Positions 1-64,000 of a stretch of 64,000 nucleotides of DNA are shown here, in pieces (positions within the stretch are counted from its first letter, which is position 1; each line of letters starts with the position of its first letter). The notes beneath the pieces were generated by a model. That model did no database searches. It was not told the origin of the DNA and saw nothing but the letters and a program-made list of their open reading frames with translations. Both the position numbers and the translations under genes were made by a program. The stretch is from NCBI GenBank assembly GCA_000349905.1, contig KB722748.1:368798-432797 (forward strand). Reading direction: 5' to 3'. The DNA comes from Volvariella volvacea V23. Lineage: Eukaryota > Basidiomycota > Agaricomycetes > Agaricales > Pluteaceae.

Positions 1-219
1 TTCTTGGGACAAGGTAACGTGCATGATGGCAGTGGGCTACATCGTATGGGTGAGGTAGACTACGTCCAAATACGTGTCCAATGCAAAAATAAATTAAGAA
101 CCCAATTGTAACCTCAGGAAAAACTCATCGAAGAACCAGTCGTACACATCCCACCCCTCAAGCAACTCATGCAGTCGGGCAAACGACCTCGACTCCAAGT
201 CCCCAAGTTCCCTCCGTAC

Positions 220-430
220 CACCATGCTTAACCTACACAAGTTAACACCTTGCTCCGCATTCAGGATGACAGTGGATGTTGATACCACTTCCCCAACCTT
301 AGTATTTAATATCGCGTTGGCCTCCGCCAGATCCTTAGACCATGTCATCGAGGTTTGGCGCGTATCCCTTGTCCGCAATACCAACTCATTCTGGGATTGC
401 TCTCGGGGTTGGAAATAAGCGGGCTTAGCG
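220..430 (+). pseudogene. Relic of an F-box-family protein
   Basis: An open stretch on the plus strand translates to DVDTTSPTLVFNIALA, followed shortly by IEVWRVSL. This matches the middle of the two complete F-box paralogues further right (AIDIDTSSPMLTFNLAL and LEIWRVSL, near 31.6 kb). No F-box, splice sites or remaining domain could be found around it, and the frame closes at about 418. It is probably a decayed fragment of the same family, or the edge of a gene cut off by the window start. It also shows the ancestral orientation of a segment that is inverted in one of the two later copies. Confidence 0.5.
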
Positions 431-589
431 TCCCTAGAACCCAAAAAGACGTTCTATTACACACACCAGATGCACATACATACATTCCGAATTGGAGGAA
501 GCCTACAAAGCAGGGCTTCGCATATATACTCTACACAGACCGCCGCGCGTGTCGCCAACACCGCAGTCTTGCGGCACATAAACCACCAA

Positions 590-2321
590 TCAAAACCTCC
601 TCGGCGAGCCGCCCCTACTTCTGTTGCTCCCACCGCCATCCAATCTAAACCAACTCGGAATCAACTTCCACAACCTCTCTCTCTCCTTGGCAGCCCAGCT
701 TTCCAAGGCCCTCGAACAAGCCTTACACTCCGAGAACTCTGAGCTCTTCAACTGCCCCAGCTCTTCTGCGACGTAGAGTGGGTCGCAGTATCCTCGCTCT
801 CGGTCGAAGAGGTAGTGTTGGGTCGCGAGGTCGACGAGCTCGCCAAAGTCTTTCCGGCAGGCGGCGGCTGATATGCAGACGCCGCCGCCAGAAGAGCGAC
901 GGATGTGTGAGGGTGGGGGCGGGGATGGGCCGGGTCCTATGCCCCAGTTTGCGTGTGAGGCGGTAGCGGGTGGATGGTTTGACAGGGCGCCGTTATGACC
1001 GTGGTGGTATTGAGTCGCATGGCTCTGGTGGGTGGAAGATTGTCGCATGGAATGAGAGTTACCCATAGAACGAATCAATGTAGTGATGCTATGTTGGGCT
1101 GCCTCCTTGCCCAAACATAGGCATTGCATGTCGTACGTGGAAAGCGTGGGAAGAGAATTCCCGGAATAGAGCACGTCTTCTTCCGTTGGCTCGAATATTT
1201 GGGAGAAAGAGTACCGGCAGAGGTCATAAAATGCCGATGGAAGGAGTTGGGGTGCATTGACTTCTCGCGCCAGGTTGATAACAGCCTATTGACAGTGCGC
1301 AATATATCAAATTTTACCTGCAGGTAGTGTTGACAAGAGGACGTACAATAGGATGAGGGTAGAGGTGGCCGGCATCTGGGGAGTTGGTCTCATGCATACG
1401 AGCCAGATCTTCGCGGTTATCCCAACCTTTGAGCGTGTTGGGCCATGCCTCGTTTAGGTGGTCCAAGGCGAGGTCTCTCAACGAATCAATGAGATATTTG
1501 GTAGACAATCTCAGGATACCAGAGACGACTTTGAAGTCCTCTTGACCATTGTCTCCGAATTTGCTACACGCAATCAATATGGCAATAACAAGCATATTAG
1601 GCTCACGAAAATTAAAAAGAGCTAAAACTTACGGGCTGTCGTATAGGGCTGTCAACAGGTGAGCAACATCGTCAGGCTCATCCTGCAAGTCCACAACAGG
1701 AATCTTCTCTTCGACCTCCCGAGCGACCAATCCCACGACCCCGTTTCCACCCAGAAAAGTACTAATGTCCGGCTCCGCCCCATTGCCGATAATAACCTTC
1801 CTTCTACTCTTCTTCACTCTCAAAACCATATACGAGCTTTGGAATCCATCTCCCACTCCTTCCTCGCTCACCGCGTTACCTTCCACATCACTGTCGCTGT
1901 CAGGTTCTGCAGGCTGCGGCATTGAAAACATGTCCTTGAAGCATATAGAATGTCTGGACAGCATCGACTTGTGAACCCTGAATAACACGTCTTTCGCTCT
2001 ACAAACCACACTTCCATCATCGAACCACAAGTCTGGATGTCGTTTCAACGGTGTGGGGGGCTGTGTGTGCAGGTCGTATACTGTGCTTTGACTCGTACAA
2101 GTATCCGTCAGGTTGGCAGTGGGAATAACAGCAGAAGGATAGAGGATATATTGATAAGCGCTGAGAGGACGACATGCGGTGTTCGTGTTGATGCGGAGGG
2201 AATGAGGATATGGATATGAGGGAGAGTGACCGGGATTGGCGGAAGCCGGACTTGGACTTGAACTAACGGTATATGAGGTAGGCGTTGACAGCTGCTGTTG
2301 CTGATGGTCCTGGGCGAGCAT
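590..2321 (-). CDS. BTB/POZ domain protein
   Basis: Three exons could be joined in phase: 2321-1633, 1563-1347 and 1285-590. The introns are about 60-70 nt. The start is the ATG at 2321 (MLAQDHQQQQ); the reading frame extends slightly further but only through a TTG. After a low-complexity N-terminal part comes a BTB-type core: HPDLWFDDGSVVCRAKDVLFRVHKSMLSRHS, read in two pieces, in which an acidic loop interrupts the fold, then VPVVDLQDEPDDVAHLLTALYD. Exon 2 continues with a helical region (VVSGILRLSTKYLIDSLRDLAL) and exon 3 with VINLAREVNAPQLLPSAFYDLC. This arrangement is typical of the large Agaricomycete BTB family. BTB domains mediate protein-protein contacts, in some proteins as cullin-3 adaptors; the partner here is unknown. 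The C-terminus ends in a Ser/Gly/Arg-rich tail. Confidence 0.8.
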
Positions 2322-3168
2322 GATAGGTATGTAATTAAATCCCCACAAGCTGAAAATGCGATAAAGATAGTTGACGAATGCGACGACGATGGCGTTGGCG
2401 TTTGATCTGGGAAAGGCAGGAACGAGCCTCGAGGCTATACGTGGTATCGACCTTGTTGGATGATATAAAGACTTGGACTACAAGGGGATAGTCATTAAAG
2501 GGGGTAGGTGGTGGATACCGAAGATGGGAAAACGGAAGGGGTATACAACGGGGTAGGAAGGGAACGTTGGTTGTAGGATGTCCCGTCAACGGGGAAGAGA
2601 GCGAAAAAGAACGGCGTATGTCCCCGATCGTCGATGGGAGAGGGTCGGCAGGCGCGGAAAACGATGGTAAATACAATCATGCCGACGCCGTCAACGTTTA
2701 TTGTCTCTATCACAACGGAAACAAATACACTCACAACTGGCAAGGCCGAGCAGAGCAGGCAGTCGGGGAAATGAGGGAGAAATGGCGCTGTGGGGCTTTA
2801 AGGAGGCCTGGGTGTACAATTTTTCACCTCGAGGCTGGAGTACGTCCCGGTATGCATTGATTGGGGTAATCAAAGAGAATATGTCGTGTACGCATTATGA
2901 TATGTACTGATGGAGATAAAATTGTGTGCGTCTCATGCTGGCATCTATCAAGGGGGCTCTACGTTGACGTTATAAGTGTTACATAAAGGGTCTCGGGCTC
3001 AGAGTTTGTTCAAGTATCGATATCTGAACGAAGCAGTTCACGAGCTTGAAGTACTTCCTCTCAGCCTCCTAAATTCGTCACCACTAGAGAATGATGCATC
3101 GAGGCGCCCGACATCAAAGGGACCAGTATCAAGTCCACGTCTATATTTCGTCCCTCCATGTGACCACA
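2322..3168. other. Intergenic, no gene seen
   Basis: This holds the upstream region of the BTB gene and the downstream region of the dihydroorotate dehydrogenase gene. The short open frames here have no family resemblance and no plausible splice partners. Confidence 0.5.
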
Positions 3169-5291
3169 TCACAACGAAACGACGGCCTGGGCAGCACCAG
3201 CAGCCACATCCGTCTCATTGGTGGTTTTCGCACTACCACCCCCGGCTTTTTCATGGCCAAATTTCTCGCCCAGCTCGTCCAACAGTTTCTTCAACTCCAA
3301 CGCCTCGTCAATCAACTGCTCCACGGTCCCCTTCTTCTTCTCTTCCACCTTTGGTTTCTTCCAGGACAACGTCTCTACCGCCTCCTTCGTGACCTGCTCC
3401 CATGTCTTACCCTCCCGCTTCAACTCTTCAGCCAACTGATCTTTGATTCGTCGGCATGTACCCACTCCTTCGTATCCAAATGCGGTGTACACCTGAACCA
3501 TCGAAGCACCAGATTTTCCAAACTCCAGGGCGTCCTTGCCTGTTGAAATCCCTCCCGAGCCGATAATAGGAATATCTGCGGGGAGGTGTGCCCGAAGAGT
3601 TCGTAACGCTTTGAGTGCATAAGGCTTTAGAGGGGCGCCAGATAGCCCGCCAATTTCGGCTTTGTTGACTACAGAAAAACAAGCCTCAGCGTCAATGCAC
3701 CCACAACACGTCAAACCGGTGAACATACTGCTAACCAGCCCTTTCGGCCTCTGAACAGTCGTATTACTGACAATCACCCCATCAATCCCGCTGTTCCTGA
3801 TGACCTCTGCAATTTGCTCGAGTTGCAGCTCGTCCAAATCAGGCGCGAGTTTCAACATCAGTTTTGGCTTTCTTCTTGTCAAGAACGAATCGGGAAGTTC
3901 GTCTCGTGCCTTTCGGACACCTGATAGCAACTCCTCTAATGCTTCCTTATTTTGCAATCCTCTGTTCACCGAGCCAGACGGGCAAGAAAACGCGAATCTC
4001 AGCTTGGGTAGATGCGTGAGTATGAAGGGATACACCTTACCTCAGCCCAGGGGTATTTGGACTTGACACATTAACCACCAACACGTCTGCATACGGCCCA
4101 AAAGTCTTCACGCCCCCAACAAAATCCTCGATCGACCCTTCTGGTGAACTCTTATTTTTCCCCAAATTGATCGCCAACTTCCTTCCCTCCCTCAACGAAG
4201 CGGGCGAGCTCCCGTCTTCTCCAGAAGATGATGGAGAAAATCGAGGAAGCCGGGAGCGTAATCTAGAGAGAACGGATGCTTGACCTTCGGATGGGAAGCC
4301 GTATCGGTTGATTATGGCATCGTCTTCTTCTAATCTGAAGACACGTGGTTTGGGATTTCCTGGCTAGGGAGAAGAGAAGAATGAAAGGTGTGGTAAGGCT
4401 GCAAGAAGAGGGTAGAGATGTGGTAATACCGCACCTGAGGTTTGGGAGTGACACTGCCGATTTCGACCCAGCTAAAGCCAAGATTGAAGAGGCCTATGAA
4501 ATAGACATTTCGTGTAAATTTAGTTGTTTGAGCAAAGAGGGATCGGCCATACCGTCTATGGCTTCGCCGTTTTTGTCAAATCCAGCTGCAAGGCCAATGG
4601 GGTTGCTAATCTCTTCCCCCCAAAGCTAATTCAACCGCACACAGGATCGATCATCAAGAAAAAATTGTAACGCGTCAGTTCGCATAATTAAACTCCACAT
4701 AGGACAAAGAAACGCGTAGTAACGCCGCAATAGAAAACTCACCAACGCTTTCAGTCTCTCGTCGTCCCCAACAGGATCTCTGGGCCCCAACCCACTCCTT
4801 AAAGCCTTGACAGCTATCCAGTGTCCACTCTCTGGACTCAGAGTGTTTCTTAGCACCGGCATTAAGAAGTAACGATGCAATGCTGATCGGGAGTCGAAGT
4901 AGTATACTGCAAACAGGCCCGTGGAGAGTGCGAATAGTGTTGCGTAGAGGCCCGTTTTGAGGGAACTTGATGTTTGACCAGAAGATGAATATGAAGAGGA
5001 CGAGGAGGATTGAGAGCTGGAAGAACTTGATGTCGACGAAGATGCAGAATTGGTGCTAGCATCTGAAGCTACGCCAGGCGTAGTAGACAATCCACGAGCC
5101 CATTTTCTTCCTTCTACTCTTGCACAACGTTCAGCATGATATTCGCGGCTATACACCGAGACAACACCTGCGACTCTGCGATCGTATTGACCGAATAATG
5201 GCGCTACGGTTCTGCTTTTGATGTTCGAGACGCGACAAGTTCGAAGAGTTGCGGATAGCCCACGAGCAGGAAGAGTCCCCGCAACCGTCAT
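3169..5291 (-). CDS. Dihydroorotate dehydrogenase, mitochondrial class 2
   Basis: It oxidises dihydroorotate to orotate, step four of de novo UMP synthesis, passing electrons to quinone at the inner mitochondrial membrane. The start at 5291 opens a basic N-terminus, a long Ser run, and a membrane anchor ([20 protein letters not shown]), as expected for class 2 enzymes. Exon by exon: [17 protein letters not shown]; the FMN-site segment [18 protein letters not shown] near 4550-4620; [46 protein letters not shown]; and [32 protein letters not shown], read in pieces. The intron at 3669-3728 is exactly 60 nt and contains no in-frame stop. The final exon adds a Lys/Glu-rich tail of about 60 residues not usual in the family. 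Yeast has a cytosolic class 1A enzyme instead; this one is the human/S. pombe type. Confidence 0.93.
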
Positions 5292-7143
5292 TGTCGGTCA
5301 GCTAAGATTACGAGCACGACGACAGCGACGACGAAGCTGAAAGGAGTGTGGAGAACGATGAGGTCAGGAATTTGCTTGCTGTCCGTATAATTCCGTGGAA
5401 GTCAGGTATTTTGTATGTATGTATTTGGTACCCGTGGATAACTTTAGCAAGTACGCATAGCACCAACAGCAGCGATAATTGGCAGATGCGCAAATAGGCA
5501 TAAGAATGCTAGAGCGAAGTGACTCAGGTGAATGTGAATTCTAATGCAGGATGTGATCTTCACTATTTGGTCCCATGTAGGCACTGTTGGAATTCGAGTC
5601 CGAGCCCAACGCCATAGGCTGCGCAGTCAGGAGTATACTAATCGCATTCACGACTAGTTAAATAGCTGGCATGCAGAGAGAAGAAATTTTAGTGCAATCA
5701 CTTGCTCATTGCTCGATGCACAGGGTACAAATCGAAGTCCAAGATGAAAAGCCCCCGGGCGGATTTCAGAGATTAACTAAACCAAATACAAGGTCGTCTC
5801 TTTTGGCTTGCGGCTTTAGGCCAGTTAACACAGACAGAGCTTGGGAGATCGAACCCGCTTAAACCGCCCAATAGAAATAAGTTAGTTACATTTCCTACAC
5901 ACTCGCCGAAGGTTGCATTGTTAAGGACCACATAAAATATAACTCTGGCCATTTCAGCGAGTAAGGATGAGTGGTAGGAAGCCGACTTACACTGTACCCA
6001 GCAGGAGCACTTTTGCCTTCAATCCGTTTGGTTGTCACTTTGGAGTTTGTGATCCCAAGTGCCCCTAACTTCTGCATCACAAGGCTCAGAATCAAAGCCT
6101 CATTGAGCAGCCGCGACCGCGTGTGATGCTCCATGGAGGCCCATGAAGACTAGAAACCCGGTGCCAAGAACATGCTGTGATGAGATGCCCTTGCTGTTTA
6201 TTGGAGGTGGAACCGAGAGCATGCGGGTACGGAAACGGATGGCGCTGATGCGCATCATTCTGCCTGTAAGATTTCAGGCCGCTCAGCACCCTTATGAGAG
6301 GGGCACTCAGCGTAGAAGCTACTGTCTAGTGTGCAGCACATGTACTACATCACTCTTTCGAATACGCTACATTGGTTCTGGTTTTCTGCTCACCAGCCCA
6401 GGGCGCTAAACGGGATGATGCCGATCGCGATCGTGGGAATACTCGCTCCCCAGCCACGGGCGCTTGGTTGCCATTGCAACACTCCACGCACGACGACCGA
6501 TATTTCCTTTTTCAGCTTTACTTCCACTTCCATCTCAGCCGTTTCGTTTTGTTGTCTTTCGCAGCCTTTGTCCACCCTGCTAAGCTGTTCCCCTCATTGT
6601 TCCCAATGTCATCGAAGGCTACCTTGATGTGGACGCCTGATGCATGCCAACGATGCTTTTGTCGCCTATGGACTATGAAGTACCATTGTGCTTTGAGGCA
6701 GTAGTAACCCAGGCGTTGTGTCCTGTCTCTTTCAATGCGGAATTGGATGCGTCGACGTTTTCCTGGACTTGCAATGAGCTTTCCGTGGGGCGGATGATGA
6801 TGGTGCCCAGCCCAAGGACAAAGATCGCAAACGCGATTTTCTTGACGATCCATTTGTGAACCCGGTTGCTTTTCGATATTGCCAAATGTATCATCCCAAA
6901 GCGGAAAGCAACCACAAGACAATGTCCAATTTCCATGCTTTCCATGCTTTACCTTGCCTACCCATATATAAGCCTTCCTCGTTCCATTCCGACCCCAAGT
7001 GCCACTTTGCCCCCAACCCTCTCCTTCCACTTCTTTTCTTTCACTGATTCATTTCCTCGCTGAGCCGGTCTCAATACATTCGCGTTTCCAAGTTATTGTC
7101 AATTCTAGCACCTCTTCGGCTCACTTCCCTCTCATTTTATAAA
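5292..7143. other. Gene-poor stretch, promoter at right edge
   Basis: No convincing coding signal over about 1.8 kb. Minus-strand open frames near 5.9-6.3 kb and 6.5-7.0 kb lack homology and clear splice signals. A T-arm-like string near 5848-5865 has no matching A-box or acceptor stem, so no tRNA is called. The right end is the promoter of the secreted protein that starts at 7144. Confidence 0.5.
6965..6972 (+). promoter_or_regulatory. TATA box of secreted protein gene
   Basis: TATATAAG lies about 170 nt before the ATG at 7144, in a pyrimidine-rich stretch typical of highly expressed basidiomycete genes. The leader between them is CT-rich. Confidence 0.55.
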
Positions 7144-8885
7144 ATGGTCAAGCTCGCATTTTTCATTGCTGGTCTTGCTATTTCCTCCGCGAGCGGAGCT
7201 CCTCTTAAGAAGCGAATTGCACAAACTATCTCTGCTTCCACAGCCAAGTGGGAACAAGCCTGCGTGAGTATGCTGTCAAAAATTTCCTTCGCCTCTCCAT
7301 CTCTCCAATGCCCTGATCTATCATCTCTATCTACACCTTACGGCCACCAAACAAATGACTTCATTTATAATTGATCATGCTGTCACTATTGTCCCCTCCC
7401 CGACTCCTCGGTATCCCAATATGGAATTTTCACTGATCTTCTCTCGTTTCGTAATTGTTAGCTTGCCGCTGGCGGTGGTCAGCAGTGTAATCCACTCTCG
7501 GTTACTGCGTTCAGCACTTTGCTCGCTGCGCCCGGTCCTTGTGAGCAGCAAGATGCCGCAGATAGCATGATTGACTTGGCTAAAACCCTCGGAAACGATG
7601 CTGAGATGATCAGGTTGGCACAAATTTTCGCTCAACAGCCCCGTAATACCGTAAGTCTCGGGCCTTTTATACTGTCACATTCGTTACTAATAGTCCGCTG
7701 CATAGCCCACTTCCCTGAGCACGCCTTACTGCCAGACTGCACCCCGTAATCCCGAACTCAACGGCCTATTCCAGTGCCAGTTTGCGAGTGCCAACCTCAA
7801 CACATTCGTTGGTGGTATCGCAGTTGGTGGTGCAGGCACCGTTCCATTCGGTCTCTCAGCTCCCCTCAACCCCCTTGGCTCTTGCCCTGCAAAACCTGAT
7901 GGCCCAGTCCCAGATGGCGAACAACTGGTTGATCTCGTTCAGAGTCCTGGTTCCGGCAATGCGCCTTCTCCTGGTGGAAATAATAGTGGAAATGCACCCC
8001 CTCCACTAGCATCTTCGACTACCGTTGCCGCACCACCTGCGGCTACGACTTCGATGGGAGGAGGAGCTGGAGGAAACTTCAGGCTTCAGAACGGGCGTGA
8101 TGCACAGGCTCTTAACGCCAGGTTCGCAACGCTGACAGCAGACTCGCCTTGCTCTTGTACGTTCGAGCTCCTAGGTTCAGGTTTACCCATTTTCTAACCT
8201 CCCCAACAGCTGGTGACCAAGCATGTGTCAACGGGGGCTTCGCTCAGTGCGTCAACGGAAGATTTGCCATCACCTCTTGCGGTGCAACCCTCACGTGCGC
8301 TGCTCTTCCTCTCGTCAACAACCCAGGAACGTCCATTACTTGCACGACTCAAGCTGATGCTGTCGCCCGTATTGAAGCTACTGGTGCCACCGGTGGATTG
8401 ACTGGTAACGGTTCAGGATCCAATGCTCCAGCCCCAGCTCCTGCACCATCACCATCACCATCCCCCTCTCCTGCTCCACCTGTGAACAACACACCCTCAG
8501 GAGGCAATACGGGCTCTGGTGCTGGTGGATTCCGACTCCAGAATGGACAGGATGCTCAAGCTTTGAACGCCAAATTCGCAGGTCTCTCTGCCGACTCTAG
8601 CTGCACTGGTACGTCTTACACCTCACTCTCCAAGTTAATGAGGATAGCTCACCTCTAAATCTCTATTTCTATGTCTACATAGATGGCGACCAAGCCTGTG
8701 TCAACGGTGGATTTGCACAATGCGTTGGCGGCCAGTTCGTCATCACCCCTTGTGCAGGCGGTCTCATCTGCGCCGCTTTGCCACTCGTGAACAGCCCTGG
8801 AACTTCAATTGCTTGCACGACTCAGGCAGATGCCCTGGCTAGGATCCAAGCTACGGGAGCTACAGGTGGCATTACTGGTGCCTGA
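7144..8885 (+). CDS. Secreted protein with two chitin-binding-like modules
   Basis: Five exons join in phase: 7144-7263, 7462-7650, 7706-8156, 8210-8608 and 8683-8885. The N-terminus MVKLAFFIAGLAISSASGAP is a signal peptide, followed by a KKR basic site. A first domain of about 150 residues with paired cysteines (CEQQDAADSMIDLAKTLG) leads into Pro/Ser-rich linkers. Then come two copies of a module beginning FRLQNGxDAQALNAxFA and containing GDQACVNGGFAQCVNGxF, a conserved C, ALPLVNxPGTSIxCTTQADA and ending ATGATGG. The GDxACxxGxFAxCxxGxF spacing resembles CBM19-type chitin-binding modules; that link is an inference from the cysteine pattern only. Such proteins are common in Agaricomycete secretomes. 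The CDS ends shortly after the second module at TGA 8883-8885. Confidence 0.85.
7938..8882 (+). repeat. Tandem duplicated module within the secreted protein
   Basis: The module (about 90 residues) occurs twice, separated by an Ala/Pro/Ser-rich linker (APAPAPSPSPSPSPAP). The first copy runs from about 8076 to 8400, the second from about 8527 to 8880. Each is interrupted by an intron directly before GDQAC, in phase 1. The copies differ at scattered residues, so the duplication is not recent. Confidence 0.8.
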
Positions 8886-9799
8886 TTTTAGCGTCTCGGG
8901 GTTTTTGCTTTTGCTTCTTAATGAGAGGGGAAATTGTGTGTCGTTGACGATACACGGCATATTTTTTTTTTATTTTTGTTTTCGCGTTTATAGCTGCTTG
9001 CGCGTTGATTTTTGGTATGCTTGACCCGCGCACTGTACACAGCACAACTCCTTTCGTACTTCTGGTTGACAGGTCCCAAAAATAGAAATAGGGTTTAGAT
9101 CAGTGTATTCTTAGTTTTCCATTCTTCCTGCATGCATTCACTCATTCATTCAGAATATTCGCATTCATCATTATCTCGTCGGTGCAGGTAGTGAATGCAC
9201 TGAGTGGTGGACCATAGAGTCCCCTCGAGACCGCATGCTGCGGAGCTGGTGGCTCGGGCTGATGATCAACACCACCATGAGGTCATAGCCGACCCTTGGT
9301 TACCCTACTGAAATCTCGACTTTTCCGCACGGCAACCCTTTTTTTGATGCCGTACAAGCAAGATGGAGTGGGGCTCTAGATTAAAGACAACAACATGTAA
9401 CCCACCCTTGTTGGTTAGACGGGGTACTAGTCCATCGAAGTCTCATGAATTGACATTTGAGGTAAATCATCGGACCCCCTCTATGTCGAGGCCAGATCCC
9501 CCCCTTACAGGACATTAAAGCCACCGACTTCTGAAGGCAAACAATGTTCTTGTGGTGGCCGCTGCACCGTACTTGTCTCTGCGTAGACCACAAATTGTCT
9601 GCACATGTCCTTTTTTGAACCGATCCGCTACCTAAAGAGGTGACTCGGAGGACCGAACAGGAACCGTCCATCGGGTGCATCACTGGTCTTACCCCAACTA
9701 CGGCTTGAACAGACGGGCAGGATATCCCGGGCCCGCAGTGCCCAGCTGGCACCTCCAAGGCTTCAACCCCCGTTCCTACCCACCATCATCAGAAAAAAA
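8886..9799. other. Intergenic, no gene seen
   Basis: 3' flank of the secreted-protein gene and 5' flank of the next gene. A T-rich tract near 8961-8985 probably lies in the 3' UTR. A minus-strand frame at 9381-9758 has no recognisable features. Confidence 0.5.
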
Positions 9800-12381
9800 A
9801 TGCGGGTCAACTGGCGCATTCGGTGGCCCAGCCATTCTTTGTCTTCCTGCTGGGACCGGACTCTGACACTCGTATGTCTCAACACCATTCTCCCTTCCCT
9901 TCTCCCTCTCTTCCTACCGACCTCTGTTCCCTCATTCGAGTTCACCCCACGGTATTTGCTGTATCCTGCACCCCGACCGGCAGCACATGGAGACGAGGAC
10001 TATACATCTCAGCTTTTGCCTTTGGTTTCCTTCTCATTCGCTCCTTGGGCATGGCCGGCAGAGTTCAGATTCGGGGTGCTGGTTTCGAGGGTAGTGCAGG
10101 CTTGGGTTATTTGGAAAATCTGCAACGCACTCTCCGAGTCCCAGGCTGCAGACGCGGCTCCGTCCAACACGACTTCTCCTACACTCTCGTTCTCGCAATC
10201 TGCTACGTCTTCGACGTCGTCCTTGACGATTTCTCCGTCCTCGTCCTCACCTCTGTCCCCGTCGCACAAGTCGAGCCCTATAACCTCCATCTTTCGATCA
10301 CTTTATACCATATGGCTCTACATTGCAGTAGCGAGAACGATTCTAGGCTACGTATTCTCTCGGGGCGTAGGCTGGGCCTACCCATCCCTCTTCTCCCACT
10401 GGGCTCTATACGAAAAATCAAGCGGATTCGGGCCATCCATCATAGCCTTACTATTCTCTTCAACTGGAGCAATACTCAGAGGAACTGGGAGACACTACGA
10501 TGCGCCATATCACAGAGGAGGATGGCTAGGATGGATAACACCGCTGTGGGGGATGTGCGTAATGTTCGTATGGCTGGAGGACCAGGCGGTGTGGACGTAC
10601 AGTGCCTCTGTGGTTGTCGGGAGCCTGTTCGGCTCTGGGTTGATGCTCCTTCCAGCATTACCGAGCCTGCCAATCAACCTTTTCACTGCGAGCCAATATC
10701 ACCCGGTGCTTCCCACCAGTACGACCAGCAGCAGCAGGACTGCGGGTGATGATGCGGCTCGTACTAACCGCGGCGGAGACGTCGATCTCGGGATCAACAC
10801 TGGCAGCGGAAAGATGCCTGCAGACTTTACGTTCCGGCAGGCCGTGCATGGCGTCTGGCGGGCGTTTGTTAAAGCCCTCTCGGCCCTCTTTATCATCGCG
10901 ACGTTTCACCTCCTTGCTAATAGACTATGGCTAGGGGTCACAGGATCTGCGCCTGTCCAAGTCGAGTTATCTGACGGTAAGTTTATCAAAACCATGTCCT
11001 CCAAGCTCGGGGGTTCAAACTCGTCGTTTGAATAGGATACTATGCTGCTAATGACAGACCGCTGCTCGAGATCTTGATCCTCACATACCCTCGACCCAAA
11101 TCCCCCTTCTCCCCGAGCGTTCTAAAGACGACGATTGAATCTTACCTGCCTTACCTCCGACATCGATCCTTCAGCCACGGCTCTGATCACGATCGTGTTG
11201 GACCCTCGATCGTGCTGTCCGTGTTCACGCATGCCGCGAATCACAGTGAGTTTGAGGATGCGAAGCGGTTGTTTGAGGGGTACAACCCGCTGGACGACTC
11301 TACCCAGGCTCACACTCGAGCCCGAGTCCGTGGTGGGGACGGGGACGAAGAGAGACCACTGATTAGATTCTTCGCCGACACCGATGACCATCCGGATGAC
11401 AAACCCGGGCAGTATCTGCATCTCGCCGAAGCGTTTCGGTGGGTCGGTGGTGTTGGTGTTGATGATAGGGAACACGTTCGTGTGGGCGATATCAACGGAA
11501 AGAGGAGGAGAGAAGTAAGCTCGGGCCACGCCCCTAGACCTGGTACAAGGATCAGCACTGGAGCAGCACGAGCACGAACACGAACACGAGAAGACGGTTC
11601 GCCAATACCGATGCCGACGCCGACAGGAGCGGAGTGGGTCATGCTTGTGGAAGACGACTTTCCTTTGTGCGGAGGAGCCAAGGGGTGGGAGGCGATTGTC
11701 AGGGTTTTGAATCTGCTCGAAGGGAGTAGAGTTTCAGGCTCGGACACGGACAGCGCGATTCCAGCGCAAAGGGGCGGGTTTGTGGGCACTGGTGGGAGGT
11801 AAGTCGACCGCGTGCTTGGTCCATTGCGGTTTATTCTCCAAGGCACTGATCGTGACGTCCTTCGTTATGCACCATTACCATCATCGCGGCTACGATTGGC
11901 AACTTCCCCCCACCCAAACGTCGCACATGACAGCGGTCTGATCATCCACCGAACGCTGCTCCCCATCCTCCAGTCCGTCCTTCGCCTCCATTCCGCGAAT
12001 CCATCAGCGTTACCTCCGACTCCACTGGCTGGTAATGGCAGCTCCAACTCCAAGTCCGCTGGCAGTGGCGGAGGCAGGCCTGCAGATCTAATAGTGCAAG
12101 ATTGCCTTTTGGGCGTGGACCCATTGTGTTCCTCGAATTCATATTTGAGGTCAAAGTCAAGGTTAACGTCATATTATTCTTCATTGCCGTCATCGCGTAG
12201 CCGTAGCCGGCAGGGCGGGGATGTGAGTTCGTTGGTCATTACTTCCAGGTTGGTGATGGACCATATTGGGGGCATGGTTTCTACTACCAAGGGCAAGACG
12301 GGGAATAGGGACAGGTGGAGGTGTGGATGGAGACACCCGTTTCATGGGAGAGCGGATGTTGAGGTTGTGGTTGTTGATTAA
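9800..12381 (+). CDS. Multipass membrane protein with glycosyltransferase-like domain (PGAP4/TMEM246-like?)
   Basis: Three exons were rebuilt in phase: 9800-10976, 11036-11798 and 11934-12381. Exon 1 carries several hydrophobic segments (LVCLNTILPSLLPLFL; LYTIWLYIAVARTILGYVF; IIALLFSSTGAIL; SALFIIATFHLLANRLWL). Exon 2 begins YYAANDRPLLEILILTYPRP, a GT-A-like opening strand, then LSVFTHAANH, GQYLHLAEAFRW and VMLVEDDFPLC, where EDD sits where a metal/nucleotide-sugar motif is expected. Across the second junction it reads GTGGSGLIIHRTLLP, then ADLIVQDCLLG and a C-terminal LVITSRLVMDHIGG. A GT-A fold interrupted by membrane spans with an EDD motif is known for PGAP4, which adds GalNAc to GPI anchors in the Golgi. 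Assignment to that family is inferred from layout and motifs. The acidic repeats in exon 2 (TRTRTRE) are low complexity. The exact N-terminus is uncertain. Confidence 0.6.
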
Positions 12382-12669
12382 GCTGAGGGAAGGCGCCAGT
12401 GCACGTGGCATGGTGGAATATCGGGCGCTCGATTCAGATCAATGCTTGAGGAATTGATTGACAGTGGCATGTATCAGTATTTTCGTTGCTTTTGGTACGG
12501 TATGTACGGATTAGTAGTACAGGATGCTATATATAGAGATCATATATAATGCTTGTTATACACTATGATGCCCAAGACGACGATGATTCGAGGATAAGAA
12601 CGAGCACATGAATATCCAGCGCGTTAAGGTTGACGTAAAGGGTCGTAATTCTTATCACGGGTCATGAGA

Positions 12670-13105
12670 AGGCACTGAGGATTCGTGCGCTGTTAGACAG
12701 GTTGGGTGGCCGTCACCGTGTCAGCCAGGGTGGTGTCGGGTGACATTGGGATGGTACTCACAGCGTTGCCCGGTCTTCGACGGTTTCGCGGTCGTCTGTG
12801 GGGATGCTGGTGCCGCTGCGGTCTGCTGTGGGAGGTGCACATGAGAGGCGGTGGTGGGATGTCGTGGTGAGGGGCTTACTGGGTTTTGACACGGGCGCTG
12901 ACTGGAATGCGAACTCCTTATCCCCAAGATCGAACCAGTATTTGAATTTCTGTCCCTTTGACAAGTCGAGTGTCTGTGGAATGATAGGAGCGACGTTAGG
13001 GGAGGAAGGTGTTGGCGAGTCCAGGTGGCGCACAGGGACGGGGACGGAGACGGTGCTCACCGAGAGCCCAGAAAGTCTCAGAGCGGACACTGCAGGCGTG
13101 TTCAT
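12670..13105 (-). CDS. Possible small TATA-driven gene, unknown
   Basis: A minus-strand frame opens with MNTPAVSALRLSGLSVSTVS at 13105 and reads without stops to a GTGAGT donor near 12763. A CTAACAG acceptor lies near 12691, after which the frame closes within about ten codons. A TATAAATA motif at 13210-13203 and a CCAAT-like string at 13217-13213 lie about 100 nt upstream in the right order. No domain is recognised; the protein would be Ser/Thr/Pro-rich. Alternative splicing of the distal part is possible. The promoter signals are the main support. Confidence 0.33.
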
Positions 13106-13202
13106 GTCGCGTTGAGATCTGAGGCGCAGTGGAGATGCAGTGGCAGAAGTGGTGGTGGCGGGAGCAGAACCCGAGTGTGGCCTGTGAAGTGCGGGGAGAA
13201 CG

Positions 13203-13217
13203 TATTTATACGATTGG
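13203..13217 (-). promoter_or_regulatory. TATA and CCAAT motifs on minus strand
   Basis: On the minus strand CCAAT (13217-13213) is followed by TATAAATA (13210-13203). The spacing between the two is unusually short for a functional CCAAT box, so only the TATA element is credible. Confidence 0.4.
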
Positions 13218-14386
13218 GCAAATAGAGTTTTAAATGTCGCATTGGGAGGCTGGACGATAAAGGAAGGTGTCAAGCGGCGCGTGCAGAGAGGGCAAGCAGA
13301 GCACAGGAATGATGCAAGCTGTACCCTCTTTGACTGAATCGCCAAGCACGGCACGCATTTCGTCATGGCTTTCCACTCCTAATCGTGGCCATGTTGTGGG
13401 GTTGGTCAGTCGTGATGCAATGGCATTGAGACGAGATTCCAGCGGGAAAGTGCCAGAACAGCGGGACAACGCTGGACAGCATCGTCGCACCGCGCAGTGC
13501 CCTCGTGCAGTGGCTGCCACGAGCCTCGTGTTTGTACATGGCCCAAAAGGGATGCGACCACGGACATGAACCGCGCCGACCGCCGTTGCTACCTCGACAA
13601 CGGAGCCATCGAAATGCTGGAATCCCCGCCCCTATCCCTGGTTTCCTGTGACTCGCTGCCAGGGAGAGGATGGGTTAAATACGCGTCTCGACGTAAAGCC
13701 CGCTTTAGCAACCTCTCCTCTCCTCTTCCAACGCCTCTCGAGGCCTCTACTGTCATTACTCTCCGTCTCTTCTCTCTATCTCTGACTGCTGACCGACAGG
13801 GCGCGAGTCAGCTTCCTTTCCTCCCGGGAGCAGGGAACAACACAAATTGTTGACGCTGTCACTCGCAGAACCAAGGCTGTCAAGCAGACAGGATTCATTG
13901 CAATTAAGCAACACTCAAAGCTTAAACCGAACACTCTGCGATTCTCCTCGCTTTGGGGAGTTATCTGGATCACAAGACTCTTCTTCGGTCCCTTGATCCC
14001 GGGACGGACACCATATCTTGACTTTCACTTTATTCCCGGCTCGTACAAGGGCACGATTCCTCCGTTGTTGGACTACCTCTTCCGACACAGGCTCTGCATT
14101 TCATATTGGATCTATCAACTTTCCTCGACTGGAATTCCTTTTCCGTCGACGTTGCGTCCCAGGCATTCCTTCTCACCTTATTGTTGGTTCATTGGCATCA
14201 TCACCATCAAAGCCCGCCTTCTCAACCATAACGCAAATCCAAAACCTGACAGCGAGATTTTACCATTACGTCCGTCGAGAGAATCCCGACACTTATAAAC
14301 AGTTCCCTTTCATTGTCCCGTCCTTGTTCTTGCCTTTCCTTGCTCTCACCCCCAACAACTCGTTGCCCACCTCGCACACGCACAAA
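13218..14386. other. No gene seen; promoter at right end
   Basis: Open frames on both strands are short and unsupported. A TATA motif at 14294-14299 marks the right end as the promoter of the small gene that follows. Confidence 0.45.
14294..14299 (+). promoter_or_regulatory. TATA box of small gene at 14387
   Basis: TATAAA lies 88 nt before the ATG at 14387, followed by a pyrimidine-rich leader (CTTTCCTTGCTCTCACCCCC). Confidence 0.45.
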
Positions 14387-14864
14387 ATGAACTTGCTCCC
14401 CTTCAGTTTATCATATCTCATTCTCACTCCTCGCCGCGTTCGTCTCCCAGGCGAGGCTCCACCAGCCCCCACAGCGACTCTCAACGGATCGTAAGTCCCC
14501 AAATCATCGTTTTACAATCACTCTATTCACCCTATACTACCATAGTGCACCACGCTGGTCCTCGCGTTTCCTCTTCAAAGCCAGATCCCTCCGATCCGGT
14601 GGCCGACCACAGTTCCCCACCGCCCCCGGACCGCTCAGATCCCGAACAACAATGATGGCAGGCGGCCTCCCAGCCAACAACAACAACGAGACGGCTTACG
14701 TCCCCGTGGGCAGCAGTACGAGGAGCGATAATCCCACCAGCGCCGACGAGACGACTATACTGTTGAATCAAGATCAGGATTACGATCACGAGACTATGAA
14801 CTCGGATCCGACGCTCATCAACACCCCGACGACCAGTCCTCGTACGACTGCGTTTGTTATATGA
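14387..14864 (+). CDS. Small protein of unknown function, two exons
   Basis: Exons 14387-14490 and 14546-14864 join in phase through a 55-nt GT-AG intron, giving about 140 residues. The N-terminal part is mildly hydrophobic (LLPFSLSYLILTPRR) and is not a clear signal peptide. The middle is basic (WSSRFLFKARSLRSGGR) and the C-terminal half is Asn/Thr/Asp-rich and probably disordered (NNNNETAYVPVGSSTRSD). No family is recognised. The TATA box, the CACAAAATGA start context and the phase-matched intron make a real gene more likely than chance. Confidence 0.5.
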
Positions 14865-15462
14865 GGGGTGTTCGATGTTCGATGTTCAACGCGGAGTGGT
14901 GGGGGGTAGGAATAGGGGGGAAAGACGAGTGGGGAGATGCGCAACACGTGGTGCAAGGGAAGCCTGGTGCTTCGATTCAAGGCTTAATAGAGCGGTTTAT
15001 CACCCGACCTCGCGGTCAGGGAAGCGGGAAGGCTGCCTCTTCGACTCGGAAAGCCTTTTTGGTGCAGTTCAGGGCCGGATACTATGGGCCTCTGTTGTAC
15101 TTGTTCTGTTCTGTGATGTATGTTGGTTCTGTCTGCGGTCCTTCCTGGGCGAAGGATGCGGTGTCTTTTGCTGCTCTTTGCGTGTGTTGATCGTGCTTTT
15201 TGTTCTGTTGATGTCCCGTTCTCATCCCTCTTGTTGATTGATTGGTGTTCTCTCATGGACTTCCTTTTTGTTTTTTGATCATGTTGATCGCATTGCCCTC
15301 TAGATGCACGCATATAGCTAGTCGTATCACATTCGTTCTTGTTCTCTTGCTTTTAAATTTGTCGTTTACAGTTGTACATGTCCCACCATGATTTTCGTTG
15401 ATGTTTACTCTACCAGTAGACCTAGTGTACGTATATTTTTTGACTTGATACCCATGATTTGA
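14865..15462. other. 3' flanking region, no gene seen
   Basis: Immediately after the stop there is an imperfect repeat (GTTCGATGTTCGATGTTC) and a G-rich stretch, then a T-rich region that probably includes 3' UTR. Open frames here overlap on both strands without support. Confidence 0.45.
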
Positions 15463-16695
15463 CTAGTCCTGCCAGCCCACTGTCGATGTCGTATGTGGTG
15501 TAGTAGCCCAACAAAAATGTACAATTCTTCTAGCTCTGTCTGCGAATGGACGCTGAGATTTGCTGTCGGGGTCTATCGGAGCAATTGCAACAACACGGCC
15601 CAGAGCTCTTTTGGTACTTGGGTGAGTGTGGTATCGATTCGGATTCCATCTGCCAACGTACGCGCGCTCAAAGAGGTCGAACGAGGAGCGGAGGACGTTG
15701 ACTTTCCGTGAGGATATCTTTGAAATCTCGTGTTGGAACAGAAGGCGTGACCTGGCTGGCACGGGCAGCCAGCGGACCTGAACTCGCGGGAGTTCAAGCT
15801 AGGCTTAGGAGTGCGGACGTGGGCCTGACGGTGGCGCCGGGGATGACACTGACACTTTGGATGGAACTAGGATCAGCAGCGATGGGGCTCGGGTGTTGGA
15901 GTCGCAATGGTGCCCGTCGAGAGTCCCAAACCCGATAAATCCCCTCTCTGCCTGGTAGTGCCATTACGGTGTTCACGGCCCAGCATGGAGGTGGCCCGTC
16001 AAACTTGTAGCCACCTTTGGCAGCGTCGATTGCGATGGCTGGCAAATTTGATGGACAAGGTACGAGGTATGCGGTAGTGATCGAGGTCTGCCGAGGCATT
16101 CCTGGTTTTTCTCATCCGAGGGTTGCGACTAGTGGAATGCCACCGTAGTGCCCGCATAAACTCATTGAACCTTTTCAGAATATGCGCGGTGGCATCCGAG
16201 CCGCTATGTTCATCATGAACAATGTAGAAGCGCCAAGTGGGGCCATGTGACGATGTACATCCCAAGTCGAATCACAACCGAGGTTTACCTGAGCTCCAGG
16301 CCTGCGAGGTGCATAGCTTGGTACGGCTGCAGCACTTGCTCTGTCAGATCTCTAGACTTACTCTGCACAGTCGCGTCTCGATATTTTATTGCTCCCACTG
16401 CGCTTCTTGTCCTCTTGCTGGCCACGGCCCGATTAATGGCGCGAATCCAGGCGTATGCGCGGGTTTCTTGTACGACCTCCAGGTCGCGCATACTTGTATG
16501 AGACTGCTGCTGACTTCCTACTTCGGGTGGAAGTGGGTCTTCGGCTCGGGGTCGGTAAAGTACGTCCTGGAAGGCTTGTGTTGTGCGGGGAGAGACATCA
16601 GGTACGCGTAACATCTGAAACATAGCTCTCATATTGTATGCACAGTCGGTATTGTAGCACTGACTGGGCTTTCGCTCCAGGGTGATGTGTGCCAT
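15463..16695 (-). CDS. Probable multi-exon gene, unknown (model incomplete)
   Basis: A first exon from ATG 16695 to 16289 stays open for 135 codons (MAHITLERKPSQCYNTDCAY) and ends at a GTAAAC donor. The acceptor before 16203 joins in phase to SGSDATAHILKRFNEFMRAL. Downstream open blocks include YKFDGPPPCWAVNTVMALPG with GIYRVWDSRRAP (15794-16099) and, last, RSSFDLFERAYVGRWNPNRY with RRIVHFCWATTP (15463-15762). These look like protein rather than noise, but two junctions could not be placed, so the gene may be intact with unusual introns or damaged. No function is suggested. Confidence 0.42.
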
Positions 16696-17394
16696 TTGCG
16701 CTGGCGTCGTGTGCTAATACGAATGGGCGCATGAGTCGCTACTCGAAGACACTGTGATATCTGCCCCTCTGCTGCGGTGGGTTCTCCGCGGCCATTAATG
16801 CATTCTTATCCTTCATTGACATCATAGGTCAAGTCCACGGCGAAATAATTAGATCGGCGCGTGTTCTATAAGTATGTCAACCATTGGCTTTTGACTAGCC
16901 GCTTGATCTTTCTGCTCGGGAAATTCTTTCGGTGAGCCAGTTGTGGGTCAGAGGAGTAACTCGCAATTTGTGGATGAAATAATCTGCAGAGCACTCGCGC
17001 ATCCTAGCGCATCGGACACGGCATACGAGGCTGAGACATGCCCAATCGCCGCCGCCACAGTTCGTGAAGCTAATGTCACATGATCGAAAGCGCTACGCTC
17101 GTCTCGCTGGTCACTCAAGTGCAATCACAGCTGGCTAAATGCTTGCTGGGTGCTATTCTGACTTTTTTGCATCGCAGATCCATCTACAGCCACTGAGGCC
17201 CTTCCGCAGACGAAAATATCCGTTGACCACACAACGGTAATCAATGCGATATATTATCGGTCCCCTATACACACCTTTCGGCACGAGCTATATTTACGAC
17301 ATAGCTATCCCGACCATGCCGAGTTGCTCAAGGTGCGAGCAATTTATAAACCCTTACCATGGATTCAAGTTAACGAGTCGCGCTACCTGTCCAC
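16696..17394. other. Intergenic region and reductase promoter
   Basis: No coding signal seen. The right end holds the TATA box of the reductase gene. Confidence 0.5.
17345..17350 (+). promoter_or_regulatory. TATA box of adenylate-forming reductase gene
   Basis: TATAAA ends 45 nt before the ATG at 17395, implying a very short 5' leader. Confidence 0.5.
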
Positions 17395-20300
17395 ATGTCC
17401 CACTTCCAGCCCCCACCTGAACAACCTACCATTGCCAAATGTCCCATAACCGACGTCATCAACCATAACGCAACTTATAACCCAGAACTCCCTTTCTTCA
17501 TATACGCTGATGATAACGCAGACGGTGGCATCACAGTCTTATCTCGTGCTGAGTTTGCCGATGCTTCCCACCGCGCTGCGTACGCCTTACGACCGGATTT
17601 GACAAGCCCTCAAGATGAGGTGGTGGCTATTATTTCCAACTCAGACGTAGTCACGTACCAGGCCATCGTAGCTGGTTCGCTCATCGCGGGGCTAATCGTG
17701 AGTCGTCCCCATTCTCATTTATCTATCCCGCCTCACTCCGTGACTTGTAGCCCATTTTGATTTCACCTAGAAATTCTCCTCCCGCCATTGCCAACCTCCT
17801 CGAGAAGACCAACTGCCACAGAATCCTAACGACCAAAGACAGCACCCTTTCGCTCATGGACTCGGTGAAATCTCACCTCTCAGTCCATAACCCCAAGTTC
17901 GAACTTCGGATTGACGAGTCGCCAGCCTTACTCGAGCTCTTCCCCCAGCTGGATAGACACCTCGGTGAACGACCTGCGACTGGCATACGCTATCCAAAGC
18001 GTACCACCGTTCCAGATCCGCGTGCCCCTTACATCTACTTGCACTCCTCTGGTAGCACCGGTTTTCCAAAGCCCATCCCGTGGTCCCGTCGATTCCTCCA
18101 CTTCTGGACTGCATTGCGTGAGTCCTTTATCAAATTACAATATCCTATCACATTCTCAGTAGGATATAGCTGCCCTTCGCAGGTATAAGGTTACGGACAG
18201 TCAATCCATTATGGCGTGCATGCCACTTCCGCCTTTTCATGCGCTTGGTATTGTGGCTCAGCTCATGATGCCGCTGCTCGGAGGATCTATTGCGGCAGTT
18301 TACCCACCCACGGTGTATAAACATGGCCAGCTTCCTATGTTCCCAACCCCCAACAATGTGCTCGAGCACACAAGATACACACACTGCAATGAAATGCTCA
18401 TTATCCCGTCTTTCCTGCAAATGTGGTCTCAGTCTCCGGAAGCCGTTCAGCAGCTCGAGTCGTTAGATCAAGTCGTATGTGATTCTTTCTGCATCACAGT
18501 TTGATGGGAATTTACCGGGGGTTTCATTATGTAGTACTATGGCGGTAGTGCCCTGTCACCCAAGACTGGGGACGTGTTGGTGGACAAGGGAGTCAAGTTG
18601 GCTAATCTGTATGGTGGCACAGAGTTTGGCATACCAACGAAGTGGTTCTCTCCATCCAGAGATTATAAGGCTTGGGAGTATATGGAATTTGAAGAACGTG
18701 TTAACATTGGATTGGCACCACAAGGTGATGGAACTTACGAATTACAAGTTTTGGTATGTCTCCAATCAATTCTGCTCGTTGGGTTTCAGGTTGATGAAGT
18801 TGCCGAATTCCCAGAAAAATGAGTACTATGAACCTGCAATTGACAATATGCCCAACGACAAAGGGTATGCTTCGTCCGACTTGGTTGAGGAGCATCCGAC
18901 GAAGAAGGGATTCTGGAGGGTGTATGTATCACGTTAATCTCAATATTTTCCCCACTGACTTCGTTTAGCGTTGGTCGTATCGACGACGTGATTATACATT
19001 CCTCTGGAGAAAAAACCGTTCCGGCACCTATGGAGAACATTATTGCTAGCAATCCAATGTAAGCCCCCAACCACACGTTGAAATCAGTATTCCGATTCAG
19101 TGCACTCGCAGGGTTGATGGTGTTGTCTTGTTCGGTCGTCAACGCGAGCTTGTTGGTGCTCTGATTGAGCTCCAACCTCAGTTCCGAATCGATATCAATA
19201 ACGAAGCTGAGGTGGAGGCTACGAAGACAAAGCTCTGGTCTGTATACCATCGAATTTGTTTACTTGCTCGACATTGATGAGAGTTGCTCAGGCCTACAAT
19301 TGAAGAAGCCAATCAAAATGCCCCTGCGTTCAGTAGGATCTACAAAGAGATGATTATATTTGTTCCCTCGGACAAGCCTTTCCCTCGTACAGGTAAAGGA
19401 ACCATCACGAGGAAGAGTGCCCTCCAATTGTTCGAAAAAGAGATCAACGATCTGTGCGTCTTTTCCTTTTCACATACAATCCCCGTCGTCGAACTGTTCT
19501 CTTGTAGGTACAATTGCGTTGTCGATGTTGCAAAAGGACAAGAAAAGGTCGACCCTCCCGCATTCTGGAACGGGCCAGATCTTGAAAAGTGGATCCTCTG
19601 TCAACTCGAAGATTTCCACCCCGATATTCATTATGACACCTCGGCCGACCTGTTCGACCAAGGGTTGGACAGCCTGGACGTCACCTTCCTTCGTCAACGA
19701 ATCTTAGCAGTTCTTCGACAAGCTGAAGGGGAGCCGTTTAAGAGCGCGGCTGGCAAAGTTAAAGAGGGTCTTATTTACTCCCATCCCACTATCGATTCAC
19801 TCACCTCCCACCTCATATCATTGCTGAAGGCTCAAGAGAATGGAGACGATACGATGTATGCTGCCGACGATTGTCAAGCCATCAAGCATACCATATTCAA
19901 GTATTCTCTTGATTTACCATCTCCACCAAGATCATATGCCCCTCTTCCACAATGCGTCACTGTGCTACTTACCGGGTCAACTGGGAATCTGGGGTCGCAT
20001 CTCTTTGCACAATTGGTTAAGAACGATAAGGTTGCGAAGTTATACGTTTTGAACCGTAAGGGGTCAGGTAGCGTTTCTGGTCCGGAAAGGCATGAGAGGA
20101 GGTTCGTAGAACACGGATTAGAAGTTGGGGTACTGAGAAACGGCAAGGTCGTATATATCGAATCCGATACAACGAAGGACAAGCTAGGATTAAGTTCTGA
20201 ACTCTATGAGGAGGTAAGGTCTTTGCCTTCTACTTTGACTGTCAGTACCTTATGATATTCCCTCTTGCAGTTGCGGACATCGGTCAACGTCATCATACAT

Positions 20301-21364
20301 AATGCATGGAGGCTTGACTTCAATTTGAGTTTGGCCTCTTACGAACAGAATATACGGGGCACTCGTAACCTTATTGACCTTGCTCTCACCAGCACAAACA
20401 GTTACTCTCTGAGGTTCCTCTTCACATCGTCCATCGCTTCTGGCCAAGGGTGGGCCAAGAACAAGGGGTTCTTGCCCGAGGAGCCGATTGAAGATGCCGC
20501 AGTGGCTGCCGGACCAGGTTACGGTGCTGCCAAGTACATCTGCGAAAGGGTGTGTTCTCACTTGTTTGCTGCCTCTTCTCTGTATCTAAGCTCCTCTTCA
20601 CCCAGCTTCTTGTTAAGAGCGGTCTACAGTCCTGCTCATTGAGAATCGGTCAGCTTACTGGTGCTTACCCTAATGGAGCGTGGGCTACGACGGACTGGGT
20701 TCCCATTCTGGTGAAGAGCAGTATTCATCTTGGTGCCTTGCCGTTATCTCCGGGTGTAAGTCTTCCCTCTTCTCATTCTGATGCCATCCCTAAGTTTTTG
20801 TTACATATCCTATTTATCCTTATATCCAACTCTATATACTTCAGCTTATCTCATGGCTTCCAATGAACGTTGTTGCTACAACCATCCAAAACGTCATTTT
20901 CTCAAAAGAAAAACTACCTCACGCTCTCAATACAGTTCACCCTTATCCAATCAAGTGGAATGATGCTATTGCTTTCGTAAACGACGCATTGGTCGAGCAA
21001 GGCATTGTCAAGGAACACCTACGAGCCATTTCCTTCCCAGATTGGGTTCATAGGTTGGAAGAACGAGCCATATCGCCCCCTGACGAGGTCTTTGAGTCTA
21101 TCGTATGCCCTTATTACTTTCTCTTTTTCTTGGGTGATCGACGGATTCTTGGTTTAGCCTGCCATCAAACTAAAGGACTTCTTCAAGTCTCTTGCTAATA
21201 CGGAATACGTCAACTGTGATGAGGAAGAAATTGGTGGGTTTGCGAGACTTGACACGAGGAAGAGTCAGGCTCTTAGTCCCGCACTTGGCGAGCTGAAGTG
21301 CCTTGAAAGGAGTGATGTCGAAAGGTGGATTGGATACTGGAAAAAGGCTGGATATTTGCGTTGA
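17395..21364 (+). CDS. NRPS-like adenylate-forming reductase (A-T-R)
   Basis: About 1,000-1,100 residues over many exons (the first is 17395-17697, the second starts at 17751). The adenylation domain shows the A3 loop YLHSSGSTGFPKP, NLYGGTEFG (A5), GRIDDVIIHSSGEK (A7-A8) and the A10 lysine region FPRTGKGTITRKSAL. The carrier domain has DQGLDSLDVTFLR with the phosphopantetheine serine. The reductase domain opens with VLLTGSTGNLGSHL (NADPH-binding) and has an SDR-type Tyr/Lys pair in GPGYGAAKYICER, then LRIGQLTGAYPNGAW. The domain order activates a carboxylic acid, tethers it as a thioester and reduces it off as aldehyde or alcohol. The architecture matches basidiomycete reductases related to Lys2. 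The substrate cannot be read from the sequence. It lacks the N-terminal extension of true aminoadipate reductase, and no other biosynthetic gene adjoins it. Confidence 0.9.
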
Positions 21365-22124
21365 GATCAGGAATGACCAGGGTGCTGTCGTTCTACCGTC
21401 GTAAACGAACAAGGCTGATGAAAAATGCGATGACTTACGATGATGACATGTCAGAAATCAAACATTAGACTTTGCTATACTATATTCGGTGTATACTAGG
21501 ACTATAAGTGAATCAGGGTTTATGTAGGGTGAAGCCACACGGCTTCTAATTGGCGGAAAATGCCGAAAAGTATGTTCGTCACAACTTACCAACATAAATG
21601 TTTCTGATATCTGTGCTGCGATGCTGTGGGTGTTTGTGGGTCCACGATTCATTTTTTGACGTGTCCGCATTGTGACCCAGGGAGCCATCAAGATGGATCC
21701 CCTTCTGAAACACTGGGTAGAGTCACCGCTTTCTGGTTATTAAAGTGATTACCAATACAGGTGCAGTGTAGGTTGCTTAAAAGCGAATGCTCTCAATCCA
21801 ATAGCAGTGCACGGCGATGCTCGTGGGTGTGTAGTTATGCAGGGATAGGGCGTGTGCCTGCGTCAGGGGAAATCGACTGATGTGAGGCTACATGTTCTTG
21901 ATCTACGAGTCCAGATGTCGTAGCCTTGGGTGGGATTGTGTTTTTCGTGGGTGATTTCCTTGTGTCATCCCTAGTAATATATTGTGAAATCGACCATGCG
22001 GTGAAGCCCATCACACGGTTGCCTCTCGACACGTTCCGACGGATTTGCCCTTCAATTGTTATAATAACCCTGCCTCTTTTGTCCTCAGTCAAGTCTCCTC
22101 CTCTACTCTCACATCCGTTGCATC
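21365..22124. other. Intergenic, no gene seen
   Basis: Downstream of the reductase and upstream of the two-domain protein. Short frames on both strands are unsupported. Confidence 0.45.
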
Positions 22125-24579
22125 ATGGCACCCTTTGGATCTTCGGACTCGTTGAATATGTATGTCTCTATTTGTATTCAAGTCGAGTGAAAGGATCTTA
22201 TAGTTGGATTGGCCACCTAGCATTTACGCTCGACAAGATGTAGATAATCCGCGTGATTGGGACAATGCCACCTCAGTACATCCGAACCTTCTTGTTTCAG
22301 CATTTGGGCCAGATGACAACGACCCCGGGCCAGGTATACTGCGACTTATTCGTCATATTCCGCCTCTGCTCATCATTCCCTGTATTCGCAACAGGCGAAG
22401 TCCCATCTTTAACCTCAGTGAACAATTTCATTAATTTTTGCTCTAATGTGACGGGATATCCAGTTAGCGGTGGACTCAGCACTCAGGGGTGGTGTTCTCC
22501 CTCTGTCATGGGTGCAATACCCCCACGATGGAAGATGCCCTCTACGAGAGTCCTCTACCCCCTCAACGGGGCCAGTATTCCCGCATATGAGAGCGTTACT
22601 CTCCGAGCTACAGTTAGGAACTTTGGTCCAGGCGAGCTGACTGCTCCGTCTAGACATGCGAGAGCTCCACAGAACTTAATCTACGAAGCTGACGAGGAGC
22701 CAGTCATTCAAGGACACCTCCACTTTGTTGTGGAGGAGTTGACCTCGTTTGATCAGCAAACGATAACTAATCCACAAAAGTATTCGGTCTTCAAGGAAAG
22801 TGATTCCGAGAGCGTTACCGTAGCCCAAGGGCTTGGGCCTGGACTGTATCGCCTGACAGTCTCCGTACACGCGGCTAATCACCAGCCCGCCGTTGTCCCA
22901 GTGGTCGCGCATGGAGGGCTTGGTGACGCTGTCTACGTAAGTCCCAAGTTAGCGCGCTGTTGAAGGAAGATCTCATTCACGATTAGTTCTCTGTTCACGA
23001 TGATCACGAACACAACGCCACTACTCGAGAGATCGTCAAGCGGGAAGCTGAACAACCAGGCTGCGATATTAGTCTGATCACGAAACGGCAGAGTTCGGAT
23101 GACCTTCAAATAGTAAATCGTCTAGATGACTCGTCTCTTGGCCATTTTAGTTTAACTGGTTTGGAAGTACTTGAGAACCCCGACCGACGTTCGTGCCCGA
23201 CCTCCCTTTCTCTTATGTCATCTGCCCACTAACACCCGTAAAGTTAATTATAAGGCCTCCCTAACTTCACGGAACAATTTCATCAATTTTTGTCTGCCAT
23301 ACTATGATGAAGTAGAACCCACGCTAGCAAATGGAACTCAGTCAACGTTATGGCGGTCATGCAACTCATCACCTATAGGTTTAATCCCAGCACCTGGAAA
23401 TACTGTACGTCCCTTCCCACAAGTTCTATGTATAATGAATTTATGGCAATTTTTTGTTCAGCCCTCCAGCAAATTCCTCTTTCCAACGCATGCAGCACGG
23501 ATAAAAACCAACACACCATTTAACGTCTCCCTAATTGTCAACAACCTCCACACGGGACAATATGCAAGTCCAAACACTCGATTCCTCGCTGCTCCGCAAC
23601 AAGTCGACGAAGCTGGCCTAGTTCTAGGCTATGCAGCCGTAGTATTAGAGAGAATGGACAACTTGGCGCCTTCGCCAAATTCGCTGCCACTAACTAACTC
23701 GTCGATTTACACATATTTCAAAGTATTCAACGAAAGTGCAGTGGATAATAGGCATACAGTACTGCTGGAGGAGGGTCTTCCAGTTGGAGAGTATAGGCTG
23801 ACCTCTCTGCTCAAAGCAGCAAACCACCAGCCTATCGTAACGGCCCATGCAGATCGGGGCGCTTTGGAGGATATCATCTACGTAGGTGCCTGCATACATT
23901 TTTGAGAATAAACTGGGCTAATATCATGCAGTTCACTGTCTCTCAAGATGGTATTGACCCTTTTAACGATTCGGGGACGACCTCATCAACGAACGTAAGT
24001 ATCCAATTTCCGTCCACTCTAAGTAATGATCCTCAACGACGTATTCTCAGGGGTCGAATTATTCGTCGTAAGCATGCTCGAGCATTGTCAATAGCCAGTA
24101 CGACTTACAACCACGACAACAGGTCAAACGTAGGTATCATCATTGGAAGTGTTTTAGGTGGCCTTGCTCTTGTGGTCCTCATAATAAGTGTTCATGTATT
24201 CATCAAAAGAACTCGAAAAGCAAAATACGGCCGGGTAGACCTTATAGGACCAGAATCTCCCATCGAAGCTCGCAATCCAGGGACCGGCCCAGAAATGACC
24301 GACATGCTCAGCTCACCCCACACATCCGTTGCTGTGTTTACCACTGTGACCGAGCAGATGCATGACCAGCCCATCAGTAGCCCGAGCCTTGCACCCGGGC
24401 AAGCGTTGGTAACAGCACCAGTAGCCTCGGGATCAGCGTCGGGCTTGGGGTCCTCTGGCTCCCAAGCTCAAAGTCAGGGACAGGGTTCAGTGGTTAGAAA
24501 GTCGGATTTAGCACGGGAAAAGAGGCGAGGTTCGACTGATTCGACGCGTTCTGTTGCACCATCCTACCATTCGCAATAG
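22125..24579 (+). CDS. Two-domain surface protein with single membrane span
   Basis: Phase-consistent exons: 22125-22159, 22221-22333, 22395-22936, 22987-23166, 23255-23404, 23462-23881, 23932-23994, 24051-24067 and 24123-24579. Two copies of a domain of about 170 residues are present, each opening NNFINFC and ending YRL..xAANHQP, then V, then GxLxDxxYF. Copy 1 has CSPSVMGAIPPRWKMPSTRV; copy 2 has CNSSPIGLIPAP and PSSKFLFPTHAARIKTNTPF. Single-domain secreted versions of this family are abundant in Agaricomycetes. After copy 2 come a membrane segment (VGIIIGSVLGGLALVVLIIS), a basic stop-transfer and a disordered Ser/Gln-rich tail. The N-terminus as spliced has no clear signal peptide; an alternative reading through 22334-22394 gives a hydrophobic FVIFRLCSSFPVFATG. 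Two adjacent genes, the first broken, remain possible. Function unknown. Confidence 0.7.
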
Positions 24580-25195
24580 GACCGCTTTGGGCTCTCAGTA
24601 CCTGTGTAGTTGGCGAAAAGTGGGACTGATTGTACTTCTGAGTAATATTTATAGTACCTGTTTGTATACCAGTGAGGAATAGCCTGTCAACTGGGCTTAG
24701 AATAGCATGGGAGCATGTATACGTGTACATTGACTACAAACATCCCGTGTTTTCCATTGCGCTGTGTTCGTATTGAGAGGAACGTCCGAAGCGTGTTGAC
24801 AATGTCTGACAAAAAACTAGTACTATAATATCATATGAGCGGTAATAATGTGCATCAGGTGCAACATCAACAGATAGATTGTACTTTATACAAAAGAAAA
24901 GGGGGAAAAAATCCGCCCACAAAACACAATAAGGATATGTGCGACGCCAATGATTGCAACAAAAAATACAGTATCAGTTCTGACTAGCGAGATCGTCGGG
25001 TTGAACCCTTGTCTAGCGTACGTGGGGCATTCATGTGTTCCAACGCGTGCGGGGAAGCTACAGGAATTGTTTGCTCTCTAAAAGCCATGACGATCGACGT
25101 TGTAGAAGCAATTCACTCACAAATATCAAAACACGACGATAGGTATACATACGGGTGATATAATACTGGTTTACTGGTTTCTTGGAAATCCTGGT
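24580..25195. other. Intergenic, holding a relic of the Bud6 3' end
   Basis: No intact gene. The interval contains the duplicated 3' terminal sequence described separately at 24808-24985. Confidence 0.5.
24808..24985 (-). repeat. Relic copy of the Bud6 gene 3' end
   Basis: This stretch aligns by eye with 26808-26958: AAAAACTA, a TA-rich middle, GATTGTACT, TATACAAAAGAAAAG, CCGCCCACAAAACA, CGACGCCAAT, ATTGCAACAAAAAA and ATCAGTT all recur in order. Read on the minus strand it would encode the last residues Gln-Asn-stop of Bud6, then its 3' UTR. Similarity stops at the coding end. It lies on the far side of the HNH gene, in the same orientation as the Bud6 gene. Confidence 0.65.
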
Positions 25196-26600
25196 CTAGG
25201 TAGTGGTAGGAACCACACGAGTGAGCGCAGCCTCAAGCACAGTAGAGGAGGAACCATCGTGAGCAAGAACTGTGCTATCTTCGAAATCACGGTCCCACTC
25301 CTCAAAGTAATCAGCAGCACCAGACATGTATGCGACCCGTGCACAAGTTGCGTGAAAAGCAATGAGGCGGGGATCGGGCAAGGGGAGGTCTGGAACCTTG
25401 AGACTACCCTTGACATCGGGGTTGACCTCGAAGCGCACTTTGCGTTGAAGGTATGGGTACGACATGAACGTGGCAGGGTCGCGGACACGGAAATTATACT
25501 GCAAAAAAGATGACTTCGGGGTAAAGGAAGATGTGATTAGGTATACCTCATGTGCATTCTTAGTCGCCTCAAGCCAGAGCGACAACTCATCGAATAATGT
25601 GCTCAGCTCGGGTCTCATAGTGAGGATGTTGTGCAGGTCGTGAATTCCGTTGCCTTCCATAAACCCAGAGACGAGGCTCTCCAATCCAAACGTCTTCAAC
25701 ACACCAAGAACAGTGGCCGCATGGCGCCTCTACGGACAAGGGAGAGTCAGAACATGGGAGGTGCTGATGAAGAGACAACTACCCTCAACTCTTGCCTCGG
25801 GTCATCAGGATCAGCATAATCTTGGGCTGTGGATTCGCTCAATATGTGGCAGCAGTGCGTGTGGGCATGGCCTTTCAACAATGCCACCGCCCTCAGGTAA
25901 AGCTCGTGGCTTGCTCTACAGGATGTAGAATCGTAGGTCCCGCTCAGCAAGCAGCGGAAATCGTCGCGGACTAGAGCCTAAGCAAAGGGAGTAAGCGTGT
26001 CCTCTGAAATAATAGGGGTATAAATGTACATGTTTCTTGGCTGTCTTTCGGCTCTTGCCCGATTCTTCCAAACAATCCATGAGCATGTCCTCCAAGGTGT
26101 CAAAGGCTGGGTGCGATGGGTGCACAGAAGGCACCGGAACAGGACCATTGGATTGTTGGACTAAAGTGCATTCAAGATGGATCCCAGCAATTAAAATGAA
26201 ACGGTTGCATACAAGCACGCAGTAAATGCTCTCGATACTTGCGTCCAACCTCGTAAACCACCTCGTTGGCGGATTGGCCCGAGTGGCTACTGGACATCAC
26301 TTCATGGATGATTCGTTGAAAGGGCGCATCACCGAAAAGATGCCTGTTCCGGAATAGATCGATCATGAGGAAGCCGAGGACTCTAACATCCATGGCGTTA
26401 GTGGCGTTGGTGGCGGGGTCGGTCATCCGCTCAGCCGTGAGGATCGTGTTGTATGCGCTTGCTGCACTAGGATTGGTGGCGTGTCGCAGATCGGGAGGTT
26501 CATCGTAACAGATGCGGTGGTGGTCGTAGAGGAAGATGAATTTTGGTGTCTGAATGTCACAATGCACAATATACTGAGGTGAGCCGCGGCGTCGCGATGC
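25196..26600 (-). CDS. HNH-nuclease-type protein, fungal family
   Basis: The clear part reads FIFLYDHHRICYDEPPDLRH, NAMDVRVLGFLMIDLFRNRH, EVVYEVGRKYREHLLRAC, FDTLEDMLMDCLEESGKSRK and, across an intron, TAKKHALVRDDFRCLLSGTYD. Then come HTHCCHILSES, GIHDLHNILTMRPELSTLFD, LSLWLEAT, and near the end LPLPDPRLIAFHATCARVAY and MSGAADYFEEWDRDFED. The order RCxxSG, HxxHILxES and LxNILTMxxxLxxxFD is that of fungal HNH_2-type proteins, a large Agaricomycete family of unknown role. The stop codon is at 25198-25196. The start could not be fixed: an acceptor lies just before YIVHCDIQTPKF near 26570 and the first exon upstream is ambiguous. Catalytic competence is not certain. Confidence 0.72.
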
Positions 26601-26807
26601 CCAAAATCATGTGAGCCTCGTGGGACAACTTGAAAGTGTTGGTCCATACCTCTGCCGATTGTACTTTGGTCGTGAGCTGAGGACTGTTAATCCCGTCAAA
26701 CAATCCCACCCTTCGAATGAATTCAAGTACACGGATAGGTAGTAGGAAAAAGGTGAGCAGAAGATTCCGTCGCACTGTCTTGTCGTTGCAGCGTATCCAC
26801 AACAAGC

Positions 26808-26958
26808 CGATCAAAAACTAATATTGTAGTATGAATGACATATGAATGACAATGCGCAACAAGACATATTGTACTGTATACAAAAGAAAAGAGTCCACCC
26901 ACAAAACAAAACAAGAACACGACACCAATTGCAAAAAAAAACATACTATCAGTTTTGC
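26808..26958 (-). repeat. Source copy of the duplicated Bud6 3' end
   Basis: The last codons and 3' UTR of Bud6; the relic at 24808-24985 is similar over nearly this whole length but carries small insertions and substitutions. Confidence 0.6.
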
Positions 26959-29900
26959 CCAGGGGTAGGAGTAGCAGCCCTTGACTTTGACTCCTGGTTC
27001 TCCTCCTCTCCATCACCAGCCTCACTCTGCTCAGAAGGCACCAAAGTAGCTGTCGACGCCGCAGGCGAAGAAACAGCGCTACCCGACCCAGTAGGCTGAG
27101 GACTTATCATCCCAACCGGTACCCCTCCCACCCCCATATTCGACCCATTCAAGTTACTGTTACTGCTATTAAACATCGCCTTCAACGTCATCTCATTCTT
27201 CTTCTGCCGCACCCTCTCTGCCTCCTCCGCACCTCCCGTCTTCTTCAGCTTGCCTCCCTTCACAAAGTCCGTAATCTCCATCTGCAGCTCGTCAGTCTGC
27301 CCCGCCTTCTCCTTCTCTCTATTCTTCTGGCTGGCTTCGATTGCCTTCATTCTCTTCGCAGGATCAACAGATGCCCCTCTGATCTCCATCATAACCGTGC
27401 TCAGCCCTCCATGTCCCTCCTCGGGCGGCGGGGGCCTATACATCCTCCCCTTCCCACCAACGCTCGTCCCCCTCAAACTGATCACCTTCTCCACATGCCC
27501 ATAAACCTCGACAACGGCCTTGTGATCCTCCAACAAGTCCGCCAAAAACTCCTCCTGGTGCGTCAAAAACTGCTGCTCCTCGACAATATTCTGCAGCTCC
27601 TCCTCCCACGTCTTCTTCCACATCGGCTTGATCGTCTTCATGTGCTCCTTCAGGCTCTCCAGCTCCGCAGCGACGCTGTCCATGTCCTTCTTGATCTGCT
27701 TCACGTGCAGCGGCTTGGGCGTGATGTGCCGCTTGATCACATCATCCTTGATCCCTTCTACCACGTCTTGCAGCTTCTCCACCTCGGTCAACACGTTCTG
27801 GCTCCGAATATCCAGCTTCTTCTTCCCGTCGTCGATATAGCTCCTCGCACCACCAACACGGGAATTAGCAAGCTGCTTCACAGTCGCAGTCTGCGTGCGG
27901 AGCTTGGTCAGCGACGTCTTCGTGTCCTTCATAAACTCCATGTACAGCTGCCTCATCACGCCCAGATCCCTGCGCAAATTCTGGACCTCGTCAAACTGCG
28001 TTTTGAGATCGGACACCACTCGGCTGGAGTAGTCCGACAGCATCGATCCGCCCGTCATTTGCGGCTGGAGGGACTGGCCCGTCATCTGGGGCTGCACGAA
28101 CGGGGGCGGCGTATTCTCGAACGAGAGGGGCGATGCGGTGTTGGAGGATACGAAGCGCGAGAGACGACGCGCGACAGTGACGAATTGCTTATCTGTCGGG
28201 CGGGGAGGTGGTGTGCTCTCGGGCAATGGAAGAGCTACGATGGGCGGTGGTGCTGGAGCACGGTTGGCATTAGCCACGGCTGTTTTGAGGTCTTTGAGTT
28301 CTTGAGACAGTGAAGAGATCTGGGAGTCTATGTGCTGCTTGATTTGGTCGAGGGCTAATTACAATGTCAGCGCAAAAGCGCGATAAGAAGGATAGTTACT
28401 CACGTTCGATGTTGAGGGACAACAGACACCCAGATGTCACTTCATCGATATCCTCCAACTCATATTGCACCCCACTCGATGGGTCACGAATGTAAATCGC
28501 AGGAAAGTTCTCCAGTCCGGGATTGTACGAAAACTTGTCCACGAAGAGAACGCGCAATGCTGAGAAGGACAATGGCGGTTCAATTGACACTTTCTTCACT
28601 TCCTTCCCAAGCTGAAGATATACCCTTAACTTGGAAGGTTCAGGTGGAGCAGGTGGTTCAGAAGGTGGTTCCTCGGCATCAGGAGGAACGACTGGAGGAG
28701 GCACAGGAGAAGGAGCTGTACTCTCTGGCAGGTTAGTAGGCAATGGAGGAACAGGAGGTTGAGCCTCTGGCGTTGCAGCTCGAGATATCGATCTCCGACC
28801 TCTTCCACTCCCTTTCCGCCTCACAGGAGAACCGGCATTCTCTTCATCCGCTTCGGTCAGCACCGCCAGATCTCCAGGGGTCAGCGCAGTCCCAGGCGCA
28901 AGCGAGCGTCTATTTGCACTTCGCACCGACCGCTCGCGGCTTGTTCCACCACCCATCATCTTGGACATTTGGAACGTCGAAAATCGCTTGGATGCTCTTC
29001 GTTCTAGAACGTCACCCTTGAGAGCAGCGAGGGAACTGGCGACGGCTGGTGGTGGTGTTTCGGCCTGTGGTGGCCCATCGGGAGGTGGAGGTGATGCTGC
29101 ATCAGCACGGATATCGGGAACCTGAGGCGCGGATGGTTCCACCACGACCACAGGAGCATCAACAAGGGAGTATCGTTTAACGCCAGGTGGGACAATCGGG
29201 GCAGAAATTGAGGGTGGATTGGAATCGAGTGGCTGATTAGGAGGCACAGGAGGAGATGAAGGAATAGCAGGTGGTGGTGGCGGAGGCGGAGGCGGCGGAG
29301 AGCCATATGGTCCACCAAATTGCGGTTCTGGCATAGATCCAAGTCTATCCTGGGGTTGAGCTTGGGGCTGCTGGAAAGACTGCTGACCATTTATCTGTGT
29401 CGTAAAACCGCCCACGAAGCCATCGCCATTTGAATACTGTTCTGATTGCGGTTCTCTTCTTCGGATAGACTGGGCGCTCCTTCTGGATATGCTATCTGGG
29501 ACTTCGTTGGGTGGGTAGGCTGTGCCGTCTGGTTGTGATCGCGATGATTGAGAGCGATGATGACCATCGCGACGAGACCCTCGCGAAGCCCGTTCACTAC
29601 GCTCCGTATTAGCTGGGTCTCTATCACTGATAGCAGCCTCCGTTCTGTTCCTCTCGGAGACAACTCGCCTATAAAGTGTCTGCTTGGTCCGAAGCCCGTT
29701 GAGAAGCCCTGTTATTATCTGTCGGACCTCCGGTAGATATATCTCGAGGTTTTCCGGGGTGGCATCTTCGGCTAGACATTGCTCCAAAACGTTTCGTAAA
29801 TCGTTCGGTACGGACATGAGTTCTCTGCAAGGGTCAATTGAAATCTAGGGTATTAAACACGCATAGATAATTGAGAGTGCAGCAGAGAGGGCACGTACGA

Positions 29901-30095
29901 CATGTCGATGCCGAATGCTCCAAATGCTGCAACTGCTGCATTGAAATCGTTCCCTAGCCGCACATACACATCGCTGACATGGGTCTCGTCGCAATTCTGA
30001 AGGCTCCAAGAAGTCAGAGATTCGAGTAGCTGCTTGATTGAAACGAGCAATCGGGTGACGGCAGATTCGACTGGAGGCTGCTTGGGATCAGCCAT
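26949..30095 (-). CDS. Actin-interacting protein Bud6/Aip3
   Basis: Three exons join in phase: 30095-29899, 29824-28404 and 28354-26949. Bud6 helps formins nucleate actin cables at sites of polarised growth. The N-terminus has the family's helical region (SAVTRLLVSIKQLLESLTSW; NDLRNVLEQCLAEDATPENL; LPEVRQIITGLLNGLRTKQT). A long disordered middle is Pro-rich (eleven or more prolines in a run near 29290) and Ser/Arg-rich. Then come LRVYLQLGKEVKKVSIEPPL and LRVLFVDKFSYNPGLENFPA. The C-terminal half is coiled coil: QFDEVQNLRRDLGVMRQLYM, MKDTKTSLTKLR, LDIRSQNVLTEVEKLQDVVE and MWKKTWEEELQNIVEEQQFL, the actin/formin-binding core. The last residues are disordered, ending PTPGQN. About 1,000 residues in total, somewhat longer than the yeast protein (788). 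The divergent region upstream is short. Confidence 0.92.
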
Positions 30096-30312
30096 CCGCG
30101 CCTCTTAGTTCGCAACTCCAGCAAGACGGGTGGGAATGACTTACACGACCATGACGTGTGCCTCGCTCACTTCTGCTTAACGAGGACGTGGAAGGGTTGC
30201 TGGTATGGCGTGAGGTAGACATGGGGCGATACTGGCACAGATGGCGCAGAAAGAAAGGACTGGATGAGAAGGACTGGATGAGGAGAACGGGCTGTCCTTC
30301 AGCGCGAAGGGT
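30096..30312. other. Bud6 upstream region
   Basis: Contains a short direct repeat (AAGGACTGGATGAG, twice, about 30255-30285). No gene seen. Confidence 0.4.
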
Positions 30313-30774
30313 TCAGAGATTGTCTGCTCCACAGTTTTGAAGAATGAACTGATTTAGGGCGTGGGAATCCGTGCCTAACCCGATATGTGTCCCTGTGGCC
30401 ACACCAGCAAGATCCCAGGGTCCACCAAGGCGAAAGCTGTCTTGATCAAATGCACAGGTGGGTTGCGGCCCTTTACTAAAATCCTGGGTAATGACATCGA
30501 GCACGCTGAGCAGTATACCACTACTTGAGGGTGCCCTAGGAAAATGGGTGATTCGTGAGCGACTCCGAATCATCGACACTCATGAAGTGGATTTGGGCGT
30601 TGAGAAAATCATACCCGAGGATATTGAACGCCTCGATCGGAGCCGCGTCCATGAAGGCCCGGGGTGAAAGAGGAACTTGTTTCTGGAAAACTCCTCCATG
30701 CAAAGATTCCAACAAACCAAACCTCCACTTTCCGGTAAACGGTCGGCCGGGTTCATCAGCTAGACGAGCTATCT
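30313..30774 (-). pseudogene. Gene fragment, unknown family
   Basis: Read on the minus strand, 30774 to about 30545 stays open with protein-like text: GRPFTGKWRFGLLESLHGG, QKQVPLSPRAFMDAAPIEAF, LNAQIHFMSVDDSESLTNHP. A second open block follows at about 30530-30313 (GILLSVLDVITQDFSKGPQP; DQDSFRLGGPWDLAG; LNQFILQNCGADN). There is no start codon or upstream exon, because the region to the right is F-box promoter. It is most likely the 3' part of a gene whose 5' end was lost when the F-box segment arrived. The family is not recognised. Confidence 0.45.
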
Positions 30775-30953
30775 AGTCTCGAGCAAGGATCAACGGGACT
30801 ACAGACTCTCCAACGGTCGCTTGCTGCACACCAGCTCAAAAGCTCAGCAGTGCTCTTGGCATGTGAACTGCCTCCTTGCATTGCATCACATTATATGAAT
30901 ACGCAGCTTCAGCCAAAATTGGCTCAGAGATGGGATGCTGTACCGCAGGGAAA

Positions 30954-30977
30954 TTTGGCGCGATCATGTGATCGCGT
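30954..30977 (+). promoter_or_regulatory. Near-palindromic upstream element, F-box copy 1
   Basis: The core CGCGATCATGTGATCGCG is a near-perfect inverted repeat around CATGTG. It lies 76-99 nt before the ATG at 31053. The same 24 nt, including the leading TTTGG, occurs upstream of the second F-box copy at 40180-40203 in gene orientation, although sequence around it has diverged. Confidence 0.6.
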
Positions 30978-31052
30978 AACCTGGTTCTGGTGTTTGTTAC
31001 CTGCTCCAGATCGACTAGTTGACGTTCGTGTCGCACGCTCCATAAGGACAAG

Positions 31053-32707
31053 ATGAGAAATGTGTCTTCGCTGGTGAACTTGCCGCCAGAAATATCATTG
31101 AGAACTATTCGAGAGCTATCTTGGAAAGATGTTCTTCGAGTCAGACAGGTATGCAGTATCATTCGACCTAGTTCGTGGACAAGGTCATGATTACGGAACC
31201 ATTTTTAGACCTGCAAATACTTGTACGGCATCTCAAAAACCAAATTTATATGGCAAGCTATCGCTTATAGGGAATTCTCCTGCGGTTCACACCATCCGCC
31301 TGATTTGTACTTGGAACGACCCATCAATACGTATACCGCTGAAGAATTGGAGCACCTCATTCTTCGTTGGAAGAGTGCAGAGATTGGATGGAGAACAGAC
31401 GATGGTGCACCAACTCGCGAACGTAGACTCAATTTTGGGTTTCCGCCTGATATTCAAGTAGATTGTCTTCACCTCATAAGAGGCGGGAGATGGTTACTAG
31501 TGGGACTCACCTCAGGCTCCATTGTGTTCTACGATCTCGATGAAAGCGACCCGACTCCTCGTGTTCTCATCCCTCAACCTCAATCAATTCCTGATGCAGT
31601 TCAGATGGCTATAGATATCGATACCTCATCCCCGATGTTAACCTTCAATCTTGCATTGACCTTTGGATTCGAGCTCGAAATTTGGCGCGTATCACTTGAA
31701 TACGACTCCCATTCTTCAACATCCAACCTGGTTGCTCACCGACTCAAGTCGTTCCAACCAGAACCTTATGGCCGAGTACCCACAATTTCGATTCTTGGGG
31801 AATATTTGGCATATTCTCTTGTACACGATGAAGCAGATATCAAACATGCAATTGTTATGCGTTGGGTTGACTTGGGAGATACGCCATCAAACTATGATAA
31901 ATGGGCCAAACGCACCCAATTCTCTGTAAGAGTTCTTGTTCACCTCTGACAAATGTGCTCACATTTAACTAGGTGCGCGTCCATCTCCTTCCTGAAGGCC
32001 GTATACTTCTTCGCATTGAATCCGTTGTCTTTCTTTACTATTTTCTTTCCTTCCCCAGAATAAGAGACATATCCGAACTAGGGGTGGGCATAGGTGGTAT
32101 ATTGCCACTCTGGGTCGCGCATCCTGACAAGCATACTCACCAAGAGTACATTCCAGAAGTCACATTTTGCAGAGATTCTGTTCGAATGATCACCTCTACA
32201 AAGAGTGAGGTTTACGGCCTTCTTATACGCAATCCAGAAGACGGGACTATGTCAAACGATTTCGGGGAGATGGTTAAGCTTGGGGATATTCCACGGGGCA
32301 CATTCTTCACATTCGCTCCCGAAGCTTCTCATGGCTATCGTCACTCTGCACTTTGGGAAGGCTCCACGCTCACATTGATTCACCATCCATGGCCGGATGA
32401 CGCCTGTGAGAAGCAATTCACTGTGGTTCAAAAGAAACCCACTCTTCGTGGTGAGGTGCATTTGCCACCAGAATCGGACATTGGTGCAGGAAGGATGGTG
32501 ATATCGTACTCTTCAAAGATGCCTGGAGTGCCCCGGGTGGCGTTATTGTCTGTATTTCTAACAAGTGCTTCGGAAATCGGGTCAAGTGAGGCCACCCAGA
32601 ATAGCAATAATGAGAATGTCATGCAGGATGGCACGAAGTACAAAAAAACGTACATTGAGAAACCCACACGACGACCGTTTAGGCGAGCAGATAAGGGCAA
32701 CGACTGA
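31053..32707 (+). CDS. F-box protein, inverted-pair copy 1
   Basis: Exons 31053-31148, 31209-31925 and 31973-32707 join in phase 0. Exon 1 encodes the F-box: MRNVSSLVNLPPEISLRTIR then ELSWKDVLRVRQ, and exon 2 continues TCKYLYGISKTKFIWQAIA. F-box proteins usually bring substrates to SCF ubiquitin ligases through Skp1. The rest is a beta-strand-rich substrate region (CLHLIRGGRWLLVGLTSGSI; VFYDLDESDPTPRVLIPQPQ; LGEYLAYSLVHDE; GYRHSALWEGSTLTLIHHPW), as in many Agaricomycete F-box proteins with propeller-like repeats. From about 32508 the C-terminus (SYSSKMPGVPRVALLSVF and on, about 65 residues) differs completely from the paralogue and is Asn/Lys/Arg-rich, so this copy is probably chimeric at its 3' end. 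The substrate is unknown. Confidence 0.8.
31118..31972 (+). repeat. Inverted repeat arm 1 (identity island)
   Basis: End of exon 1, intron 1, exon 2 and intron 2 of F-box copy 1 are almost identical to the reverse complement of about 39113-39964, including both introns. Sequence outside this island, though homologous and coding, is clearly more diverged. Confidence 0.8.
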
Positions 32708-34167
32708 CACAGGAGGCTGACATGGCAAACTTACGTCAAGCCCCAGCCTCTCAGCCTCGTTCCATCCAGATCTCACCCATGATATCCCAGTTCTTCCACG
32801 GGTTTGCGGCACCATATGCCAATACGCCCGAGGTTTTCACTCCATTATTCCTGAATTGTTTTTTCCTTGACAATCCGCCTCTACTTGACCATATATATGT
32901 AGTTGAGACCCACTCAGGTGCTTCTGTTGGCATAATCAGTAGCATCATATTTTCGGACGCGACGTTGCCGGTAAACAGCTCGCTCTATGTTCTATGGGTG
33001 AAAGCGTTTCTACATCCAATGAAGAGGAGTTCGCCGGTCAGCTAAACCTTACCACACCTCAAGAGTTGGTTCGAGCTCAATCCTACACAGAGAGCAGGGG
33101 AATACCAGGCACTAGCAAAACCTAAGTATATGCACCTGCATCTCATTTGTGCTGCTCTCCGAGGCATGCCTATACCTCCGCCTTGAATTCTGTCACGCTC
33201 ATGTTATTTCGAAGACAACCCTACTCCACCCCCCACCACGCCAGTCGTGGGGCACACAGTTTACCCCATCCACGTCGACGTCATCGTCACAGGCTCATGT
33301 TATCGAAACAACACTCGCCACAACGGACTACGCGAGCAACGAAGAGAAGCGCATCGCATACTCCAACCAACTCTCACACCAAACGGACACGCTCGTCTGT
33401 GGGAGCTGGGCATACGAGCCCATGGTCCACGCCCGCCATACGAATGGCGGCCCATCGCTCCCTGTGATTCTTTACCCACCTCTCAAAGACATTGTGCTCG
33501 TCTTGTCGTCCTCCGACCTGATTCGAGCGAATTCCCTCTGGGACATCTCAACGGACAGGCCGTTCTACTGGCCAGCGACGTCTGATTTTCCGGGTATAGA
33601 TATGCCCTCCTCTATTCCCCGGCCAAGCATTGCATGTACGTGATCCAAACAGCCATTTCGCCAGCGCATTTCAGGATGCCGCTTGCTCGCATGGTGAAAG
33701 CGAGGAACGAATTGCTGCCCCCGTTCTTCAAGAGTGAAACCCTTTCTGGAACGTTTTAAAGGTTGATTTTAATGGGACCGGAGAAGACAATCTGTGATGA
33801 ACCCGAATGAATTTGAGGAGTACGGTTATATGTTTAATACGGAGATTTGGGGTGTGTGTTCAATGAATCTAGGAATGGGACGCATGTAAGTAGTGCTCTG
33901 CAGTTTCTAGCTGGAGGTCAGCGATTTAATGACGTTTGTAGGTTTCATCAGAACGGGAGTTCCCCGGATCGTATGCAAGATACACCGTTTAATGCTGCAT
34001 TTGAATTAAGAGCTGGAGGGTGGGGTCACCGGCGACGAGTTTCCTATTTACTACACCCACACCAACCTGTGTAGATGTATGCACGACTTTCTCTTGAGTG
34101 GACACGATACTTTTATGATAAGGACTAGAGGGCATGTATTACTTTGCATTAAATAACGAGATTAGAT
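32708..34167 (+). pseudogene. Pseudogene-like region, unknown family
   Basis: Several plus-strand blocks look like protein but are in different frames or broken by stops. Examples: IQISPMISQFFHGFAAPYAN (from 32761), NEEEFAGQLNLTTPQELVRA (from about 33020), DYASNEEKRIAYSNQLSHQT, LVCGSWAYEPMVHARHTNGG, LWDISTDRPFYWPATSDFPG (33300-33600), then PLARMVKARNELLPPFFKSE (to about 33740) and EFEEYGYMFNTEIWGVCSMN (33810-33870). In-frame stops lie between the last two. Most likely a decayed multi-exon gene to the right of the F-box insertion. A real gene with unplaced introns cannot be excluded. Family not recognised. Confidence 0.4.
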
Positions 34168-35244
34168 CTAACTGGTGGTAGCGGGAACGTCACTGGATGA
34201 GGGCTTGGGCGGAGCAAACGTGATCTGTTCTCCCTTCTCGCGCATCTCCCGCCATTCCTCGACCTGGTCCGCAATAAGCTTCTCCCTCTTCTCTCTACGC
34301 TCTGCAACGAGCCTGAGGATATGCGACCTCTTGGTGGCCAAAGGCTCCTTGAATGCCCATCCCTTGGCCTGGCCCTTTGTGAGTCGCAATAGCTCGTACT
34401 TCTGCATATTCCTCGTCGCCTGGATCTGGAAGTTGTCCTCGATCCATTTCTCCCTGGCTTCTCTCTCCTTTGGCTCCATGTCTTCCACTCGGTGCGGGTA
34501 GTAGAAGGGGTCGACGAGACCGACTACAGCCCGTTTATATGTCTTGAATGCTTTACGCTTATTCCGCATGCGGGGGAAAATGGGAGAGATATAGTTGTCC
34601 GTGCGGATGTAGGTCGTCTGGACACCATAGACGGCAAGCAGGTAGGAGCGGATATCCGTTTTTGTGATAGACCTAGGAACACGGAATGTCGCCTCGTATG
34701 GGTTGTAAGGTTGGCCCGGCGGAGTGTTGTTCCGCACGAGTCGGAAAATGATATTGGGAAGGTAGACTCTTCGTCCCAGAACCTCTGTCTCCTCTCTGCC
34801 ACCTCTCACCACTGTCCGTACACCACGAATTCTGGAGCGTCTCGCGTTGACCTTCTTGATCCACTCCCTCTTCGTCAGAACCCGTCCGTCTTCCTTGACG
34901 AGCTGCCCTTTGGCCTTGAGACGTTGGTACCGTGCCAAGTCGGATGGCGTTAATCCTTCGCGTGTTGCATCAGACTCGCCCTCCGCAACTGGACCAGACT
35001 TTTTCTGGCGGCGCAGACGAACTGCTAGTGGTGTGGATGCAGTCCTAGCTGCCAACGCCGCGGGCGGAAGAGTTGGTGTTTTTGTTGCATAGGATCGCGT
35101 GGAAAGTGCAAGTCGCGTGAGTGGCTGATGGGAGACCGAGCTTGAGAGCGGCACAGAGAGCGAGCGCATCGAACGCGCGCCCAGGCAACGTAGGGACTGC
35201 ATCTGGGACTGTACCAGACGGGAGGAGTTGAGGAAGCTGAACAT
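34168..35244 (-). CDS. Mitochondrial ribosomal protein uL23m
   Basis: A single-exon CDS from ATG 35244 (MFSFLNSSRLVQSQ) to 34168, about 358 residues. The frame extends upstream, but the mitochondrial presequence begins at this Met. The N-terminal 70 residues are rich in Ser/Arg and poor in acids, as expected for import, ending near RSYATKTP. The uL23 core reads VYLPNIIFRLVRNNTPPGQP, YEATFRVPRSITKTDIRSYL and LAVYGVQTTYIRTDNYISP. The C-terminal extension (EREAREKWIEDNF; HILRLVAERREKREKLIADQ) is typical of fungal Mrp20-type proteins. It sits at the exit of the mitoribosomal tunnel in the large subunit. The gene is divergent from the phosphatase gene, with only 179 nt between the two starts, so they probably share a promoter. 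Confidence 0.88.
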   Translation of the reverse strand: MFSFLNSSRLVQSQMQSLRCLGARSMRSLSVPLSSSVSHQPLTRLALSTRSYATKTPTLPPAALAARTASTPLAVRLRRQKKSGPVAEGESDATREGLTPSDLARYQRLKAKGQLVKEDGRVLTKREWIKKVNARRSRIRGVRTVVRGGREETEVLGRRVYLPNIIFRLVRNNTPPGQPYNPYEATFRVPRSITKTDIRSYLLAVYGVQTTYIRTDNYISPIFPRMRNKRKAFKTYKRAVVGLVDPFYYPHRVEDMEPKEREAREKWIEDNFQIQATRNMQKYELLRLTKGQAKGWAFKEPLATKRSHILRLVAERREKREKLIADQVEEWREMREKGEQITFAPPKPSSSDVPATTS

Positions 35245-35423
35245 TGCGCCGAATTTTTCCAAGCCTGAAACACGTGACGTGTAGCGTGTCAATGTCAGTC
35301 TTGGGCTCGGTGGCGGGTGTCTACCCCAGGAGACGGAATCAATCTCCCCTCCGACCTCGACACCCCTCCGCACATCACCACAGTCCGCGAGCGCCCAGGC
35401 CGCACTGACACCGCCCAGCCGAC
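35245..35423. promoter_or_regulatory. Shared divergent promoter
   Basis: 179 nt separate the starts of the uL23m gene and the phosphatase gene. No clear TATA box is seen, as is common for housekeeping pairs. Confidence 0.5.
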
Positions 35424-38057
35424 ATGGCGGTCACAATATGGAGAATCCTTCGCGCCCTGCAGAAAGCTTGTGCACCCGTTGTAGCAGTTATCAGTTTCTC
35501 GTTCATGCTCACCTTCATCTTCATCCTATACCAGCCATCCTACGGGCCAGGACTAGCTCAGAGACTCAGTTGGCAGTCATGGGACAGCATAACAATGCCG
35601 GACGAACTCGGGACTCTGCCAGCAGGAAGCATAACCACTGGATCATCCAATCAAACAGATGACGACGTGGAAGTTCCAGAGGGTGTGGACTGGTGGAACG
35701 TCACAACCACAACGGACACATTCGATTCAACGAGTTTGCCGTTAGATGTATGGACTCCTTTGTTGCCTCATGACACCGGATGTAAGTTGTAGCCATTTTG
35801 CCATTGCGCCAAGCGTTGGCGATTGTGGAGTGTGTCGGCTAATGACCAACTCGCTTGACTAGTGTCAGAAATCACCGTGACGAAATGCATGATGGATCCG
35901 GATATGAATGAGGATATGTGTGCGCCGGATTCGACATCTCAACAGGATGCGATTAAGGGGTCATGGGTGCGGGTGGAGAGAGATCTTAACATGCAGTTTG
36001 GCTACTTCTCAGGCTGGCTGGTATGTCTTGAATTTGATCCCACAACCCACCATATCTTATATTCCACTAACAGAGCGTTTATTATCGACGGACAAGACGA
36101 CGGGATGTCAAACTCATAACCGACATTGTACTACTGCCGGAGGACGAACAACCTGAGGGTGATGGTTGGGAGAAAGCCGAAACATCGCTTCGTGCAGGTG
36201 TTCTTCGTGCACCTCCTCTCTATCTCTGGTATCGTCTAGGCAAAACAGCGGCAGAAATGAACACTGAGGAGAAGGCAAATCTTATCACCGAACTGGATGT
36301 TCTAGCAGGCGAAGACGTGCCATGGTACGGATTCGAGAAACTGGAGCCTGCTACGACGTTGCCACAAGATAATAGGCTCTCTGTCTGGTTGACATACCGT
36401 CGTGGAGTAAAGAGTATGTCCTCCCTTCCTATTGTTACCAATTCATAGACTGATCACCATATAAATCCCGCGTCAGTACCTCCAAAGGCCCCACCGCTAC
36501 ACTTTTCCCATGATGGAAAGTTCAAAATCATGCAAGTCGCCGATCTTCACTACTCTGTCTCCCAAGGTGTCTGCCGCGACACCCTCCTCGACCCTTGTGA
36601 GGCTGCAGACAACCTCACAAACTCCCTCCTTGGCCGCATGCTTGACAAAGAGAAGCCAGATCTCATAGTCTTCACAGGAGACCAACTCAACGGACAGGAT
36701 ACGTCCTGGGATCCCAGGTCCGTGTTGGCCAAGTTTGCGCGAGCGGTGACGGATAGACAGATTCCGTGGGCCGCGGTGTTTGGGAACCACGACGAGGAGG
36801 ATGGGATGGCGAAGTGGGAGCAGGTGCGGTTGATGAAGGCTTTGCCATATAGTTTGGTGGAGAGAGGGCCGAGAGATGTGCATGGTGTGGCGAATTATGT
36901 GTTGAAGGTCAAGAGCGCTGATGCGTAAGTGCCGTCTGCTGTTAGGGGTTTGGTTGGATTTTTTATATGCACCGGTATTTGTGAATTGACAGGTCGAGAA
37001 CGCACCTGCTTACGCTGTACTTCCTCGACTCTGGATCGTACTCGAAAGGGTTCTTTGATTGGTGGGGATTCTTTACTCCTACTGCGTATGATTGGATACA
37101 CGAGGTACACCCTTCCCTGCATTATCACTTTTACGACCCGACTTAGTATTCATGCTCCAGAACCAAATCGACTGGTTCCTCGAAGAGTCAGGTAACATCC
37201 CATTCCCTTCTCACAACCAAGTACAGCCGGGTTGATACTAATTGCACTTTTGCTTAGCCTCGATAAGCCCCATTGAACGTCCTTTCAGACCAGACTCAGG
37301 CAGAGACATTGGCCACGCATGGCAAGTCAAACGCCAATCAGACCAAGTAACACCCGAAACTCGAAAGCTCGCCAAACCAAACGCGATGATGTTCTTCCAC
37401 ATCCCTCTGTTCGTAATATCCACCCCGCCCTTTTGTTTCCTTCCCACCGTTGACCACGTTTGATTGTATAGGCCGGAAGCTTATGACACTGCAGACCAAG
37501 ATCCACGAACGGGTAAACCTTTAGATGTCGGAATTCACGACCTCGAAAAACCGGGAAACGCAAAGGAGAATGGAGGAATGTTCCAAAATGGCTTGTTGAA
37601 AGCAGAGGAAAGCGACCACGTTGCGAGACACGCTCCAGAGGTCAAGGTGGTTGCCAACGGGCATTGTCATCGTGAGTGATGGGATATGAAAGAGGCGAGA
37701 ATGAATGCTGAGTGGTGGCTTTTTAGTCACGGAGAATTGTCGACGGATTAAAGGCATTTGGATGTGCTTTGGCGGTGGAGGGTGAGTCTCGCTTGGATTT
37801 GTATTCAACTTATATTCTGACGCAGGATTCGTGCTATTTAGCTCGTATTCTGGCTATGGCAAGATTGGGTACGTGTTTACATAAAAGTATTCGTAAGTGG
37901 ATCGCCTAACACATCCCCCAGTTTCGACCGGAGATTCAGAATATACGAGATCTCTGATTACGGCGAAACGATCAAGACGTGGAAGCGGACCGAGAATGAC
38001 GACGTTATCGACGAGCAAATTCTGTCAGGGGCGGGCTCACCGCCGTTAGTACAGTGA
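35424..38057 (+). CDS. Dcr2-type metallophosphoesterase
   Basis: Many exons; the first ends at 35781 and the last closes at TGA 38055-38057. A single N-terminal membrane segment (VVAVISFSFMLTFIFILY) is followed by an acidic lumen-like stretch. The calcineurin-like phosphoesterase motifs are all present and ordered: KIMQVADLHYSVSQG (metal-binding D and H), DLIVFTGDQLNGQD (GDxx), WAAVFGNHDEEDG (GNHD), MFFHIPL, VVANGHCH (GHxH). The spacing matches the fungal Dcr2/Sia1 purple-acid-phosphatase-like family. Yeast Dcr2 acts in cell-cycle start and in down-regulating the unfolded-protein response. NQIDWFLEES and SGYGKIGFDRRFRIYEISD complete the family's C-terminal part. Substrate and location here are inferred. 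Confidence 0.88.
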
Positions 38058-38524
38058 CGAGCGGTGTGGAGGGATTGATTTAGATGGTTGCTTTCGTGTC
38101 GTAGTGTACGATTAATGCACTGTGATTTTGATATCTTACAGTCCGACGGGCTCGGCTTGGCGGAAATGCGCGATTGTGTGAAAGACGTACTGCAGATCTA
38201 CCTACCGTGATACGATGTGTTGTCGATCCTACCATCCACATGCCTTTTTTTCCACCCTGGTTTCTGCAGGATGGGATATATGTTCTTAACCTGAAAGAAA
38301 AGTTAGCTCACGTACGGTGCCAATTGCAGTATATTACACAGCAGCAGAAGAAATAGGGAAAGATGAGAGGAAAGAATTGGAGTCAGCAAGCATGAAGATA
38401 GTATTCTCTTTATCGTTATATTGGGTGGGTAGTCTCATTTGATTGGATTACCAGTGCACTTATTGGAAATATAGACACTAACGCCCCCCAAGAGCTCATG
38501 ACTTCTTTGGAGGATGCAAGGGAT
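38058..38524. other. Intergenic, no gene seen
   Basis: Between two convergent genes (phosphatase and F-box copy 2). No coding signal. Confidence 0.5.
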
Positions 38525-40029
38525 TCATGCATTAAATCGTCCTAGCTCCATAACGGTGAAAGTTCCATTCCATTGATATATCACCACCCTTCCTGCACCA
38601 ATGTCCGATTCCAGTGGCAGGTGAGCCTTACCATGAAGAGTGGGTTTCTTTTGAACAACGGTGAAGTGCTTCTCGCAGGCCTCATCTGGCCATGGATGGT
38701 AAATCAATGTGAGCGTGGAGCCTTCCCAAAGTGCAGAGTGACGATAGCCATGAGAAGCTTTGGGAGTGAGTATGAAAAATGTGCCCCGCGGAATATCTCC
38801 AAGCTTAACCATCTCCCCGATATCGTTCGATGTAGTTTGGCCTTCTGGATTATGTATGAGAATTCCATAGACCCCACTCTTTGTAGAAGTGATTACTCTA
38901 ATGGAACCTCTGCAAAAGCTGAGCTCTGGAATGTGCTTTTGGTGAGTGTCCTTGTCAGGATGCGCGACCCAGAGTGGCAATATACCACCTATGCCCACCC
39001 CTAGTTCGGATATGTCTCTTATTCTGGGGAAGGAAAGATAGTTGTAAAGAAAAACATTCGATCCATTGCGGAGAAGTATGTAACCTTGAGGAAGAAGGCG
39101 GACGCACATCTAGTCGAATGTGAGCACATTTGTCAGAGGTGAACAAGAACTCTTACAGAGAATTGGGTGCGTTTGGCCCATTTATCATAGTTTGATGGCG
39201 TATCTCCCAAGTCAACCCAACGCATAACAATTGCATGTTTGATATCTGCTTCATCGTGTACAAGAGAATATGCCAAATATTCCCCAAGAATCGAAATTGT
39301 GGGTACTCGGCCATAAGGTTCTGGTTGGAACGACTTGAGTCGGTGAGCAACCAGGTTGGATATTGAATAATGGGAGTCGTATTCAAGTGATACGCGCCAA
39401 ATTTCAATCTTGCATTGACCTTTGGATTCGAGCTCGAAGGTTAACATCGGGGATGAGGTATCGATATCTATAGCTATCTGGACTGCATCAGGGATTGATT
39501 GAGGTTGAGGGATGAGAACACGAGGAGTCGGGTCGCTTTCATCGAGATCGTAGAACACAATGGAGCCTGAGGTGAGCCCCACTAGTAACCATCTCCCGCC
39601 TCTTATGAGGTGAAGACAATCTACTTGAATATCAGGCGGAAACCCAAAATTGAGTCTACGTTCGCGAGTTGGTGCACCATCGTCTGTTCTCCATCCAATC
39701 TCTGCACTCTTCCAACGAAGAATGAGGTGCTCCAATTCTTCAGCGGTATACGTATTGATGGGTCGTTCCAAGTACAAATCAGGCGGATGGTGTGAACCGC
39801 AGGAGAGTTCCCTATGAGCGATAGCTTGCCATATAAATTTGGTTTTTGAGATGCCGTGCAAGTATTTGCAGGTCTAAAAATGGTTCCGTAATCATGACCT
39901 TGTCCACGAACTAGGTCGAATGATACTGCATACCTGTCTGACTCGAAGAACATCTCTCCAAGATACCCCTCGCAAAATCTCCGTTAATACCTCTGGTGGC
40001 AAGTTCACCAGTGAAGGCACCTTTCTTAT
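38525..40029 (-). pseudogene. F-box protein, inverted-pair copy 2, start codon lost
   Basis: Homologous to copy 1 along its length. Exon 1 (from 40029) encodes a diverged F-box: RKVPSLVNLPPEVLTEILRG then VSWRDVLRVRQ. Where copy 1 has ATG this copy has ATA (40029-40027), and an in-frame TAG lies eight codons earlier, so no ATG precedes the F-box in this frame. Exon 2 and both introns are nearly identical to copy 1, except for a 36-nt inversion at 39403-39438 that turns the copy-1 residues FNLALTFGFELE into FELESKGQCKIE without breaking the frame. Exon 3 (39109-38525) is moderately diverged and ends WNGTFTVMELGRFNA, which may be the original C-terminus. It could still be expressed from an unseen upstream exon. 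The call is therefore pseudogene or altered-start gene. Confidence 0.6.
39113..39964 (-). repeat. Inverted repeat arm 2 (identity island)
   Basis: Reverse complement of about 31118-31972, nearly base for base, including the 60-nt intron 1 and the intron before exon 3. Contains the 36-nt inverted block at 39403-39438. Confidence 0.8.
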
Positions 40030-40179
40030 CTTGTTATGGTATATGAATGACTAGGAGTTGTTGCGCCACTCACTGATTTTGACCGAGTTGTTGAGCTTGA
40101 GCCCGGTATCCAACGTTCAGCGTAAAGGGCAAGAGAGGAAGGGACAAGGTAAAGCAGGTCACGCTTGGACCCGGTTGGG

Positions 40180-40203
40180 ACGCGATCACATGATCGCGCC
40201 AAA
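40180..40203 (-). promoter_or_regulatory. Near-palindromic upstream element, F-box copy 2
   Basis: Same 24 nt as at 30954-30977, read in gene orientation. It lies between this F-box copy and the divergent leucine-rich-repeat gene that starts at 40293, so it could serve either. Confidence 0.6.
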
Positions 40204-40292
40204 GATTGTTGATTGAACTTAATTGATGATGTCAGAAGCCTGGGGTATTTACCTGGCAAGGCCGCTGTATTGCACCTTTTCCCTCTTTTTCT

Positions 40293-42068
40293 ATGTTCAC
40301 CGCCCAGCTGCCCTATACACCTGAATCCTCTCCCCCGTCCTCGCCAGCCTACTTGGACTCGTCGCCTCCATCATCCCCAGGAAGCACATTCTCTTCATTA
40401 CCAGCAGAACAGTGCTTAGCGGACCCATTTGCAGGATCTGCCAAACCAATTCGTGGACCACCCCAATATGAGAAGAAACGACCTGCAGTAGAACGAGATA
40501 TCTTCGATGACCCAGAAACCCCAGCTAAACGAGCGCGATATACCAACCTGAGCATACGGAACCTAATTATTAACGTCCCGGACTCCCTCAAATTTCTACC
40601 GACGTTACCTGAGCCCAGTCCGAGCCTCACACCTGAAGAGCGTGAGGCGGCCATCTGGGACGAGGCTAGCACAAGGGTTATAGACGGTGTGTACGGAACC
40701 GTAGAACTAGAGTAAGTCCCAATCTACACTCGTGCTGCTCATGAGCTAATGCAGATGTATTCCTGACTCAGTAACACAAACTTGACGTACATACCCCAGC
40801 GCTTCATCGCGGACCTCGAAAAATTCTATGTCCCCCCTGTTGATTTTGAGCCCGTGACACCGGAGAAGCAGGGCGATCGGCCTTCTGCCCCACCTACAAA
40901 AGGTGGCGGTCGGCTGTTTACTCGAGTTGTCACTGCCCCTGTTGGAGCGGGGAACTTGTTTTCAAGATCACCTGAAAATGGCCGAACCCAGACGTTTGGG
41001 GGACTCCCAAGAGAGGACATACGGCTATTCTTGTCTGGAAACCAGATAGCGGAACTACCGATAGAGCTTATGAACCTGCAAAAGTTGACTGTCCTCTCGC
41101 TTCGTAAGTGTATTGACCACCCAACTCGTGTTTGCACTGAGCTTCGATAAGGTTCAAACTACTTAACCCGAATACCACCGGAGATTGGTAATCTCAAGCA
41201 CCTCCATACATTGAATGTTGCCAATAATAAACTCAGCTATCTACCGGCTGAGATACTGTCGCTATCGTTGAGGTCTCTTCAAGTCCATCCGAACCCATTC
41301 CTTCATCCACCATCCCTGCCAGCTCCTGGTTTCAATCCCATTTCCCCGACAACCCGTTATCTGCCCCGAATCCTCCCATTAACGGAACTTTGCCTGCGAA
41401 TGTTGTTTTCCCCCGTACGGAAGCCTCCTCCATCAAGCCTGACAACCCCAGTCAAGAGTCGACCAATGGAAATGCACGAGCGATGTCTTCTCAGGGCTCG
41501 ATATGAGCTACCTCTGCGGGAGGAAGATGACCCCAGTTCACCCCCTCTGCGAAACAAGCGAAGGCTTAAACAACCCATTCCGATCCATTTAAAGCAGTTG
41601 CTCGAAGCATGTGTGCCCGGCTCGGTGTATCTCGACGACTTTATGTCCTTGGATCCACCAGAAGACCTGACGGAGTGGGAGCGAATCAATAGCATTGGGG
41701 TATGTCCTGCTCCACACCACAAAAACGGGAAAGAAGGTTCGGAAAGTTGCTTGGGCGATGGCGTTTTTGCTAGACATGCAGAATCGAGGGTTACATGGCA
41801 AAGTGAGATTTCGGAACTGAATGTAGGTGGATTGGTTCCGTTGATGTGGAGAGGCTGTTCTTGGGGATGTTTAAGTTTCTTGGGACCAGAGGAAGGTCAC
41901 CAAGTGAAAGAAGAGGATGAAGGAGAGAAAGGCGAGCACGAGAACGGAGATGAGGAAGTACGACAAGATGAAGAAGACGAAGAGGTGGAACTACAATTAG
42001 GGGCAGTTCAGTTTGTCGAGTTTAGGGAAGGTGGATTCGGGGAAGAGGATTTCGAGGATGGCGAGTAA
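40293..42068 (+). CDS. Leucine-rich-repeat protein
   Basis: Exons 40293-40711, 40772-41103 and 41152-42068 join in phase, giving about 555 residues. The N-terminal 100 residues are Ser/Pro-rich (SPPSSPAYLDSSPPSSPG), with PETPAKRARY resembling a nuclear-localisation stretch. The repeats run from the end of exon 1: NTNLTYIPQRFI, a disordered insert of about 60 residues, then LFLSGNQIAELPIELMNLQK, LTVLSLRSNYLTRIPPEIGN, LKHLHTLNVANNKLSYLPAE and SLRSLQVHPNPF. A basic region and a conserved block (MEMHERCLLRARYELPL; IPIHLKQLLEACVPGSVYLD) follow. The C-terminus is strongly acidic (about 41900-42000). Short LRRs of the LxxLxxLPxxI type bind proteins; the partner is unknown. Confidence 0.82.
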
Positions 42069-42780
42069 TATAACCCTTAAGCGTGGTTACGGCGGGATAG
42101 CAGGATAGCGGACAGTGTTGGGTGGGTTGTACTATGAGTGTTGTTCAACTGTATCGATACACGTATATTATAGGTGGATTCGCTCGAAATTATACCTCAG
42201 GATAAATTAATTTGTGACTGTTGTTATCCTCCCCGCTCTATTGGATTGGACGCAACTTTAATTAACCTTCCGTTCCTACGACCTTAACCCATGCCCCATG
42301 TCAAAAGAAGTCGCTTCAATGCAATCTACTTCTCTCGCCTGTCAAATTGGAGGAAAATACAAGCAACAACGGAAGAGGCTGGACAGTGCCATATCTTGCA
42401 CGCTTAAGGGTCGCTCCAAGTATGAATATATGAATCCTGGCGTCCAGAAGAAATACTCGCTCGAGTACCTGCAGAGACACTGTGCTGTATTTAGCCTTTG
42501 TGAGGGGCTCCGGGATAAAGGTGTGAACGCTGATAGGGTCATGCAGTCTATGAGTTGGAGTTTACGTTTGGAAATCCCGCGTAGACATAATGAAAGGTTG
42601 TACGTCTAGATTTCGAGGACTCCAAGCTAGATTCAGAAAAATTGGGTGCAGCGCGCTGCAATGGTTGCTAGGATTGTTGGGCGATATCTGTGTTTCTTGT
42701 TGCCATCTGTAGGTATTCCATGAGATCAGCCATTATGTAGCATTGTACAACTTTGAATTACAAAAAAAAATGCCAGGTTC
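42069..42780. other. Intergenic, one unsupported open frame
   Basis: A plus-strand frame of 103 codons at 42298-42609 starts with ATG and is Lys/Arg-rich (KYKQQRKRLD), but has no promoter, splice or family support. Confidence 0.35.
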
Positions 42781-43809
42781 CTATGACGTGTCCATCGCAT
42801 CGCCCGAACCGCTCCCAACCAATATCGTGTCCTCATCAACGATCAGGTCACGGATAGATTCTGATTTCCATGCGGTGGTACCCCTCCTGAGCTTGTAATC
42901 CCTTTCCTTCTGTACACGCTCGTTGGGCATCTCGACGTTACGCAGCATTTCTGTGTGTGTTGCAGTGATGATACAAGCATCGATGTTGGAACCAGATCCC
43001 AAGTCGTTGAAGATACCGGCTGCGATCGCGGCTTTGACCAGGGCCAATGCTTGATCGCGCTAGCCATAGACTGTGAGAAGAGAAAGGGAGGGATGATGGA
43101 CCAATCTAACGTACTTCCATGTTTGGCTTCCAACCACTTTCAAATACTGCCATCGCAGCCAAACTGCCTGAACCCATCGTCACATAGGGAAGCTTATCCG
43201 TGGACCCGTGTGGGTGAATTGTGAAGAGATGTGGGCCTGTAGCGTCAACGCCGCCCAATACCAATGCAGCACCAATGTGTCCTTGGTATCTATTTCATGT
43301 TAAGGCAAGTTTGCGTGTAAAGTCGATGGACTTGCCTGAATAGCATTTGCTTCAGCATCGTCATGGCAGTTACTACTCTTGGCTTGCGACCCGTCGACAA
43401 AGCATGAAGCTCCATGTTGGAGGAGATAAGAGCAGTCGTGAACTCTGTGTCTGCAGCAGTACCGGCACCGCAACATCTGATGGATTCGGTGATGTAATGG
43501 ATCTGTAGTGCAGTCAATCCCGCGGCAATGAGATGCACGTAAGTCGTGAACGAACCTTTTCGCAGTTCTTATCTGCAACGATGTCGCCTTCTGTCGCTCG
43601 AGTATCTGCTCCCAGTACTATCCCGTCCTTGAAGAGACATCCAACGATCGTCGTTCCGGTGCTGGTAGCCTTGGGTAGAGGCAGACCACGGTCATTCAAG
43701 AAGTTATTTCTGATCCAGACGTAAGCATATTGATACAAAAGGGATGTAAGGCCTTTCACCTTATTTGATTTGAAAAGTCGAACCCGGCTGATCTGTGGAT
43801 GGTGGTCAT
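42781..43809 (-). CDS. Proteasome subunit beta2 (Pup1/PSMB7 type)
   Basis: Several exons from ATG 43809 to TAG 42783-42781. The propeptide [20 protein letters not shown] is followed by LPKATSTG and the catalytic threonine in [20 protein letters not shown], so the enzyme is processed to expose Thr1 and provides trypsin-like activity in the 20S core. Further family segments: [93 protein letters not shown] and [20 protein letters not shown] (D in place of V at one site). The C-terminal arm, which wraps the neighbouring subunit, is present. Divergent from the unknown gene at 44140, with about 330 nt between. Confidence 0.94.
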
Positions 43810-44139
43810 TGGGAAGGATTAGATGGGAGCAAGTGGAAGCAGGACGTCGAGGGTGTACGCGTCGGCACTGTCACGTGATATCATAATACTCATAGTTCAC
43901 TCACCCACAATAGGCTCATACCATGGTGGGTAAAAGCGGGACAGTATACTCCATCTATGATAGCCCATCCAGACCATATGTAACACTTGGTACGCGCCTA
44001 CGGACTCGGTGGACTTTGGATCAATGGACTTGAGGTTATTCACGCACAAACGCGTGTATTAGATCGACCGTGGCTCCAACAGCCTCGGGTTGTGTCTTAC
44101 CTACGGTACTTTCTCCACCGTCTTCCTCCATAACAAACC
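43810..44139. other. Divergent promoter region
   Basis: Region between the starts of the proteasome subunit gene and the gene at 44140. No TATA box is evident. Confidence 0.4.
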
Positions 44140-45167
44140 ATGGATGCAGAGCAACATGCCCAACGTCTCTTTTACTATGAGTGCATCGCTACCCATTTTA
44201 CAAATGAGCTACAGAAGAAATACACTCAGCGCGATCTACAAGCCGCGGCTGAGCGACTTGAACAGAATTCAAGATCCAGACCATTCGCTGCAGCTTGGAA
44301 GGTACAGGGATACGATGCGCAGATGGAACAGCTGAAGGAGTTGGATTTAATAATGCAAAAAGAACCAACGAATATAGATGAGTAAGTGGAGTTGCCACTC
44401 AAAGTCTTGCATTTACAAACCATTGATCTTATTTATTGCCATAGGATGTATGAAACTGTATCTGAAGCATGGAGTGCTATTACGTTGTACATGATTACCG
44501 TCGTGAATCGACTACCACAGAATGTTGCTCTGGAGGCTTCCAGACGGCTACACGAACTATCGTAAGTGGTAATGATGGTTTGTTAGCTCCAATCGCCTCC
44601 AGTACTGCATGGAAGTAGTTTGAGAGATAGCGGAGCTAATGCCACTCTAGTTGCAGGGCTATTTCGATCGGGATTGACAATGGTGGATTCAAATATGAAG
44701 GCACACCCCCAATTCCAGGACGACCCCCAGGTTGGACAAACCCTGATGTTAATTCTGCTTTCACCACCACACCGATGCTCCATTTCTCTACTAGTACCTT
44801 GCCACTTCCCTCGGGTCAACCTCTGAAAGCACCTCAGGATGAAACCAGGTCTTCAACCTTGACTCAGGAACCGGGCGTCCAACGGTCATCTAGACTACTA
44901 TCCCCATCAGAAATTACCACCTTACTGTCCTCCTTCGACCTTTTCGAACGTCAATTCATCCTAATTCAGCCTCACGACCCAGAAAAACCTCGATGGAATT
45001 ACATTGTTCAAGGGGTGCGCGTCAAGCTGAATGAAGGACGCGTCTATTATGTGTTGTTTGATGATATGTATGGTGAGGATATTGAGTACGAGGAAGATGC
45101 ATTGAAGGATATGCTGCAAGAAAGCGAAATTGTTGACGAGGCCGATACAGGGCCTAGCCGGCTTTAA
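44140..45167 (+). CDS. Conserved-looking protein of unknown function
   Basis: Exons 44140-44381, 44445-44561 and 44657-45167 join in phase; about 289 residues. The N-terminal half is helical (MDAEQHAQRLFYYECIATHF; LKELDLIMQKEPTNIDEMYE; EAWSAITLYMITVVNRLPQN). The middle is Pro/Gly-rich and disordered (GGFKYEGTPPIPGRPPGW). The C-terminal part is compact with alternating strands (FILIQPHDPEKPRWNYIVQG; VKLNEGRVYYVLFDDMYGED), a pattern that could be a small Tudor- or SH3-like barrel, and it ends acidic. I do not recognise the family and assign no function. Confidence 0.65.
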
Positions 45168-45398
45168 ATCACAGTCTGAGTAGACTTCTTGGATTTTCTT
45201 TAAATGTATACTACGCTAGATGTCAGTAATCTCATTTTCCCGAGTTGTTGTACATTCGTCTTGACAAGCCTGAAGACCAAACATCACAATTCCAACTTAA
45301 ACTTGAGGGGCTCTATCAGGCGAATGGACGTGGATAGTGTCTATTAATCAAGCTTGCACTAAGATAACAAGATAACAATAATGATAAAACGATAGCTA
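45168..45398. other. Convergent 3' region
   Basis: Between two convergent genes; AT-rich, no coding signal. Confidence 0.4.
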
Positions 45399-48300
45399 TC
45401 ACCCAGTCATGTCAACGTCCATCTCCTGCTGCGCCGTACTTTCTTCGCCTTCACCCTCACCCTCGACAGCCACGATATCCTCGAAGCTCTGCTCAATAGC
45501 AGGTATGTACCACCTGAACTTCCACATATCCCCCAGCTTGAAATGAGCATGATCAAACGCTAGAGCCACAAATGGTTCTAGTCGTGATGACTTCGCTCGG
45601 ATCTGATTGGTGACGGATGAAGCGTCTGAGGCTGTATCGGTATCTGCGTCCTTTTCTTTGTTTTGCTGGGCCACATCCGGATTGTCTAGGTTAGTGACAT
45701 CGGGTGTTGAGACCTCTGCCGACGATTCATCAGGTTGGGGTAAAGCAGGGGGTCGAAGCAACTCAGATGGCGGCATCTTAGGATACCTCGCAGAGAAATG
45801 TGTCAAGAGGATATTCTCCGCTCTCATCCTATGCAATCATTCAATAAAATCATTCATAGTCAAAGTATCAAGGAATCACGAACTTTCTGCCGATTTCTAG
45901 AGCTTGACCGACGGTGCTGTGGGCTTTCTTCTTGGCCAAGTCTTCTTGGTCGTCTGCCATGGTGGCTTCGTGTATCAGAAGTGTGGCTCTTTGACCTCCA
46001 TGGACGAGCGAATTTGTCGGCAGGGTGTCACCAGAAAAGCTGTCGAAGCATGAGACAAATCAATTAAAATACTAAAATACGCAATGCAGACGCGGTAGAA
46101 GGCATCAAAACTTACACAATGCTCCAACCGTCCTTATGCTTGATCACGGGTCCGAAACACTTGGTTCGGTGACGTACGTCCACAGTGGTGAAGCTCTGTA
46201 AGCACATGATATCACATAGCTTTGCTACAGCTTGTCGAGATCTGCGCAGCCGGGTTCAGTCAATATATGCGTCCTTCGCGGAGCAGGAAATGACATATAC
46301 CGTTCATAACTAGTCCAAGGTTCGTCTCCACCGACTCTCCACACCCTATGGCCAGTAGTTAGATACCCACCCGAGTTGCGCCAAAGCAGGGCTTCGCTCA
46401 TAATGGGTATAACTCCATTCGTGTTCAGCCAGTCCGTGTCGTTGGTGTTGCTGGGGTCGTCGTTCTCCCCAACATTTAGGACTAAACCTAGATCGGTGAT
46501 GTCGGAGCGTTCACGAAGGTAGAGATGAACTGATCGAACTGTTATGAGGAATAGAGGATGTTTGGGAGGAGGATCCAGCTGGTATAAAGGCGAGTAGTGT
46601 GAATAGGGGCAAATGATACGATGCAAAAGAAAGCTATACCATCTTTCGCTTCTCGAGAATCTGGACAACTCCCATGTGATGATCCGCGTGTATATGACTG
46701 ACATAGAGGCACTTCAAGTTTCTCAATACTTCCCATACACCGTCCTGATCCTTTCTCTTCCCCGATTTCGGCTTGGGGCCATGAGTCCCGAGTCCATACT
46801 TTCTAGTTAGCTGACCCCAGGTACCTTCGCCTGCATCGAGGAGTATATTGCCCCAATACGGGACTTGAATCAGTGTTGAGGAAACTAGAAAAAGGGTGAG
46901 TTACAATTGTGTGGCGCCTATAAAATGAGTTATACGCACCGTTCCTATACTTGGTCGGAATGGCGCTACCAGTTCCTAGAGGAGCGATCACGATATCTTT
47001 ACCCTTTCTTTTATAATGAGAGCTCTCCTTTTCTTGTCTTACTTTGGCCGTAGACTCGGGAACTGGTTCAGGAGTAGGCTCGGGACTTGCAGCATGGGAT
47101 GATTTCCGAGGCGCAGACCTGGCAGTTGGTGAAGCGGTGGGTGATCGAGTCGGGTCCTTCTTTCTCCTTCCCCTGCCAACAACTGTAGCACTTGCTTGCT
47201 CTTCACCCTCGCTTTGCTCACTCTCGACCTCACTACGTTCACTGCCACTCTCGCCCAGACGCTTTTCTTCCTCAGCCTCGTCATTTCGCTTCTGGCTCTC
47301 CGCCCTCTTTCTCGTCTCCCTTCTTGTTACCACTCCTGCCAATTTGTTATAGGCCTCAGTAGCCAATCTCACGTCCTCTCTGGCTTTCTCAAACTTTTGT
47401 TCCGTCAGTTCCGGTAATTCTAGCATGTTCACAACTTCGTCTCCGTGGTTGCGCTTAGATTTGGTACTGGGAGATGGGGGACGGCTTATGACGGATGGAT
47501 GGAAGAGGTCGCCTGCACGTTCTGCTGTGACATATTGTGGGGCGCCTGGTGGTCTTACGGTGATTAGCATAGTGCTGGTCATTGGGTGGGTCAATGGTGG
47601 GAGGTTCGGTACTTCTGTATGCGTCCAATGAAATCGAGCGGAAAAGTTGAGAGCGGGTGAGTAAATGCTATGATTGGAGAGTAATTTGAACTGCTTAGGA
47701 CTTACCTGAGAGAACTTTGGAAGGGCGGAGGGAGAATTTTGGTAACGGGAACATCTGAGGGTCGAGTTTGTTCAGGCGAAGTTGACTATATGCGGCACTT
47801 GTGAATGTTATTGGGTCTGGGAGGTATTCAGGCGAAGATACTACATGCTGAAGATCCAAGTTTAAGCTTTAGAAGGGTTAATCGCATGGGATTTAGTGAA
47901 ATGGGCCTTACATGAACCGTATCTGGGAAGCCCTTCATGAATTGAGTGTATCGAGGGTCTTCAAGAACATCTTTTCCGCAGAGGTGATAAATCGTCCTGA
48001 CACTGTGCTCCTTGAGATCTTCTGGCTTTGTTGACCGGAAACGTTGATAAAATAGTGATTCTTGGAATGTTGAAATTAGGGATGAAATATGCGAAGTTGT
48101 GGGTATATCCAATACGATGACAACCTGTGGGTTAGGTGTAGACACGTTCGAACAATCTCATGCAAATACTGCTTACACCTGGAGGTTCACTCTCGTCCAA
48201 AACATCTTCAGGTCTCACAGTCCTCTCTTCTTCGGTTTCCACCTCCGTTCCATCTTCACCTACCATCTTCACCTTCACGGTAAACCTAATGGTCTCGCCT

Positions 48301-49511
48301 TTCGTCAACTTTCCTCGTATTGAACCATTGGGGACGTTCAGCGCTTCAGCCTTTTGAGTGTCGAATCTACCACGGACGCGGGGGCCGACGATGACCAGGG
48401 CTTGAGTACAACCAGGATCGCGTGATTCGAATTTTGGTAGCTGAGAATGATAGCCAGGAGGAACCGCAGCCCGTTTGTAGATGTCTGGCTACCATAACGT
48501 GTCAATAAACAACTCGGATTCAAAATCGTGATAGATGTATGCAAACCTCGGCATCTGGTGCGTTTGACGAAGACGCGTCTTGATTAACCAAAATTTCTGA
48601 AAGAGTTGAGTCATTCACAAGTTCAGTTTTAGTCAAAGCCGATTGTTCATTCGTAGTTAGTCCTTTCTCGCTTTTCACCTTCGATCCTTTTCCTTTCTTT
48701 TGTTTCTGTTGTTTTTCGGTCTGTTTGGTGGTGCTATTTCCGGGTGCCTTTGCCTTTGATGCAGGAAACATGGTTTGTATCATCGATATTCGCAGATCTG
48801 AGTGTGTCGCAGGGTGTTCTGCTTGAGTTTGAGGAGGAGATGGCTCTGGACTTGGACTTGGATCAGTATTTGCGCGTTTCTTTGGCCTTGCATCCTCGCC
48901 AACAGTATCTCGTTTCCTTTTAGACACAGAAGACGTGGAAGCTTTTGAATTAGGATCCTCCAGCTGCTTGTACACGGGGAACGCGTATACAGTGATATTG
49001 TCGTCTAAATAAATGGGTTTGGGATCTGTGGACCAGTTTCCTGGGTTCGCTTCGCTGGTAAAGATGGGCATGGAATCTCTAGGAAAAAAATGATTAGTTT
49101 CGTGGTCAAAATAGGGGTTGGTGAGGGGAGCACACGCCTGTAGGTGTACATTCGCATTGAAGCCATAAAATGGTTGAGTCCGGGAGGACCTGCAACGTGG
49201 AACTTTGATATAGTAGCATCTGCAAACGACATTAAAAGTCCTGCGGCACGTCACAAAATGAGCTGTGCGTCAGAAGCGATGATCTAGTGCGACATACCTG
49301 CTACACCAGCTGCCGTGTCCGATCGTAAATCAGTGAGAAAAATCCCCCTCATTTTCTTCAACCCTCCTCTGCCTGCCCCCCTACTACTAAAGAAAGCCCT
49401 GTTCGTATTTTCTCCAGCATTAATCAGATACTTTGCAGAGTCGAAGGTCACAATAATGCTTGGATTAGTATCCGAAGAATATGACGTGTGGACATGTGTA
49501 GACCAGTTCAT
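45399..49511 (-). CDS. tRNase Z, long form (ELAC2/Trz1 type)
   Basis: It removes 3' trailers from precursor tRNAs in nucleus and mitochondria. Long forms have a degenerate N-terminal beta-lactamase half and an active C-terminal half, both visible here. N-terminal half: VTFDSAKYLINAGENTNRAF, MRGIFLTDLRSDTAAGVAG, KFHVAGPPGLNHFMASMRMY. A Lys/Ser-rich linker (about 48600-48950) and a second disordered insert (about 47000-47400) make it longer than usual. C-terminal half: IAPLGTGSAIPTKYRNVSST, GNILLDAGEGTWGQL, the metal-binding LYVSHIHADHHMGVV (HxHxDH, near 46676-46699), VKHKDGWSIVFSGDT-like text near 46100, and AENILLTHFSARYPKMPP near 45800. The first usable ATG is at 49511. The open frame continues upstream to about 49790 without ATG and with mitochondrial-targeting character, so a 5' exon or non-AUG start is possible. 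Confidence 0.88.
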
Positions 49512-51299
49512 GGATGCTGTAGGTTTCGGTGAGTGTTCCTTCGATGGCGTTTTGCTTGTAGGTGTTGTGGTCGACGCTGAACGTGATGTTGAAGAATTCA
49601 AGTGACGAGAATGGAAAGAGGCCGCCCGCCAACGGCTAGAGGAATAAGTACAGCCACGATGGAAGAGGGAGAGTGTCCCTTGTCTAAGCAAACCGGCCAG
49701 CTTTGGTCTCGCGAGTCTAAGACGATGGTGAGCGCGCAATTCTGCCTCGACGCTGTGGATGTCGATGGCAATGAGTCGAATTTCTAGCACGTGACAGGGT
49801 CCGGTAAATTAATTAATATAATTCAACTTCGCACCAGGGCAGAACTGCATTCACCCTCACGGACGACTTCGTTCGCAATCTCGAGTGCCAGTTGTGGGCA
49901 TGTATTAAAATCATGGATTAGCACGACATCATTGATTCACTCTATTGTGAACTCGACGAGGCGTGTTTGGATGCTATTTGTGTTCTACCTGATGTTAGTT
50001 GCAGGCAGAGAACCGGTCTTGGAATTCCAAAAAGTGAGCCACCTAGCCTCGAAACCGTTTTGTAAAAGGATCATTCGGTGTACTTCAAGAAGATGGGAAG
50101 GGCTCAGAGACTACAAGGTTGTAGATGAAATTTAGAAAGAGCAAAATAGTGGGCGATTATACAGTAAACTGCGAGTGCGAGACTTGATATTTTGTGCACG
50201 CAAGTGAATTCTCAAGCTAATACCCTCACCCTCACCTTGCCCCTATCTGACGCCGACAATCACCACAAACGCAGCCTGAACCCCAGAGAAATGTTGCAAG
50301 CCTAAAAAATTCAGATTCAAGAAGATGCATGAGGCGTTAAAGGAGGCGTTCCCTCATTGATTGAGGCACTTGAGTGGCCATCTCATAAGATTTGATCAAA
50401 TCTTGCCAGTGAGCGGAGATATGTAGGTGAGATGTCAAGATATTGATACTACCCAAGATAGGCATTTTCTTTGTGGTTCGTTGGAGTTATAGTACCGATG
50501 GGTGGTGAGGATAAGTGGACCCGGGTTATATTGCAGTAGGATTTGGATTAGCAATGGCCCGGGATCAAAGGAAAGCCACATTCCTGTGTGGCTTATGATT
50601 TATTTCATGTTGTTAGCGTATAAGTACATATGCTACCTAATTTTTACGCTACATATTGCATAATTGCATAGTTTCCAAAGGGTCGCATAGCCACGATTGG
50701 TATCATAACGAAAAGGAATGGAACTCGGAGAGTCATAGCTTTCATAGGATCGTGGAAAAGGACTAATGTCGTCGACGACAATGTAAGTATAAATATATAG
50801 CTGTGCGTACGCGTACTGTGGCTATGGCTATGGATACGACTCGGAGAGAATGTGATACATCGGGTGCTAGAGCTAGGCTAGTGTGCACATGAGTGATAGT
50901 GGACAATGCATGATGGGGCACATACTGGCATATGCAGTATGGCATGTGGGCATCAGATCAACGTAGTTTACCTAGAACTACGACGGCGGGATAAATACAA
51001 CGCTCGCTGAGCGTTTTTGGGACCAGGGACCAGGCGCCTGGGAGTCGTTAAATCGTGATAATCGTACGGATATGGATAGCATAAGAGATAGAAAACTGGC
51101 GAGTGAAGAGAAGGGTGCTGGTGGGTGCACGAGTGCGATATGAGTGTGTTCGTACAGATGATGATGGCGATGATGGAGTGAGATACAGCAGTTTGTGAGC
51201 GAGAGCATGGACGTGAGAGCAGGAATGAGGGTCGTGGGGGTCATGATCATGACGTCGTGACGGTGGGGACAGAAGGGCAATGACGACGGTGTAGGGAAG
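49512..51299. other. Gene-poor stretch
   Basis: No gene seen over about 1.8 kb beyond the possible upstream extension of the tRNase Z frame (to about 49790). AT-rich to 50.8 kb. A short CCCTCA-type run near 50222-50240 is too short to be a telomeric or satellite array. No tRNA or 5S-like structure found. Confidence 0.45.
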
Positions 51300-51799
51300 T
51301 TATTGATAGCCCTTCCTGGCGTCTTTTTTTCCGTGGCTTGCCCTTGTAGCCATTGACTCGAGTGACGTCGTGGACTCGTGCCCTAGTTCAACCTTTACAA
51401 AGCCAGGAGGCATGTACGAGTACCGCTGGGATTTACGACAGAAGGCTGCCTGGCTTAGCCATTTCCATAGGAGGACTGCACGACGCTGTAGGGAGACAGA
51501 GCCCCCAGAGCCGGAACGGGAGTGAGCGTGGCCGTAAGGGTGATTAGATTTGGACTGTGGTGGGATGGGAAGGGGAAATTCGTCGTCGTGCTTGTTGTCG
51601 TTGCCTAGAGGAAGCTTTTCTGGAATGCGCTTCTTCCGTGCGGCAGCGGAGGGTTGGCGACGTCTAGAGCGAAGGATGTGTCAAGGACTGCCACGATGCA
51701 GGCACAAAAAGAGAAAAAACATGAGGTGCGGACTTACAAAAGTTTTCGGGGTGCCGAAGGTGCTGGAGGTTGTGGTAGCGTGGATGGGGCGGTAGGCAT
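51300..51799 (-). CDS. Small basic protein, two exons, unknown
   Basis: Rebuilt by hand: exon 1 51799-51738, a 74-nt GT-AG intron, exon 2 51663-51300, in phase, ending TAA; 141 residues. Exon 2 stays open for 121 codons in a compositionally mixed sequence. Start context is AGCAATGCC, with TATAAA at 51910-51905 upstream on the same strand. The protein begins MPTAPSTLPQPPAPSAPRKL, then is very basic (LRRQPSAAARKKRIPEKLPL), then DDEFPLPIPPQSKSNHPYGH, and has one more hydrophobic part (RRAVLLWKWLSQAAFC). It ends with a conserved-looking SYMPPGFVKVELGHES and a basic tail. No family is recognised; the Arg/Lys stretch suggests nuclear or nucleic-acid contact, which is a guess. Confidence 0.55.
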
Positions 51800-51904
51800 T
51801 GCTAATTGGCGTGAAAAGTAGTAGGCGTTACGGTAAGATAAGGGGAGAAGGATGTGATTCGAGGGAGTCAGAGAGACACGAAGAGGTATCAGAGGGCCAG
51901 GGAA

Positions 51905-51910
51905 TTTATA
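51905..51910 (-). promoter_or_regulatory. TATA box of small gene at 51799
   Basis: TATAAA on the minus strand, about 105 nt before the ATG at 51799. An upstream in-frame extension of the ORF would run through this element, which favours the ATG at 51799 as the start. Confidence 0.5.
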
Positions 51911-52479
51911 CACTGGCGCATCCCGCAGAATCAGGTGCACGCGGACACGTTGGCCTTGACGGGCTCGACAGATGCGCAGAACGCGTTGCAGGCCTAGGCC
52001 ACGTGGGGTTAGCAGAACTGAGAGTTATTGGCGGCTGTAAACGGCATCTCCATTTGAGAGGAGCGAGTGGGGGTGATGAGAAAAGGGACAGGGCTGTGGG
52101 TCTGAGGTGGATGAATGGGTGGAAATTGGGGGTGCCTGCTGGCAGCTGCAACGAGGCAGATCGTGGGCGGGAGGCGGTTCGATGGTGATGGCGGACGGGG
52201 AGCGGGCTGAGGCCAAGCCGCCCTGAGGTCAGGGCCCTGGGCCACAAACGTCATGGCTGATCATGATAACGATGCGATTTGCTGGGCCATCGGGGCATAC
52301 AACATTTGCAGACTCGCGTACCAGTCGCGCTGTGATCTTGCATGCTGATCAGCAGAGTGCTATGGCTTCCCGCATTTGGTATCCAATTCAGATAATCGGC
52401 CAACTCCGATTCAAAAATTTTGATACACTCGCCAACTTTTTCTGTCCATCTACATCTCTCTTCCTTCCTCAGTTTTGCG
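51911..52479. other. Divergent upstream region, no gene seen
   Basis: GC-rich, with Pro/Ser-rich open frames on the minus strand that lack support. The right end is the promoter of the importin gene, with a CT-rich leader (CTACATCTCTCTTCCTTCCT). Confidence 0.45.
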
Positions 52480-55400
52480 ATGGACGTAAGTGTTCGTCCC
52501 CAATCGTCGCCGATCCTGCTCCTCATCACACCCCCCGCAATCCCTGCAGCCCAATTTCGTGCAAGGGCTTCACAGCTTGCTCGCGCAGACAACATCTAAT
52601 GACACAAACCATGTGAAAGCCGTATGCATATCTCCCCATCGCACATAGTACTGCCCCCCACACATCTACCGTTCAATCCCAGGCCACCGCAACACTGAAT
52701 CAGGAATACTACAAAAATCCGGCATGCATACCCGGCCTAGCCACCATCATCGCGAGCTCACCAGAGCAGTCCGTATGTCCTCATCTCATCCACACATCCC
52801 GATCTCTCTCCTCAAATCCACACGGCACAGGTTCGCCAACTTGCTGCCGTCGAGATGCGCAAACGCGTCTCACAAAACAGCGGAGTGCTCTGGACTCGCC
52901 TCGGTCAGGACGAGCGAGAGCAGATAAAAGAGAGACTCCCGGAGCTCATCCTCAACGAATCAAAGTGTGTCCATATGCGTGTCTATCATCGTCCTTTTCT
53001 TTATCGCATCTACTCTGCTTAGTAAACTCGTACGACACTCCTCTGCCCGTGTTATCGCTGCCATTGCTTCCGTCGAGATCCCCAATGGAACATGGTCACA
53101 ACTACTGCCTTGGCTTCACCAAACTGCAACATCACCTCAGGTTGTCCACAGAGAGGTTGGAATATTTATTCTCTTCACCGTCCTTGAGAACATCGTAGAG
53201 GGCTTCCAAGATCATCTCCAAGCTCTGTTCAAGCTGTTCGCTGATCTCTTGAACGACCCCGAGAGTCTCGAGGTCCGAATCACTACTGTTAGGTATGCCT
53301 ATTTGATGAGTCACCTTTGCATTTCTAATAGCGTGCAGAGCTCTTGGTGTCATTGCTCAATATATCGACTCCGATGACAAGGCCGACCTAGTATGTATAT
53401 GCGCTTGCTCGTCAACTTCAACTAACACCCTTATAGAAAGCTTTCCAAGCCCTATTGCCCGATATGATCAGGGTTATTGGCCAGTGTGTAGAAAGCAGCG
53501 ACGAGACTGGTGCCCGACAACTATTTGATGTCCTAGAGACGCTTCTCATCTTGGTACGCCATACAATATCCCCATTTCCTTGGCTCTGACGCCGGCCTAC
53601 AGGAAGTTCCGCTCCTTGGCAAATTCATTCCCGAACTCGCACATTTCTTGCTTCAATGCGGTGGTAACCGCGCTTTTGATGGCGAGCTTCGTGTTCTCGC
53701 TTTGAATGCCCTGAACTGGACAGTTCAATAGTCAGTCCTCGCTCTTAATTCCATTTCACAGCGACCTCATGTCCTTGATAGCAAAAAATCCAAGGTTCAG
53801 AGCCACAACTTGGCTGCTGCCATCCTGGAAGGGTTGATGCCCATCACTACGGAGGAAGAGCCGGAGGATGTCGATGATGACGCACCTTCTCGTGTATGTC
53901 TCTCGAGTTTTGAGCTCGCCGTGCCCTAATGCTCTGTACAGTCTGCTCTCCGCATCATCGACGGTCTGTCCACCGCACTCCCGCCCACCCAAGTTTTCCC
54001 CGCTCTCCGCAATCTCATCCGCCAATACTTCTCTTCGCCAAATCCCAGCTTCCGCCGCGGCGCGATGCTCGCCTTGGGTGTTGCTGTCGAGGGCTGCAGC
54101 GAATATATGACTCCCCTCATGGGTGAGGTGTGGCCCGTCATTGAAGCGGGTCTCGTCGATCCCGATCCATCTGTTCGCAAGGCTACTTGCGTTGCTATCA
54201 GCTGTCTGTGCGAGTGGTTGGAGGAAGCGTGTGTCGAGAGGCACCAAGTCCTTGTGCCCGTAAGTTGATCGCGTCCACTTGCATTCTCCCGCTAATATCG
54301 CATTATTAGGGCATCATGACTCTCATCAACGACCCCGCTACTCAACGAACCGCATGCACAGCTCTCGATGCTCTCCTCGAGATCCTTCACGATGTCATTG
54401 ACCAATACCTCCCCCTCATTATGGAACGTCTTGCTGGTCTCCTTGAAACTGCTCCTATCCCCGTCAAAGCTGTCGTCACTGGTGCCATCGGCAGCGCCGC
54501 ACATGCATCCAAGGAACATTTCCTCCCATACTTCAGACCCACAATGGCACACCTCCAACACTTCCTCGTCCTTACCGGCGAGGGTGAGGAAATTGAACTT
54601 CGCGGTATCACTATGGATGCCGTTGGCACATTTGCTGAGGCTGTCGGAAAGGACGTTTTCAGACCCTATTTCCCTGATATGATGAAGCAAGCGTTCCAGG
54701 GGCTTGAGATGGGTAGTGCAAGGCTTAGGGAATGCAGCTTCCTGTTCTTCGGAGTTATGGCTCGCGTCTTTGAAGAGGAGTTTGCTCCTTATCTGCCTAG
54801 TGTTGTTCCTCCGCTTTTGGCTAGCTGCAAGCAACCCGAACAAGGAGACGAGAATTTATCTGGTAGGTTTCCTTCGGGACTTGGCGTAATTTTGCGCTTA
54901 TTCATTACTCGTTAGTTTCCGTGGCTGATGCAGCTTCAGCCTTCAGTTCAGGTAACAGCCCGGCCAACGGCGATGTCGACGTCAACGGAGACACCTCTAT
55001 AGAGCTTGAAGATATTGATTTGGACAAGATGTTGGACGTCAACAGCGCGATTGCGGTTGAAAAGGAAATTGCCGCGGACACGATTGGCACGTTGTTTATG
55101 GCAACCAAACAACACTTCTTCCCGTATGTGGAGCCATGTGCGCTCGAACTTGTGGCTCTGCTGCCGCATTATTATGAAGGAATCAGGAAGAGCGCGACGG
55201 ATTCGTTGTTGGAGATTGTTAGGACATTTTATGATTTGAGTGACCATGAGCCTTGGCAGCCCGGTTCAGTGGTGAGTTATTAAATTTTGGGGTGGTTTGG
55301 GAATTTTTTTCTGATTATGCGGCGGTAGACTGCTCCACTTCCTCAGACTGTGAGGCAACTTATTGGGCACAGTATTCATCCATTGTTGGAGATGTATGAG

Positions 55401-56667
55401 ACTGAGGATAACAAGTACGTCTTGTCCTTAACTCCTTAACCCCACCCCTACCTCGTCGGATGAGATATTTACTCAGCTCACTTCGAATCAACGATATGTG
55501 ACCAACTTATTTCCAACACTTCTGATCTTTTTTTGCCTTACGCGTTACGCGTCTGGATCCGTGCTAATGGCTTGTGCTAACTATTGCTGCTATTGCTGTT
55601 TAGGTCCGTCGTGTCTGCGCTTTGCATAAGCCTTGCGGAGACAATTAATAAAATTGGGCCCGCATTTGTTGAGAATCGTGAGTGCTGTTACATGTTTCAT
55701 ATAACGAGACTAGCAAACTCATAGCCATCGGCGGTATTTAGACCTCGATGCTATTTGCAATATCGCTAAGCAGGTCCTTGAGCAGAAGGCTTTCTGCCAA
55801 CAAGATCCTGATCAAGATGACGATGAGGAGGCCCCTGAAGATTCGGCCGAATACGACTCTGTGCTCATTTCATCTGCTGGGGATCTTGTCTCTGCCCTGG
55901 CGAATGCGTTGGGCGTTGATTTCACCCCTGCCTTCAACACGTTCTTGCCTCTCATTGTCAAATACTACGTACGTTCCCCTGACCACTAGTCTGATGCCCG
56001 CGACTAATGGATTCACTATCAATAGAGACCGAATCGCTCTTTGAGCGATCGTTCATCTGCTATCGGCTGTCTTGCCGAGATCATTGGTGGAATGAAAGGT
56101 GCTATTACACCTTCAACTCAGACACTGCTCGAGCTGTTCTATGGAGCACTCAACGACCCCGACGCCGAGGTCCTGAGCAACGCAGCGTTCGCGATCGGTC
56201 TCCTGGTCGAGAACTCTGAAGTCGACCTGGCCTCGCACTATGGTCTCCTCCTCCAACGACTAAGACCGCTGTTTGACGTTTCACCCGACATGCCGGCTGC
56301 GCGGTTGAACGCGAAGGATAACGCCGCTGGAGCTGTTGGACGCATGATCGTTCGCAACCCGGCTGCTGTGCCTCTGGACCAGGTGCTGCCCGTGTTCATC
56401 AACGCGCTGCCGCTCAAAAACGATTATCTGGAGAATCGACCCGTGTTCCGCGCGTTGTTCTTCTTGTTTAAGAATAATAGTGGTGTTGTTCTGCCTTTTA
56501 TTGACCAACTGTTGGCGGTGTTTGCGCATGTGCTGGACCCGACGGGGCCGGATCAGGTTGGGGATGAGGTGAGAGGAGAGTTGATACAGTTGATTGCGGC
56601 GTTGAATGCACAGGACCCGGGGAGAGTGCAGGCGGCGGGGTTGGCAGTGTTTTTATCGGGGGCGTAA
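52480..56667 (+). CDS. Importin beta family, Kap123/importin-4
   Basis: A nuclear import receptor, in yeast chiefly for ribosomal proteins and histones H3/H4. The first exon encodes only Met-Asp before a GTAAGT donor at 52486; exon 2 starts at the acceptor before PNFVQGLHSLLAQTTSND. Further exons read LNQEYYKNPACIPGLATIIA, VRQLAAVEMRKRVSQNSGVL, KERLPELILNES, AAIASVEIPNGTWSQLLPWL and HREVGIFILFTVLENIVEGF, the typical N-terminal HEAT region. The middle has MPITTEEEPEDVDDDAPSRS, GAMLALGVAVEGCSEYMTPL and NDPATQRTACTALDALLEIL; the C-terminal part has ELEDIDLDKMLDVNSAIAVE, DTIGTLFMATKQHFFPYVEP and GLLVENSEVDLASHYGLLLQ. HEAT repeats run the full length, about 1,080 residues. More than ten introns; the one before 55600 is longer than usual. 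Confidence 0.92.
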
Positions 56668-57505
56668 GATTAGTAGGTTAGGTCTTTTTCGTTCTTTTTT
56701 TGTCTTTTTTTTTATCTGTGTTTCTACTGTGTCTGTATCCACCACATCACACTGTCCTTCGTTACTCACATCTCCTCATCCCTCCCCCTCATTTCGATTT
56801 ATGTGATGATCTGTTCGCGATGATTCCCCTATCCATCTGCTCGTGTGTTGTGTTTTATGTTCTATTATCATCTCCCTTCCCCACTGTCAATGTCGCCACC
56901 ACATCCTCTCCTATTTTCATTCATTGTCCACTTTTCCACATTTTCCACTGTCCATTTTCCAACTTGCCATCGCCCACTGCCCAATTTTCATTTTTTCCAT
57001 CGTCCATTTTGTCGTCCCTCTCATAGACTACTGTGTCAACTCAGAGGAATAATCTTGTACAGGTTATGAATATATGTGACTGTATAACGTCCCATACCAT
57101 GTTGTGCCCTGTTGATCTTTCTTTTCTCCACATTGTCACATTTGCTCTTTCGATCACGTTCAACGGCGAGGCGGGGCGGGACGTACGGCAAAGTGGGAGG
57201 TAAAGTAAGCATCGACACACCGATCACCATTTCCGACGAAAATCCAGCAGCCCCCCAGTACACGCCCTGCCCTCGACGTCTCGCCACGCTCCCAGCGTTG
57301 TCGTCGCCCTCGTCATCAAGCGGGAGCTCTTCTAACCGGAAAGGCGATCACGAAAGTTGTACAAAGTTCCCAGCGAGCTCGCTGGACGGCTCGCGTTCCA
57401 CTCGTTTTTCTCTATTATTCAAGACTGCTCCTGTTGCTTCACTTGACGCTCGCTCCAATCTAGACGAATTGTGCCATTAACATCAAGTTTTTTATTCCAT
57501 CTATA
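56668..57505. other. Intergenic, pyrimidine-rich
   Basis: 3' flank of the importin gene, with long CT-rich runs giving open but low-complexity frames, then the upstream region of the Axl2-like gene. No gene seen. Confidence 0.5.
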
Positions 57506-60500
57506 ATGACTGCCGTTCTTTTGTGGTTCCTCTCTTTTGCTACTGGCGTTTGGGGCGTTCCTCGGTTTGCTCCCACAAGTTTATCATTACGACTGCCCTT
57601 GGCCCCATCGCCACTACCCGCACCAGCTCTATCAACATCAAGGATCAGTCACCTTAATCATGCCTATACCCCTGCTCCACGACCGGCAACAGCGCGAGCT
57701 GTCCAAATTCAAAAACGGGCTGGGACTATCTCGGTCAATATCCCTCTTGCGGACCAACACCCACCCGTCGTGCGCATCGGGTCGCCGTTCAACTGGTCGA
57801 TATCTCGGGACACGTTCTCTACCAAGGACTTGGACGATGGCGCGACGACTACTTATGAAGCTGCTGATCTGCCGTCTTGGCTTACTTTTGACTCTACGAC
57901 GATGTCGTTCTCCGGGACGCCCCCGAACCAGTTGGACTCTGAGAGGAACGTCAAAGTCCAGTTTACGCTCACGGCGCGTACCTCGTCCTCGCCCTCGTCA
58001 AAGGCGTCGACAAAGGCGACCCTGCGCGTTCTTCCGTCTTCCTCGAATTCGACCTCGCCAGTTGTCAAGGTCCCCCTGGCTGAACAATTTAAGGTTGGCG
58101 ATCCGCCGATATGGTCGCTCTTCCCCATCTCTCCTGGATCGGCGTTGTATAATACGGAGAGCCATATACCTGCATTGAGGATACCCCCGCCTTGGAGCTT
58201 TAGCGTCGGGTTCCAGCCTGATACGTTTGTGGACTCGACGGGGAGCGACGATGGGATAGGGTATGATGTTTTGCAGGCTGATGGGACGCCATGTCCAAGA
58301 TGGATGGTGTTTAATAAGAGAGATATTACACTAGATGGTGTGGTACCGAGGTCATATCTGAGGAGTGGGAAGAGTGGTGGTGGGAGTAAAGACGGGAATG
58401 AGGAAGAGGAGGCTGAAGAAGATGCGACGAAGGTTTTGGATAGGGTGAAGTTGATGTTGGTTGCGACGGATAGGGAGGGGAACGAAGGGAGGGAGTATTT
58501 TGACATTGTGGTTGCGGCTCACGATCTTTCTGTGTTGACTGATGGTGCGGGAGGGGAGTCGAACGGTGGTGATGGGGGGACAGGTGATGGGCCGCCCACT
58601 TTGCACGTCAATTTAACTCGAGGAACGCAATTTGACGTCAGATTATCGCCCTTCAATGCCTTCAGGGGGTTGGCGATGGATGGCAAGCAGATTCAACGAG
58701 AGAACATTACAAGCGTCACTCTGGACACTTCGAATTTCCCGTGGCTCAATTTCGACCCTGGGACCTTTTGGTTATCAGGAACTGTCCCAGATACAGGAGC
58801 TGCTGTCGATTTGGCAAACGACGACGAGGGGGGAGATGGGGAGAGGAGGACACTCATGCCGATTATCCCGATGTCGGTTGAATCTACCTTCAACCAGACA
58901 CTGAACACGAATTTGACCCTCAACATCATTCCTTCGTTCTTCAACAATAAAAGCGCTACCATCGAAATCGAAGACGATGGGAATGTGAACGTGGATCTAT
59001 CGTCGTACCTCTCAAATGCACTACCGAATCCAGATTCCTCAATTTCAGTCGTCAACTTCACCTGCAAGTCCTCTTCCAAGTCTGACAACTCTTCCCTCAA
59101 GTTCGACCCCAACTCCGGTCGATTAACAGGCACACTCTCCGACTCGTGCAAGCCCTCAAACGGCGAATCAACGCTAGCAACCATCTCCGTCCTCTCCCTC
59201 GTTACCTTCTCCATCTCCAAACTCGCCCTCACTATCACTTCTAAAAACAATGCCGTTTCTCCACACGGCGGCGGGTCACTGTCCACAAACTCGCATGCGA
59301 GACTGATATTAGCTCTCGCCATTACTTTTGGGATACTTGGAGGGGGTGCGCTATTGGCGATTGGTCTAGCATGCTTTAGGAAGTGGGCAAGAGTGCCTGA
59401 TAGCGCCGTCCTAGACGAGAATGGAGATGCGTGGAGTGACAGGGAGAAGCAGTGGTATGGGATTTACGATAATGCAGCTTTGTCGGCTGCGGGAGTTGCC
59501 CTCGGCCGGAGTGGGAGTGGAAGCTTGGAGGGAGAAATGGGGAGTGAGGGTGGTGGTGGTGGTGATGCTGGTGCTGGATACGGGTATGGGTATGGGTATG
59601 GGTGGAGTGATGGACGGTATGGGGAGGAAAAGTTGGGGGGTAGTCGTGGTGGACCTGATTTGGTCGTCCGACCAAACTCGTACCTCGAGAACCCGCCTGT
59701 TCCGGCAAGTGGTATCGCAGCTGCTCTGGGACTCGGGCTGCACCGCGTTCATGAACGGAGTGAATCTCAAGCCGGAGCGTTTGAGAGTCCAGCAAGGGGG
59801 AGGATGAGGAAAGGAGAATTTTTGTCCAAGGTTCGACAGACGGTTAGGAAGGTCAGCGACAAGTATAATCAGAGCTCGTTAAAGAGACAGAATCTGGGCA
59901 CAATTCATCGGGTTCAGTTGAATGGTGGAAATCGACCGGTTATTGGGAAACCTATACTTGTTACCTCAAATAATCCCGCAAGCGAGTCGACGACGAGACA
60001 AGGCCCAAGTATATTATCAATGGCGGGAGAAGAGGGCGGTGAACTTCCATTAGAATGTCCATTTGAAGGCCCGGGCGTATCAGGAAGTAATCCTGGAAGC
60101 ACGCTCATGACGAATTCACCATCCACGTCGACCGACGACCGATCCATACCGAGACGAAGAGCGGATTTTGCACTTCCTGCAAATCTGAAAGCACCTCCTC
60201 AAGTTCATTTTAAAGGACAACAGCAGCTGGGCCCCTCGAATAATCCATTCATCAATCCCAGTGGTTTCTCCCCTCAGGCTGTCAGTGGTGCGAAGAAAGA
60301 TTCGCTAGAATCCATGTCTTCACTTGCAATGAAGGCTCACGCTGAGGAGGCCGTCATCCAGACCGCCTCTCGAGCAACAAGTATTCGAAGCGGTATCTCG
60401 CATCACTCCTTCACCTCAGATCTGGGTAATGGCCTGCAATCAGGGAAGCTTTACATCAATCACAAGAATTCGCTCCTCCTTCAGCCTATCACGCCTAGTG

Positions 60501-61546
60501 GGAAGGATCGCGGTGGAGATATTATTGCTCAGGTGGCTGGCACGGGAGGAGGAGTGGCGACGCCGAATAATCCGAACCAGAGGCCGAAGCTTGTCCCATT
60601 TACCAGTGCTTCGAGGGTTCCTGTTCCAACCTTATCCCCAACCGCTGTACCTTCTACCGTCCAAATCATAGGCGTAGGCGGTGGCGGTGGCGGCGTAGGT
60701 GCAGCCACAATGACGCCCACCCCAGCAAACCGGGGTACAAGTAAAGCAACTGGACATCTCAAGAAATCAGAAAGCGGCGGAAGCGGGGACGATCTGACGA
60801 TGGGGCTGCATTACGTGCAGACGCTGGGGCTCCAGTCTGGCTCTGGCATTGCGGATCTGCTTCAAGATCATGGGCCGTCGATTCCTCGCTCTGGGTCTGG
60901 GTCACGAGTCCAAGGTCAAGGTCAGGCGAGGGGTCATGGTAATAGTGGAAAAGGACACGGCGGACAGCAGACCGTTGATTCGTTGGCGTCGACTCACATC
61001 AGATCGTCGTTTTCGTCACTCGAGTCGTCACATGGCGCTAGTTTGAGTCTAGCTGGGCTGAGTGATCGTGGCGGTGGAGGTGGAGGGGGCGGCGGCGTCG
61101 GCGGTGGTATCATGACGAATAACACGATAGCGCCAAGGCCTATTCGGATGATCGTTCGGACTGGGGAAAAGTTCAAGTTTAGGGTCCCAATCGTCAATCG
61201 TAGGCCACAAGGACAAGGACAGCAGGTGAAGGATATGTACGAAGTCCGATTGATCTCGGGAAGATCTTTACCTGGATTTATACAAGTTGATATGAACACC
61301 AATGCCAATGCTAATACGGGTCGAGGACGGCCAGGGGGAGGTGGTGGTGGAGTGGGATTAGAGTTGTCTGGTGTACCTGCCCCGGCTGATTTAGGTGTCT
61401 TGGAGATTGGAGTCTATTTGAAAGATGGGAGTGGTGCAGGTGCGGGTAACGGTACGGGTACGGGTGCGGCGGGTGCCGGGGCCGGGGGTGGAGGTGCTCA
61501 GGCTTGTGTGGCCCAGGTTGTGTTGGAGGTTGTCGGGAGAAGCTGA
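57506..61546 (+). CDS. Axl2-like cadherin-domain surface protein
   Basis: One uninterrupted exon, 1,346 codons. A signal peptide (MTAVLLWFLSFATGVWGVP) precedes two or more cadherin-like (CADG) domains: PLADQHPPVVRIGSPFNWSI, TTTYEAADLPSWLTFDSTTM and SFSGTP; then LPSWL-type repeats, TSNFPWLNFDPGTFWLSGTV-like text and KFDPNSGRLTGTL. A membrane segment (ARLILALAITFGILGGGALL) follows near residue 600. The cytosolic part is long and disordered, with Gly/Tyr repeats (GYGYGYGYGW, 59577-59605), poly-Gly runs and a late EKFKFRVPIVNRRPQG. Yeast Axl2/Bud10 marks axial bud sites and links to septins and Rho-GTPase signalling; filamentous homologues act in conidiation or septation. The domain order fits that family. 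Absence of introns is unusual beside its neighbours. Confidence 0.82.
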   Translation: MTAVLLWFLSFATGVWGVPRFAPTSLSLRLPLAPSPLPAPALSTSRISHLNHAYTPAPRPATARAVQIQKRAGTISVNIPLADQHPPVVRIGSPFNWSISRDTFSTKDLDDGATTTYEAADLPSWLTFDSTTMSFSGTPPNQLDSERNVKVQFTLTARTSSSPSSKASTKATLRVLPSSSNSTSPVVKVPLAEQFKVGDPPIWSLFPISPGSALYNTESHIPALRIPPPWSFSVGFQPDTFVDSTGSDDGIGYDVLQADGTPCPRWMVFNKRDITLDGVVPRSYLRSGKSGGGSKDGNEEEEAEEDATKVLDRVKLMLVATDREGNEGREYFDIVVAAHDLSVLTDGAGGESNGGDGGTGDGPPTLHVNLTRGTQFDVRLSPFNAFRGLAMDGKQIQRENITSVTLDTSNFPWLNFDPGTFWLSGTVPDTGAAVDLANDDEGGDGERRTLMPIIPMSVESTFNQTLNTNLTLNIIPSFFNNKSATIEIEDDGNVNVDLSSYLSNALPNPDSSISVVNFTCKSSSKSDNSSLKFDPNSGRLTGTLSDSCKPSNGESTLATISVLSLVTFSISKLALTITSKNNAVSPHGGGSLSTNSHARLILALAITFGILGGGALLAIGLACFRKWARVPDSAVLDENGDAWSDREKQWYGIYDNAALSAAGVALGRSGSGSLEGEMGSEGGGGGDAGAGYGYGYGYGWSDGRYGEEKLGGSRGGPDLVVRPNSYLENPPVPASGIAAALGLGLHRVHERSESQAGAFESPARGRMRKGEFLSKVRQTVRKVSDKYNQSSLKRQNLGTIHRVQLNGGNRPVIGKPILVTSNNPASESTTRQGPSILSMAGEEGGELPLECPFEGPGVSGSNPGSTLMTNSPSTSTDDRSIPRRRADFALPANLKAPPQVHFKGQQQLGPSNNPFINPSGFSPQAVSGAKKDSLESMSSLAMKAHAEEAVIQTASRATSIRSGISHHSFTSDLGNGLQSGKLYINHKNSLLLQPITPSGKDRGGDIIAQVAGTGGGVATPNNPNQRPKLVPFTSASRVPVPTLSPTAVPSTVQIIGVGGGGGGVGAATMTPTPANRGTSKATGHLKKSESGGSGDDLTMGLHYVQTLGLQSGSGIADLLQDHGPSIPRSGSGSRVQGQGQARGHGNSGKGHGGQQTVDSLASTHIRSSFSSLESSHGASLSLAGLSDRGGGGGGGGGVGGGIMTNNTIAPRPIRMIVRTGEKFKFRVPIVNRRPQGQGQQVKDMYEVRLISGRSLPGFIQVDMNTNANANTGRGRPGGGGGGVGLELSGVPAPADLGVLEIGVYLKDGSGAGAGNGTGTGAAGAGAGGGGAQACVAQVVLEVVGRS
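59577..59605 (+). repeat. Gly-Tyr coding microrepeat
   Basis: A 6-nt unit, GGGTAT or close variant, repeats about five times and encodes alternating Gly-Tyr in the cytosolic tail. Confidence 0.7.
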
Positions 61547-62490
61547 GATGGGCCTCAGCTGCTGCTACTGCTGTGCTTGTGTGATATCAGCAACGTTCCC
61601 CGCTGGCCCCGCTGATGATCAATTGCAATTGGAGTGGGAGAACTATCTGGCGCCCGTGAGCGATGCTGGTGGATGAAAACGAGGCCTGAGCCTGAGGTTG
61701 AGGTTGAGGTTTAGTGCCCGGGGGCGGTGTGGTGGACTACATTTTACGCGTATTTCTCTGATTCTATGATTCAAACAACTTTCGATGGTCTCTATAGATA
61801 CTTCTTATTTTTTACGTATGCATTAATAATGTAGCACACACATCTTTTGATAGTCTAGATTTTGTACGCTATATCACAACACATGTACATGTACATTACT
61901 ATGTATTAATAGATCACCGGGACATACCAACGAGTTTTGTTTGGAGGGTGTGCACGGGTGTGTGGTAGCCAGGGTCTAGGAATGGCACAAACACGTCGAG
62001 GCTCGACGCGCGGTCGGTGGGTATAATCCCATCGCGTCACCGGGTCCGAATCGCGGTGCATTGATGCTTAACGTGTCCGAATCAAAATCAGGGCTCATCG
62101 CCACCAATGCGATCTCGCGATATGAGATGCGACCGAGTTATGATATTGTCTCGTTTGATAATCAGATGGACTACAGTACTGAACAACGAATAGTGCAACG
62201 CGAATAGAGCAACAAGAAAAGAGAGGGGCCGAGAGACCATAATGCAACAAGGGGGAAAAATGCGACGCAAAACTGTAGACATCCAGTTCTAGAGGCTTGA
62301 TTTGGATTTGTTTCCCAACGCCCATTTTCCTCCCACTGGGAAAGGTAAAAATGCAAAAATGAGTCCGGGTTGACGAAAACAGCGATCTACATCACAAGAC
62401 ATACACGTTGGACACGCATGCGGTTGATGAATGCGTGGATAAGCGAGAGAAGAATGGAAGATGGGGGTTTTGCGTCATGGTGGGTAGGGT
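61547..62490. other. Convergent 3' region
   Basis: Between the Axl2-like gene and LC8. A GAGCCTGAG-type short repeat near 61683-61712 and AT-rich sequence; no gene seen. Confidence 0.5.
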
Positions 62491-63047
62491 TTATGACTTC
62501 CAAACGAGGATAGCCAGGGTTCCGATGTAGAAGTAGATGAAATGTTTTGTCTCTGTGATTAAAGATGAGACAGACGGGGTCAGTAATGCGCATTGAATCA
62601 CATGCACGAGGGATGTATAAGGGTGGGCGGAGAAACAGCAGGATATGAATGATCAGGCTAAAACCGCGCGTTGTACGCGTTGCACGCGTTTACGTTTTCG
62701 AGCACGATGGACGGACCATAACGGGGAGCAGGTTCGGGGGGAAAACCTCGAGAGGGGGCGGGGAAAAGGAACGCACCATGTGTAACATAACTGCCAAAGT
62801 TCTTTCCAACGACGACATGCCATGTGGGACCATGTCGACGGTCAAACTCCTTCTTGATCTGAGCAGCGATGTCCTTCTCGATGTTGTACTTTTCGAGGGC
62901 GGAGGAGGCGATGTCGATGCTCTCTTGCTGCATTTCTTCGCTCATGTCGACGTTTTTGATGATCGCCTTGGGGCCGTTGGTGCCGTTTGCTCCAACGGTG
63001 GCGGCGTCGCCGATGGAGGAGGTTGGTGCGTCGACTTTCTCGGCCAT
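62491..63047 (-). CDS. Dynein light chain LC8
   Basis: Exons 63047-62777 and 62553-62491 join in phase across a 223-nt intron, long for this window; 111 residues. LC8 is a homodimeric hub that binds short motifs in dynein intermediate chain and many other partners. The core is almost canonical: [56 protein letters not shown], then exon 2 [20 protein letters not shown]. An N-terminal extension of about 25 residues ([20 protein letters not shown]) is Ala/Gly-rich and absent from the 89-residue animal protein. The second exon is only 63 nt with its stop and is easily missed. Confidence 0.95.
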
Positions 63048-64000
63048 TGGTGCAGTCTAGAGGAGAAGAGATGGGTGGTGTGGATGAAGAAAAGAAAAGG
63101 TGATTAGTGGAAGGAAGAGCAACGAGTCAGGGAATAGCTGAATTGGAAATTGGAAACGGGGGTCTTTTATAGAATGGGAACGGGGGCCCGTATGGGGGGT
63201 TTGCTGGTGTGTGTCTGCCTTGTGGCGTTTCTTGTCGTTTGCCTCGCTCAGCCAGACCAGGGCTGTATTCTGCCCCGTCGTCGTGTGCGACGCCCAGCAC
63301 GGTCTCAGAAACGGGCCAGCGCTCACCGGGTACGGGTCGAGGGCGGGTGAGGTGAGTATATGCGCTCGGATGTGGGACGAATACGTCACACGTGGTGCAC
63401 GGCAACGGCGAGCTTCGACATCGCGACAAAATGGCCTGCAGGGCGTATTCGAACTCGCGCATCCCCATCTGCGTTGTTCCGATTGTCCTCGGCTGTGGCC
63501 ATCACAAGCAAATCGACCACACGGCGTGCATCAGCGCACTCGACCACACTCCACCCGCCTCTCTTAATTGACCCATGCCGCCGAGCGTCCCGGAAAAATT
63601 CTTCCCGACGATTCGTCTTGCCCTCCTCCTATCGTCGACTCGGAATGCACGCCCTTGACAGCCTTGGGATGCCATCGATCACCCACGTCGTGCTATTCCT
63701 GCGCCTGTCAATCACGCTGATGCTAATCGATGCTTCGCCTCCCAAGCGAGGCCTCTCTGCTCTTCTATATTCGTCCCAGACGACCATGTCGTCAGCCCCA
63801 GCGTCTACTCTCGTGTTCTCCCGACATCACCACCTATCTTATCACACTCTCAAGGCATCACCGCACATGTGACATCCGCATCCGCACTTCCACGCACATG
63901 CGCATGCCCTACATCATTCATCCATCCGGCGTCGTCACCAGCATACACTCGCACCAGTCTCTTCTTCTCCAATGGTCCTCGAGGTCTCTGTCACCACGTC
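63048..64000. other. LC8 upstream region; rest unassigned
   Basis: Holds the LC8 promoter. Beyond 63.2 kb, plus-strand frames (for example 63360-63872) are open but have no family resemblance or splice support, and the window ends before any downstream gene appears. Confidence 0.45.
63164..63171 (-). promoter_or_regulatory. TATA box of LC8 gene
   Basis: TATAAAAG on the minus strand, about 117 nt before the ATG at 63047. Confidence 0.55.

Follow-up and report, generated by a model that had tools for sequence, protein, structure and literature searches.

Potapova et al. described 59 microinversions between human and chimpanzee, 17-33 nt long and all with flanking inverted repeats (PMC8755829; here and below as stated in the cited parts of that paper). 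Most of them are pure inversions, and the repeats at their edges are 3-75 nt long. In 8 of the 59 the repeats have only 3 nt, and 6 of those eight are directly adjacent. Short repeats of this kind are reported to fit microhomology-mediated break repair better than template switching at the fork (PMC8755829). Only one of the 59 is exonic; it lies outside the coding part and leaves the protein unchanged. In great apes, coding regions are depleted of short-range template switch events (PMC7954356, in the portion cited), most of which measure less than 15 nt by the account of PMC8755829. In Saccharomyces cerevisiae, spacers of 2-5 bp are inverted between arms of more than 9 bp, and the spacer changes at most two residues (Abraham and Hazkani-Covo 2021, PMC8604942, in the sections cited here).

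The microinversion described here was found in an F-box gene of Volvariella volvacea V23, in a window (the whole stretch of DNA analysed) of 64,000 nt, C13:368798-432797, from a genome of 35.39 Mb in 54 contigs. Like the human-chimpanzee class, it is an in-place reverse complement of more than 15 nt with an adjacent 3-nt repeat, and its polarity comes from outgroups. Unlike that class, as represented in the cited parts of PMC8755829, it changes nine residues and sits in an inverted gene duplication with probable conversion. With the great-ape events (PMC7954356, portion cited) it shares a short reverse-complemented segment in place, and with the yeast spacer inversions (PMC8604942, sections cited) a flipped coding stretch between inverted repeats that is strain-polymorphic in a fungus. 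However, the perfect arms have only 3 nt here, the spacer has 30 nt, and there is no significant hairpin. Since the yeast arms exceed 9 bp and their spacers measure 2-5 bp, the present case is not of the yeast type in detail. The homogenised inverted arms recall arm-to-arm conversion in the human Y palindrome P6 (PMC3723533, as far as the cited part goes), whereas the tract here is short (about 835 bp), its flanks have diverged, and a patch of differences surrounds the inversion. The microinversion itself is of a known kind; what is unusual is that nine residues of a predicted beta-hairpin are replaced. The present case was not found reported in the open-access literature among the matches listed.

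The inverted duplication and its gene models

In a blastn self-comparison of the window, 31048-32504 aligns to 40034-38578 as an inverted repeat with 91.8% identity over 1458 columns (Table 1). This alignment of both arms bears out the first-pass annotation, in which the flanks of the block were said to be reverse-complemented between the copies. The first splice of the copy 1 model is that of P0001, a protein of the strain WC 439. Copy 2 has ATA at the place of the copy 1 ATG (40029) and an in-frame TAG a few codons upstream, which could double as a 3' splice site. The ATA and the upstream stop suggest that copy 2 either has an upstream starting exon or is decaying. At the other end, about 59 nt with which the copy 2 ORF ends, stop included (38525-38577), are missing from copy 1 (32503-32707), so that the copy 1 ORF runs on into an unrelated tail. 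This tail is also present in P0004 of WC 439. The ending of copy 2 (TVMELGRFNA) is similar to that of the paralogue P0009.

Table 1. Positions of the features discussed, numbered from the first base of the window
Feature	Position	Strand	Remarks
Arm 1 of the inverted duplication (F-box copy 1)	31048..32504	+	blastn self-comparison
Arm 2 of the inverted duplication (F-box copy 2)	38578..40034	-	blastn self-comparison
Spacer between the arms	32505-38577		
Copy 1 gene model, 515 aa	31053..32707	+	exons 31053-31148, 31209-31925, 31973-32707
Copy 2 gene model, 465 codons	38525..40029	-	exons 40029-39934, 39873-39157, 39109-38525
Spacer gene, mitochondrial ribosomal protein L23	34168..35373	-	Pfam PF00276 in matches
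Block in copy 1, upright (read as ancestral)	31644..31679	+	encodes FNLALTFGFELE; minimal inverted part 31647-31676
Block in copy 2, inverted	39403..39438	-	encodes FELESKGQCKIE; minimal inverted part 39406-39435
Left breakpoint end, TTC of the 3-nt inverted repeat	31644..31646	+	
Right breakpoint end, GAA of the 3-nt inverted repeat	31677..31679	+	
Near-identical tract, read as ectopic gene conversion	31131..31965	+	9 point differences in 799 non-block sites
Patch around the block with more differences	31589..31720	+	5/96 non-block sites versus 4/703 in the rest

A flipped block in an open reading frame

As noted earlier from the sequence, the same 36-mer lies on the plus strand at 31644 and 39403, and these are its only two occurrences in the window. 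The sense reading of copy 1 is ...GATGTTAACC-TTCAATCTTGCATTGACCTTTGGATTCGAGCTCGAA-ATTTGG..., and in copy 2 identical near flanks enclose the reverse complement of TTCAATCTTGCATTGACCTTTGGATTCGAGCTCGAA. In sense orientation 16 of the 36 block positions differ between the copies; once one block is inverted, the count falls to 0/36. On this comparison chance is no credible explanation for 36 of 36 matches in register. Because both orientations begin with TTC and end with GAA, the breakpoints are uncertain by 3 nt per end and the inversion may span 30-36 nt. The minimal segment of 30 nt gives the best reverse-complement gain. The earlier description of an exact 36-nt inversion thus holds for the identity of the block (36/36), whereas the minimal inverted length is 30 nt and not necessarily 36.

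The reading frame of the inverted copy stays open, in line with the claim of an in-frame inversion. The block encodes residues 178-189 in both spliced models, and 9 of these 12 residues change, rather than all twelve. Its length, a multiple of three, had been offered as the reason for the intact frame; this is irrelevant, since no inversion affects the downstream frame. In exon 2 of copy 1, 360 of the 691 possible 36-nt inversions would keep the frame open.

Ancestral orientation

Polarity was scored at the 16 block sites where copy 1 and copy 2 differ. Apart from the pair itself, three family members contain a block that is equally long: C15_156k, C15_210k, and the fragment C13_353k (L014), which was left out of the ten-member alignment and compared separately. 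They carry the copy 1 state at 9, 12, and 8 sites, respectively, and the copy 2 state at 2, 2, and 3. Blocks of other lengths were compared as well. The 57-nt blocks of C20_257k and C20_110k match copy 1 at 22 and 25 of 36 aligned positions, versus 14 and 18 for copy 2, and the 48-nt block of a relic gives 20 matches to copy 1 versus 12 to copy 2. C13_366k (9 versus 9 of 18) and C20_114k (16 versus 15) favour neither state, and C26_110k was left unscored because its matches stop short of the block. The relic is an F-box family fragment at the left end of the window (254-388), and with its frame checked it does read VFNIALA, as first reported. A longer paralogue (C13:366141-366839) adjoins it, about 2 kb outside the window.

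The orientation can also be read from a reverse-complement scan of 45 pairs among ten aligned family members. Against C15_210k, the block of copy 2 appears inverted, with 23/30 matches reverse-complemented versus 13/30 direct. Against C15_156k the figures are 26/38 and 18/38, a gain of 8 that is barely above the background (up to 7 in well-aligned pairs). In the same scan the block of copy 1 reads as uninverted against both.

Among 21 database proteins aligned, out of 77 from a wider profile search, the block starts with F-[N/K]-[L/I] in 17 (read by eye). FELE is found in two, both from V. volvacea WC 439; P0032 has FAIA, and in P0002 the block is shortened. Relatives in other mushroom genera mostly keep the FNL-type start. 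Together, the equal-length paralogues, the reverse-complement scan, and the block starts of the database relatives indicate that the upright orientation of copy 1 is the ancestral one, as the first-pass annotation had it.

Probable gene conversion between the arms

Divergence between the copies is 24% just outside the near-identical tract on either side, with 19/78 differences on the left (31053-31130) and 22/91 on the right (31966-32056). Within the tract it falls to 4/458 at 31131-31588 (0.87%) and 0/245 at 31721-31965 (0%), and the 60-nt intron 1, which lies inside, is identical in both copies. Farther right, 54/375 positions differ (32130-32504). The sharp identity steps and the identical intron fit conversion between the arms, and the tract of about 835 bp would accordingly represent ectopic gene conversion. 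Between the flanks with 24% and 14% divergence there is also a stretch with 0/73 differences (32057-32129), which may be either a second small conversion patch or a region under strong constraint.

Around the block the differences are more frequent than in the rest of the tract (Fisher P = 0.002), and 5 of the 9 tract differences lie within 57 nt of it (P = 0.005). Note that such a cluster anywhere in the tract has P = 0.14, so the clustering round the block is modest. Among the neighbouring differences, 31601 looks derived in copy 1 and 31607 and 31714 in copy 2; for 31589 and 31720 the derived copy is not assignable. WC 439 is without the two right-hand copy-2 changes near the block. A mutation shower accompanying the inversion was considered and is not supported, since derived states are mixed between the copies; an older patch that escaped conversion fits better than a burst of mutation.

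The block in a second strain

The closest database proteins to those of the window come from V. volvacea WC 439. P0001 and P0004, both of the gene models found there for the pair, carry the inverted FELESKGQCKIE, and both are mosaics of copy-1-type and copy-2-type residues, as judged from proteins of a short-read dikaryon assembly. In residues 1-25, P0001 is of copy-1 type at 11 of 12 differing sites, the remaining one being novel. It is of copy-2 type at residues 38, 52, 55, and 165 and at all nine block sites, and of copy-1 type again at 201 and 203; residues 272-273 were left uncounted as part of a differently spliced tail. In P0004 the copy-2 type is found throughout the block and at each of the ten sites between 272 and 295, and the copy-1 type at 201 and 203 and over the remainder from 325 onward. 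Most simply, these residues would reflect a copy whose ends are of copy-1 type and whose interior was converted.

The contig with P0004 is 7,918 bases long. P0078, the L23 protein, is 100% identical over 83% of the query, and its contig also has 7,918 bases; from this equal size, P0004 and the L23 spacer gene would be on one contig. Counted from the left block, 7.9 kb would reach close to the right block. WC 439 is reported to be a dikaryon, and its ABySS assembly to rest on one short-range Illumina library of 300-bp fragments (PMC4122921, in the part cited). The copy-1 context of the inverted block in WC 439 could therefore be an assembly chimera, in which arms and nuclei were stitched together, and an upright allele may have been lost from the assembly.

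Origin of the microinversion

We consider it probable that the V. volvacea lineage underwent a single pure microinversion of 30-36 bp in one of its F-box genes, and that arm-to-arm conversion acted separately. The inversion would have arisen, most simply once, between the two halves of the 3-nt inverted repeat TTC/GAA at its edges. After a break or stall, a 3' end with TTC as its last bases would most likely have annealed to GAA on the opposite strand within the same region, been extended along this wrong strand for about 30 nt, and switched back at the second TTC/GAA, which would be microhomology-mediated copying. The frame would have remained open, with 9 of the 12 residues in a predicted beta-hairpin exchanged. 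In a separate process, gene conversion would have made the surrounding 835 bp or so almost identical, leaving the block unlike between the arms in the strain of the window. In WC 439, at the protein level and in a draft assembly, a copy with ends of copy-1 type appears to have received the inverted block by conversion. What we say on the mode of copying, on the direction and date of conversion in WC 439, and on protein function is inferred from these patterns.

The random expectation for a 3-nt repeat at both edges is 1/64, and among 800 tract positions, 19 begin a 3-nt inverted repeat with this 30-nt spacing. The edge repeat has 3 perfect nt only, or 6/8 with mismatches allowed (by eye). It is weak evidence for any single mechanism. 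A hairpin as the driver was rejected on fold energy (z 0.22 and 1.04 versus shuffled sequence). The 12-nt palindrome at one end of the block was not found in the three paralogues with a block of equal length.

The inversion had been attributed to a template switch between the arms, in which a polymerase copying one arm would leave it for the other arm, where the block has the opposite orientation on the same template strand, and later return. The geometry of inverted arms allows such jumps and the block is identical in both arms, but as stated this is not supported, because homology between the arms alone leaves the orientation of the block unchanged. Inversion needs a local inverted repeat, and with TTC/GAA present a switch between arms is unnecessary: it would take two jumps across a 6-kb loop with 3 nt of homology where a local jump of 30 nt suffices. 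Short flanking repeats alone explain the human-chimpanzee microinversions (PMC8755829, cited parts). Since the block is identical, there is no arm-specific marker, and templates from the own copy and the other arm are indistinguishable; we regard the inter-arm switch as unlikely. It is distinctly unlikely that the block re-inverts repeatedly at TTC/GAA, so that the upright copy 1 may be a reversion. Yeast spacers at SPO75 and YBZ1 do flip repeatedly, but on perfect arms of 10 bp or more (PMC8604942, sections cited). The block has no differences where 1.9 are expected at the local rate of 5.2%, yet at that rate 0/36 has a probability of about 0.15, and one upright copy with the ancestral sequence requires a single event only.

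End joining could also yield a pure inversion, if two double-strand breaks released the piece and it was put back in reverse. Two breaks 30 bp apart are improbable, however, the 3-nt terminal repeat would then be accidental, and end joining was rejected for microinversions of similar size (PMC8755829, cited parts), which makes it very unlikely here. Least likely of all, to the point of being negligible, is an error in the assembly of the genome of the window. Although long near-identical inverted repeats are difficult to assemble, the inverted block occurs in the independent WC 439 models and the upright one in paralogues, so both forms exist in genomes of the species. As the WC 439 models carry FELESKGQCKIE, the inverted form is not merely an error of this genome; the objection is largely answered for the existence of both forms, and not for their assignment to arms.

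Microinversions surveyed before lie outside coding sequence (human-chimpanzee) or are flips of a few bases in genes (yeast), as far as the cited parts of those surveys go. The present one changes nine residues at once in an open gene, is polarised by paralogues of the same genome, and is seen in two strains. If substitutions were simply counted, its 16 base differences and 9 residue changes would look like fast evolution, although a single event produced them. The locus would also be a clean natural case for asking if gene conversion is able to carry a microinversion from one copy of a gene to another. That microinversion and conversion, possibly with repeated flipping, form a diversification route in fast-evolving mushroom F-box genes is a speculative idea to which we give little credence. 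Under it, one flip would swap a whole beta-hairpin of the presumed substrate-recognition domain in a single step, and conversion between the inverted arms would afterwards redistribute the upright and the flipped form over copies and strains.

Predicted protein and structure

The two genes had been called F-box paralogues, and their closest relative, P0001, matches the F-box-like family PF12937 with 28.5 bits (Pfam cut-off 24.3). This match is that of the WC 439 protein. Exons 2 and 3 alone gave no Pfam match at E up to 1.

Exon 2 was modelled by AlphaFold2 from alignments of 40 sequences each, in which both copies of the window were joined by 38 proteins out of the 77 from the database. In exon-2 numbering the block comprises residues 142-153, and in both orientations it sits in predicted strands 141-148 and 151-162. 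The mean pLDDT of residues 141-150 falls from 92 in the upright to 55 in the inverted model, where strand 127-133 shortens to 131-133. The models suggest that the inverted block is tolerated, perhaps less well packed. The fall in pLDDT could be partly due to the alignment, most of which is upright. In a Foldseek search bearing on a possible WD40/beta-propeller substrate domain, with this one exon modelled, the ten matches with E <= 0.001 include FBXW8, SCAP WD40, TLE1, and G beta 5. Their TM-scores on the query are only 0.24-0.41, and those among the 50 listed are at most 0.45 for the one-exon model.

Other members of the family

No convincing further microinversion was found among the 45 pairs, the scan having low power at the identity of about 60% of most pairs. 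The largest gains were 16 for copy 1 with copy 2 and 12 for C15_210k with C26_110k. Four pairs had a gain of 10. Three of these involve the badly aligned fragment C26_110k, and the fourth is copy 2 with C15_210k, i.e., the same block.

Some of the paralogues on C15 and C26 and at C13:353k (L003, L004, L008, and L014) have two-frame matches or an internal stop; C15:156453-156701, for example, holds one TAA. With such matches and stops, the family seems to include decaying members. Elsewhere in the window, a direct duplication of about 200 bases with 74% identity is found at 8208-8406 and 8681-8879.
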